Source: Candidatus Kryptoniota bacterium
Lineage (GTDB): Bacteria; Bacteroidota; Ignavibacteria; Kryptoniales; JAKASW01
DNA: 49,008 nt
Direction: 5' to 3'
Assembly: GCA_036567965.1 (NCBI GenBank)
Contig: DATCTN010000007.1
Span: forward strand, 1-49,008
Position numbers and translations under genes: made by a program. Positions 1-49,008 of the stretch are shown one piece after another (position 1 is the first letter of the stretch; each line of letters begins with the position of its first letter). Under the pieces are notes generated by a model, which saw nothing but the letters and a program-made list of their open reading frames with translations, had not been told where the DNA came from and did not search any database.

Positions 1-130
1 TGAGGTCATTGATGACCTGGTCACGGTTCGAACTCTGAGCGTTACTCTTAAACATTGATATTCCAACGGCTATAGCAATACCAACGATAATGACGCCGAG
101 TACGATTAGCAGAAGTTGTTGCTGTCCCAT
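1..130 (-). CDS. short membrane-anchored protein, N-terminal part only
   Basis: Only the first 43 codons lie inside the window; the gene runs off the left edge. The start is ATG at 130-128, preceded on the minus strand by a strong Shine-Dalgarno AGGAGG about 5 nt upstream. The protein begins MGQQQ and continues with one hydrophobic helix (about residues 6-26, rich in Leu, Ile, Val, Gly), then a polar stretch with SNRDQVIND. This resembles the N-terminus of small pilin-like or single-pass proteins common in Ignavibacteria-type genomes, but there is no clear prepilin cleavage motif, so no function is assigned. A weak promoter candidate lies upstream (TTCAGG at 202-207, TATAAA at 179-184, spacer 17, minus strand). 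Confidence 0.7.
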   Translation of the reverse strand, partial: MGQQQLLLIVLGVIIVGIAIAVGISMFKSNAQSSNRDQVINDL

Positions 131-274
131 ACTTACCTCCTACGGTTTTTAAGATTTGTTAATCAGTGACTCTTGTAATTTATATTAGATTGTCAGGTTT
201 CCCTGAAGTGGAGCCACTGCGAGCACGCATTTATTATAAGGCAATTGTGATGCCAATCAAAATGTACTGTACCA

Positions 275-571
275 TCACCATAATGCCTCAAATTGACAGA
301 AACAAAGGGGAGCAGAGAGAAAATTATTCCTGAGCTTTGAAATAATTACCGTGACGTAATACCGAGATGAGGTTTTGGGAATAGGTCCGCCGCATATCTC
401 CATCACCCCAAATTTCTGCTTCCCTCTATTTACCTCTAAGTGCAGCTGATCAGAAAGCATGCGAGAATATATTTCGGTCATTCCGATCGTTGAGTGTTCG
501 AACAGTTCATGACTGCACAACGCGACACCGACGAAATGGCCAGCGCCGAACCAAATGGACGGCTCAGCCAA
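275..571 (-). pseudogene. degenerate C-terminal fragment of a tyrosine recombinase (integrase)
   Basis: A 98-codon open frame on the minus strand starts only at a TTG and has no convincing ribosome site. Residues 22-47 read ELFEHSTIGMTEIYSRM followed by LSDQLHLEVNR. This matches the C-terminal signature of XerC/phage-type tyrosine recombinases (usual form ELLGHSTI.MTEIYSH), with Tyr35 at the nucleophile position and His26 where the family has Gly-His. The upstream catalytic boxes (Arg, and His-x-x-Arg) are not recognisable in this frame, and the last 40 residues are not family-like. I read it as a decayed remnant rather than an expressed gene. It could instead be a small host gene with chance similarity, but the run of matching residues makes that less likely. 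Confidence 0.55.
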
Positions 572-668
572 TGAAAACGAGGCTTATTGTTTACAGGAGA
601 TATCATCGTTGCAGATAGGACCGGAAGAAAATGTCAAAGGAGAACCCTAATTCCAGAGAAGTTTCAGC

Positions 669-897
669 AGTGGGCTACTTTCAAAGTGAAGTGACATTGA
701 CAAATTCTCTCACTGTCATTCCCGTCCGACCGCAGATTCGGCGGCCGGATCGTGGGGACGTGCTCTTAGCGGGAATCCATCTCCATTCTCCACCATGGAT
801 TCCCGATAGGAGCGTTCGGGAATGACATTTGTGTTTTTTTTGAACGCCGTAGAATACTCAACGATGGGACATTTCAGTAGCGTCAAAATAGCCCACT
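669..897. repeat. nested palindromic intergenic repeat (REP/MITE-like)
   Basis: Three inverted repeats sit inside one another. The outermost arms (669-681 and 885-897) match over 13 bases with one mismatch. The middle arms TGTCATTCCCG (714-724) and CGGGAATGACA (817-827) are perfect complements. The inner arms GGGAATCCAT (771-780) and ATGGATTCCC (795-804) are perfect, with a 14-base loop. The TCATTCCCG/CGGGAATGA ends with an internal GGAATCCAT/ATGGATTCC hairpin are typical of non-coding palindromic repeats dispersed in many genomes. A 64-codon open frame across it (631-825) has no protein-like features and is treated as non-coding. Confidence 0.6.
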
Positions 898-957
898 ACC
901 GAAGCTTCCGCATGTCCGCGCTCTATCTGTCGAGCAGCCGATATGTTTTGAATTCCG

Positions 958-986
958 TTGAAATTTTGGCCTCACGGTAGTATATT
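958..986 (+). promoter_or_regulatory. sigma-70-type promoter of rplU-rpmA(-mdh)
   Basis: TTGAAA at 958-963 is followed by exactly 17 bases and TATATT at 981-986. Transcription would start near 993, leaving a leader of about 18 bases that holds only the ribosome site GGAGG before the ATG at 1011. The same hexamers and spacing recur in front of the MBL operon. Confidence 0.7.
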
Positions 987-1010
987 ATTTCTTAAATTCC
1001 CGGAGGTTTA

Positions 1011-1322
1011 ATGCTAGCTGTCGTAGAGATTGCAGGTAAACAATTCAGGATCAGCGAAAACTCGAATGTCGTTGTCCCCCTGCTTAAGGCAAAGGTCGGC
1101 GAGAAAGTCAGCTTCGACCAAGTGGTCTATTTGGAATCCGAAACAAATAAGACCGTCGGCAACCCTCTCGTGAAGGGTGCGGTCGTGGAAGCGACAATCG
1201 TCAACCACGACAGGGAAGACAAGATCCTTGTATTCAGGAAAAAGAAAAGAAAGAACTTCAAGGTGAAAAAGGGACATCGGCAGGACTACACGACGATCCA
1301 TATCGATAATATAAAGGCGTAG
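1011..1322 (+). CDS. rplU: 50S ribosomal protein L21
   Basis: 103 residues, the usual length for bL21. The N-terminus ([13 protein letters not shown]) and the C-terminal basic tail ([17 protein letters not shown]...T.I.I..I) are diagnostic of the family. bL21 binds 23S rRNA and contacts L20 in the large subunit. The ATG at 1011 follows GGAGG with good spacing. rpmA follows after 10 bases, the standard bacterial rplU-rpmA pair, and a strong promoter lies directly upstream. Confidence 0.97.
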
Positions 1323-1332
1323 GAGTTACATC

Positions 1333-1602
1333 ATGGCACATAAGAAAGGCGGCGGAAGTTCAAGGAACGGCCGCGATAGTAATTCGCAAAGACTCGGAGT
1401 GAAGACGTTCGGCGGAGAAAATATATCAGCGGGCAGCATTATCGTTCGTCAGCGCGGAACCAAAGTATTACCCGGCGAAAATGTCGGTGTCGCGAAGGAT
1501 GACAGCCTCTTTGCTTTGAAGGACGGCGTCGTGAAATTCGAGACTTTCAGACGAGTGCGCAAGAGAGTGAGCGTACTTCCTCCGACTCCCCGCAAAATTT
1601 AA
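1333..1602 (+). CDS. rpmA: 50S ribosomal protein L27
   Basis: 89 residues. The start [16 protein letters not shown] is the conserved L27 N-terminus that reaches toward the peptidyl-transferase centre, followed by the family core [19 protein letters not shown]. There is no N-terminal extension ahead of AHKKGG, so the Firmicute-type processed form is not present. It is co-transcribed with rplU 10 bases upstream. mdh begins 18 bases downstream, so the three genes probably share a transcript ending at the terminator at 2574. Confidence 0.97.
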
Positions 1603-2547
<945 letters not shown>

Positions 2548-2573
2548 CCGGTTGGAATCTCATGTTCATGCAG

Positions 2574-2605
2574 AACCCGTCCCGCCCCGGACGGGTTTTT
2601 TTATT
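2574..2605 (+). terminator. rho-independent terminator after mdh
   Basis: A perfect 9-bp stem (2574-2582 with 2589-2597, AACCCGTCC/GGACGGGTT), a six-base C-rich loop, and a run of T at 2596-2602. The minus strand has no T-run after the stem, so it acts only for the plus-strand unit. Confidence 0.9.
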
Positions 2606-2700
2606 TAAGTGGGTTAAATCTTTATTCTTGCCGGTGAGAAGAGTAACTGTCCCGATTCTTATTGCGAGGGAGAAGATCTGCTAAAGGCGGGCTCGACCCA

Positions 2701-3120
2701 TTATTCCTTATGAAGGGTCAGCTTCATCGTCATTCGCGTTCCGCGCGGGGTGAAATCGTATTTCACACTATCCATCAACGATTTCATAATGTGAATTCCC
2801 CTTCCGCTCGGCTTTAAAAGATTCTCCGGTAGAATTGGGTTAGGCAGCGAGCTCAGATCGAAGCCGCCGCCTTCATCCTGGATCGCGACGATTATTACCC
2901 CTGCTTCATAATCGACGTCGATAGTTATGTTCTTCGTGGGATCGTGCTTGTTCCCATGCTGTACAGCGTTATTGACGGCTTCACTGGCCGCAACAAGCAA
3001 ATTGTGCTCGTCGGATTCCGACATCGAAAGTCTCTTAAAAATTTTCTTTAACTTTCGTTCGGCCTCTTTGAACGAAGTATTCTTAGTCTTTATCTGTATG
3101 TGTTCGTGCAGTTGGGTCAC
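2701..3120 (-). CDS. RsbW-like serine kinase / ATP-binding anti-sigma regulator
   Basis: 139 residues of the HATPase_c_2 (GHKL) type. The N-box is EAVNNAVQHGN (47-57), the G1 box DEGGGFD (82-88) and the G2 box SGRGIHIM (105-112). Proteins of this size are usually RsbW/SpoIIAB-like switch kinases that bind a sigma factor or an STAS anti-antagonist, but neither partner is in the window. The GTG start at 3120 overlaps the stop of the upstream barrel protein as TAGTG, so translation is probably coupled. It is the last gene of the seven-gene minus-strand unit. The kinase role is by family; the target is unknown. Confidence 0.85.
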   Translation of the reverse strand: MTQLHEHIQIKTKNTSFKEAERKLKKIFKRLSMSESDEHNLLVAASEAVNNAVQHGNKHDPTKNITIDVDYEAGVIIVAIQDEGGGFDLSSLPNPILPENLLKPSGRGIHIMKSLMDSVKYDFTPRGTRMTMKLTLHKE

Positions 3121-4988
3121 TAGAAAATGTACGATGCTTTCAATTCGAAGTTAGGATAAACTATCGCGTTTTCCAACGATTGGGTCGAAACCTGGTACCA
3201 ACCATTTATGAAAATTCTGACGTGCTCCATTTCGACCGTAAAGAAACCCGTCGGTCCGGCATTGGTCTGTCTTAGCGCAAAATTCCTCTCGGTTGCAGTC
3301 GTGTAGTCGTACCGCGTCAGAGACAGATATTTGTATCCGACACCGTAGCCGACGTTTCCTGTGAAGTATGACAGGTAAAGCCAGAAGGTCTGGTCCACGA
3401 AGTAGTTCAAAGGATATTCGGAAAAGCTCGACCAGTATAACTCTCCCCTAGTATAAAGTTTCACGCTGGCGAGGAGGAAGGCGCTGACCTTTGAAGTCAG
3501 TGCCACCCTGGTTGAGTCGAGGAATGATGCCTGCCGGAACGAAAAACTATGTACCTCAGAAAAAGCCTCGTAATCGTAAACTGTGTAGTTGGCGAGAACT
3601 TCGAATCGATTGTAGGAATTGACTGTCGATCCCGAGTATATCACTATCGGGAACAGCTTGTAGATAAAATTTCTATTGTTGTTCGCACTTCGCTCCGAGG
3701 TGATGTAGACTACGTGTATCAAGTCGCCCTCCGCTCCGACGCCCGCCTGGAAAAACGGACTGAATTCGTTCATTACCTGGAGAGAAAGTGTGTTTGTAAG
3801 TTCGTCGCGGTCGTCGAAGTTCAGGTCGCTTGGCGTGTCGTATCTCAGTAGTGACGCGAGTCCCGAAAGATTTGCGGAGAAACTTCCGAAATGAAGAAGG
3901 AACTTGCCGGTCAGTGTGTTTCTTGCCTCGAGGCTGTTAAGTTGCGCCTCGTTCGAATCGCGGATCGCCGTAAACGGGTCCACGAGACGAGCATTGATCA
4001 CTGAGTGAGTCTCGTCGCGCTCGGAGTGTTCCATACTGACAAGAAGAGTGTCCTCGAGAAAGTTTGTGAGGACCTGGCCGAGGAAATCGAAATCGGAAAC
4101 TCTTATCCTCGTATCGTAAAGTGTGTTCGCGGTGTCGATCGTCGGTTTGTATCTGTAAGTCAAGTCGATCGATCGTTCTCCAAGACTTACCTGGGAATTG
4201 AGCTGGAAGAACGCGAAGGGTGTGGACAATCCGGCAAGAAAGTTCTCCCGGTCCTCGTTCCTGCTTTGGATGTTGTTCGTAACATTGTATAAAGCTTCGA
4301 CCACGGGATCGGCCGGGAAGAAAAAATCTCGGAGTTGTGTGGTGTATGTTCCCTGGAAGTTGACCGATGAACCTGGACTGAAGACCTGGCGGTAGATGAC
4401 TCCCGCAGCTCTGTCGAAGTTTCTCCTCGGTGAGATCTCTTCATCGTGGATCATTAGGGAAGGGAGGAGGAGGCTTCCGTCGAGAGGAGACAGGATTGAA
4501 CTTCCGTGCGCGTCGTATGTGATTCCGATGTTCTCCACGCCTGCCTGCCGGTCCCATTTGTTGCCTACAGCTGCTGCGAGGGTGTCGCGCCGAGTCGCGT
4601 AAGTGAGGCCTCCAAGGACGGTGGACGCGCCCACCGAGTTCAGTCCGATCTGTCTTGAATCACTGAAGTAATTCGACTGCACCAACCCGAGTCCTGAGAT
4701 ATTGCCGAAAAGCGAGCGCGTGAGCTGGAAGTCTACGCTCTGTTCGTCTCTGATGAGATTCTGCTGCCCTGCGATGAGAACTGAGTGGAAGTTCTCGTCC
4801 ATCTTTACTCCGTAAGCGTTCGACGACAGGTTTGCGCCCGCCAGCCCGTTCCAGGTAAGCGTATTCAGATTCTGGTCGAAACCTGTCAAAACAGAATTGA
4901 CGGGCACGACGACATTACTGTCGGGGGTTTGGGAGAACGCATTCGCAGTAAGCAGGAAGACGATCATCGAACAAATGCTAATGCGCAT
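3120..4988 (-). CDS. outer-membrane beta-barrel protein of unknown function
   Basis: 622 residues from the chosen ATG at 4988, which gives a clean signal peptide (MRIS, hydrophobic core, ANAFSQ cleavage). An in-frame ATG at 5003 adds five residues; neither start has a strong ribosome site. The body alternates polar and aromatic residues, is rich in Tyr, Phe, Ser and Asn, and ends ASYIF with a terminal Phe, all typical of barrel strands and BamA recognition. I do not recognise a named family (no TonB-receptor plug, OmpA or FadL signature). The gene overlaps a possible start with the ABC ATPase stop upstream and is coupled to the RsbW-like gene downstream, so it may belong to an export or envelope-sensing group. 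Confidence 0.75.
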   Translation of the reverse strand: MRISICSMIVFLLTANAFSQTPDSNVVVPVNSVLTGFDQNLNTLTWNGLAGANLSSNAYGVKMDENFHSVLIAGQQNLIRDEQSVDFQLTRSLFGNISGLGLVQSNYFSDSRQIGLNSVGASTVLGGLTYATRRDTLAAAVGNKWDRQAGVENIGITYDAHGSSILSPLDGSLLLPSLMIHDEEISPRRNFDRAAGVIYRQVFSPGSSVNFQGTYTTQLRDFFFPADPVVEALYNVTNNIQSRNEDRENFLAGLSTPFAFFQLNSQVSLGERSIDLTYRYKPTIDTANTLYDTRIRVSDFDFLGQVLTNFLEDTLLVSMEHSERDETHSVINARLVDPFTAIRDSNEAQLNSLEARNTLTGKFLLHFGSFSANLSGLASLLRYDTPSDLNFDDRDELTNTLSLQVMNEFSPFFQAGVGAEGDLIHVVYITSERSANNNRNFIYKLFPIVIYSGSTVNSYNRFEVLANYTVYDYEAFSEVHSFSFRQASFLDSTRVALTSKVSAFLLASVKLYTRGELYWSSFSEYPLNYFVDQTFWLYLSYFTGNVGYGVGYKYLSLTRYDYTTATERNFALRQTNAGPTGFFTVEMEHVRIFINGWYQVSTQSLENAIVYPNFELKASYIF

Positions 4989-5733
4989 TTCCAAAAAAAT
5001 CATCTATCAGACGCTGCTCGTTGTGGCTCCCGATGTTATTCATGAAAGTCTGTTCCAGGAACCCGCGGCTCTTGGTAAACTCATCCTTCATGAATTCGTC
5101 GGTGATCCGTCCTTTATTGATGAAATACACTTTGTCGCAGACATTCTCCACCAAATCGAGAAGGTGCGAGCAGTACAGTATCGTTCCTCCGCGTGATGTG
5201 AACGACTTCATCACTTGCTTTAACGAACTAATTGCCTGTACATCGAGACCGTCGGTGGGCTCGTCGAGTATGAGGACCTCCGGATCGAAGACCAGTGCGA
5301 GCGTGAGCGCGACCTTTTGCCTCGTGCCCTTTGAAAGCGAGAGAAGGGCTCTATGGAGATACTCGGCGAATTGGAAAATTTCCGACAAGACTTCGAGCTG
5401 CTTACGTGACCGCTTCCTGTCGAACTTCCTCAAGAGCGAAGCAACTTCGATTGTCTCGGCGGGCGTCAATGATTCGTACAGTCTCGGAGATTCGGGAACG
5501 TATCCTATTTTCGAACGCCTGTAAATAGGATCTTCCGCGGTCCCGTCTCTGACAACAGTTACTTTGCCGGAGTCCTGCTTTTCCAAACCCACGACGATTC
5601 TTGCGGTAGTGGATTTTCCAGCCCCGTTCGGGCCGATATATCCGCACGCACTTCCTCTCTCGACCTTGAAGGAGATCGAGTCGAGCGCGACTGTCCCGGA
5701 AAATGTTTTGGTTACGTTACTGAGTTCAATCAC
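4978..5733 (-). CDS. ABC transporter ATP-binding protein (ABC-2/drug-exporter type)
   Basis: 251 residues. Walker A is GPNGAGKST (34-42), the signature is LSKGT (133-137) instead of LSGGQ, Walker B is VLILDEPTDGLD (153-164), and the switch His is His190. GYVPE at 78-82, with Glu in place of the Q-loop Gln, is typical of the daunorubicin/NatA/CcmA-like ABC-2 branch. These ATPases normally pair with a six-helix permease, and none is adjacent. Instead it lies between an FN3 lipoprotein and a barrel protein. The GTG start at 5733 overlaps the upstream stop as GTGA. The substrate is unknown. Confidence 0.88.
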   Translation of the reverse strand: MIELSNVTKTFSGTVALDSISFKVERGSACGYIGPNGAGKSTTARIVVGLEKQDSGKVTVVRDGTAEDPIYRRSKIGYVPESPRLYESLTPAETIEVASLLRKFDRKRSRKQLEVLSEIFQFAEYLHRALLSLSKGTRQKVALTLALVFDPEVLILDEPTDGLDVQAISSLKQVMKSFTSRGGTILYCSHLLDLVENVCDKVYFINKGRITDEFMKDEFTKSRGFLEQTFMNNIGSHNEQRLIDDFFGNAH

Positions 5734-6716
5734 TGCGATATCGTAAAACTGAAGACGTTGCTTACTGAGTTCGGGGTAGCCGGGTCGACCGTTGTTGCGG
5801 CTACACGCCAGAAATATAACTGGTTGAAGCTAAGCGAGGAACCGGAATAAACAAGTGAGTCCTCTCCTGCAGGAATCGTGGTCGTGAATACCTCGCCGCC
5901 TGTAGGCGAGCTGGAGATCAATAGAAGATACCCGGAGCTTCCCGCAACCTGGGTAAACTTGAAAGTCAGCAAGTCGTTGTAATTTATCGACGCACCGGAA
6001 GGAGGCGAGACGAGCTGCGGCCTGGCAAGTATCCTGTCGGAAACGGGAAGAGACGCCGCACTGCGCCAGTGATCGAAATCGAAGGCGATGATCTTGTAAT
6101 AGTAGTCTCTGTTAATGTCGACATGGTTGGTGTCGTCGATGGAATTCGTTACCACCGTTGCGACAAGGTCCGTTTTAGTGAGAGTGTCCGGCTGAAAGTC
6201 TGCAGACGTATCTCTGTATACTTCGTAGCCGGCAAGATCTCCGATTTGTTCGGACGACCATATGACACTGACGTATTTTCCGAAATCATCATCGTGACCG
6301 TGTACGGTGAGGCCGAGAGGTGCGGGCGGAGCCGAAAAGTTCACGGGTTTTGTGGCCACAAAATTGCTCTGGCCGCTCTCGACTCCGTTGGCGTAGACCG
6401 CCGTAACGCTGAGGTAGTAAGTCGAGTCGTAGCTGAGACTGTCTACCAGAAAAGCGTTTTCGGCTGTCTGATCAACCACTTTCTGGTTGCTCCTGCTCGT
6501 GCCAAGGTACACGTTATAATATGAGAACCCCACAGCCGTAACCTGATCCCAGAATACAATTATTGTGGCATCTCCCGAAAGATATACCTGCATATTTGAA
6601 GGGGGCACTATAATGAAGTTGTCGTTTCCGGTCGGTATTGAAGTCACTTTTCTACAACCTTGCGAGATAATTGCGAATAGAATGAAAGTCGCGAGAATCA
6701 TTGTCTTGTTTCCCAT
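5730..6716 (-). CDS. fibronectin type III repeat lipoprotein
   Basis: 328 residues. The N-terminus has a signal peptide ending ISQGC, with Cys21 as the probable lipidation site; Ser at -3 is not the canonical residue, so lipidation is likely but not certain. Two FN3-like domains follow (about 37-125 and 130-235, with the YNVYLGTS, SYDSTYYLSVTAV and GYEVYRDTS strands), then a third Ig-like module ending LYFWRVAATT. Such proteins sit on the periplasmic or outer face and mediate binding. It starts 6 nt after the nucleoside hydrolase stop and overlaps the ABC ATPase start by 4 nt, so it belongs to the same transcript. No enzymatic motif is visible. Confidence 0.75.
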   Translation of the reverse strand: MGNKTMILATFILFAIISQGCRKVTSIPTGNDNFIIVPPSNMQVYLSGDATIIVFWDQVTAVGFSYYNVYLGTSRSNQKVVDQTAENAFLVDSLSYDSTYYLSVTAVYANGVESGQSNFVATKPVNFSAPPAPLGLTVHGHDDDFGKYVSVIWSSEQIGDLAGYEVYRDTSADFQPDTLTKTDLVATVVTNSIDDTNHVDINRDYYYKIIAFDFDHWRSAASLPVSDRILARPQLVSPPSGASINYNDLLTFKFTQVAGSSGYLLLISSSPTGGEVFTTTIPAGEDSLVYSGSSLSFNQLYFWRVAATTVDPATPNSVSNVFSFTISQ

Positions 6717-6721
6717 CGATT

Positions 6722-7738
6722 TCAGTCAATCATATTTGAAAATCCAGAAACGAATCTCTCACTCAGGCAATTTTCTCTAACGGATTTCCGACTTATGCTG
6801 ACTCCAAATACTTTGAGTATGAAGTCGCGCATGAAGCCTGCCGCGTCGAATGCGACGGCGATCTCGGAATTGAAGTCTCGTGGATTACCTCTAAGGTCGG
6901 CTATCGTCATGCCGGAAGTGTAAACGCCCTTTGTTTCAATTGCAATTCTCGACTTGATGAAGCGAAACCAATTTCCATTTAATGCGGCGGCGATAGCAAT
7001 CGGATCGTGGAGGAAGCATCCGTCGAGGCGCTCTTTTGTTTTATGATATTGCATGTAGAATTCTACTGCTTGACTGATAAGGTTCTTGAGTTCCCCTTCC
7101 AGCTTAGTGGACCGCCGCAGAACTTGATTGAAGAATCTTCGCTTGAGGAAGAGCAGCTCGGTAAGGTCGAGACTGACGAACCGGACGAATATGCCTTGCT
7201 CGAGAACGAATGCTGCAGCTTCCGGATCCACTGCGATATTGAACTCGGTGAATGTTGTCGTATTACCATATCCGAAAGTCACTCCGCCCATCTGTATGAT
7301 CCGACCGACGTTGCGGATCGAGTCAGCGTCCAGCGACACGGCATCTGCGATATTCGTCATGGGACCTATTGAAACGATCGTCAGCTTTCGGCCGTGCTTT
7401 CGGGCTGATTCAACAATCATGTCGGCGGCGTTGCCCGGATCGCACCACGATCGCTCTCTGCCGTTCGATTTCCGGTAGTTTCCGACGCCGTCGCCCCCGT
7501 GGACTTCCGGCGCTGTCAGCAATTCTCTTGAGCGCGGTGAAGGAGCGCCCATGTAAACGGGGAAGTCGGCGTGCAGTAGTTCTCTCAAAAGCAAGACGTT
7601 CTGAGTTACGTCATCGACGTGAACGTTTCCTGACACCGTGGATATCATTTCTATGCTCGCCTCCGGGCAGCTCGCCGCATACATGATCGCGAGCGAGTCG
7701 TCCACGCCCGCGTCGGTGTCAATGAGTAATCTAATCAC
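6722..7738 (-). CDS. inosine-uridine-preferring nucleoside hydrolase family protein
   Basis: 338 residues from the GTG at 7738, which overlaps the upstream epimerase stop as GTGA. A longer open frame to 7894 would add 52 residues entirely inside the epimerase gene, so it was rejected. The calcium and ribose-binding motif LIDTDAGVDD is at 5-14, followed by the family elements VSIGPMTNIA, MGG, FNIAVDPEAA and LHDP (the His near the leaving base). These enzymes cleave N-ribosidic bonds of nucleosides for salvage. Base preference cannot be read from sequence. It is the third gene of the minus-strand unit. Confidence 0.88.
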   Translation of the reverse strand: MIRLLIDTDAGVDDSLAIMYAASCPEASIEMISTVSGNVHVDDVTQNVLLLRELLHADFPVYMGAPSPRSRELLTAPEVHGGDGVGNYRKSNGRERSWCDPGNAADMIVESARKHGRKLTIVSIGPMTNIADAVSLDADSIRNVGRIIQMGGVTFGYGNTTTFTEFNIAVDPEAAAFVLEQGIFVRFVSLDLTELLFLKRRFFNQVLRRSTKLEGELKNLISQAVEFYMQYHKTKERLDGCFLHDPIAIAAALNGNWFRFIKSRIAIETKGVYTSGMTIADLRGNPRDFNSEIAVAFDAAGFMRDFILKVFGVSISRKSVRENCLSERFVSGFSNMID

Positions 7739-8577
7739 TTGATCGTCTCTGAGACCGTAAACTTCGGCGAATATTTTAACACTACTTTCGCGAGATCGCT
7801 TGAGATGAGCGAGCGGGGCGATTTCATCGAATGAACAACCTGTGACTTCGGATAGAACTCGCCGATCAACTCGGCTGAACTCAGTCCGGTCCAATTGTCA
7901 TCCGCGGTGATGAAGAACCTGTCGAAGCCGTCGCCTTTATACTCCAGGGCTTTTGAAAACGCCTGTGAGACGTCATGAACGTTCACCCAGGCCCAGAGAT
8001 TCTTGTACCACTTTTCATATTCCGATATGAGTTTTCTGTACACCTCTTTCTCCTTCTCGTCTGGCACCCAGATCCAGGGAAATCGCAGCGCGACAGTCTG
8101 TATCTGGTATGCGCGCGAGTAGCTCTTGAGGATTTCCTCGGAGCAGACTTTACTGAGCCCGTAAGGGTCCTGTGGAAGAAGGGGGTGCTGCTCGTCAATT
8201 GGAAAATAGTCCGGAGAGGCGGCGCGTCGGGCGAACGCGAACCCGAGAGTCGACTCGCTGGACGCAAGTACAACCTTCTTTATTCCTTTGTCGGCCGCGA
8301 ACTGCATTACGGTAAAAGTGCCGAGCGTGTTCACCGTGAATACTCTCTCCGCCGGATCATTCAGAGGATGCGGTATGCCCGCGAGGTGGAGTATGGCGTC
8401 GAAATGTTCGTCGTGAGCTTTAATTGAGGAAGCATCCGTAAGATCGGCCTCGATAAACTCTACATCGGCTGCAGGCTTCTTCTTGTCGAGAACCGTCACC
8501 TCGTAGTCGGTCGCCAGATCGTTCGTTACGTATTTCCCTACGAGCCCCGCTCCACCGGTGATCAGTATCCTTTTCAA
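7735..8577 (-). CDS. NAD-dependent epimerase/dehydratase (extended SDR)
   Basis: 280 residues. The NAD-binding motif is TGGAGLVG (7-14), the acidic residue after strand 2 is Asp31 (LDKKK), and the catalytic pair is in YGLSK. Asp at the end of strand 2 favours NAD. The family includes UDP-sugar epimerases, uronate dehydrogenases and related enzymes; the short length and the ASSESTLGF segment leave the substrate open. The start codon is TTG at 8577, overlapping the MBL nuclease stop as TTGA, so translation is coupled. The downstream nucleoside hydrolase is coupled as GTGA. Confidence 0.85.
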   Translation of the reverse strand: MKRILITGGAGLVGKYVTNDLATDYEVTVLDKKKPAADVEFIEADLTDASSIKAHDEHFDAILHLAGIPHPLNDPAERVFTVNTLGTFTVMQFAADKGIKKVVLASSESTLGFAFARRAASPDYFPIDEQHPLLPQDPYGLSKVCSEEILKSYSRAYQIQTVALRFPWIWVPDEKEKEVYRKLISEYEKWYKNLWAWVNVHDVSQAFSKALEYKGDGFDRFFITADDNWTGLSSAELIGEFYPKSQVVHSMKSPRSLISSDLAKVVLKYSPKFTVSETIK

Positions 8578-9971
8578 ATTTCGAATTTGTCGCCTCTCGC
8601 CGGAGAATAGACGTTCTTCAATCCGATCTGCCTGAAGCCGTCGGTAAGAGCACTTTGTTCCTCGGTCTCTCCGTGAACAAGGAACACGTTCTGAAGCCGT
8701 TTCTTTTCGAAATTGTTCGTGAAATCGACAAGGTCTTTATGATCGGCATGAGCAGAGAAAGAATGCATGGCTACCACCTCTGCTTTCAGCTCGACCTGAT
8801 CGCCGAAGATCTTCAGCTCCTTTTGCCCGTCCAGCATCCGCCTGCCAAGAGTATCGGGAGCCTGGAATCCGACTATCAGGATAGTGTTATTCGAATTGCC
8901 GACGTTATTCGCGAGATGGTGGAGGATCCTCCCGCTTTCACACATACCTGATGCGGAAATGATTACGATCGGTTCCTTTATGTCATTCAACTTCTTCGAC
9001 TCTTCGACGCTCTGAACATAGTGGATGTATTCGAAGCCGAACGGGTCCTCATGAGCGATCACCATCTTGAACACATCCTTATTGAAGCATTCCGGGTGCA
9101 GCCTGAATATCTCGGTGGCGTTTACAGAAAGAGGACTGTCGACGAACACCGGGATTCTCGGAAGGGTCTTTGCCTCAAAGAGCCTGTGAAGCGTGTAAGC
9201 TATCTCCTGAGTTCGTTCTACACTGAAAGCCGGGATAATTACTTTCCCGCCTCGCTTTATCGTTTTCATTATGACTTCGGCAAGTTTGGCTTCCATTCCC
9301 TCGATTGGATCGTGAAATCGTCCGCCGTAGGTGCTTTCGATCATCAAGGCATCCGCCTCCGTCACTATTTCCGGATTCCTCAGAATCGGCAATCCCCTTC
9401 GTCCGAGGTCTCCCGTGAAAAGCAGTATTTTTTCTTTCCCGTTGTCGCTTATCCGCAATTGAACGAGTGCGCTCCCGAGAATGTGGCCGGCGTCCAGAAA
9501 AGTCAGCCAGACGCCTTCCGAAACAAGAACCTCCCTGTGGTAGGAAGCGGAGACAAACAGCGGCATCACCTCGAGCGCGTCCTCAGTGGTGTAAATGGGT
9601 TGAACCGGCGCCTCCCCCTTTTTCGCGAGTCGCTTATTCAAAAACTCCGCGTCCTGCTCCTGGATCTTCGCGCTGTCTGCAAGCATGATCCCTGCGAGGT
9701 CCCTCGTTGCCGGAGTCGCGTAGATCGGTCCCGTGAATCCTTGCTTTACAAGATTCGGGAGATTCCCGCTGTGATCGATATGAGCATGAGAGAGTATTAC
9801 CGTGTCAATTTCCGCCGGATGGAAGTAATCGAATGTCTTGTTCACCCTGATGCTCTCGGCGCGTTTACCCTGGAAGAATCCGCACTCGAGGAGAATTTTT
9901 TTGCCGTTGGCTTGCAAGAGGTGCATGGAACCTGTGACAGTCCGAGCTGCGCCGATGAATTGGATTTGCAT
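8574..9971 (-). CDS. MBL-fold beta-CASP RNase (RMMBL type)
   Basis: 465 residues. The metal site is HAHIDH (62-67), with further ligands in DAGHILGSA and FTGDLG. The beta-CASP insert has ESTYGG, PAFSVERTQE and SASGMCESGR, and the C-terminal RMMBL motif has HSFSAHADH then VHGE. This is the YSH1/CPSF73-like metallo-beta-lactamase RNase family, seen in bacteria as predicted exonucleases in RNA processing. The ATG at 9971 follows AAGGA with good spacing, and an excellent promoter lies just upstream. It leads a seven-gene unit, most of it envelope-related, so its target RNA is not implied by context. Confidence 0.92.
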   Translation of the reverse strand: MQIQFIGAARTVTGSMHLLQANGKKILLECGFFQGKRAESIRVNKTFDYFHPAEIDTVILSHAHIDHSGNLPNLVKQGFTGPIYATPATRDLAGIMLADSAKIQEQDAEFLNKRLAKKGEAPVQPIYTTEDALEVMPLFVSASYHREVLVSEGVWLTFLDAGHILGSALVQLRISDNGKEKILLFTGDLGRRGLPILRNPEIVTEADALMIESTYGGRFHDPIEGMEAKLAEVIMKTIKRGGKVIIPAFSVERTQEIAYTLHRLFEAKTLPRIPVFVDSPLSVNATEIFRLHPECFNKDVFKMVIAHEDPFGFEYIHYVQSVEESKKLNDIKEPIVIISASGMCESGRILHHLANNVGNSNNTILIVGFQAPDTLGRRMLDGQKELKIFGDQVELKAEVVAMHSFSAHADHKDLVDFTNNFEKKRLQNVFLVHGETEEQSALTDGFRQIGLKNVYSPARGDKFEI

Positions 9972-9997
9972 TTCGTCCTTCGAAAGAATTTAAGTTG

Positions 9998-10026
9998 AAT
10001 ATATTTCAACCTCCCAAGTCTTTCAA
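9998..10026 (-). promoter_or_regulatory. sigma-70-type promoter of the minus-strand seven-gene unit
   Basis: On the minus strand, TTGAAA (10026-10021), a 17-base spacer and TATATT (10003-9998). The hexamers and spacing are identical to the rplU promoter. The leader would be about 20 bases and carries AAGGA before the ATG at 9971. Confidence 0.7.
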
Positions 10027-10061
10027 GATAGGCAAGGTGGTACATTTCAAACCTGGTGACA

Positions 10062-10090
10062 TTGCTTATAAGCCCGATAATTGGTATCTT
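10062..10090 (+). promoter_or_regulatory. candidate promoter of glgA
   Basis: TTGCTT at 10062-10067, 17 bases, TATCTT at 10085-10090. Transcription would begin near 10097, which fits the ATG at 10114 and excludes the upstream in-frame TTG (10081) and GTG (10093) as starts. It lies back to back with the promoter of the minus-strand unit, with 35 bases between the two -35 boxes. Confidence 0.45.
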
Positions 10091-10113
10091 ATGTGAACAA
10101 ATCTTGGTATGAA

Positions 10114-11598
10114 ATGACGCAACCCTTCAACGTTTTGTTCCTGTCTTCTGAAGTATTTCCATTCGCAAAAACCGGCGGCCTCGCCGATGTGGCAAGCGCG
10201 CTTCCCCAGGCGCTCAAGGAAATCGGCAACGATGTCAGGCTTGCAATTCCACGGTACGGGTTTGTGAGTGAAAGAAAATTCCGGATCCACGAGATAATTC
10301 GGTTGAAAGATATCGACATTCCGATCGGTAAGAAAACCGCGAAGCTCAACGTCAAGTCGTCGTTCCTCGTTGGCGACAGAACAAAGGTGCAGATCTATTT
10401 CATCGACAGCGCCGATTATTTCGGCCGGCAGGGGATTTACCAGGATCCGAGATCGAAGAAGGATTATCCGGACAACGACGAGAGATTCATTTTCTACTCA
10501 CGCGGAATCTTTGAAATCCTGAAGAGGCTCGGGTGGGCTCCGCATGTGATACACTGCAATGACTGGCAAACCGGTCTGGTTCCGGTTTATCTCAAAAAGA
10601 TTTACTCGCGCGATCCTTTCTTTAAAAAGATCAAAACTGTATATACCATTCATAATATTTCCTACCAGGGCAATTTTCCCAAAGAGACCTTCCAGAAGAC
10701 CGGATTGCCTGCCGATGTGTTTACACCCGATGGCGCCGAGTTCTTCGACAAACTCAGCTTCATGAAAGCAGGAATAGTTTATTCGGATTACGTCACGACC
10801 GTCAGCTCCACTTACGCAAAGGAAATATCGGAAAGCGAAGAATTCGGCTGCGGCATGGACGGCATTTTGAGAAAGAGGAAGAAGAACTTCACAGGAATCG
10901 TGAACGGTATAGATTATTCGATCTGGAACCCCGACATTGATCCGTTCATTCCTTTTAAATACAGCCTCAAAACGGTAGACGCGAAAGTCGAGAATAAGAA
11001 GTATTTGCTCAAGAGATTCGACATTAAATACGATCCTCATGTCCCCCTGATCGGTATGGTAACGCGGCTCGTTGAACAAAAAGGGCTGGATCTTCTGATT
11101 GACTCGTTTGCAGAACTGATGAAGTTGAACGTGCAGTTGATAGTATTGGGGACGGGCGAGAAGAAGTATCATGCTCAGCTCGAATCGCTCTCGAAAAAAT
11201 TTGCCGGAAAGTTCGCGCTCGAGCTCGCTTACGACGATGAGCTCGCACATCTCATCGAGGGAGCGGCGGACATGTTTCTGATGCCGAGCAAGTACGAGCC
11301 GTGCGGACTCAACCAGCTGTACAGTCTGAAGTATGGTACGGTGCCAATCGTCCGGAGGACCGGCGGGCTCGCTGATACGGTCAAGGAAGTCAACGCGCAG
11401 AAGGGGACGGGGACCGGTTTCTTCTTCGATGCCTACACGTCCGGAGAAATGCTCAAGGCGATATCGAGAGCGGTTTCACTTTTCGGAGACGAGAAGAACT
11501 GGCAGAAAATCATGAAAAACGGGATGATGGAAGATTTCTCCTGGACGAATTCTGCCAGACAATATTCCGAGCTCTATACCAAGATACTCGAGAAGTGA
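10114..11598 (+). CDS. glgA: glycogen synthase (ADP-glucose type, GT5)
   Basis: 494 residues from the ATG at 10114; in-frame TTG 10081 and GTG 10093 would extend it but lie upstream of the predicted transcript start. The ADP-glucose-binding motif KTGGLADV (19-26), the C-terminal EPCGLNQLYSLKYGTVP loop and RRTGGLADTV are diagnostic of GT5 starch/glycogen synthases. It elongates alpha-1,4-glucan chains from ADP-glucose in the cytoplasm. No glgC or glgB is adjacent. The stop overlaps the next gene as GTGA, so it leads the unit running to the polyprenyl synthase at 18150. Confidence 0.95.
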   Translation: MTQPFNVLFLSSEVFPFAKTGGLADVASALPQALKEIGNDVRLAIPRYGFVSERKFRIHEIIRLKDIDIPIGKKTAKLNVKSSFLVGDRTKVQIYFIDSADYFGRQGIYQDPRSKKDYPDNDERFIFYSRGIFEILKRLGWAPHVIHCNDWQTGLVPVYLKKIYSRDPFFKKIKTVYTIHNISYQGNFPKETFQKTGLPADVFTPDGAEFFDKLSFMKAGIVYSDYVTTVSSTYAKEISESEEFGCGMDGILRKRKKNFTGIVNGIDYSIWNPDIDPFIPFKYSLKTVDAKVENKKYLLKRFDIKYDPHVPLIGMVTRLVEQKGLDLLIDSFAELMKLNVQLIVLGTGEKKYHAQLESLSKKFAGKFALELAYDDELAHLIEGAADMFLMPSKYEPCGLNQLYSLKYGTVPIVRRTGGLADTVKEVNAQKGTGTGFFFDAYTSGEMLKAISRAVSLFGDEKNWQKIMKNGMMEDFSWTNSARQYSELYTKILEK

Positions 11599-12167
11599 CC
11601 CGGGCAATATTCATCGATCGTGACGGGACGATCAATGTTGATAAGGACTACCTTTCTGATCCCGATCAATTGCAATTTATAGACGGCTCGCCTGAAGCGA
11701 TTTCGTTGGCGAACAGATTGGGTTTGAAAGTGGTTGTAATTTCGAACCAGGCGGGCGTCGCGCGGGGAATTCTTACGACAACTCAGGTCGAAAACGTAAA
11801 CGCCAGACTTGTTTCCAAGCTCGCCGAAAAAGGAGCGGTAGTGGATGCGATCTATTACTGTCCTCATCATCCTGACTTCGGAGAAAAAATCAAATGCGAC
11901 TGCAGGAAACCTGACACAGGCATGTTAATGAGAGCAAAACGAGAATTCGACATCGATCTTTCCGGATCTTTCGTAGTAGGGGACAAATGGAGCGACGTTA
12001 AGTGCGGACTGAACGCAGGCGCGATGACTTCACTCGTTCTCACCGGATACGGTCAGGAAGATTACGGCCGTTGCATTGCAGACGGAATTAGAATCGATTA
12101 TCTTGCGAAGAACCTCTTAGATACCCTGGAACATTTTGTAAGAGAGAAAATTGAAGCAGTCAATTAA
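11595..12167 (+). CDS. gmhB: HAD-IIIA phosphatase, D-glycero-D-manno-heptose 1,7-bisphosphate 7-phosphatase-like
   Basis: 190 residues. The HAD nucleophile motif is DRDGT (Asp8, Asp10), motif II is ISNQAG (49-54), and motif III/IV is VVGDKWSDV. The zinc loop CPHHPDFGEKIKCDC (Cys89, His91/92, Cys101, Cys103) marks the GmhB/HisB-N subgroup. GmhB makes heptose precursors for lipopolysaccharide core. The absence of histidine genes nearby and the presence of lipid A genes in the window favour GmhB over histidinol phosphatase. The GTG start overlaps the glgA stop by 4 nt. Confidence 0.85.
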   Translation: MTRAIFIDRDGTINVDKDYLSDPDQLQFIDGSPEAISLANRLGLKVVVISNQAGVARGILTTTQVENVNARLVSKLAEKGAVVDAIYYCPHHPDFGEKIKCDCRKPDTGMLMRAKREFDIDLSGSFVVGDKWSDVKCGLNAGAMTSLVLTGYGQEDYGRCIADGIRIDYLAKNLLDTLEHFVREKIEAVN

Positions 12168-13326
12168 GATTATTCTTTCAGCACTTGCTGTATCTACATT
12201 GTTAACAGGTTGTACGAATAAGATCAATCAATCAGGCTCCTGGCTTGTCACGTACGACAGTACGCTTGCTCCAAGACCTTTTGATTCGATAAAAGACAGT
12301 GCCAAGCTTGTGACGAGTCAAATCAACCAAGGCATAGCGGACGGCGCGGGCAGCGAAATACCGATCGGTAAGGTACCGTGGACGGAATCCGATCTTCTCG
12401 TCAGATTTTTTGCCGGGCTTGATTCGGTCTACTATGCGGAAACTATTTTGTCGGCGAATATAATATTTGTGCGCGGTCCCGAATATTTCCAACCGTCTGG
12501 ATACGACGTTCACAATATGCAGTTTGAGGGATTCACGATGGATACGCTCTGGGACCCGCTCACGTATACTGTCGACAGCATCAACGCCCTCGGACGTGGC
12601 TCGACTAACATAGTGCTATCGCAATCGATTGTAGATTCCACTGTTTCAATACAGATCGACACTTCGATCGCCCGGCAGTGGGCTGTCGCGCTGTTCGACA
12701 CGAACGTGAAGAACAATGGCATGATAATCAAACCGGTGAACATGAGCGGTGTCATGTCTTTGTATTCGTCGGCTTTCGGGGTCACCGGCTATATTCCGGT
12801 GATGAGCGTCGCTTGTGTGATTAACGGTTTGCTGGATACTATCATTACGACTTCATCGAACGCGATGTCGGCTGCAACTACCACGATCACTTCCATGGCG
12901 CCGCCCGGACCCTACAGGATTGTACAAAGCGGCACCGGCCTCCGCGAGTCGGTCCTCTTCGACCTCAGCAGCATACCTAAATTCTCGATCGTGAACTTTG
13001 CGCAGCTCACGGTTTACGCTGATTCCCTTGACACACTGTATTCGGGCAATTCCGGCGATTCACTATACGTCTATTACATCGGCAGCTTATCACCGCTGAC
13101 CTTGAACACCGTAAACAGCGCTCTCAGCACACAGACGGGAAACAAATATGTCTTCAACGTCACCGCGCCGGTGCAGCTGATGATTAACAGAGGAAACAAT
13201 GGTTTCATGATTACGCGGTACAGCGAGTTGAGCAATCTGGATTCGCGCTTCGTATATGATGAGAACGCTTCCGATTCGCTGAAACCAAGACTTGACATCA
13301 CTTACGCGCCGGTGATCAAGAAATGA
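12151..13326 (+). CDS. lipoprotein of unknown function
   Basis: 391 residues from a TTG at 12151 that overlaps the gmhB-like gene by 17 nt. The signal peptide ends in the canonical lipobox LLTGC with Cys21. The rest is beta-rich, with many Asp-Ser-Thr turns. The C-terminal portion (FDLSSIP...AQLTVYAD, later DSLKPRLDITY) resembles the DNRLRE/carbohydrate-binding-like modules that end with a P.L.ITY strand; this is a resemblance, not an assignment. It overlaps the following barrel protein as ATGA, so the two are probably made together and act in the outer membrane. Confidence 0.7.
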   Translation: MKQSIKIILSALAVSTLLTGCTNKINQSGSWLVTYDSTLAPRPFDSIKDSAKLVTSQINQGIADGAGSEIPIGKVPWTESDLLVRFFAGLDSVYYAETILSANIIFVRGPEYFQPSGYDVHNMQFEGFTMDTLWDPLTYTVDSINALGRGSTNIVLSQSIVDSTVSIQIDTSIARQWAVALFDTNVKNNGMIIKPVNMSGVMSLYSSAFGVTGYIPVMSVACVINGLLDTIITTSSNAMSAATTTITSMAPPGPYRIVQSGTGLRESVLFDLSSIPKFSIVNFAQLTVYADSLDTLYSGNSGDSLYVYYIGSLSPLTLNTVNSALSTQTGNKYVFNVTAPVQLMINRGNNGFMITRYSELSNLDSRFVYDENASDSLKPRLDITYAPVIKK

Positions 13327-14588
13327 GAAGCGGAATAATCGTAGTGCTTTGTCTTGCAACTGCCGTTTGTGCAGTCAGGGCACAGGACGGCACGCCGCTG
13401 TCCGCAGAAGGCGCTGGTATATTTACAAGTTTCGCGGGAAGTCGTTCCGCCGGAATGGGTAATTCAGGTCTCGCACTATCGGGGAACGGCTATCTGAGTC
13501 TCCTGAATCCCGCAAGTTGGTCCGGACTGGAGAGCGTGCAAATAACGGCGGCTTTCGGTTTTTCGGGAGTCAGCTCGCAAGACAACAAGATGGGACAGAC
13601 TTCTTATTATGCCAACGGCAATTTCAATGGCGGAACCTTCGCACTTCCTATCGATCGCGGGCTCGGTATCTCCATAGCGGGGGGATTCGCTCCGCTTACC
13701 TCCTACCAGTATCAGATCGTCTCGACCGTGCCGGATACGAGCGGGATTCCCACACATACGTACCTGCGTACGGGAGCCGGGGGACTTGGCGAAGGCTTCT
13801 TTGGTGGAACCGTTTCACCTATAAAAGAGTTAAATCTCGGCGCGATGTTCCAGTATGCATTCGGCCGCACGGAATTGACGGGGCAGATCATCTTCGACAG
13901 CTCCGGTTACGAAAATTCTTACCTTGACAACAGCATGTACTTGCGTGGGCCGGCCGGTACAATCGGATTCCAGGCTCACGATCTTGATCAGCTGAGCGGC
14001 TGGAGTTTTCTAAAGGGAATTAGCATCGGAGGATATTACAGAGGTGCTTTTGACCTTAACGGGACTTCAGCTGTGAGATCTATCTACGCCGCCGATTCCG
14101 ATTACACATTCACGAGCGGTGCTGCAGGAAGAATTCCTCCTGAATATGGACTTGGTCTCGCCGACAAAATCAACGACGAATTGAGTGCACTACTGGATTT
14201 CCGACTCCGGAAACTCTCCCAATATTATGATACTTTTACTTCTGCCGGAACGCTTAAGGACGCCTTGTTCCTGGGCGGCGGTATGGAATATCTGGCAGGG
14301 AGGAGTATCGCGACATTATTCCAGCGGAGAGTGCTGCGCGCCGGATTTTACTACCAGGAGACGCAGTTCGAGGTTCCGACTCGATCGGGACAATTGAAAC
14401 AGCTGGATGAATTATTCCTGACAGCCGGAATTGAAATGCCGATCAGCGTAACCGCTTCGATAGACTTGTCGGCACAATATGGTCTCCGGGGAATCTCGAG
14501 CGATTTTCTCTTTCGTGAACATGTCTTCAGGCTGTATCTGTCTATTACGATGGGCGAGGTTTGGTTCAGTCGACCGGAAGGAGAATGA
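13323..14588 (+). CDS. outer-membrane beta-barrel protein, FadL/PorV-like
   Basis: 421 residues. It has a signal peptide with cleavage near AVRAQ, followed by SAGMGNSGLALSGNGYLSLLNPASW. That N-terminal pattern (GxRSxGMG...A......NPA) is shared by FadL-like and PorV/UPF0164-type barrels. Alternating strands follow to the C-terminus (VFRLYLSITMGEVWF). The fold is well supported; the ligand is not. It is coupled to the lipoprotein upstream (ATGA), which could be its partner. Its stop overlaps the ribosome-site region of rpiB. Confidence 0.75.
   Translation: MRSGIIVVLCLATAVCAVRAQDGTPLSAEGAGIFTSFAGSRSAGMGNSGLALSGNGYLSLLNPASWSGLESVQITAAFGFSGVSSQDNKMGQTSYYANGNFNGGTFALPIDRGLGISIAGGFAPLTSYQYQIVSTVPDTSGIPTHTYLRTGAGGLGEGFFGGTVSPIKELNLGAMFQYAFGRTELTGQIIFDSSGYENSYLDNSMYLRGPAGTIGFQAHDLDQLSGWSFLKGISIGGYYRGAFDLNGTSAVRSIYAADSDYTFTSGAAGRIPPEYGLGLADKINDELSALLDFRLRKLSQYYDTFTSAGTLKDALFLGGGMEYLAGRSIATLFQRRVLRAGFYYQETQFEVPTRSGQLKQLDELFLTAGIEMPISVTASIDLSAQYGLRGISSDFLFREHVFRLYLSITMGEVWFSRPEGE
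14576..14583 (+). promoter_or_regulatory. Shine-Dalgarno that fixes the rpiB start
   Basis: GGAAGGAG ends 7 bases before the ATG at 14591. The alternative ATG at 14585 would be only one base away, and the TTG at 14561 lies upstream of it, so 14591 is the chosen start. Confidence 0.7.
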
Positions 14589-14590
14589 CG

Positions 14591-15028
14591 ATGATCGCGC
14601 TCGCATCGGATCACGGAGGCTTCTCATACAAGGAAAAGATTAAAAGCGTGCTCGCAGAACTGAAACTTGAATATCGAGACTTCGGTGCGTTCAACGATTC
14701 CCCGAGCGACTATCCTGATTTTGCCTACGCTGCTGCGAAAGCGATTTCCGGCGGCGAATGCGATCGCGGCATCATGGTCTGTGGAAGCGGTATTGGAGTG
14801 GATATCGTCGCCAATAAGGTGAAAGGTATTCGCTCCGCCCTGTGCATGACGGCCGAGATGGCGGAACTGTCCAGGAAACACAATGACGCGAACGTTTTGA
14901 GCCTTGGAGAAAGACTCATCGGCTGGAGCGAGACTGAAGAAATTGTTCGCGTCTGGTTATCGACGCCGTTCGAAGGAGGAAGACACAGCAGGCGGGTCGA
15001 CAAGATCCATTCGCTTACAGGTTGTTAA
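14591..15028 (+). CDS. rpiB: ribose 5-phosphate isomerase B
   Basis: 145 residues, the normal RpiB length. The start [10 protein letters not shown] holds the phosphate-binding Asp-His, and [23 protein letters not shown] holds the active-site Cys and the substrate loop. It interconverts ribose 5-phosphate and ribulose 5-phosphate in the pentose phosphate pathway. It begins 2 nt after the upstream barrel protein stop and is followed 29 nt later by glyA; rpiB next to glyA recurs in several phyla. Confidence 0.93.
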
Positions 15029-15057
15029 GAATTCTCCAATCAAGAGAGGAACCCCTA

Positions 15058-16380
15058 ATGGATGCAGCAGAAATTCTAAGGCAGTCCGATCCTGAAGTAT
15101 ATGCTGCCATAGCCCATGAGACTGAACGACAGAATACTACCATAGAACTTATCGCTTCCGAAAACTTCGTCAGCACTTCGGTTCTTTCAGCTTTGGGAAG
15201 CGTGCTCACGAACAAATATGCGGAAGGATATCCTGGAAAAAGATATTACGGCGGCTGCGAATTTGTCGATGTGGCTGAGAACATCGCACGAGACAGGGTG
15301 AAGAAACTCTTCGGAGCAGGATACGCGAATGTGCAGCCGCACGCCGGAAGTCAGGCGAACATGGCGGCGTATTTTTCTTTCATAAAACCGGGAGACACGA
15401 TTCTTGGAATGAATCTTTCCCACGGCGGCCATCTCACTCACGGTTCGCCCGTAAATTTCAGCGGAAAGCTCTTTAATGTCATCCCATATGGTGTCGACAG
15501 GAGCTCAGGCAGGATCGACATCTCCGAGGTCGAGAAGCTTGCACGCGAGCACAAGCCGAAAATGATTGTGGTTGGCGCAAGTGCCTATTCTCGAGACATT
15601 GATTTCAAATCGTTCCGGGAAATTGCGGATCGGACGGGTGCTTTCCTCATGGCGGATATCGCGCATCCCGCCGGACTGATCGCGACCAAACTCCTCAACG
15701 ATCCTCTTCCATATTGTCATATAGTGACTTCGACTACCCACAAGACTCTCCGGGGACCGCGAGGAGGACTGATACTTATTGGTGCTGATTATGAAAACCC
15801 GTTCGGGCAGGTCGCTCCGAAATCGGGACGTCTCAAGATGATGTCCGAGTTAGTTGATTCGAACGTCATGCCCGGAATACAGGGCGGGCCGTTGATGCAC
15901 GTGATCGCGGCGAAAGCAGTGGCTTTTGGCGAAGCGCTCGGAGAATCCTACAAGACTTACACAAAACAGATCATTGCGAATGCGCGAAAGCTCGCTGACG
16001 AACTTACGAAGAAGGGTTACCAACTAGTTTCCGGCGGAACCGACAACCATCTTATGCTCGTCGATCTGCGGAACAAGAATGTTTCCGGTAAGGATGCCGA
16101 GAAGGCACTCGAGCAAAGCGGAATCACGGTAAACAAAAATATGGTCCCATTCGACGACAAATCACCCCTCATCACGAGTGGAATCAGGATCGGCACACCC
16201 GCGGTGACGACGCGCGGCTTTACCGAAACTGAAATGGTACACATCGCAACGTTCATCGACACAATAGTCTCGAACATCGGCAACGATAAAGTGTACCGCG
16301 AGGTCAGGGAGAACGTCGCTGAACTCTGCGGCAGGTTCCCGCTCTACGATTACGCTAAGGAATTCCCGACGGTTGGTTGA
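15058..16380 (+). CDS. glyA: serine hydroxymethyltransferase
   Basis: 440 residues from the ATG at 15058, which follows GAGGA at 7-base spacing; an upstream extension to 15022 lacks a ribosome site. The PLP Lys229 is in [13 protein letters not shown], with the N-terminal IELIASENF and the [14 protein letters not shown] loop of the family. It converts serine and tetrahydrofolate to glycine and 5,10-methylene-THF. It belongs to the glgA-led unit, and its stop overlaps the tatC start as TGATG. Confidence 0.97.
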
Positions 16381-17162
16381 TGGAGATGGACACGGCAAAT
16401 CCCGAACTCGCCGACGTATCTCAGAAAGAAATGTCTTTCTGGGACCACCTCGAAGAATTGAGGATGCGGCTGATATGGTCGCTGGTGGGAATAGCAATCG
16501 GGACAATCATCTGTGCCGTCTTCGCAGACGCCATCGTTAATAAATTTCTTCTTTCGCCGGCCATCCACAGCAAGCCGCCGCTCAAGATTCAGAACCTCAA
16601 GCCGTACGGCCAGCTCATGCTCTATATGGAGCTAGTGTTCATCGCCGGTCTGATACTCAGTTTACCAAATACTCTCTATCAGTTCTGGAAATTTGTCCAG
16701 CCTGCTTTATACCCGAATGAAAGAAAGTACGTCAGCTCTATCGTCTTTTTCTCCACTTTCTTCTTTCTCGTCGGCGGTGCATTCGGATATTTCATATTGA
16801 TTCCAAACGCTCTCGGATTCTTTTCGGGCTTTGGATCTCCATCTATCGAAAATATCATCGATGTCCAGGCTTATTTCGGTTTCATCACCGGAATGATCCT
16901 TGCGTGCGGTGTGGTCTTTGAACTGCCGATGCTCTCTTTCTTTCTCGCAAAAATAGGAATCCTGAGTCCCCAATTTCTGAAGAAGTATAGACGACACGCG
17001 ATCATTTTAATCCTCCTCGTTGCCGCTGCGATTACACCCGGTCCGGACGTTGCGAGCCAGATCATGGTTGCAATCCCGCTGTACCTCCTTTATGAAGTTT
17101 CCATATTTGTCGTAAAGTTTGTGCGGTCGTCGAAAGCCAAGAAAGAGGAGGCAGCATCCTAA
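16380..17162 (+). CDS. tatC: Sec-independent protein translocase TatC
   Basis: 260 residues. The conserved cytoplasmic N-terminus SFWDHLEELRMRL contains the twin-arginine signal-binding Glu residues, and six hydrophobic helices follow. The family motif FWKFVQPALYPNERK lies in the first periplasmic loop region, and the last helices have AAAITPGPD. TatC receives folded twin-arginine substrates in the inner membrane. tatA/B is not in the window. The ATG at 16380 overlaps the glyA stop; an in-frame TTG at 16377 is less likely. Confidence 0.95.
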   Translation: MEMDTANPELADVSQKEMSFWDHLEELRMRLIWSLVGIAIGTIICAVFADAIVNKFLLSPAIHSKPPLKIQNLKPYGQLMLYMELVFIAGLILSLPNTLYQFWKFVQPALYPNERKYVSSIVFFSTFFFLVGGAFGYFILIPNALGFFSGFGSPSIENIIDVQAYFGFITGMILACGVVFELPMLSFFLAKIGILSPQFLKKYRRHAIILILLVAAAITPGPDVASQIMVAIPLYLLYEVSIFVVKFVRSSKAKKEEAAS

Positions 17163-17178
17163 TTTCGCAAGGTGATCG

Positions 17179-18150
17179 TTGAATTTAAACGAGATAATAC
17201 TGCCCGTAAAAGAAGAGATCCGGCAATTCAACGGCGAGTTTAAGACCGCCATCCGTTCTGATATCGGGCTCGTAGATCTCATTGCCCGCTATATCCTTCG
17301 TCAGAAAGGGAAAAAGATCCGGCCGCTTCTCGTTCTCCTTTCTGCAAAAGCATGTGGTGGAATTAACCCGAGCACCTACCGTGCCGCCTCCCTGGTTGAG
17401 CTCCTCCATACCGCGACACTGATCCACGATGATGTGGTTGACAACGCGGATACGCGCCGCGGAATTGCCTCGATAAATGCCGCCTGGAAAAATAAGACGG
17501 CTGTTCTGATGGGGGACTACCTTCTTTCCCGAGGTCTCCTTCTTTCTTTGTTGAACAAAGAATTCAGATTTCTTGAGATCAGCTCGGTTGCGGTAAAAAG
17601 AATGAGCGAAGGCGAGCTGCTGCAGATTCAAAAGTCGAGACAGCTCGATATAGATGAGCAGACATATTTCAGAATAATTTCAGACAAGACCGCTTCTCTC
17701 TTGTCGACCTGCTGCGAACTTGGAGCAGTCAGCGCTACAGACGACGAAAATGTCGTTGCGGCACTTCGAGAATTTGGTGAGTATCTAGGCATCGCATTCC
17801 AGATACAGGATGATATTCTCGACTATGAAGGGAAGAGAGCCACGCTTGGCAAACCAATAGGTGGAGACATCCGTGAGAGGAAGGTAACGCTCCCGCTTAT
17901 ATATGCTATCCAGAACGCGCCGAAGAAAGATGCGAGATCGGCTCTTAGATTGTTGAAGAACGGACGAAGAGGTTCGCGGATCGGGGAAGTCATAGATTTT
18001 GCCGAAAACTATAACGGCATTACGAAGGCCCATGAGAAAGCGGAAGAATTTGTCTCGAAGGCAAGAAAGAAGCTTGAGATACTGGCGGATTCTGAAGCAA
18101 AGGAATCGCTGATGAAGTTGACTGAATTTGTGCTTGAACGTGTAAGCTGA
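17179..18150 (+). CDS. polyprenyl diphosphate synthase (trans-isoprenyl synthase)
   Basis: 323 residues from a TTG at 17179 with AAGGTGA upstream. The first Asp-rich motif DDVVD (84-88) is followed by NADTRRG, and the second DDILD (211-215) by YEGK. The small residue Ala79, five positions before the first motif, is typical of long-chain synthases (hepta- to octaprenyl) rather than farnesyl synthases. The product is probably the quinone side chain, though length is inferred. It is the last gene of the glgA-led unit; a 169-base gap follows. Confidence 0.9.
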   Translation: MNLNEIILPVKEEIRQFNGEFKTAIRSDIGLVDLIARYILRQKGKKIRPLLVLLSAKACGGINPSTYRAASLVELLHTATLIHDDVVDNADTRRGIASINAAWKNKTAVLMGDYLLSRGLLLSLLNKEFRFLEISSVAVKRMSEGELLQIQKSRQLDIDEQTYFRIISDKTASLLSTCCELGAVSATDDENVVAALREFGEYLGIAFQIQDDILDYEGKRATLGKPIGGDIRERKVTLPLIYAIQNAPKKDARSALRLLKNGRRGSRIGEVIDFAENYNGITKAHEKAEEFVSKARKKLEILADSEAKESLMKLTEFVLERVS

Positions 18151-18261
18151 AAATCTTCGGGCCATTCAGTCCAACTCGTTCAGGAAGCCGGGAAACCACA
18201 ATCTTGAGACCGGAAATCCACTAAGTTATTGAATTCAGGGGCAAATTCCCTGTCCATCTCA

Positions 18262-18290
18262 TTGCATTCCCCTCTAAAATTTGTTAAATT
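18262..18290 (+). promoter_or_regulatory. candidate promoter for the GH2-like/smc unit
   Basis: TTGCAT at 18262-18267, 17 bases, TAAATT at 18285-18290, leaving a leader of about 23 bases to the ATG at 18320. The gap upstream (18151-18261) shows no hairpin terminator, so read-through from the polyprenyl synthase is also possible. Confidence 0.4.
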
Positions 18291-18319
18291 TAGAAACGAT
18301 GGGAGTTAAACCTCAATAA

Positions 18320-20911
18320 ATGTTTAGCGGAAAGCCTTCCCACCTTATTTTCGTCGTGCTTTTTCTGATTTATCCTGCAATCTCCTTTGGCCAGCAGTCT
18401 GATCCGCAGACCGAACTTCTTCAAAATGGTCTGAAATACGACCAGATCACGCCAACCCGTGGCAGAATAGACCTTGGCGGGAAGTGGAGACTTTCAACCG
18501 ACGGCGGGAATGAATGGCGCACTGTAATGATTCCCTCTACACTGGACGACGACGGAAAGGTTACGTTTGAAAAACGACTTTTCATTCCCAAAGAATTTGT
18601 AGACCATAACATCTTCAGCCTTGTGTTTGGAAATGCCGGTGTCTCAACCGAGATTCGGGTCGACAATGAGTTTGTCGCAATTCATAACGGTGCTTATTCA
18701 AGAATCAACGCGAGGATACCTGACCGTCTACTTCAGGCGGGCAGTGAGAACGTCATAGACCTGATCTGCAATGACGAACTTGACCCTGCTTCCTCCATCC
18801 CGTTAAAACAACTCGCATTTCAACAGAAATGCTTCGCTGGACTGTTCAGGGATGTTTACATGGAGGTGAAGCCTCCAATCTATGTCGACAGGCCCGTAGT
18901 GAAGTCTGCTGTCAGTGAAAATGTGGCGGACCTTGAGAGCGACGTAGTCGTATATGCCTCCGACTACTCGAGGTACGGAATCGATTCGAGCGCCACCACA
19001 ATTCCGCTCAAGGTGCACGCGGAGCTCTTCGACAAGACGAGCGGCAAAATGGTAGCGAAGTCGCAGGACAATACTTTTGAACTTTCTCAGAATCACAATG
19101 CGAAAGTTCATCTCTCTCTGATTCTTCAGCACCCGAATTTGTGGAGTCCATCTTATCCTAACTTGTACGAGCTTCAAATATTCGTTTCGGGTACTTCAGG
19201 AGTTATAGATGAGTACGCAGAGAATATCGGGTTCAGGTCGTTTGGAATCACAGGAGGCAAGTTCTATCTGAATGGCGAGCGGATGTTCATCAAGAGTGTG
19301 AACTATGTCGCCGATCTGCCGAAAGTAAATGCTGCCGTCGACGAGGTGGGACTAGAGAAGGACATTGCGGTGATCAAAACGCTCGGCGCCAATGCGATCC
19401 GGGTGGTAGGGTATCCACCGTCACAGGAACTTCTTGATCTTTGCGACAAGTTCGGTCTCCTTGTATTTGAAGAAATGCCATTGAGCGACGCCCCGGAATC
19501 AGTCCTCGAGTCGCATCAATACCAGGGTGCACTCATCGGTTACCTGAGAGAAGTTATCCAGCAAACATTTTATCATCCGTCCATAGTGGCAATATCAGCG
19601 GGGACTAATATCGACCCGGGTGCCGAGGGCACCAGGGAATATGTCAGCTCCGTCGCAAGCATTATTCATAATGAGACAGATAAGCTGGTTTATTACACGC
19701 CCCTCTCAGGGATGAATGATGGTGCTGCCACCGACGCCGACTTCGTAGGAATTGACCTCACGCCATTGAACTCCGCCAGATCTCTGAAGTCGGTCATAAA
19801 CGATTTATCCACCCGGTATCCGAGCACGGTCTTCTTCGTGTCTTCGGTGGGTACGCAAACTCAGGTCGATAATCATAACGGTTATTCCGATCCTCTTTCG
19901 CTCGAGCACCAGGCAAGGTACCTGGTCGATGCGTACGAAGCGATCGACGATGCGAACTTTGCCGGCGTCTCGATAAACAGTTTCGCGGACTGGCAAGGCG
20001 CAGTTCCGCACCTTATGCCGAATGGTCATCCGTACCTCTACACTTTCGGGCTTGTTAGCTTCTGGAGAGAAAAGCGTCCTTCGTTTGCCGCGGTGAGGGC
20101 ACTGTTCAACGATGAAACCCTTCCGAGTCTCCCGATCGGCAACTACAGCGACACACCTCCGATCATCTACGTGGTGCTGTCGACTTTGCTCCTCGTGATC
20201 GTGACATATCTCCACTACAGCCGGCGGTGGTTCCGCGAAAGCGCGGCCCGCGCTGTATTTCGTCCTTATAATTTCTTCGCGGACATCCGCGACCAGCGGA
20301 TGATTTCGGCATTCCAGACGCTCACCGTCCTCTTCCTAGTCTCGGCTGGAATTTCTATTTATCTCTCGAGCCTCACATTTGCTTTCAGGGACAATTATGT
20401 CTTTGACAGGCTCCTCGGATTGATAATTCCCAGTGACTTCATAAAGATAAAAGTGGATTACCTGATCTGGCATCCGATGGAGTTTATTGTTGCGATGACC
20501 GTTTTGTTTATGCTTCTGGTTTCGATTACGACGTTCATAATAAAGCTCGTCTCGTATATCGTGAAAATCAGGCTCCAGCTCCTGAGTGCCTTCACCGTGG
20601 CGACCTGGTCGATGCTGCCTATGGCGATTCTTATCCTGGCAGACATGATACTCTTTCGTCTTCTCGGCGATCCAAGGTTCGTATGGGCCGCCATAATTGT
20701 TCTCGGTGCATTGTTTGTCCTCAGCCTCTTGAGGTTGTTTCACGGCATAGGAGTCATCTATGATCTGCCGATTGCGCGAGTCGGGGTTATTGGGTCGCTA
20801 CTAGTGATAATAGTCGTCCTCCTCGTCGCGTTTTATTATAACGGCGCGAACGGCATCATACCTTACGCGAAATTCTTCTACAGATTTATGGTCGAAAACA
20901 GAGCTGCCTAG
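18320..20911 (+). CDS. catalytically degenerate GH2-fold protein fused to a six-helix membrane domain
   Basis: 863 residues. A signal peptide (1-24) is followed by a jelly-roll sugar-binding-like domain (about 45-185, RGRIDLGGKWRL...), an Ig-like domain (190-310, ending NIGFRSFGI) and a GH2-type barrel (311-600, KFYLNGERMFIKSVNY...). Both catalytic glutamates appear lost: the acid/base NE site reads TNI (Asn430-Ile431), and the nucleophile site reads FVSSVG (Ser509). Six hydrophobic helices follow at about 613-632, 664-685, 719-741, 754-776, 787-807 and 820-840. The FRPYNFFADIRDQR stretch before the second helix resembles the entry of Yip1-type domains. It is probably a membrane-anchored periplasmic binding or sensing protein rather than a glycosidase. 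It abuts smc with no gap. Confidence 0.8.
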   Translation: MFSGKPSHLIFVVLFLIYPAISFGQQSDPQTELLQNGLKYDQITPTRGRIDLGGKWRLSTDGGNEWRTVMIPSTLDDDGKVTFEKRLFIPKEFVDHNIFSLVFGNAGVSTEIRVDNEFVAIHNGAYSRINARIPDRLLQAGSENVIDLICNDELDPASSIPLKQLAFQQKCFAGLFRDVYMEVKPPIYVDRPVVKSAVSENVADLESDVVVYASDYSRYGIDSSATTIPLKVHAELFDKTSGKMVAKSQDNTFELSQNHNAKVHLSLILQHPNLWSPSYPNLYELQIFVSGTSGVIDEYAENIGFRSFGITGGKFYLNGERMFIKSVNYVADLPKVNAAVDEVGLEKDIAVIKTLGANAIRVVGYPPSQELLDLCDKFGLLVFEEMPLSDAPESVLESHQYQGALIGYLREVIQQTFYHPSIVAISAGTNIDPGAEGTREYVSSVASIIHNETDKLVYYTPLSGMNDGAATDADFVGIDLTPLNSARSLKSVINDLSTRYPSTVFFVSSVGTQTQVDNHNGYSDPLSLEHQARYLVDAYEAIDDANFAGVSINSFADWQGAVPHLMPNGHPYLYTFGLVSFWREKRPSFAAVRALFNDETLPSLPIGNYSDTPPIIYVVLSTLLLVIVTYLHYSRRWFRESAARAVFRPYNFFADIRDQRMISAFQTLTVLFLVSAGISIYLSSLTFAFRDNYVFDRLLGLIIPSDFIKIKVDYLIWHPMEFIVAMTVLFMLLVSITTFIIKLVSYIVKIRLQLLSAFTVATWSMLPMAILILADMILFRLLGDPRFVWAAIIVLGALFVLSLLRLFHGIGVIYDLPIARVGVIGSLLVIIVVLLVAFYYNGANGIIPYAKFFYRFMVENRAA

Positions 20912-23900
20912 ATGTTCCTTTCTAAACTAGAGTTGTACGGATTCAAGTCTTTCGCGACCAGAACCGAATTGTCTTTCGAGGGCGGCATCACCTCCGTCGT
21001 CGGGCCGAACGGCTGCGGTAAAACCAATGTACTCGATTCGATACGCTGGGTCCTCGGCGAGCAGCGTACCAGCATGTTGAGAAGCGATTCGATGGAGAAC
21101 GTTATCTTCAACGGCTCCAAAGATAGGAAGCCGCTCGGCATGGCGGAAGTGACAATAACGATTAAGAACGATAAGGGACTCCTCCCTGTTGACTATGCAG
21201 AGGTGAGCCTGACCCGTCGTGTATTTCGCTCCGGAGAGAGCGAATATTTTATAAATAAGAACCAGTGTCGCTTGAAGGACATCCAGGATATGCTTATGGA
21301 TTCCGGGATGGCCGCAAGTGCGTATTCGGTGATCGAGTTGAAGATGGTCGAAGATATTCTCAGGGAGAACACCGACGAGCGAAGGAAGATGTTCGAAGAG
21401 GCTTCCGGCGTGACGAAATACAAGTCGCGAAGGAAAGCGGCCCTGGGAAAGCTCGAAGACGTCCAGCGTGATCTGCTGCGAGTGAACGACCTGATTTCCG
21501 AAATCGAGAAGAAGGTCAACTCACTCGAAAGGCAAGCTAAAAAGGCAGAGCAGTACAAGAGGTTCGTGGACGAACTAGGTTCTCTCGAGCGACAGTACTT
21601 GTTCTCCGAATATCATTCAGTCCTGAATAAGATTGCTCCCCTGAAGGAGAGTCTCGTCCAAAGTGAAAGCGAAAAGGCCAATACTCTCTCCGCACTTTCG
21701 CACCAGGAGGAATTGCTCAGACTCATCAGGTCCGAGATAGCAGACCTCGACAGGAGCTCGGCCTCACTGCGTTTGCAGAGATCGCAGAAGCAGGACCAGC
21801 TGCACGCCGTCGAAGAGGAAATCGCGGTTCTTGTCGAGCGGAAGAGAGGGCTCTCCGAGAATATGTCATCCCTTGAGAAGAGGAGGATCGATCTCTCGGC
21901 GAAGAATGAGAATTTGCAGCAGCAGACAGAAGAATTACAGATAAGTCTCAAGGAAAGCGAGGAAGAAGAACGGGAGCTCTCTGCAGATCTGAACAAGGAA
22001 CAGGACGACTTTAAGAAATTTGAGGAGCAACTTTTTGCCGCCCGGGAGAAATCGAATCTCGATCACGAAAACCTGATCAGGATTCTCAACGAGCTGGCGC
22101 TGAAGCAGAACGAACGCGAACGAGCCCATGCGCGACTGGAACGGGTCAGATCGCACAGCGATGAACTCGCGGCAAGGAAGACCCAGCTGGACAACGAAGC
22201 GAAGGAACTCTCCGACAGGCTTGCCGAAGCTGGACGCGAAAAAGAATCACTTGGCCGTCAAATAGATGCAGAGAAAGAAAAACTCAGCGACCTCGAAAGG
22301 CACAGGGAGGACCTGTTCGGAAAAATCGAGAGAACCAAGAGCGAAGCTCAAAAGGTTCGTGAGAATGCCCAGTCGAACCAGGCGAGGATCGATTTTCTTA
22401 ACGGACTTGTCGAGCATCTCGAAGGGGTTCCTGATGGCGCAAAAGCGCTCGCGCGTGGAGAGATCGGAGGCCTACCAAAGTTCGAGATACTCAGCGATCT
22501 CTTTTATGTCAACCAGGAGTACAGGATTGCTGCGGAGTCAATCCTGGGAGAGGCTTCGAACTATCTCGTTTCTCAGGACGAGCACACTGCGTTGAGCGCG
22601 GTCGATGCGCTGAGAAGCAGAGACCTGGGCAAGGTGACTTTCGTGTGCCTGGATCGAGTATCGGCGCCGATGCGGAAGTCTCCCGGCGGAAGCTTCAAAA
22701 GACTTATCGACCAGGTGCAGACTTCGTCTGAGAATGAAGTTCTGGCAAGGTACTTTTTCGAGAATGTGGTTGTCGTGAATAACTATTCAGAGGCTGAAAG
22801 GATTCTGAGCCAGGATCCTTCGTTGGTCTGCGTCAATTTCGCAGGCGATGTTTATTCCGCAAGGGGAATTATCCGGGGCGGAAGCATCAGGAAGACCGAA
22901 GGAGGTCGGGTCGGCAAGCTAAGGCAGTTGGAGGAGTTGAAAAACGAAAACTCCACTCTCAATCGCGAGCTCGCAGATCTTGAGCACGCTGTGGAGACCC
23001 TTCAGTCTGAAATGGATCTCTTGCCCATAAAGAGTGGCAACGAGACGCTTCGAGAAATGGAACTGAAGCTTGCCAGGATCGAGCAGTCAAACGTTGAAAC
23101 GGAACGGACTTATAATGCCATCGAGACGCAGATAGCTGATCTTGCAACGCGGGCAGCAAGACTCGAGATCGAAATATCGGAATCGCGCGGTGAACTTGAA
23201 GCATGCGAACTGGCACTTACGGGGCTGAACTCTTCGAAGGGCGCGGCGGATCATGAGTACCAGGCGTCCCTCGAAGCGTTGAAGCACATCGAAGAGGAAT
23301 ACCGCCGGAATAATGAAGAACTTCGTGACGCCCAGGCTCGCCATATTGAATGTATTAACAAGCTGAATTTCCTAAAGCGAGAAATACAGACCTCGCAGGA
23401 ACAGGTCAGCACAAATGTGGAAGGGATAGCACGAGCCCTGGAAGAAATGTCAACTACCTCTACCGTTATTGAACAGTCGCAACAGAAGGTGAACGAGCTG
23501 GACGAGCAAAGGGCAAGCCTCGCAACGGAAACTCAGGCTCTCGACTTTCAAATGAAAGAGCTGGATAACAAGGTCTCGGCAAAAAGGGAGTCAGATGAAG
23601 TCGAGGAGAAGAAGCTGAAGGACGCGAGGGCAAGCCATGAGCTTGCTGTGGAGGCGGCCCATCAGGTGAACCTGAAGATCAGCGAACTTGAAGCACACTC
23701 CAATGCAATCCTGGAAAGAGGGAAAGAGGAGTTCAATCTGGACCTTGGTCAGCAATCGATTGAATCATTGAAGATCCCCGGTGACTTCGATACGACGGCG
23801 GCTCACGAAAGGGTCAACTACCTGAAGGGGAGAGTTGAATCATTTGGCCCGGTCAACCTCGTTGCATTTTCGGAATATAACGAGGAAAAGCAGCGCTTTG

Positions 23901-24457
23901 ATTTTCTTACCGGTCAGAGAAGCGATCTGTTTGAAGCTGAAAAAACGCTTTCTACTACTATTGAAGAAATAAATCATACGGCGCATCAGAAGTTTCTAGA
24001 GACATTCGACCAGATTTCAGACAACTTCAAGACGACATTCCGAAGTCTTTTCGACGGAGGCGAAGCGGAGCTGAAACTTGAGCAAAACATCGATCCGCTC
24101 GAGGCGAAGATCGAAATATTTGCCAAGCCCGCCGGGAAAAGACCGCAATCGATCGATCTCCTATCGGCGGGAGAAAAGACGTTGACGGCAATCGCGCTCC
24201 TGTTCGCGATATATCTCGTCAAGCCCAGCCCGTTCTGTATCCTCGATGAAGTCGACGGACCGCTCGACGACAACAACACGGATAATTACGTTCGCATGAT
24301 TAAGAAGTTTTCCAGCGATACTCAGTTCATCGTGATCACTCATAACAAGCGTACGATGGAAGCGGCTGACACACTTTATGGTGTCACGATGGAGGAACAG
24401 GGAGTTTCAAAAGTAGTAGCCGTAAGATTCGTGGATGATTGGGTCATGAAGCAGTGA
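20912..24457 (+). CDS. smc: chromosome segregation protein SMC
   Basis: 1181 residues, the usual bacterial SMC length. Walker A is GPNGCGKTN (31-39), two long coiled coils flank a hinge (about 500-660), and the C-terminal head has LLSAGEKTLTA (signature) and ILDEVDGPLDDNN (Walker B). SMC dimers organise the nucleoid with ScpA/ScpB, which are not in the window. The signature has Ala where most bacterial SMCs have Gly (LSGGEK), a minor variation. The ATG begins on the base after the GH2-like stop, and the stop overlaps the next gene as GTGA. Confidence 0.97.
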   Translation: MFLSKLELYGFKSFATRTELSFEGGITSVVGPNGCGKTNVLDSIRWVLGEQRTSMLRSDSMENVIFNGSKDRKPLGMAEVTITIKNDKGLLPVDYAEVSLTRRVFRSGESEYFINKNQCRLKDIQDMLMDSGMAASAYSVIELKMVEDILRENTDERRKMFEEASGVTKYKSRRKAALGKLEDVQRDLLRVNDLISEIEKKVNSLERQAKKAEQYKRFVDELGSLERQYLFSEYHSVLNKIAPLKESLVQSESEKANTLSALSHQEELLRLIRSEIADLDRSSASLRLQRSQKQDQLHAVEEEIAVLVERKRGLSENMSSLEKRRIDLSAKNENLQQQTEELQISLKESEEEERELSADLNKEQDDFKKFEEQLFAAREKSNLDHENLIRILNELALKQNERERAHARLERVRSHSDELAARKTQLDNEAKELSDRLAEAGREKESLGRQIDAEKEKLSDLERHREDLFGKIERTKSEAQKVRENAQSNQARIDFLNGLVEHLEGVPDGAKALARGEIGGLPKFEILSDLFYVNQEYRIAAESILGEASNYLVSQDEHTALSAVDALRSRDLGKVTFVCLDRVSAPMRKSPGGSFKRLIDQVQTSSENEVLARYFFENVVVVNNYSEAERILSQDPSLVCVNFAGDVYSARGIIRGGSIRKTEGGRVGKLRQLEELKNENSTLNRELADLEHAVETLQSEMDLLPIKSGNETLREMELKLARIEQSNVETERTYNAIETQIADLATRAARLEIEISESRGELEACELALTGLNSSKGAADHEYQASLEALKHIEEEYRRNNEELRDAQARHIECINKLNFLKREIQTSQEQVSTNVEGIARALEEMSTTSTVIEQSQQKVNELDEQRASLATETQALDFQMKELDNKVSAKRESDEVEEKKLKDARASHELAVEAAHQVNLKISELEAHSNAILERGKEEFNLDLGQQSIESLKIPGDFDTTAAHERVNYLKGRVESFGPVNLVAFSEYNEEKQRFDFLTGQRSDLFEAEKTLSTTIEEINHTAHQKFLETFDQISDNFKTTFRSLFDGGEAELKLEQNIDPLEAKIEIFAKPAGKRPQSIDLLSAGEKTLTAIALLFAIYLVKPSPFCILDEVDGPLDDNNTDNYVRMIKKFSSDTQFIVITHNKRTMEAADTLYGVTMEEQGVSKVVAVRFVDDWVMKQ

Positions 24458-25167
24458 GCAGGCTTATTCCAAGAGTGTTTGTAGACTTCGACGGGACTAT
24501 AACAAAACAAGATGTCGGCAACGCATTCTTCAGAAAATTCGGAGATGAAAAGGTCTCACTTGAACTGGTCCGTAAGTGGAAGGCGGGGACACTCTCTGGT
24601 AAGGAGCTTCTCCTTGGGGAGGCCGCGACCGTCCGCACTTCCTACACTGAGGCGGTCAGGTTCGTTGAGAGTCTCGACATTGACATGACCTTTCTTACGT
24701 TCCTTGATTATTGCAGGACAGCGGGAATTGAGATCACGGTCTTGAGTGACGGATTGGATTTTTATATTGAGAGGATCATGGAGAAGAATGCAATAGCCGG
24801 TCTTCCCGTCTATTCCAATCGTGCGCGTTTCGTTTCCGACCGGCTTGAAGTCGACACACCTTACGAATCGGATTGTAAGTGGTGCGCCAACTGCAAAGGA
24901 TTCCAGATACTCTCGCACAGCGGTATCGATGACGCGATCATATACATCGGCAACGGATTCTCCGACCGATGTGCGGTCAAGTACGCGGACGTGGTGTTCG
25001 CGAAAGACGAACTCCTCAGATATTGTCAGGAGAACAATATCACATATCAACCGTTCAGGACGTTTGAAGATATTTTAATGAAATTCAGAAAAATGATAGA
25101 GGCCGGCGGCATCAGAAAGAGACACCAGGCAGAACTGAGACGCAGGGAGGCGTATCTCGCCGAGTGA
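24454..25167 (+). CDS. HAD-IB phosphatase, MtnX/phosphoserine phosphatase-like
   Basis: 237 residues from the GTG at 24454, which overlaps the smc stop as GTGA. Motif I is FVDFDGTIT (Asp11, Asp13), motif II is VLSDGLDFYI, and motif IV is YIGNGFSDRCA. A Cys-rich insert DCKWCANCKG in the cap region matches the CxxCK element of the MtnX/PHOSPHO-like branch. Substrates in this branch include methionine-salvage intermediates and small phosphomonoesters. No other methionine-salvage gene is nearby, so the substrate stays open. Confidence 0.8.
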   Translation: MSRLIPRVFVDFDGTITKQDVGNAFFRKFGDEKVSLELVRKWKAGTLSGKELLLGEAATVRTSYTEAVRFVESLDIDMTFLTFLDYCRTAGIEITVLSDGLDFYIERIMEKNAIAGLPVYSNRARFVSDRLEVDTPYESDCKWCANCKGFQILSHSGIDDAIIYIGNGFSDRCAVKYADVVFAKDELLRYCQENNITYQPFRTFEDILMKFRKMIEAGGIRKRHQAELRRREAYLAE

Positions 25168-25763
25168 CGGATCCTACTGAAAACAAAAACTGGAAGAGTC
25201 AGCTATTTACGTTCAGGAGCTACACTCCCATTCCGTTCTTGATTGTCATGCTACTCTTCTCCTCGCCGACCATCGCGTCACTCGTTGCAGGTTTCCTGAT
25301 CGCGCTGGTTGGAGAATCGGTGCGGTTCTGGGGAGTAGCGTACGCCGGAAGCGAGACAAGAACAACCGGCAGAGTGGGCGGAACTCAGCTCGTGACTAGC
25401 GGTCCCTATTCATTTGTGAGAAATCCCCTGTACGTGGGCAATGTCATCCTCTATCTCGGTGTAGGAATTATGTCGAACGCACTCACCCCGTACCTCCAGG
25501 TGATTGCCGTAATCTATTTCGCGCTTCAGTATTCCGCGATAGTCGGCATTGAAGAGAAGTATCTGGCAGAGACTTTTTCCGGCTGGAACGATTACGCGAG
25601 TAAGGTGCCTCGATTCATACCGCGACTTTCCCGCTTTGTCTCAGGACAAGTGCTCGTTCCGAACACGAAGAGGGCGCTTCGTTCTGAAAGATCGTCGCTT
25701 CTAGCGTTCGCCTCGATCAGCTGCCTCCTCTGTGTGATTTATATTGTTCGAGGTGCAAGTTGA
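25164..25763 (+). CDS. isoprenylcysteine carboxyl methyltransferase-like (ICMT/PEMT family) membrane protein
   Basis: 199 residues with about five hydrophobic helices. The family motif is SGPYSFVRNPLYVGN (about 79-93), with a Glu-x-x-Tyr pair further on (EEKYLAETF), which form the SAM and lipid site in this family. Bacterial members methylate lipids or unknown substrates. The GTG start overlaps the HAD stop as GTGA, and its own stop overlaps lpxB as TTGA. The position directly before the lipid A genes suggests a lipid substrate, which is inference. Confidence 0.82.
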   Translation: MTDPTENKNWKSQLFTFRSYTPIPFLIVMLLFSSPTIASLVAGFLIALVGESVRFWGVAYAGSETRTTGRVGGTQLVTSGPYSFVRNPLYVGNVILYLGVGIMSNALTPYLQVIAVIYFALQYSAIVGIEEKYLAETFSGWNDYASKVPRFIPRLSRFVSGQVLVPNTKRALRSERSSLLAFASISCLLCVIYIVRGAS

Positions 25764-26902
25764 CATCGACGCTGATGATTATCGCAGGCGAGACATCAGG
25801 CGACAAGCACGCAGCTCTTCTTGCCGAAAGTCTGCAAAAAGCTGCGGATGTCAGGTTATATGGCGTCGGCGGAGACAGGATGAAGGAAGCAGGCGTCGCG
25901 CTTATGCACCATGTCAGAGAAATGTCGGTAATGGGATTTTCTGAAGTGCTTTTCAGGATTCCTTTTTTAAGAAGAGTGAGCAGGGAACTCATCGAATCTA
26001 TCGACGCCAGGAAGCCGGACGGCGTAATACTTGTCGATTATCCCGGCTTCAATCTTCGTTTCGCTGCGCTCGCCAGAGCCCGAGGGCTCAAGGTAATTTA
26101 CTTCATAAGTCCTCAGGTCTGGGCGTGGGGAAAAGGAAGAATCGAAAAAATACGGCGCACAGTCGACCTGATGCTGACTGTTTTCAAATTTGAAGAGGAA
26201 ATGTACAAGGAGGAAGGAATCGACGCCCACTGGGTAGGGCATCCACTCGTTGATGAAATAACTCATCCCGACAGCTCGTCCTTCTCGGAATTTAAAAAGA
26301 AATATGGCATTGCGGAGGGATCGAAAATTCTGGCGCTCCTTCCAGGAAGCCGACTTCAGGAAATCAGAAGGATACTTCCTGGTATGCTCCGAACGGCTGA
26401 GTTACTGGCTGGGGGTCTACCACACGAAACAATTAAGATTGTCACTGTCATCGGATGCGCTCCCGGAATAGGGTCTAAGATATATGATGAGCTCACGGCC
26501 GGTTCTCGCGCCTATCCACTGCTTTGTCCTGACGTCGAGTCGTTACTCATTTCTTCAGATGCCGGGATTATCGCCAGCGGCACAGCGACTTTGGAAGCAG
26601 CACTTTATGGACTGCCGATTGCGGTTGTCTACAAAACCGGCTGGTTGAATTACCTGATTGGCAGATCGCTCGTAAAATTGAAATCGATATCTCTCGTGAA
26701 CATCGTTGCAGGGAAGGAAATTGTCAAAGAGTTTGTCCAGGGGAATTTTAAACCGGGAGAAGTTGCAGAGGCAGTAAGAGAGATGCTCGTCGCGGGCGGT
26801 GTCGCGGAGAAGATGAGAAATGAGTATAAAGAGGTCCGCAGGATCCTCGGTGAAAAAGGTGCGACGGACAGGGCGGCTAAATTGATTTTGAATTCGATCT
26901 GA
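25760..26902 (+). CDS. lpxB: lipid-A-disaccharide synthase
   Basis: 380 residues, family GT19. The N-terminus has MIIAGETSGDKHAALL (6-21), and PQVWAWGKGRI, VGHPLVDE and LPGSRLQEI are the conserved blocks. It joins lipid X to UDP-diacylglucosamine to give the tetra-acylated disaccharide on the inner membrane. It starts at a TTG overlapping the methyltransferase stop by 4 nt. lpxK follows with a TGATG overlap, so two consecutive steps of lipid A synthesis are coupled. Confidence 0.95.
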   Translation: MTSTLMIIAGETSGDKHAALLAESLQKAADVRLYGVGGDRMKEAGVALMHHVREMSVMGFSEVLFRIPFLRRVSRELIESIDARKPDGVILVDYPGFNLRFAALARARGLKVIYFISPQVWAWGKGRIEKIRRTVDLMLTVFKFEEEMYKEEGIDAHWVGHPLVDEITHPDSSSFSEFKKKYGIAEGSKILALLPGSRLQEIRRILPGMLRTAELLAGGLPHETIKIVTVIGCAPGIGSKIYDELTAGSRAYPLLCPDVESLLISSDAGIIASGTATLEAALYGLPIAVVYKTGWLNYLIGRSLVKLKSISLVNIVAGKEIVKEFVQGNFKPGEVAEAVREMLVAGGVAEKMRNEYKEVRRILGEKGATDRAAKLILNSI

Positions 26903-27954
26903 TGAAGGACTTGGCGAGAAAAATATTGTATCCGTTCGATGCACTATATGCTGCTGCGGTCACTGCGCGCAATTACGCGTATGATCATGAATTGTTGAAC
27001 TCCGAGCATCTTCCCGCGCCGGTATTGTCCGTGGGGAATATCTCAGTCGGGGGATCAGGGAAGACGCCGTTCACAATGTACCTCATCGGGAAACTCCTCG
27101 AGTCAGGTCGTAAACCGGCAGTTTTGTCCCGCGGGTATATGAGATTAACGGAAGATCTTGCGATCTCTTGTCCTGCTCAAGGCTTCATGGCCGACGTTCG
27201 CTCATTGGGCGATGAGCCCGCATTGATCTCGCAATCTTTTCCTGCCGTTCCGGTGGCGGTCAATAGGGACCGATTCAAAGCAGGGATGGAGGTTATTGAA
27301 AAGTGTGGCGCCGATATCTTTATCCTCGATGACGGATTTCAAAATCGAGAGCTGGCTCGCGATGCAGATTTTGTGTTGATGAGAGACTCGCTGGCTGATC
27401 TGACCGATCAATATCTCCCGTCCGGAAATCTGCGCGACTCGAAAAAACGCCTGGGTCAGGCACAGATCATCGTCCTCACGTCTCACGAACGGTTTGGTCT
27501 GCACGAAACGGATTTCGGCATATTGAGGAAGTTCAGCGATGCGGCCGTTGCGGGAGTGAGTTTCTTGCTCTCGCATTTCGCAGATGTTGCAGGATCGGTA
27601 TATTCGACGGATCAGCTCCGTGAAAGAGAGGTAGTGGCATTTTGTGGCATCGCCGGCCCTGATGCTTTCTTTGACGGAGTCCGGAGACTCAATCTAAATG
27701 TGACCGGCGTGAAAGCCTTCCGCGATCATCACTGGTACGATGAGTACGATCTTGACGAAATTTTCGGCGGCAATGATGAGTCGATTGCCGTCACAACTTC
27801 CAAAGACGCCGTGAGGATTTTTCTTGACGGGGAGTTGAACGGACACGACGATGTGAAACGCATATACGCGCTTCAGGAGAAAGCGGTTGTGAATTTCGGC
27901 AGTGAGCACATAGACGCCGCGTTGTCAACAGCACTCGGAGCTGTCTATGTTTAA
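26902..27954 (+). CDS. lpxK: tetraacyldisaccharide 4'-kinase
   Basis: 350 residues. The N-terminal membrane-associated helix is followed by SVGNISVGGSGKTPF (43-57), the LpxK P-loop. The downstream motifs LSRGY, GDEP, ILDDGFQN and LPSGNLRD are characteristic. It phosphorylates the 4'-position of the disaccharide made by LpxB. The ATG overlaps the lpxB stop, and its own stop overlaps the amidotransferase by 8 nt. Confidence 0.95.
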   Translation: MKDLARKILYPFDALYAAAVTARNYAYDHELLNSEHLPAPVLSVGNISVGGSGKTPFTMYLIGKLLESGRKPAVLSRGYMRLTEDLAISCPAQGFMADVRSLGDEPALISQSFPAVPVAVNRDRFKAGMEVIEKCGADIFILDDGFQNRELARDADFVLMRDSLADLTDQYLPSGNLRDSKKRLGQAQIIVLTSHERFGLHETDFGILRKFSDAAVAGVSFLLSHFADVAGSVYSTDQLREREVVAFCGIAGPDAFFDGVRRLNLNVTGVKAFRDHHWYDEYDLDEIFGGNDESIAVTTSKDAVRIFLDGELNGHDDVKRIYALQEKAVVNFGSEHIDAALSTALGAVYV

Positions 27955-28663
27955 GATCGCTCTGTCGGATTGCGGCAAGAAAAACAAGAATTATGAAAAG
28001 TTTGTGAGCAGGATACCGGGTTCATCCACGGTCATTTTGTCGGCGGGAAGAGGGAACGATGGCGAGCTTAAAAGCTGCGACGGACTTGTATTGACCGGCG
28101 GGAAGGATGTGGCGCCGGAACTCTTCGGCGACTGGGCCGATGAGACTGTTGAGGTCGATTCTGAAAGGGATGGGTTTGAATTCAAGTTGATAGAGAAATC
28201 TATGAAGCTCGGACTGCCGATCCTTGGAATTTGCCGCGGCATTCAGGTAGTAAACGTGTATCTCGGCGGGACACTGATTCTCGATCTCCAAAAATACCAC
28301 GCTAGAAAACATGATGAAGTCAAGGAGGACGTCGACAGGACTCATACTATCAAAGTCGTACCAAGTTCAAAGCTTGGCAAGTTTGTGGGAAGGGAAAGTG
28401 GTACAGTGAACAGCGCTCATCATCAGGCCGTGGAAAGAATCGGGAAAGGCCTGAAGCTGGCAGCGCGGGCGGAAGACGGAACCGTAGAAGCTTTGGAAGG
28501 CGATGAAGAGTTGACAAGCAAGATCGTGCTGGTACAATGGCATCCCGAACGAATGGATTTTGAGAATCCTTTTGCTCATGGCGTTCTCGATCTGTTCGCC
28601 CGTCAAATGGAAGATAACCAACATTCAGAAAAATACGCTCAATGGAGGTCAAACAATGAGTAA
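27947..28663 (+). CDS. class I glutamine amidotransferase-like / gamma-glutamyl-GABA hydrolase (peptidase C26)
   Basis: 238 residues. The nucleophile elbow is GICRG (Cys96), with the catalytic His199 and Glu201 in [16 protein letters not shown] near residue 49 is the typical PuuD/C26 N-terminal element. The family hydrolyses gamma-glutamyl amides. The real substrate is not evident; no puu genes are near, though the window has an arginine decarboxylase (42614-43165) that would feed polyamines. The start overlaps lpxK and the stop overlaps the ppdK start region by 8 nt. Confidence 0.85.
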
Positions 28664-31421
28664 AGTGAAATACGTCTATTTCTTCGGCAATGGCAAAGCC
28701 GATGGAAAGGCCGAAATGAAAAACCTGTTGGGTGGCAAAGGGGCTAACCTGGCGGAAATGACTAACATAGGTTTGCCTGTGCCACCGGGATTTACGATTA
28801 CGACTGAAGTCTGCACGTACTATTATGCAAACAAGAGATCGTATCCGAAGATACTGAAAGTCGAAGTAGAAAAGGCGATGAAGCGACTCGAGTCGTCCGT
28901 TGGGACGAAATTCGGCGACAAGAATAATCCGCTTCTGGTATCTGTCAGGTCCGGTGCAAGAGCTTCGATGCCGGGCATGATGGACACAATCCTCAATCTC
29001 GGTCTCAATGATGTCGTGGTTGAAGGACTCGCGAAGAAGACAAACAATCCGAGGTTCGCATACGACGCTTACAGGCGTTTCGTGCAAATGTACGGTGACG
29101 TAGTACTGGGTTTGAAGCCGGTCCACAAAGATGAGATTGATCCTTTCGAGGCAATAATCGAAAAAAAGAAGAAAGAGAAAGGTGTCCACCATGACACAGA
29201 GCTTACGGCTGACGATCTGAAAGGTCTCGTGGCATCATTCAAGAAAGCGATCAAAGAAAAAACCGGCCACGACTTTCCGGAATCGCCGATGGAACAGTTG
29301 TGGGGAGCGATAGGGGCTGTCTTCGGTTCATGGAACAACGACCGCGCGATTGCCTATCGCAAGATGTATGATATACCGGAATCATGGGGCACGGCCGTGA
29401 GCGTGGTAGCAATGGTGTTTGGAAACATGGGCGAGACGTCCGGCACCGGAGTCGCCTTCACGCGTGATCCTGCCGCAGGAGAAAACGTTTTCTACGGCGA
29501 ATACCTCATGAACGCGCAGGGCGAAGATGTCGTCGCAGGTATCCGCACTCCTATTCCCATCGCGAAACTTGCAGAGCAGAATCCGAGAATCTACAAGCAG
29601 CTCGAGAAAATCCGCCACGTGCTGGAAAAGCATTATCGGGACATGAACGATATAGAGTTCACGATCCAGGAAGGGAAGTTGTACATGCTCCAATGCCGTG
29701 TCGGAAAGCGGACGGCATTTGCTGCGATCAAGATCGCTGTCGACATGGTTTCCGAGAAGCTGATTTCGGAAAAGGAGGCGCTTAACAGGATTGAGCCTGA
29801 TCAGCTTAACCAGTTGCTCCGGCCGGTCTTCGACTTGAAAGAAAAAGACGCCGCCGTCAAAGGAAACCGTCTTCTTGCCAAAGGTCTGAATGCCGGCCCG
29901 GGCGCCGCGACGGGCCGGGTAGTATTCAATGCACCGGACGCGGAAGAATGGAACAAACGCGGAGAGCAGGTGATACTCACCAGAATTGAGACTTCTCCCG
30001 AAGATATCAGAGGCATGAACGCTTCTGCAGGTATCCTGACGGCAAGAGGTGGTATGACATCTCACGCCGCGCTTGTCGCGAGACAAATGGGCAAAGTCTG
30101 CATCGTGGGCTGCTCATCGCTGGAGATCGACTATTCAACGCACACGATGCAAGTGAAGGGAAAGACCGTCAAAGAAGGTGACTGGATCTCAATTGATGGT
30201 TCGACTGGGGAAGTGATTGAAGGTAAGCTCCCGACAAAACCGTCCGAAGTTCTTCAGGTTGTCATCGACAAGACCCTGGATCCGAAAAGCGCGCCGATAT
30301 ACCAGCAGTTCACCAGGATCATGGACTGGGCCGACAAGTACAGACTTCTTAACATCCGTACTAACGCCGATCAGCCCGACCAGGCTTCAAACGCTGTTGC
30401 GTTTGGCGCGGAGGGTATCGGTCTCTGCCGTACCGAACACATGTTCTTTGGTGAGGGAAAGATCGGACCGATGCGTGAGATGATCCTGGCCGACACTCTC
30501 GACGCAAGGAAAAAGGCTCTGGCAAAGCTTCTGCCTTTGCAGAGAACCGACTTCGAGGGAATATTCGAGGCGATGAACGGAAAGCCCGTTACGATAAGGA
30601 CTCTCGATCCGCCTCTTCACGAGTTCCTTCCGCACGAAGAGAAGCCTCAACGCGAGCTCGCTGGCCAGATGGGGATCAGTTTCGAGAAAGTGCGGCAGAG
30701 AGTGGAAGATCTTCACGAGTTCAACCCGATGCTTGGTTTCAGGGGATGCCGGCTCGGGATAATCTATCCGGAAATCACTGAGATGCAGTCGCGCGCAATT
30801 TTCGAAGCTGCAGCGAATGTCCAGAAAAAGGGCACCAAGGTGGAGCCCGAAGTGATGATTCCCCTCGTGGGAAATGTTAAGGAGCTCGAGAATCAAGCGA
30901 AGATCGTCCGAGCAGCAGCGGTAGAAGTGATGAAGGAAAAAGGCGTGAAGTTTGACTACCACGTCGGAACGATGATAGAAGTGCCGCGCGGAGCATTAAC
31001 CGCCGACGAGATTGCAAAGGAGGCGGAATTCTTCAGCTTCGGGACCAACGACCTCACTCAAACTACGCTCGGCGTAAGCCGAGACGATGCGGGAAGATTT
31101 CTTATCCCTTACACAGAAATGGAAATCTACGCCAAGGATCCCTTCGAAGTGCTGGATCGTGACGGAGTCGGATTGCTTATGAAGATGGCGAAAGAAAAAG
31201 GGCGTTCGGTTCGCGCGGATCTTAAGATCGGCATCTGCGGCGAGCATGGAGGTGAGCCGTCGTCGGTCGAGTTCTGTCACATGATCGGCCTGAACTACGT
31301 GAGTTGTTCACCGTATAGGGTGCCGATCGCACGTCTAGCGGCGGCACGTGCTGCGTTGAGATATCCGGCCGAACCGAAAAAAGGCGAAGGCAAGAGGTCG
31401 CCTAAGTCAAGAAAGAAGTAG
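28656..31421 (+). CDS. ppdK: pyruvate, phosphate dikinase
   Basis: 921 residues from the ATG at 28656, which follows GGAGG at 7-base spacing; the frame stays open to 28560 but that part lies inside the upstream gene. The N-terminal ATP-grasp domain starts [13 protein letters not shown], the swivelling His domain has [13 protein letters not shown] (His470), and the C-terminal PEP/pyruvate barrel has [12 protein letters not shown] (Cys861). It interconverts pyruvate and PEP with ATP, phosphate, AMP and pyrophosphate, used for gluconeogenesis or as a glycolytic enzyme. The C-terminus has a short basic tail ([14 protein letters not shown]) beyond the catalytic barrel. Confidence 0.96.
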
Positions 31422-31435
31422 GGATATAAACGTTG

Positions 31436-31467
31436 GACCCGGCGGGAGCTCTCACTTCCGTCGGGTC
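31436..31467 (+). other. strong RNA stem-loop between ppdK and queA
   Basis: Arms 31436-31448 and 31455-31467 pair over 13 bp with two G-U wobbles and a six-base loop (CTCTCA). There is no T-run after it, so it is not a standard intrinsic terminator. It may protect the ppdK 3' end or partially terminate. Confidence 0.55.
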
Positions 31468-31491
31468 ATGACGAGATGAAGGAATAAGTAT

Positions 31492-32532
31492 ATGATGAAA
31501 CTCACGGACTTCAAGTACGCAATTCCGCGAAGCCTGATTGCCAAGTCCCCGGCTCAGCCTCGCGACCACGCGCGCCTGATGGTGCTCGACAGGAAGACGC
31601 AACAAATAGAAGAGAAGGTCTTCTATGAGGTCTCCGAATATTTTCAAAAAGGAGATTCGCTCGTCGTGAACGAGACTAAAGTCTTTCCGGCCAGACTTCT
31701 CGGCAGGAAGGAAAAGACGAATGCGAAAATCGAAGTCCTCCTTCTAAGAGAACTCAATCACGAAGAGGGAATTTGGGATGTGGTCGTCGAGCCCGCTCGG
31801 AAGGTAAGGATCGGAAATAAGATCTATTTCGACGATGAGAAGATCTATGCGGAGGTCATAGACAATACGACCAGCCGCGGACGAACGATCAAGTTTAATT
31901 ATAAAGGCGACATCTACAAGATCCTCGATAAGATCGGGCAAATGCCGCTGCCGAATTACATTAAACGAGACGCTACTGAACAGGACAAGGAAGATTATCA
32001 GACTATTTACGCCCGGGTCGTTGGAGCTGTAGCTGCGCCGACCGCAGGACTCCACTTCTCGAAAAGGCTGATTACGAAACTTGAGAAGAAGGGCGTCAAG
32101 ATACTTCCCGTGGTCCTGCACATCGGGATCGGGACTTTCCGTACTGTCGATGTGGAAGATCTTACAAAGCACAGAATGGATTCGGAGTATTTCGAGATTC
32201 CACCGGAGACCGCGAAGGGCGTTAACGATTCGATAGACTCCCGGAAGAATATTTTCGCGGTTGGCACTTCCGTCGTGAGGGTCCTCGAATCGAATCTCAC
32301 CACGGACAATCATGTGAAATCCGGAAAGGGCTGGACTGACAAATTCATATATCCGCCGTACGAATTCAAAGTCGTCGACCATCTTGTTACTAACTTTCAC
32401 CTTCCGGAGACGACACTGATCATGCTCGTGAGCGCCTTTGCCGGTCACGACTTCATGATGCGGGCTTACAAGAAAGCGACAAAAGAGTCCTACCGGTTTT
32501 ACAGTTACGGCGACGCAATGCTCATTCTCTGA
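31492..32532 (+). CDS. queA: S-adenosylmethionine:tRNA ribosyltransferase-isomerase
   Basis: 346 residues, normal for QueA. The start MMKLTDFKYAIPRSLIAKSPAQPRDHARLMV is the family N-terminus, with later signatures NETKVFPARLLG, AAPTAGLHFS, HIGIGTFR and TNFHLPETTLIMLVSAFAG. It adds the ribosyl moiety of SAM to preQ1 in tRNA to make epoxyqueuosine. The start follows GAAGGA with 8-base spacing. The ispD ATG comes on the base after the stop. Confidence 0.96.
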   Translation: MMKLTDFKYAIPRSLIAKSPAQPRDHARLMVLDRKTQQIEEKVFYEVSEYFQKGDSLVVNETKVFPARLLGRKEKTNAKIEVLLLRELNHEEGIWDVVVEPARKVRIGNKIYFDDEKIYAEVIDNTTSRGRTIKFNYKGDIYKILDKIGQMPLPNYIKRDATEQDKEDYQTIYARVVGAVAAPTAGLHFSKRLITKLEKKGVKILPVVLHIGIGTFRTVDVEDLTKHRMDSEYFEIPPETAKGVNDSIDSRKNIFAVGTSVVRVLESNLTTDNHVKSGKGWTDKFIYPPYEFKVVDHLVTNFHLPETTLIMLVSAFAGHDFMMRAYKKATKESYRFYSYGDAMLIL

Positions 32533-33216
32533 ATGACCGACGCGATTGCTGTAATAATTCCCGCTGCGGGATCGGGCAAACGCCTGGGCGGTATTTCGAA
32601 ACCACTCATCGATGTCGGAGGCAGGCCTATTATACTCCGACTCCTCGATCTCTTCTCTTCGTTTCCCGGTGTCGATATTATTTGTGTCGCCGTTCCTGCC
32701 GGCGAGATGTCGACATTTCGGAAGATCGCCGCCGCCTCAGGGGCGAAAAAAATTATGGTGGTTGAAGGAGGTGCTGCGCGAGCGGTCTCGGTGAAACGGG
32801 CCTTCGACGCTGTCAGGGATTCTCTCTCCGATGGCGATCTCGTTTGCGTCCACGATGCTGCCAGACCGTTACTGCATCCATCCGATCTCGGCCGCGTGAT
32901 CGACGCCTGCCGCAAGCACGACGCAGCACTCCTCGCGGTCAGGGTCAAGGATACGCTCAAGCAAGTCGACGGCGAGGGCTTTTGCAGAGGCACCATCGAT
33001 CGCGCAAGTTTGTACGCCGCCCAAACACCCCAGGTAATCAGGAAGAGTCTGCTGTCGAAAGCGTATGATCGCGCAAGGGATCTTGCCGGATTAACGGACG
33101 AGATAATGCTTCTTGAAGGAATTGGAAAGCACGCATTCGTTGTCGAGCCGGAGCACCCCAATTTCAAGGTCACCACCCCGGAGGACCTGGATATTCTTAG
33201 GAAGCTTATCTCTTGA
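32533..33216 (+). CDS. ispD: 2-C-methyl-D-erythritol 4-phosphate cytidylyltransferase
   Basis: 227 residues. The nucleotide-binding loop is PAAGSGKRLGG...KPL, and VHDAARPLL, LAVRVKDTLK and AAQTPQVIRK are the conserved blocks. It makes CDP-ME in the methylerythritol phosphate pathway, supplying precursors for the polyprenyl synthase at 17179. It starts directly at the queA stop. Its last 11 bases overlap the 3' end of the convergent gene at 33206. Confidence 0.93.
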   Translation: MTDAIAVIIPAAGSGKRLGGISKPLIDVGGRPIILRLLDLFSSFPGVDIICVAVPAGEMSTFRKIAAASGAKKIMVVEGGAARAVSVKRAFDAVRDSLSDGDLVCVHDAARPLLHPSDLGRVIDACRKHDAALLAVRVKDTLKQVDGEGFCRGTIDRASLYAAQTPQVIRKSLLSKAYDRARDLAGLTDEIMLLEGIGKHAFVVEPEHPNFKVTTPEDLDILRKLIS

Positions 33217-33871
33217 TGTAGGTCGCGTTCAGGAAATCCGAAGGGAGAACGTCTCTTCCTTGGCTTATGGCGACACCGAACTGCTGACCTAGTTCATTCG
33301 CGAAAACATCTCTCGGGTCCACTTTGGTGTCGAGCTTGAATGCAACCTCACCGTCTTCAATCCATTTCCCAATTGCATCAGGGACCTGATTAGTGCCCGT
33401 TGCATAACTCAAATAAGCGGAACCGAAAAAATGGACCAGCTTGTCCGAGTCTCCGAACGAATCCTGCGGAGAATCTGAAAAAATGTATCTCGGGAGATTT
33501 CGGATCCTGGCCGCGGCGTCTGATGAATCCTCGGCCGGGAGGGGAAGTCTGATCATTCCGAGAAGAGGAAACGTCGGTTTAATGTCTGTCCTGTTCAACA
33601 CTGCAATGGAAGCGGCAAGGAGACAGGTCGGAATCTGTTTTTTCGAGAACTCCATTGCCTTGACAAATATCAAGTCGACGTTCTTGAGTTCCTGAAGCCG
33701 ATCGTGTGTCGGAGGCGGCAATTCAGTCCGGATATAATCGCGAAGCTTCTCCGAGACCTGGAAAACCTGCGGCTCGAATATCTTTCTGAGGAAATCGAGT
33801 TGCGCATCCGCCTTGTCAGCGAGTGCCGCGACAAGAATAATTACTCCTGTTATGCGGATAACAACCGACAT
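33206..33871 (-). CDS. exported protein of unknown function
   Basis: 221 residues from the ATG at 33871, which overlaps the carboxyltransferase stop as TGATG; an in-frame TTG three bases upstream is less likely. A signal peptide (MSVVIRITG, hydrophobic core, DKADA) is followed by a soluble, mainly helical body with KLVHFFGSAYLSYATG and DPRDVFANELGQQFG. The HFFGSAYLSY and DVxANxxG patterns resemble small lipoprotein-like or VanZ-adjacent proteins of unknown role, but I recognise no family. It converges with ispD, overlapping it by 11 nt. Confidence 0.7.
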   Translation of the reverse strand: MSVVIRITGVIILVAALADKADAQLDFLRKIFEPQVFQVSEKLRDYIRTELPPPTHDRLQELKNVDLIFVKAMEFSKKQIPTCLLAASIAVLNRTDIKPTFPLLGMIRLPLPAEDSSDAAARIRNLPRYIFSDSPQDSFGDSDKLVHFFGSAYLSYATGTNQVPDAIGKWIEDGEVAFKLDTKVDPRDVFANELGQQFGVAISQGRDVLPSDFLNATYIKR

Positions 33872-35538
33872 CAAGTTTGCAGGACACCGACATTGAAGTG
33901 GCCGATATCGGGATTGTTGTTAGCAATCTCAATCCCCGTAGAAATGACGTTGCGCGTATCGGCGGGATCTATGATGTCGTCGATCCAGAGTCTCGATGCG
34001 GCAAACGTCGGATCCATCTCTTTTTCGTATCGGTCTTTGATTTCTCGCAGGAGAACGGCCTGTTCCTCTTTAGATATTTTCCTTCCCTCCCTTTCTATCT
34101 GTTGGAGCTTGATGCTGAGGAGTGTCTGGCTCGACTGCTCTCCGCCCATGACAGCAATTCTAGCCGACGGCCAAGCGAAGATAAGCCGAGGTTCATAAGC
34201 TTTCCCGCACATCGCGTAATTTCCAGCACCGAAGCTGTTTCCAATGATTATGGTGAACTTTGGGACCGTAGAGTTTGAAACCGCGTTGACCAATTTCGCT
34301 CCGTCTTTGATTATGCCGCCTCTTTCAGCGCGGGTACCGACCATGAAACCGGTAACGTCTTGTAAGAATACGAGCGGGATTCGCTTTTGGTTACAATTCA
34401 TCACGAATCTCGCTCCCTTGTCAGCGCTGTCCGAATAGATGACTCCACCGATCTGCATTTCGCTCGAATTGTCAGGTCGCTTCGCCTTAACCGTCGTCCG
34501 CTGATTTGCTACAATGCCCACGGCCCAGCCGTCGATCCGCGCGTAAGCACATATTAGAGACATGCCGTAGGTGAGTTTGTACTCATCGAGTTCGCCGTTA
34601 TCCACAAGTCGTCCAATTATTTCGTACATGTCATAAGGCTTGCTTCTGTCAACGGGGATGTTTCCGTATATCTCCTCGGGTCGACTTGCCGGCGGTCGAG
34701 ATTTTGTCCGATTGAAACCCGCGGTCGGGTGGGGACCGATTTTCCCAACCAGCCCGCGAATCAACTCCAAGGCCTCGGCGTCTGACTTCACTTTATAGTC
34801 GGCGATCCCGGAGATTGCGGTGTGAGTTTCAGATCCGCCGAGCTGCTCAGTGTCTGTCTCCTCTCCGATTGCTGCTTTTACAAGATGCGGCCCTGCGAGA
34901 TACACACTACCGGTACCTTCAACAATTATTGATTCGTCGCTCATGATAGGAAGGTATGCTCCACCCGCGACACACGGACCCATTATAGCGGCGATCTGTG
35001 GAACGCCCATCGAGCTGAGAAGAGCATTATTGTAAAATATTCTGCCGAAGTGATCTCTGTCTGGAAAAATTTCCGACTGCATGGGTAGGAAGACTCCCGC
35101 GGAGTCCACTAGATAAATAATCGGAATCCTGTTCTGCATCGCTATTTCCTGTGCGCGAAGATTTTTCTTGATCGTAAGAGGGAAATAAGCTCCTGCCTTG
35201 ACGGTCGCGTCGTTAGCTACAATCACGACGTCCTTTCCATGGATCTTGCCGATTCCCGTAACGATTCCCGCGGAGGGTGCGCCTCCGTACTCTTCGTAGT
35301 TCCCAAGCGCCGCCAGTGTGCCTATCTCCAGGAACGATGAACCTGGATCGATCAACGTTCGGACTCGTTCGCGAACGAGCAGCTTTCCGCGCTTCATCTG
35401 ACGGTCCGCCGCGTCGGAACCTCCTCCTTTCCTCACCTCCTTCTTTAATGTCTCTAGATTGGCGAGAAGAGTTCTGTAAGCGCTCTCATTATGTGCCGCC
35501 GAGGGATCCTTCTTCCTGTCAACATCTATCTTCTTCAT
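33871..35538 (-). CDS. acyl-CoA carboxylase, carboxyltransferase subunit (MccB/PccB-like)
   Basis: 555 residues with two crotonase-fold halves. The first half has GGAPSAGIVTGIGKIHGKDV and the oxyanion block MGPCVAGGAYLPIMSDE; the second has GFMVGTRAERGGIIKDGAK and GNSFGAGNYAMCGKAYEP. This arrangement is closest to methylcrotonyl- or related acyl-CoA carboxylase beta subunits. The reaction also needs a biotin carboxylase and a carrier, which are not in the window, so the exact acyl-CoA is undetermined. The ATG follows GAGGAG. The downstream exported protein is translationally coupled. Confidence 0.9.
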   Translation of the reverse strand: MKKIDVDRKKDPSAAHNESAYRTLLANLETLKKEVRKGGGSDAADRQMKRGKLLVRERVRTLIDPGSSFLEIGTLAALGNYEEYGGAPSAGIVTGIGKIHGKDVVIVANDATVKAGAYFPLTIKKNLRAQEIAMQNRIPIIYLVDSAGVFLPMQSEIFPDRDHFGRIFYNNALLSSMGVPQIAAIMGPCVAGGAYLPIMSDESIIVEGTGSVYLAGPHLVKAAIGEETDTEQLGGSETHTAISGIADYKVKSDAEALELIRGLVGKIGPHPTAGFNRTKSRPPASRPEEIYGNIPVDRSKPYDMYEIIGRLVDNGELDEYKLTYGMSLICAYARIDGWAVGIVANQRTTVKAKRPDNSSEMQIGGVIYSDSADKGARFVMNCNQKRIPLVFLQDVTGFMVGTRAERGGIIKDGAKLVNAVSNSTVPKFTIIIGNSFGAGNYAMCGKAYEPRLIFAWPSARIAVMGGEQSSQTLLSIKLQQIEREGRKISKEEQAVLLREIKDRYEKEMDPTFAASRLWIDDIIDPADTRNVISTGIEIANNNPDIGHFNVGVLQT

Positions 35539-35827
35539 GTCTTCTCCTCTCTCGAACGATGAATCGGGAATATCATCGGTCCCAAATCTTCATAGAGCGT
35601 GATCCAGTAAGTTATTTGTAGAGTCCGATCGCTTTCCGAACGGAGACGCGATAGGGAAGTTGCCGGACAACGGTCCTCGTTATTCCATTCAAGAATATTG
35701 AATAAGGGCGCATTATTCAAGAACCCCGGCAGTGAGTTATTTTCCCGACGCCACGAACTCCGCTAATCGGATGTGCACGGCCTTTTTTAAATCCAGAATT
35801 CATCGTCCATTACGGCAAATCACTTCA
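35539..35827. other. divergent intergenic region
   Basis: No gene or RNA was recognised between the carboxyltransferase and the M23 peptidase apart from the palindromic half-sites and the M23 promoter. No good promoter was found for the minus-strand carboxyltransferase. Confidence 0.5.
35687..35723. promoter_or_regulatory. overlapping inverted repeats, possible operator
   Basis: Three half-sites: ATTCAA (35687-35692), TTGAATAA (35698-35705) and TTATTCAA (35713-35720). The first and second form a perfect 6-bp palindrome with a 5-base centre; the second and third form a perfect 8-bp palindrome with a 7-base centre. They lie in the divergent region, about 105 bases upstream of the M23 promoter and 150 bases upstream of the carboxyltransferase start. 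Confidence 0.4.
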
Positions 35828-35856
35828 TTGACATTCTGACCAGCCATGTCTATATT
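35828..35856 (+). promoter_or_regulatory. near-consensus sigma-70 promoter of the M23-bactofilin-ATP synthase unit
   Basis: TTGACA at 35828-35833, exactly 17 bases, TATATT at 35851-35856. Transcription would start near 35863, about 9 bases before the ATG at 35872, so the first message is almost leaderless and has no clear ribosome site. Confidence 0.75.
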
Positions 35857-35871
35857 TACTGGTTCTGAGAT

Positions 35872-36741
35872 ATGCAGCATAAATCTTCGCACGAGAATGA
35901 AGCGTCAGCAAAGCTGACGTTTGTTGTATTATCGGGTGCAAACAAGCCATCAAGGACTTTCAAAGCTTCGAAAATCCAGCTGGCGATCGTTGTCGTAGTG
36001 GTTGTCGGGGCGGTAAGCGCCCTGAGCATACTGGCCATGATCCACACCCCGCTCGGAAAATATATTTTGCCGGCTTATTTCAGCACGCAGGAGGAGCAGC
36101 TGGAGCGAGTCCAGTCTCTCGCTGCAAAAGTCGACACTGTTCAAAAACAACTTACTTATTTGGCATCTTACAATTTGAGATTGAGAAACGCGCTTGGTGA
36201 TACAGCCACCTCTCCGGATGCCGGGAGCCCAGCCGCGACCGAGGAAAGTCGCGATGAATCTTCCGGGGCTCCGGTCACTAACGTACCACCGCAAGCTTAC
36301 AACGCAAATTACCAGTCGGCTAAGTCAGCACCCGTCCAGGTTACTTCTCCCGAGAACGGCCCATCGATATTGCCTTTTATTATGCCCGTGTCGGGATTCG
36401 TGAGTAGAGACGTCAATTACACAATCCAACATTATGGTGTAGACATCTCGGCGAACAGCGGAGAGCCGATTGTTGCGCCAGCTCCAGGCCAGGTGATCTT
36501 TACAGACTGGACTGTGACCGGCGGAAATACTCTCATCATTGTTCACCCTGGCGATTTCGTCACTGTGTACAAACATTGTGAACGTATTCTGACGCAGGTC
36601 GGCGCAAGAGTCTCGAGAGGTGAAGCGATTGCCCTTGTCGGTTCTACCGGCGTGACCAGCACGGGCCCGCATCTTCATTTCGAGTTGTGGCAGGACGGGA
36701 AGAATCTCGACCCGATGAATTACTTACTAACTAAGAACTAA
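35872..36741 (+). CDS. M23 family peptidase (LytM domain), membrane anchored
   Basis: 289 residues. A cytoplasmic N-terminus (1-34) is followed by a transmembrane helix (35-56), a coiled coil (72-108), a low-complexity linker (110-165) and the LytM domain (166-289). Zinc ligands are His187 and Asp191 (HYGVD) and His269 in PHLHFE, with His235 as catalytic partner, so it looks active. It would cleave peptidoglycan cross-bridges. The bactofilin begins 1 nt after the stop, a recurring pairing in which bactofilin localises the peptidase and helps set cell shape. Confidence 0.92.
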   Translation: MQHKSSHENEASAKLTFVVLSGANKPSRTFKASKIQLAIVVVVVVGAVSALSILAMIHTPLGKYILPAYFSTQEEQLERVQSLAAKVDTVQKQLTYLASYNLRLRNALGDTATSPDAGSPAATEESRDESSGAPVTNVPPQAYNANYQSAKSAPVQVTSPENGPSILPFIMPVSGFVSRDVNYTIQHYGVDISANSGEPIVAPAPGQVIFTDWTVTGGNTLIIVHPGDFVTVYKHCERILTQVGARVSRGEAIALVGSTGVTSTGPHLHFELWQDGKNLDPMNYLLTKN

Positions 36742-36742
36742 A

Positions 36743-37108
36743 ATGGCCAAAGAAGAAGCTCAACTGAATATCATCTCCCACGGTTCCAGGTTTGAAGGGA
36801 AGATCACGAGTTCCGGCAGCATGCGTGTTGACGGGCAGGTGAACGGAGATGTTACGCTGACCGGTGATCTGGTGATCGGCGCGAATGGTGAAATCAGCGG
36901 CAACATCGAAGCACAGACCGTCACCGTAGGAGGTAAGATTACCGGAAATATCAACGTGAAGAACAAGCTCGTTCTTGAAGGGAAAGCCAGAATAAAAGGA
37001 GACATCCGCGCGTCGAAACTGGTCATAGATGAAGGCGCGATCTTCGACGGCAAGTGTGAAATGAGCGGCGACCGTAGACCTGACCAGAAGAGCGAGCTTT
37101 TCAGATGA
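36743..37108 (+). CDS. bactofilin (polymer-forming cytoskeletal protein)
   Basis: 121 residues. The core from about residue 12 to 108 has the bactofilin repeat pattern (SRFEGKITSSGSMRVDGQVNG..., ISGNIEAQTVTVGGKITGN...), which folds as a right-handed beta-helix. The short charged N- and C-terminal tails are typical. Bactofilins polymerise without nucleotide and recruit cell-wall enzymes. The neighbouring M23 peptidase is its likely partner. Confidence 0.95.
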   Translation: MAKEEAQLNIISHGSRFEGKITSSGSMRVDGQVNGDVTLTGDLVIGANGEISGNIEAQTVTVGGKITGNINVKNKLVLEGKARIKGDIRASKLVIDEGAIFDGKCEMSGDRRPDQKSELFR

Positions 37109-37111
37109 CCC

Positions 37112-37369
37112 GTGGCAAATGTCATTAAGAAGCGCAGCGGGACTCTAGGTGATGCGTACAGACAACTCGCCCCATACATGGGACTGGGCACTGAACTGGC
37201 TGCATCTGTCGGGGGCATGTTGTTGGTCGGGTATTTCCTCGATGAATATTTCAAGACCACACCGTGGCTTCTACTTGCTGGTGCTGTAGTCGGATTTATA
37301 GGCGGGTTCTACAACTTTTTTAGAGAAGTACAAAAACTCAGCAGAAGTGATACCGACAAACGAGGCTGA
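37112..37369 (+). CDS. AtpZ/AtpI family small membrane protein
   Basis: 85 residues from a GTG at 37112, 3 nt after the bactofilin. Two transmembrane helices (about 25-45 and 50-70) are preceded by the short conserved block YRQLAPYMGLGTELAASVGGM and followed by GFIGGFYNFFREV. Such proteins precede F-ATP synthase operons and have been linked to Mg/Ca transport and to assembly of the c-ring. It overlaps the next gene by 23 nt. Confidence 0.85.
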   Translation: MANVIKKRSGTLGDAYRQLAPYMGLGTELAASVGGMLLVGYFLDEYFKTTPWLLLAGAVVGFIGGFYNFFREVQKLSRSDTDKRG

Positions 37370-37784
37370 TAAGCCAATCCGTAAGATGCGCGCACGAATG
37401 ATAAGGACTCTCGTAGCGTGCCTCGTGACAATTGGGCTGGTGTCTACCGTGCTCATCGTCGAATACGCAGATGGCCGATACGGTGGATCTTACTTCCTTG
37501 GAGCTCTACTGGGAATTGTGAACGGAGTTGTCGGCTTCATAATAATCGAGAAGTTCATAGACAAAAGCAGTCTCGCTTTCCTTCGCGGAGTTTTTGTTGG
37601 AATGGGAGTGCGCCTTCTGCTGCTCTTAGGGATCTTTGTTCTCCTGATCAAAGTATTCGACAGGAACATCGTAGCATTGGTAACGGGACTCCTGATCTTC
37701 TATTTTGCCATGACTATTTTTGAAGTCGTGTTCCTCACAAAAAGAATAGCTTTGAAGAAAGCTGCTGGCCAATCGGCACTATGA
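37347..37784 (+). CDS. ATP synthase I-like membrane protein
   Basis: 145 residues with four hydrophobic helices and a basic N-terminus (RKMRARMIRTL). Position (between AtpZ and subunit a) and topology match the AtpI-like protein of many operons, although sequence conservation in this family is weak. The start GTG at 37347 overlaps the upstream gene by 23 nt, and the atpB start overlaps its stop as ATGA. Confidence 0.7.
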   Translation: MIPTNEADKPIRKMRARMIRTLVACLVTIGLVSTVLIVEYADGRYGGSYFLGALLGIVNGVVGFIIIEKFIDKSSLAFLRGVFVGMGVRLLLLLGIFVLLIKVFDRNIVALVTGLLIFYFAMTIFEVVFLTKRIALKKAAGQSAL

Positions 37785-38683
37785 TATTTGCTGATTCACT
37801 CATCGCAAAGTCAGATTCGGTCGCGGCGGGCGCCGGGAAGCTCGTGGCTGACACGTTGAGCGCGGCTGCCCATACTGCCGATTCATCAGGAGGAAACTGG
37901 ATCCTTGAGCATGTGTCGGATTCTCACGTCCTCGAATTTAAACCGTTTGGCGAAATCCATCTTCCACAATTTCCGCCGATACACGTCGCGGGGCTTACCG
38001 TTGATCTGTCGTTGACAAAACATATCGTGATGATTTGGTTTGCCTGCCTGCTGCTGATAATTTTTGTCAGAGCAGCGGTGAGAAGCTACAAGCGTTCGAA
38101 CGTCCCTCACGGGCTCGCAAACGTCCTTGAGACAATCGTTATCTTCGTGAGAGACGATATTGTTTACGAGGCGATCGGCGAGAAGGGACGAAGACTTCTT
38201 CCTTATTTTCTCACGCTTTTCTTCTTTGTCTTGTTCTGCAATTTAGTCGGATTAATTCCCTATACCTCTACTCCTACCGGGAATATAAATGTCACCGCAA
38301 CACTTGCGATAATCGCTTTCTTAGTGATCCAGATTTCTGGAATGGCAAATAACGGATTCCTCGGTTATTTCAGAGGGTTGGTGCCCTCTCACATCCCGCT
38401 GTTTGTTATTCCGATATTGGTCATTGTCGAACTTCTCGGGCTCCTCACAAAACCGTTTGCGCTCTGTATCCGTCTATTCGCGAACATGTCCGCGGGGCAC
38501 ATAATTATCTTTTCTTTGATCGGACTGATTTTCATTTTCCAATCTGTCTTCATAGCACCGATTTCCGTAGCATTCGCGGTTTTCATATCGCTTCTTGAAA
38601 TACTGGTCGGACTTATTCAAGCTTATATTTTCACGCTGCTGACCGCGCTGTTTGTCGGCCTTGCAGTGCACCAGGAACATTGA
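37781..38683 (+). CDS. atpB: F0 subunit a
   Basis: 300 residues. A long N-terminal segment (1-75) precedes the membrane core, as in Chlorobi and Bacteroidota subunits a. The essential Arg231 is in PFALCIRLFANMSAGH, and the C-terminal helices have ISLLEILVGLIQAYIFTLL. It forms the half-channels for proton passage next to the c-ring. Start and stop contexts show coupling with the AtpI-like gene and a 30-nt gap to atpE. Confidence 0.96.
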   Translation: MIFADSLIAKSDSVAAGAGKLVADTLSAAAHTADSSGGNWILEHVSDSHVLEFKPFGEIHLPQFPPIHVAGLTVDLSLTKHIVMIWFACLLLIIFVRAAVRSYKRSNVPHGLANVLETIVIFVRDDIVYEAIGEKGRRLLPYFLTLFFFVLFCNLVGLIPYTSTPTGNINVTATLAIIAFLVIQISGMANNGFLGYFRGLVPSHIPLFVIPILVIVELLGLLTKPFALCIRLFANMSAGHIIIFSLIGLIFIFQSVFIAPISVAFAVFISLLEILVGLIQAYIFTLLTALFVGLAVHQEH

Positions 38684-38713
38684 CTTAAGAACTAAAAAAA
38701 TAGGAGATCTCTC

Positions 38714-38944
38714 ATGCCTGATTTAGGATTAACACACCTCGCGGCGGGAATCGGAGCCGGACTGGCGGTCATCGGCGGCGGCTACGGCATTGGCAAGCTT
38801 GCTGCATCCGCCATGGAGGCGAGCGGGCGACAGCCTGAAGCGGTCGGCGAAATACGAACTTCTATGATTATCGCGGCCGCGCTTATCGAAGGCGTGACGT
38901 TGTTCGCGGAAGTTGTCGCTATAATCCTTGCGACCGCAAAATAA
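38714..38944 (+). CDS. atpE: F0 subunit c
   Basis: 76 residues forming a hairpin of two helices. Helix 1 has the glycine-rich AGIGAGLAVIGGGYGIGK, the loop is SGRQPE, and helix 2 carries the ion-binding Glu59 (ALIEGVTLF). The residue after Glu59 is Gly and Phe64 stands where sodium-type rings have Tyr, so proton coupling is more likely than sodium. A ribosome site TAGGAG precedes the ATG. Confidence 0.96.
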   Translation: MPDLGLTHLAAGIGAGLAVIGGGYGIGKLAASAMEASGRQPEAVGEIRTSMIIAAALIEGVTLFAEVVAIILATAK

Positions 38945-39004
38945 TCTGCACCGGGGCATGGATGGTTCGCCCGTCCTCCCTACAATTTTGTCAGGGAGTC
39001 TTAT

Positions 39005-39490
39005 ATGCTTGAACTGAATACTGGACTTATAATCTGGACGTCCTTGACGTTCGGAGTTTTGCTCCTGGTGCTGCGCGCATACGCCTGGAAGCCGGTGATT
39101 TCAGCCCTTGAGTCGAGGGAGGAGTCGATAAGGCTTTCACTTGAGCGCGCGGAAGAAGCGAAGAAGGAAGCGGAACGCATCCTTGAAGAGAATAGACAGA
39201 ATCTCGTTCGCGCTGAAGAAATGGCTCAGGAGGTCATAAAGGAAGCGCGGGAACTTGCCGAGAAGATAAGGAACGATTCTGCTTCACGGGCTAATTCCGA
39301 CGCAAACAAGATTCTGGACAGGGCTCGCGATGAAATTGAGAGAGACAAACAACTGGCGATCAACCAGCTTCATGGACTTGTTGCCGAGCTCGCGGTCAAA
39401 GCGGCCGAGAAGATTCTCAAGGAGACTATCGACGAGAAACGCCAAATGAAACTCGTCGAGGGATTCCTGAAATCGTTGCCCGAGAATTGA
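39005..39490 (+). CDS. atpF: F0 subunit b
   Basis: 161 residues. One N-terminal transmembrane helix (about 7-25) is followed by KPVISALESREESIR and a long charged helix, the peripheral-stalk dimer. The C-terminal AEKILKET contacts delta. AGGGAG precedes the ATG. Only one b-type gene is present here, so a b2 homodimer is likely. Confidence 0.95.
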   Translation: MLELNTGLIIWTSLTFGVLLLVLRAYAWKPVISALESREESIRLSLERAEEAKKEAERILEENRQNLVRAEEMAQEVIKEARELAEKIRNDSASRANSDANKILDRARDEIERDKQLAINQLHGLVAELAVKAAEKILKETIDEKRQMKLVEGFLKSLPEN

Positions 39491-39497
39491 CGAGCTG

Positions 39498-40052
39498 ATG
39501 AAGAGGCTTCGCGCTTCAAAAAGATATGCAGCAGCTTTGCTCGAACTGGCACTAGAACAGAAGAGGCTCGATCGGGTGGCTTCAGATCTGGAACTCATCC
39601 GGAAATCAGTTTCTGGTTCTCGAGACCTCGAGCTTTTCTTTGCGACCCCGCTGATCGATCGAACGAAGAAGGCGGCGGTGATTGCTGAGCTCTTTGCAGA
39701 CCGGATCGACGATCTTACCAGGCGGTTCCTCGGCTTGCTCGTGGAAAAGGGAAGAGAGCAGCTCATACCCGGCATCACGATTGAATTTGCTGAACAGCTG
39801 GATGACTACCGCGGCATCGTCGATGCGGAGGTTCGTGTACCCTTCGAGATTGATAAAGCCAATAAATCCGGGCTGCAATCGAGGCTCGAGGAACTTACCA
39901 GGAAAAAAGTGCGCGTGACGTACAAACAGGATGCGACCCTGATCGGGGGATTCCTCGCTCAAATAAGAGACACGGTGTACGATGGAAGCGTTCGCCGCCA
40001 GCTGGAAATTCTCAGGAACGAGCTCTCAGAAAATTCCGGTATGCAGAATTGA
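39498..40052 (+). CDS. atpH: F1 subunit delta (OSCP)
   Basis: 184 residues. The N-terminal six-helix domain starts ASKRYAAALLELA, and the C-terminal conserved segment GGFLAQIRDTVYDGSVRRQLEIL is the b-binding region. It joins the peripheral stalk to the alpha subunits. It lies 7 nt after atpF. Confidence 0.95.
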   Translation: MKRLRASKRYAAALLELALEQKRLDRVASDLELIRKSVSGSRDLELFFATPLIDRTKKAAVIAELFADRIDDLTRRFLGLLVEKGREQLIPGITIEFAEQLDDYRGIVDAEVRVPFEIDKANKSGLQSRLEELTRKKVRVTYKQDATLIGGFLAQIRDTVYDGSVRRQLEILRNELSENSGMQN

Positions 40053-40083
40053 AAATATCGACGCTTAATAATATGAGGATGTT

Positions 40084-41643
40084 ATGCCTGAAGTAAGGCC
40101 AGATGAGATTACGGCGATACTACGAAAACAAATTTCCGGCTTCGAACAGGAAAGCGATGTGTACGATGTCGGCACGGTTCTGCAGGTCGGTGATGGAATC
40201 GCACGCGTGTACGGCTTGGAGAAGGTAATGGCGAGCGAACTCATCGAGTTTCCGAACGGCGTGTTCGGTATGGCACTCAACCTTGAGGAAGACAACGTCG
40301 GCTGCATGCTGTTCGGCAACGATACGCTTGTAAAGGAAGGTGACCAAGTCAAGCGGACCGGAAAAGTCATGTCGATGCCGGTAGGCGAGGCGATGCTCGG
40401 ACGCGTCATCGATCCACTGGGGCAGCCGATGGACGGCAAGGGCACGATCAAGACGGACAAATTTCTTCCCATTGAAAGAAAAGCCCTCGGAGTAATCTTC
40501 AGAAGCCCTGTCAAGCAGCCCCTCAATACAGGATTGAAGGCCGTAGATTCCATGATACCCATCGGCCGGGGTCAGCGTGAGCTCATCATTGGGGATCGTC
40601 AGACAGGAAAGACCGCCATTGCTATTGACACGATAATCAATCAGAGGTTCACTCATACCGAAGAGGCCAAGAGAAGAGACATCAAACCGGTTTATTGCAT
40701 TTACGTGGCGATAGGACAGAAAGCTTCCACGGTTGCACAGGTCGTAGCGAAACTGGAGGAAGAAGGCGCGATGGATTTCACAACTGTCATCGCTGCGGGC
40801 GCAAGCACGCCGTCACCACTTCAGTTTATCGCGCCATATTCCGGATGCACGATCGGCGAATACTTCAGGGACGGCGGAAGAGATGCGCTTGTTGTTTACG
40901 ACGATCTCTCCAAACACGCGTGGGCATATAGACAGGTATCGCTTCTCCTGCGACGACCGCCGGGCCGGGAGGCATACCCGGGTGACGTGTTTTATCTTCA
41001 CAGCAGACTCCTTGAGCGGGCATCGAAGCTGAGTGACGAAATTGGCGGCGGCAGCCTCACCGCGCTTCCTATCATCGAAACTCAAGCAAACGACATTTCG
41101 GCTTACATACCGACTAACGTCATCTCTATAACGGACGGCCAGATTTACCTTGAACCCGGTCTGTTCAATTCCGGCGTCAGGCCGTCCATCAACGTCGGAG
41201 TGTCCGTGTCGCGCGTCGGCGGCCACGCTCAGATCAGGGCCATGCGAAAAGTAGCAGGCAGACTCAGAATCGACCTCGCACAGTTCAGAGCACTGGAAGC
41301 GTTCATAAAATTCGGATCTGATTTGGACAAAGTGACTCAGGCTCAGATCACGAGAGGGCAAAGGCTCGTCGAGATCCTCAAGCAGAACCAATACACTCCG
41401 ATGCCAGTGGAGAAACAGGTGGTTCTGATATTCACGGGAACGAACGGTTATCTCGACGAACTTCCCGTCGACACTGTTCAGCGTTTTGAGCGTGAATTCC
41501 TCGAGATGATGGAGCTCAAGCACAGAGACATTCTCGACAAGATTGCGGATACAAAAGACATCGACTCCGAAACAGACAAAAGACTCAACGCGATAACGAG
41601 AGAATTCGTAGATCTGTTTAAGATGACTTTTAAAGGCCTATAA
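40084..41643 (+). CDS. atpA: F1 subunit alpha
   Basis: 519 residues. Walker A is GDRQTGKT (170-177). The motifs [35 protein letters not shown] and [10 protein letters not shown] (arginine finger near the end) are all present. It forms non-catalytic nucleotide sites with beta, whose gene is missing from this operon. The ATG follows GAGGA with 5-base spacing, and atpG starts on the base after the stop. Confidence 0.98.
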
Positions 41644-42534
41644 GTGCCGACATTAAGAGAAATAAAGCGGCGAATCGCCGGCGTCAAAAGTACCGAAAAG
41701 ATCACTAAGGCGATGAAGATGGTTGCCGCCGCGAAACTTCGCAGGGCACAAGCGGCAGTTTATGCGGCGCGCCCGTACTCCAGGAAGATCTCTGAGATGA
41801 TGCGCCATCTCGCCGCAAACTCAGATCTCAGCGAAAACAAATACGTTGTACCGAGAGAGGTGAAAAGCGTCGCGATCGTGAGTGTGACCGCTGACCGTGG
41901 ATTTTGCGGTGCATTCAACTCGAATATTATTAAGGCGACGTTGAATCACATACAGAACAATTATGCTGAACTCAATGCTGGCGGTCAGGTTAAGATTGTC
42001 GCCGTTGGGCGAAAGGGGGTTGAGTTTCTTTCAAAACGGAAATACAATGTCGTTCGAGGTTACTCCGGAATCTACCACTCTCTCGATCTCGCGGCAGCAA
42101 ACGGCGTAACACATGAAATCGTTAAAGGATATCTCGACGGGACCTACGATAGAGTCGACTTGATCTACAATGAGTTCAAGAGCATACTTCAACAGCGATT
42201 GATAATCGAACAGCTGCTCCCGATTCCGAAAGAAGAGATCAAACCGGATGAGGGCAAGAAGATCGAACTGGAATACATTTATGAACCTTCGGCTGCTGAA
42301 ATTCTGGATCAACTTATTCCGAGGCATCTGTCTTACCAGTTATGGCGTGTGCTCCTGGAAAGCAACGCGGCAGGTGAGGGTGCAAGGATGGCCGCAATGG
42401 ATAACGCGAGCGAGAATGCGGGCGAGTTGATCTCCGCGCTTTCGCTTCAGTACAATAAGGCGCGGCAGGCGTCGATTACTAAGGAGCTTCTCGAGGTTGT
42501 GTCGGGTGCCGAGGCATTGAAAGCACTCGGCTGA
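41644..42534 (+). CDS. atpG: F1 subunit gamma
   Basis: 296 residues from a GTG directly at the atpA stop. The N-terminal helix has REIKRRIAGVKSTEKITKAM and the C-terminal helix AMDNASENAGELISALSLQYNKARQASIT, forming the rotor shaft. A central insertion (about 190-215, PKEEIKPDEGKKIELEYIYEP) matches the length seen in Bacteroidota relatives. It is the last gene of the operon; a terminator follows and atpD/atpC do not. Confidence 0.96.
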   Translation: MPTLREIKRRIAGVKSTEKITKAMKMVAAAKLRRAQAAVYAARPYSRKISEMMRHLAANSDLSENKYVVPREVKSVAIVSVTADRGFCGAFNSNIIKATLNHIQNNYAELNAGGQVKIVAVGRKGVEFLSKRKYNVVRGYSGIYHSLDLAAANGVTHEIVKGYLDGTYDRVDLIYNEFKSILQQRLIIEQLLPIPKEEIKPDEGKKIELEYIYEPSAAEILDQLIPRHLSYQLWRVLLESNAAGEGARMAAMDNASENAGELISALSLQYNKARQASITKELLEVVSGAEALKALG

Positions 42535-42563
42535 CAGCCGTAAAATCCTAGTCCCCAAATCAA

Positions 42564-42595
42564 AAAGCCCCGCTCAAAGACGGGGCTTTCTTGTG
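42564..42595. terminator. bidirectional terminator between atpG and pdaD
   Basis: A perfect 9-bp stem (AAAGCCCCG 42564-42572, CGGGGCTTT 42581-42589) with an 8-base loop. The plus strand continues TTTCTTG and the minus strand reads GGGGCTTTTTG, so it serves both convergent genes, with the better T-run on the minus strand. Confidence 0.88.
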
Positions 42596-42613
42596 TCTAT
42601 ATTTATATCCTCA

Positions 42614-43165
42614 TCAGGGGAGGAGTATTCCTGAAGCAACTACGGTTGTCCAGATTCCCCTTTTGTCACCTTCGGCCGATTGGGTCACATTGAAAGAGCG
42701 CACGATCTTCCCGCTCATCTTATAAACTTTTTCCCGCTCGTCCCAGTCTGCGTTCGAGTCGAACTCAATTCCAAGCGTCGTCGCCAGCATTGTAGCGGCA
42801 AGATCCTCGGCATATTCCCCCGCCTTCTCGTCTGTCTCTCCGAACGGATGGTGCTCCGACAGATAGCCATACTGCGAGGGGTCATTGGGCGTGGCTACCC
42901 CAATAGAGGCGGCAATGAGTCTGTTCGGCTCGTTCGTGGAGTTTCTTGCCATCACGCAGAATGTAATTTGACCCGGTTGAAGGAGCTTCAGCCCTTCATC
43001 AACTGAAATGCGCTTAGCGCCGGCAGGATAAATACTTGAAACCGTGACTAAATTACATTTCTCGATCTTGGCATCGCGTAATGCTAACTCGAATGACTGA
43101 AGGTAGTCGCGATGACGACCTACCCCTTTGGTGAAGAATATCTTCGTTGGAACATACAATTTCAC
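42614..43165 (-). CDS. pdaD: pyruvoyl-dependent arginine decarboxylase
   Basis: 183 residues from a GTG at 43165. The processing site is the Ser43-Ser44 pair in [10 protein letters not shown], where self-cleavage makes the pyruvoyl group. The N-terminal [12 protein letters not shown] and the later [13 protein letters not shown] and ATMLATTLG blocks are family hallmarks. It decarboxylates arginine to agmatine, the first step of polyamine synthesis. This family is archaeal-type but is found in Chlorobi, Bacteroidota and Chlamydiae. A ribosome site AGGAG lies unusually close (2 nt) to the start. Confidence 0.93.
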
Positions 43166-43244
43166 ATCTCCTTGTTCTTAGTTGTCAGTTCTCCGGATTC
43201 AGTTGTGAGTAAGTTGAATATCCATTTCACTTGATCCATCGATC

Positions 43245-44456
43245 TTATTGCGTGATCCTATAAAATTTTCGCTTTCCGACTTTCAGGATGAACGGTTTAC
43301 TGAAATTCACGACGGCATTCGGGTCAGTTACTTTGGCTCCATCTATCGTAACACCGCCTTGCAACACAAGACGACGAGCCTCACTTTTTGACGGTGCCAC
43401 ACCGAGTTCAATCAAGAGTTGGGATGTCACAGGCGGTTCAAAATGCTTTATGGTGCGCTCTTCAATTTCGTCCGGAACCTCTTTTCGAACAAAAATTCTA
43501 TCGAATTCCTCTTCGGCTTGATGAGCAGCATTCTTATTGTGATAAAGCGTGACGATCTCTCTGGCGAGTCTCCGTTTGAGATCCCGCGGATTCACCCTTC
43601 CCAGATCGAGTTCACTCTTTATATTGCTCAGTTCGGTCTCACGTAAGTTTGTTAGAAGGACAAAATAATCGTAGATGAGTGTGTCAGGAATCGACAGAGT
43701 CTTTCCGTACATCTCACCGGGTGAGTCGGTGATGGCGATATAGTTGCCCATCGATTTCGACATCTTCTCCACGCCATCGATACCGACCAGTAAGGGCATC
43801 GTAAGGATGACTTGCGGTTCGAGTCCGAACTCTCGCTGTATGTCTCTCCCCACAAGCAAATTGAATTTCTGGTCTGTTCCGCCAAGTTCTATATCCGCTT
43901 TGATGGCGACTGAGTCCATTGCCTGAGCTAGAGGGTAGAGGAACTCGTGCACACTGATCGGTTCTTCTGAATGATATCTCTTTTCGAAGTCGTCCCTCTC
44001 CAGCATTCTTGCGACGGTATACTTGCTCGCTAGTTTAATGACGTCCTGGAAATTCATTTTAGCAAGCCACTCGGAATTGTAAACAATTTTCAAATTGTTC
44101 GGGGAAAGTATTTTGAGCGCCTGGCGGAAATAACTCTCGCCGTTACTCCGTGTCTCATCCAACGTCATGGAGGGGCGGGCCTTGTTTCGACCGGACGGAT
44201 CACCAATCATGCCGGTGAAGTCACCGACTATCAGCGTTATTGTGTGGCCGAGGTCCTGAAATTGCCTGAGTTTGCGCAGGACAACCGAGTGCCCGAGATG
44301 AAGATCAGGCCTGCTAGGGTCGCAACCCAGTTTCACGTTCAGCGGGGTGTTCGTCTTGAGCGACTTCTCAATCTTGAGAGTCAACTCGTCTTCTGGAATG
44401 ATCTCGGCCGCGCCGCGCTTAATTAGGGCGAGTTGCTCTTTAAGTGGGGGAAACAA
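43245..44456 (-). CDS. tyrS: tyrosyl-tRNA synthetase
   Basis: 403 residues, the longer TyrRS-2 (TyrZ) clade by length and by the N-terminal [15 protein letters not shown]. The class I motifs are HLGH (53-56) and KMSKS (about residue 230, [10 protein letters not shown]). The C-terminal S4 RNA-binding domain covers about 335-400 ([20 protein letters not shown]). The start is a TTG at 44456 with only a weak, distant ribosome site. It follows smpB by 49 nt on the same strand. Confidence 0.95.
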
Positions 44457-44505
44457 CCTTAACTATTCTTCTCCTCGGATTGCGCGTGAGCGATAATCAC
44501 GACTT

Positions 44506-44961
44506 TCAGGCTTCGGCATCTCTCTGGCGAATCTCCCGGTCCTGATCTCTTTGTCTGATTGTCTCCCTCTTGTCAAAGGCCCGCTTGCCCTTTGCGATTG
44601 CAAGCTCGACCTTTGCAAGGCCGTGCTTCCAGTACACCCTGATCGGAACGAGGGAAAGTCCCTTCTGTCTGGTCTTGCCCACCAGTTTCCTGATCTCTCT
44701 CCTGTGCAGCAGGAGTTTTCGCGTGCGACGAGGACTGTGATTGAACGGTCCTGCATTCTGGTAAGCCGCGACATGCATGTTGTGCAACCATACTTCTCCG
44801 TCTTTCACGGACGCGAAACAGTCGCTGATATCAACTTTGCCTTGCCTGACCGACTTTACTTCTGTCCCTTTCAAAACTATACCAGCCTCAGTTGTCTCCA
44901 GAATCTGGTACTCGAAGCGCGCACGACGATTTTGCGCTACCGTTTTCTCTTCTGGTTCCAT
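44506..44961 (-). CDS. smpB: SsrA-binding protein
   Basis: 151 residues. The N-terminal NRRARFEYQILETTEAGIVLKGTEVKS, the middle NMHVAAYQ and HSPRRTRKLLLHRREI, and the basic C-terminal tail are diagnostic. SmpB carries tmRNA to stalled ribosomes in trans-translation. The tmRNA gene itself was not found in the window. The ATG follows GGAAGG. Confidence 0.96.
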   Translation of the reverse strand: MEPEEKTVAQNRRARFEYQILETTEAGIVLKGTEVKSVRQGKVDISDCFASVKDGEVWLHNMHVAAYQNAGPFNHSPRRTRKLLLHRREIRKLVGKTRQKGLSLVPIRVYWKHGLAKVELAIAKGKRAFDKRETIRQRDQDREIRQRDAEA

Positions 44962-45042
44962 CTAACCTTCCAAGTTAAATTTGATGGCTGTCAAGACATC
45001 ACCCTGAACATCTTCCGAATTCCTATGCCGTCTTCCGACTGC

Positions 45043-45071
45043 GTCATAAAATGCTAAAATTTACCTTTCAA
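45043..45071 (-). promoter_or_regulatory. candidate promoter of smpB-tyrS
   Basis: On the minus strand, TTGAAA (45071-45066), 17 bases, TATGAC (45048-45043). The leader would be about 75 bases, longer than at the other promoters here. Confidence 0.35.
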
Positions 45072-45152
45072 AGTCAAGTTGAAGGGTGCATTTTTTTGTG
45101 GTGCAAGATCCGGAGCCGTTCACGAAAGGAACGGCACATCCATTCACCTTCT

Positions 45153-45180
45153 TTGTCAATTCCGCCGCGCATTTTATATT
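45153..45180 (+). promoter_or_regulatory. candidate promoter of glyS
   Basis: TTGTCA at 45153-45158, 16 bases, TATATT at 45175-45180; leader of about 19 bases. The -10 is identical to those at rplU, the MBL unit and the M23 unit. No T-box leader is present. Confidence 0.5.
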
Positions 45181-45205
45181 GAAATGAATTAGCAGCGAGG
45201 AAGAA

Positions 45206-46672
45206 TTGAGTAAGTCTGAAACGACTCTTGAGAAAATTGTATCTCTTGCAAAAAGGAGGGGATTCGTTTTCCAATCGAGCGAAATTTACGGCGGATTGAA
45301 CGGGTGCTGGGATTATGGACCGCTTGGCGTCGAGATGCTGAATAACGTGAAGCGGCAGTGGTGGAAAAGCATGACTTACAGGGAGAATGTCGAGGGTTTG
45401 GACGCCTCCATTCTCATGCATCCTCGGGTGTGGGAAGCTTCTGGCCACGTGGAGAATTTTACCGATCCGATGGTGGATTGCAAGCAGTGCAAAGCGAGGT
45501 ACCGACTCGACATACTCTTCGATGAGCTCTCTCTGAAGAAGAAAAAGGAAGTCCTCCGGGAAATCGATCCGGAGAGATTCGGGGGTCAGCAAAAAGACGA
45601 AGTCATCGAAGAGGAATTTTCAAAACTGGTGGCGGTCGATCAGCAGGCTGCGAAAGTTGTCGGTAAGCTCGCGTGTCCCAACTGTGGAAATAAGGGGACG
45701 TTTACAGAGGCGAGGAAGTTCAACCTAATGTTCAAGACATTCGTCGGCCCCGTGGAGGATTCCTCCTCCGTTGTCTATCTTCGTCCAGAGACAGCCCAGG
45801 GAATATTCGTGAATTTTCAGAACGTGTTAAGCTCTTCACGGCAAAAACTTCCGTTTGGCATCGCGCAGATCGGTAAGGCGTTTCGAAATGAAATCAATAC
45901 GAAAAATTTTCTTTTTCGCACTCGTGAATTTGAACAAATGGAAATGCAGTTTTTCGTGAAGCCCGGAACGGACGATCACTGGTTCGGGTACTGGCGCTCC
46001 GAAAGGATGCAGTGGTACATAGACCTCGGCATGAAAAAAGATCAACTTCAATGGCACCAGCATCCGAAAGACAAGCTCGCTCATTATGCGAAAGACGCTT
46101 ACGATATAGAGTTTCTTTTTCCTTTCGGTTGGGGCGAGATCGAAGGCGTTCATAACCGTACCAACTTTGACCTATCAAGGCATGAGGAGTTTTCGGGTAA
46201 ATCGATGAAGTATTTCGACGAGGAGTCGAAGGAGAAATTCACGCCGTTCGTCATCGAGACGTCCTCCGGCGCCAGCAGATCTTTCATGGCATTTCTCACC
46301 GGGTCGTATAATGAGGAAGAAGCACCCACGGCAGACGGGAAAATGGAGATGCGGACTGTGCTCAAACTCCATCCGAAGCTTGCTCCCATAAAAGCGGCGA
46401 TTTTTCCGCTGGTCAATCGCGACAACATGCCCGAGATCGCACGGAAGATTGAAGGTGATTTGCGTCCGAGCTTTCGAGTGTTTTACGACGACAGCGGAGC
46501 GGTTGGAAGACGATACCGCAGACAGGATGAGACTGGAACGCCCTTCTGCATAACTGTCGACTCACAGACGCTGCAGGACCAGAGTGTCACAGTACGCGAC
46601 CGTGATTCAATGCAGCAGGAACGGATTGGCGCCTCGAGCATTTCAGATTACCTGATGAAGAAACTGGCCTGA
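45206..46672 (+). CDS. glyS: glycyl-tRNA synthetase, single-chain (eukaryotic/archaeal type)
   Basis: 488 residues from a TTG at 45206 with GAGGAAG upstream. The N-terminal FQSSEIYGGLNGCWDYGPLGVEM and the class II motifs (RPETAQGIFVNF, FRNEI) belong to the alpha2 enzyme, not the bacterial alpha2-beta2 form. A zinc-ribbon-like insert (CKQCKARYRLD and CPNCGNKG) is present, as in Thermus and Bacteroidota enzymes. The C-terminal anticodon domain ends DSQTLQDQSVTVRDRDSM. The gene is followed by DUF2461 after 8 nt. Confidence 0.96.
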   Translation: MSKSETTLEKIVSLAKRRGFVFQSSEIYGGLNGCWDYGPLGVEMLNNVKRQWWKSMTYRENVEGLDASILMHPRVWEASGHVENFTDPMVDCKQCKARYRLDILFDELSLKKKKEVLREIDPERFGGQQKDEVIEEEFSKLVAVDQQAAKVVGKLACPNCGNKGTFTEARKFNLMFKTFVGPVEDSSSVVYLRPETAQGIFVNFQNVLSSSRQKLPFGIAQIGKAFRNEINTKNFLFRTREFEQMEMQFFVKPGTDDHWFGYWRSERMQWYIDLGMKKDQLQWHQHPKDKLAHYAKDAYDIEFLFPFGWGEIEGVHNRTNFDLSRHEEFSGKSMKYFDEESKEKFTPFVIETSSGASRSFMAFLTGSYNEEEAPTADGKMEMRTVLKLHPKLAPIKAAIFPLVNRDNMPEIARKIEGDLRPSFRVFYDDSGAVGRRYRRQDETGTPFCITVDSQTLQDQSVTVRDRDSMQQERIGASSISDYLMKKLA

Positions 46673-46680
46673 GTATCAAA

Positions 46681-47466
46681 GTGAAAGCGGATAAGACGAA
46701 GAAGGCGTCGCGTAGGACCAAGCTCGCCGTGCCAACTGATCCACAGGAATTTAACGGATTCTTCAAAGAAACCTTCCAGTTCTTCTCAGAACTTTACACT
46801 CATAATTCAGTCACCTGGTTTCGCAAACACAGGGAAGAGTACGAAAAATATCTGATGAACCCGGCGCGAGCATTCGTAACCTCGATCGGTCCGTTCGTGA
46901 AGTTCATCAACCCGACGTTTGAGACTGAACCGAAGTTCAACAAGACCCTGGTCCGGCTTAATCGCGATATGCGCTTCGCGAAGAAACCATATAAAGATTT
47001 TTTCCTGATCAGGTTCGGAAAAACGAAATGGGATTCGGAACTGTTTCTGTATTTGGACAGAGACGGCATGGAGCTCGGAGCTTTTGTTAATAACGAAAAG
47101 ACGAACGGTCGAAGAATCTTCGAAGACAACTTGAAATTATACACCCGTCCTTTTGAGCTGGCCTGTAGGAAATACAAAATAGGTTCGGACTATTCAGCGT
47201 ATGAGTTGAGTAAGGGGACCGAACAGATATCCGAGAAATTCAATGCGAAAGCCGATTCCGGAAAATTCACGGGAAAGGATTATATCATCTTTGGAATGGA
47301 ACTGAAGAAATCGGATCCGATGATCCGGTCGAAAGAGCTCCTGGCGCTTGCCATGAAGACTTATAACAGACTTTACCCGCTTTATATTTTCTCCACATCA
47401 GATAATCCCGTCGCTGATCTCGAATCTTATTCGAACCGGATTGGGCTTCTGAAAATTTCCGTTTGA
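46681..47466 (+). CDS. DUF2461 family protein
   Basis: 261 residues from a GTG at 46681. The conserved elements are WFRKHREEYE (about 46-55), LVRLNRDMRFAKKPYKDF and GAFVNNE, which define DUF2461 (TIGR02453). Its biochemical role is not known. A short basic N-terminal extension (KADKTKKASRRTK) precedes the domain. It is co-transcribed with glyS and coupled to the glycerate kinase as TTGA. Confidence 0.88.
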   Translation: MKADKTKKASRRTKLAVPTDPQEFNGFFKETFQFFSELYTHNSVTWFRKHREEYEKYLMNPARAFVTSIGPFVKFINPTFETEPKFNKTLVRLNRDMRFAKKPYKDFFLIRFGKTKWDSELFLYLDRDGMELGAFVNNEKTNGRRIFEDNLKLYTRPFELACRKYKIGSDYSAYELSKGTEQISEKFNAKADSGKFTGKDYIIFGMELKKSDPMIRSKELLALAMKTYNRLYPLYIFSTSDNPVADLESYSNRIGLLKISV

Positions 47467-48800
47467 TTGTGAACGCGTCTGCTCTTACTGCAGGTCAGAT
47501 TCTCCGGGAAGTTGTCCGGACCTCTATCGATGCTGTCAGGCCGGTGAATCTCTTTCGGCAGAATTTTGTGGTCGTGGGCGAGAAGCTCGAGGCATTCGGG
47601 AGTTCCTTCAATTTGGCAAGTAGTAGAAGAATCCGATGTGTAGCGGTAGGCAAGTGTGCCGAGGCCATGGCTTTGGAGGTTGCAAAAGTTCTCGGGGATC
47701 GTGTGAGTGGCATGATCGCTACATCTATCCCTAATGAGAGGAAGGTTGAGGGTTTCACTTTTTATTTAACTGGACATCCACTCCCTAACGAAAAAAGTCT
47801 TGAGGCGGGGAGGTCGATCCGCGGGTTCCTGGAATCCAGCGCCGCGGATGATCTCGTAATCTTCCTGATCTCCGGCGGCGGCAGCTCCGCAATCTTCCTT
47901 CCTGCAGAAGGAATGAGCTTGTCGGATGCGAACACAACTGTCAGAGTCCTCTTCGAACACGCTGTCCCGATTACAAAAGTGAACCTGGTTCGGAGGCATA
48001 TCTCTGCGCTGGGAGGAGGAAAGTTAGCTGAACTCGTGCCGCGCCAGGAGAAATTGTCTTTGATAATCTCCGATGTCGTCGGCGACAATCCGCGCTCGAT
48101 CGCAAGCGGTCCCACTGTCGAGGACGATTCGAACGCGACGGACGCCCTGGATTTTATTCTTGAAAGCGGATTTGATTCTCAGCTGCCTGCGGCGGTTTTG
48201 CAAAGTCTCAAGAATCAGCCTTCGTCATTAAGGATTCGCCGCATTGAGAAGAATAAAGTTGTTATTATCGGCACCAATCGAGACGCATTGAGTGCGGCGG
48301 AAAAGAGCACGCGGGAAATCGGAGTGAATGTAAAGATCGTCTCGCGATATGTAGATCTCGAAGCTGACGTTGCCGGCGAAATGCTTGTGTCATATGCGCG
48401 ATCGATTGTGGAGGAGAAGGAGCCGATTTCACCTCCTGCACTTCTCCTTTTTGGGGGTGAGACGACTGTGAGTGCAATATCCGGACATAAAGGCGGGCGG
48501 AATCAACATTTGGTCTTATGTGCGCTTAAGAGATTGTGTGAACTCTCGGAAACCCGCAGGGAACTCGAACGGGTGACCGTGTTTTCTTTCGGCACCGACG
48601 GAAAAGATGGCAACAGCGAAGCGGCAGGGGCGAGCGGAACGTTGGAGTCCATCGCAAATGTCAAAGGCCTGCGCAGCGAAATCGAGAATTCTATTGCTGC
48701 TTATGAATCCGGTGTCTTCTTTGAGAAATACGGGGGTGTGATTTCGACTGGGAGGACCGATACGAACGTGATGGATATTTTCGGAGTCATCGTAGTATGA
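47463..48800 (+). CDS. glycerate 2-kinase (MOFRL family)
   Basis: 445 residues. The N-terminal GckA domain has VAVGKCAEAMA, LTGHPLPNE, FLISGGGSSAI and the Lys-containing VNLVRRHISALGGGKLA. The C-terminal MOFRL domain has FGGETTVSAISGHKGGRNQHLVL and FSFGTDGKDGNSEAAGA. It phosphorylates glycerate to 2-phosphoglycerate, linking serine/glyoxylate metabolism to glycolysis. The start TTG overlaps DUF2461; GTG 47469 is an alternative. Its stop overlaps the next gene as ATGA. Confidence 0.93.
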   Translation: MIVNASALTAGQILREVVRTSIDAVRPVNLFRQNFVVVGEKLEAFGSSFNLASSRRIRCVAVGKCAEAMALEVAKVLGDRVSGMIATSIPNERKVEGFTFYLTGHPLPNEKSLEAGRSIRGFLESSAADDLVIFLISGGGSSAIFLPAEGMSLSDANTTVRVLFEHAVPITKVNLVRRHISALGGGKLAELVPRQEKLSLIISDVVGDNPRSIASGPTVEDDSNATDALDFILESGFDSQLPAAVLQSLKNQPSSLRIRRIEKNKVVIIGTNRDALSAAEKSTREIGVNVKIVSRYVDLEADVAGEMLVSYARSIVEEKEPISPPALLLFGGETTVSAISGHKGGRNQHLVLCALKRLCELSETRRELERVTVFSFGTDGKDGNSEAAGASGTLESIANVKGLRSEIENSIAAYESGVFFEKYGGVISTGRTDTNVMDIFGVIVV

Positions 48801-49008
48801 TCGCACGTGATGAGGTTGTAGAGCTAAAGATTGACTCGCTCGCGTTTGAAGGGAAAGCCATCGCACGGTTAGACGGGTATGTTGTATTTGTGACAGGTGC
48901 CGTGCCTGGTGATGTGGTTCGGGCTAGAATAACCAAAAGCAAACGGGATTACGCCGAAGCGAAGGTCGTTGAGATCCTCTCAGCATCGCCGTCCAGAGTC
49001 ACGCCACG
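48797..49008 (+). CDS. TRAM-domain RNA methyltransferase (RumA/RlmD-like), N-terminal part
   Basis: The first 70 codons are inside the window; the gene continues past the right edge. The sequence (VVELKIDSLAFEGKAIARLDGYVVFVTGAVPGDVVRARITKSKRDYAEAK) is a TRAM domain, the N-terminal RNA-binding module of 23S rRNA uracil-5-methyltransferases. The catalytic part is not visible, so RumA/RlmD versus a related tRNA enzyme cannot be decided. The ATG overlaps the glycerate kinase stop by 4 nt. Confidence 0.8.
   Translation, partial: MIARDEVVELKIDSLAFEGKAIARLDGYVVFVTGAVPGDVVRARITKSKRDYAEAKVVEILSASPSRVTP

Follow-up and report, generated by a model that had tools for sequence, protein, structure and literature searches.

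A GH2-fold protein fused to a Yip1-like membrane domain and encoded next to smc in Bacteroidota

Background

The smc gene of a Candidatus Kryptoniota genome is preceded by a gene whose product joins the fold of a GH2 glycosidase to a set of membrane helices. Is this product an envelope enzyme, or a glycosidase fold that has been put to another use, and what does its position beside smc mean? The gene occupies positions 18320-20911 (+) of the window, that is, of the whole stretch of 49,008 nucleotides that was analysed, and encodes a protein of 863 residues from an ATG start. The initial annotation, made from the sequence alone, had described it as a GH2-fold protein lacking both catalytic glutamates and as a possible glycan-binding sensor or scaffold that ties the envelope to growth.

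Domain organization and the GH2 fold

The protein starts with a signal helix visible in the hydropathy profile (residues 6-24, 18335-18391, +), which presumably directs Sec export. The ectodomain that follows (residues 41-600, 18440-20119, +) consists of a jelly roll, an Ig-like domain and a TIM barrel, and this GH2 layout, proposed beforehand, is borne out both by Pfam matches and by superposition of an AlphaFold2 model. PF02836 (GH2 TIM barrel, 1.7e-15) and PF00703 (GH2 Ig-like, 1.9e-11) were matched above the cut-off in the window protein and also in all 55 relatives scanned; the jelly roll family PF02837 was detected by Pfam in 45 of these relatives and undetected in the window copy itself. 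In a PDB sequence search the closest solved relatives were GH2 beta-glucuronidases and galactosidases. The model, built from an alignment of 55 orthologue sequences, has a mean pLDDT of 88.5 and a pTM of 0.84, and its residues 41-600 superpose on GH2 enzymes with VIA-align Z scores of 36-39 (rmsd 2.1-3.8 Å over 507-548 residues) and a Foldseek E of 3e-40. The protein thus shares the three-domain fold and both Pfam families with beta-glucuronidase, beta-galacturonidase (6ncw) and LacZ.

It differs from these enzymes in its fusion to a polytopic membrane part and in its active site. In GH2 enzymes strand 4 ends in the acid/base, a Glu that follows an Asn, and strand 7 in the nucleophile Glu (E-[YF]-G). 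The window protein reads T429-N430-I431 (19604-19612, +) at the first place and S508-S509-V510-G511 (19841-19852, +) at the second, exactly as first annotated. In phmmer alignments N430 falls on the Glu of the N-E pair of glucuronidase 4jkm, so that T429 falls on the Asn, and S509 falls on the nucleophile Glu. The model puts N430 at the end of barrel strand 422-431 and S509 at that of strand 505-510; the catalytic positions were assigned from the sequence alignments together with these strand ends. Neither site has a Glu and the claimed loss of both glutamates stands. Five more active-site residues of GH2 (H, H, N, Y and W) are gone as well.

The Yip1-like membrane domain

Hydropathy gives six transmembrane helices. 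TM1 (residues 613-631, 20156-20212, +), which is also present in the model, joins the ectodomain to the membrane part, and the others span residues 670-688, 723-741, 765-783, 788-806 and 821-839. Between TM1 and TM2 lies the segment R636-R660 (RRxFRExxxRxxxRPYNFFxDxRDxR, 20225-20299, +), which is predicted to be cytosolic from the signal peptide, the number of TM helices and its positive charge.

TM2-TM6 are spanned by a match to PF04893, the Yip1 family (profile positions 4-171; 20255-20830, +; profile and model). The Yip1-type nature of the C-terminal region, as annotated, holds for the family but not for the window copy taken alone, which scores E 2e-4 and 21.7 bits and is therefore below the Pfam cut-off of 28.6. 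At E <= 0.01 PF04893 matches 55 of 99 membrane domains of the family (best 1.4e-9), and the next-best Pfam family matches only one of the 99. In the alignments the similarity to Yip1 is accordingly clear at the family level. Moreover, five helices (TM2-TM6) follow a cationic N-terminal segment, the arrangement expected of a Yip1 domain, with the segment presumably on the cytosolic side. The membrane domain alone was modelled at a pLDDT of 94 (99 sequences). In a fold search of this domain against the PDB no match fell below E 1.1, the highest VIA Z was 6.1 and Yip1 proteins were absent from the rows; these matches, like those of a PDB sequence search with the domain, were at chance level and tie its fold to no solved structure.

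The five-helix core after a cytosolic segment is shared with prokaryotic proteins annotated as 'YIP1 family protein' or DUF1282 and with the eukaryotic YIPF proteins; unlike these, the present family adds TM1 and a large GH2 ectodomain. The window protein is the sole Yip1 match in its genome and belongs to a conserved, single-copy family of Bacteroidota. No description of a GH2-Yip1 fusion was found in the open-licence literature, and this real and conserved membrane protein has apparently not been described before. As of a 2019 review, prokaryotic Yip1 members were without any reported function (PMC6682643). In this family, across several classes, prokaryotic Yip1 domains have a constant extracellular partner and a constant neighbour in the genome.

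Distribution and loss of the catalytic residues

The gene was matched in 60 of 61 relative genomes, mostly at full length, a few matches being partial or to other GH2 genes. Members were gathered by an alignment-based scan of genome contigs; a scan with the single protein gave no matches. They occur across the class of the window (the titles of near-identical or related contig records name Ignavibacteria, Ignavibacteriae, Kapaibacterium, Kryptonia and Chlorobiota), and other classes of Bacteroidota contribute full-length members from three families (f21, f24 and f39). The gene is absent from the genomes of f26, which we take to be Chlorobiaceae.

Among 141 distinct full-length members a Glu stands at the acid position in 31, at the nucleophile position in 23 and at both in seven. 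Consequently the losses read in the window copy recur, as one or both glutamates, in all members but these seven, which all belong to the sister family f2 (records named Kryptonium, Chrysopegis kryptomonas or Kryptonia). The acid site is N, D or G in the genus of the window and NE in 7/7 Kryptonia members; the nucleophile site is S or A in the former and E in 7/7 of the latter. Of the seven GH2 site residues counted, f2 retains the full set, members of the window genus zero or one, and the remaining 125 rows no more than four. The whole ectodomain of an f2 member is matched by a beta-galacturonidase at 1.2e-52, as against 3.5e-26 for the best PDB match of the window copy. A full GH2 site is found within the family, in the Kryptonia orthologue.

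Given an intact ancestor, parsimony requires the pair of glutamates to have been lost six or seven times; it also permits a regain, one gain against six or seven losses. We infer from the sequences that f2 retained the ancestral site rather than regained it, because its site is complete and single glutamates are scattered elsewhere in the family. In the tree of the membrane domain the window genus adjoins Kryptonia (SH 0.906), whereas in the GH2 tree it sits on a long branch away from it. This conflict is read as fast change in the window lineage, a domain swap in Kryptonia being the alternative.

These findings bear on the possibility that the barrel is still enzymatically active, on an envelope glycan and through a moved or different catalytic residue, with Kryptonia keeping ordinary GH2 chemistry. 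The full site of Kryptonia, the single glutamates kept by some other members and, in the window copy, D432 two residues from the acid site would fit such an enzyme. However, the window copy has no Asp or Glu within several residues of the nucleophile position and has also lost five further site residues (H, H, N, Y and W), and the clades replaced their sites differently (G, N, S or D at one, S, K, R or G at the other), which fits loss and not one new mechanism. We regard continued catalysis as quite improbable.

The ectodomain can also disappear. In family f11 (L055, L056 and L057) it is gone, and TM1 with the Yip1-like domain is left as a protein of 258-312 aa encoded directly upstream of smc. 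A series of orthologues at one gene position leads from catalytically complete proteins (Kryptonia) through dead ones (the window lineage and others) to proteins with no ectodomain (f11), so that the step from enzyme to pseudoenzyme can be put to the test. Homologues that encode a barrel with active glutamates and the membrane part in separate genes would speak against this account; they were sought and none was found among the relatives. The fusion persists in the Kryptonia homologues with their intact catalytic site, and no GH2 partner could be detected for the homologues reduced to the membrane domain. Two frames of G044 (L058:7330-10057) were considered as such separate genes and rejected, since each runs on into unrelated sequence; this orthologue, in a single-contig genome, looks like one gene broken into two frames, either as a pseudogene or by a sequencing error.

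The family gene was also seen in L139 and L099, whose records bear the titles Armatimonadetes and Anaerolineales. Over its match L099 shows 100% identity with a Chlorobi record, and for this reason both are probably mis-binned or misnamed assemblies.

Selection on the ectodomain and its possible role

Between close orthologues the dN/dS of the GH2 domains is 0.037-0.133, and about 0.04-0.13 for catalytically incomplete domains in unsaturated pairs; the pair L049/L132 of the window genus gives 0.052. These values, obtained by simple Nei-Gojobori counting with high dS in several pairs, are similar to those of the membrane domains. The catalytically dead GH2 domains are under purifying selection. 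Within the window genus conservation peaks in TM1 and the cytosolic segment that follows it (0.96); in the barrel, whose mean is 0.81, the ends of b7 and b8 at the mouth reach 0.90-0.93 and rank with the most conserved loops. A motif at the barrel mouth, N518-x-x-G521-Y522-x-D524-x-x-S527-x-x-x-Q531 (19871-19912, +), is kept family-wide despite the loss of the nucleophile.

The window protein is best read, from alignments and model, as a pseudoenzyme in which the GH2 fold was kept, the chemistry lost and the domain held under selection. That the GH2 part is instead a decaying relic without function is scarcely credible. The active site has indeed been lost on several lines, f11 has no ectodomain and one copy, that of G044, is disrupted, but the fold is confidently modelled as intact and full-length open frames occur in over 130 distinct members. 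The reading of decay was rejected, the dN/dS values being too low for it.

For what purpose might the barrel be kept? Most likely the protein is an inner-membrane envelope protein in which the GH2 barrel has been turned into a binding or scaffold module. An ancestral GH2 glycosidase would have become joined to a Yip1-like five-helix membrane domain, the architecture that is observed today; catalysis would then have been lost on several lines while selection retained the barrel as a non-catalytic module. The barrel most likely binds a ligand in the periplasm, which could be an envelope glycan, a sugar lipid or a protein; the membrane domain, together with its conserved cytosolic segment, would relay this or serve envelope growth as a scaffold. 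Sugar may be bound weakly or not at all by a pocket from which seven active-site residues have been lost. In addition, f11 has dispensed with the ectodomain, so that the GH2 part is not always needed, which counts against this reading.

GH2 enzymes are commonly oligomers, and the barrel might merely stabilise or assemble the membrane domain by oligomerisation, with no ligand of its own. Such a structural or chaperone-like part would agree with purifying selection on a barrel that has no fixed pocket chemistry across clades, and it has a precedent in rBAT, a protein with a glucosidase-like ectodomain that regulates the amino acid transporter with which it pairs (PMC9110406). Nevertheless, the barrel mouth is conserved above the barrel mean in the window genus, which suggests a pocket in use, and f11 keeps the membrane domain with no barrel at all; a purely structural barrel is in our judgement rather doubtful.

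For glycosidase-like ectodomains that took on another task there are precedents, to be taken as analogies only. Klotho, which lacks the conserved GH1 glutamates and acts as a co-receptor (PMC10628560), is likewise a membrane-anchored ectodomain of glycosidase fold, although it is a single-pass animal protein of GH1. The GH13-like heavy subunits rBAT and 4F2hc likewise place a glucosidase-like ectodomain at the service of a membrane protein (PMC9110406), but they belong to another GH family and are separate chains. Klotho and rBAT show that an ectodomain with a glycosidase fold can turn into a co-receptor or into the partner of a membrane protein.

Genomic neighbourhood

The smc gene (20912-24457, +) starts at 20912, right after the TAG of the GH2-Yip1 gene at 20909-20911, without a gap, as annotated. 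It is followed in the same unit by genes for a HAD phosphatase (24439-25167, +) and an ICMT/PEMT-type methyltransferase (25164-25763, +; Pfam), by lpxB (25760-26902, +; Pfam) and by lpxK (26902-27954, +; Pfam). A survey of synteny among the 134 distinct members with enough flanking sequence placed smc directly downstream on the same strand in 102, with a median gap of 9 bp, and the adjacency extends to families of other classes (L155-L165), the link being far older than could be told from the window alone. The remaining 32 members, which lie away from smc, belong to families f5, f8, f15, f16 and f18 and to Kapaibacterium-named records. The gene after smc encodes HAD, ICMT or LpxB in 63/92 loci and something else in 29/92; the pair formed by the gene and smc therefore outlasts the rest of the unit. 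The proposed unit with lpxB and lpxK is thus present downstream in the window, but its link is less constant than that with smc, and the lipid A part of the original proposal is weaker for that reason.

This constancy invites the view that the Yip1-like domain and the cytosolic segment anchor or regulate SMC at the membrane, tying chromosome segregation to the envelope, while the GH2 barrel senses or is anchored to the cell wall. The near-zero gap, a link kept over several classes, when other neighbours change and even in the ectodomain-less f11, and the high conservation of the predicted cytosolic R636-R660 could all be cited for it. However, G037, G068, G072, G075, G076, G078 and others, genomes of Chlorobiaceae size among them, have smc but not the gene, the same cytosolic motif persists in a clade without smc adjacency and so is not specific to the linkage, and gene order alone can mean co-regulation. 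The ScpA of the window's genome is an ordinary, separate gene, and no kleisin or winged-helix (ScpA, ScpB) Pfam match was found in the GH2-Yip1 protein. A role as anchor or regulator of SMC is consequently unlikely, and its stricter form, a Bacteroidota-specific anchor whose cytosolic loop holds or regulates SMC while the dead barrel reads or grips envelope glycan, is very improbable. If true, it would couple chromosome segregation to envelope growth.

Physical contact with SMC is not implied by the linkage, because smc occurs without the gene and the motif persists in the non-smc clade, and the data do not require it. The linkage may reflect co-regulation alone; it suggests co-production with growth machinery, and the protein would be expressed along with smc and, in the case of the window, with the lipid A genes as a growth unit, the gene order being observed and the co-expression presumed from it. 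An inner-membrane pseudoenzyme whose barrel serves as a non-catalytic binding module and which is made with smc in a growth unit is the best explanation of the whole, to which we give about an even chance of being correct.

In G037, of the f11 family, smc is present and there is no match to the membrane domain. Upstream genes vary among the members and include a patatin, a triose-phosphate isomerase (read from its N-terminus only) and PfkB. In relatives of the genus a gene for a patatin-like phospholipase (293 aa, L047:6854-7735) lies between a polyprenyl synthetase gene and the GH2-Yip1 gene; the window has only 169 bp (18151-18319) at this position, and its genome has no close copy of the patatin, the best match being 30% to part of a 914-aa frame. 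Away from smc, in L069 (910-10496), the GH2-Yip1 gene is divergent from a gene for a 2271-aa SprA (PF14349, gliding/type 9 secretion) and is itself followed by apparent hrcA, grpE and dnaJ genes, named by the look of their sequences only.
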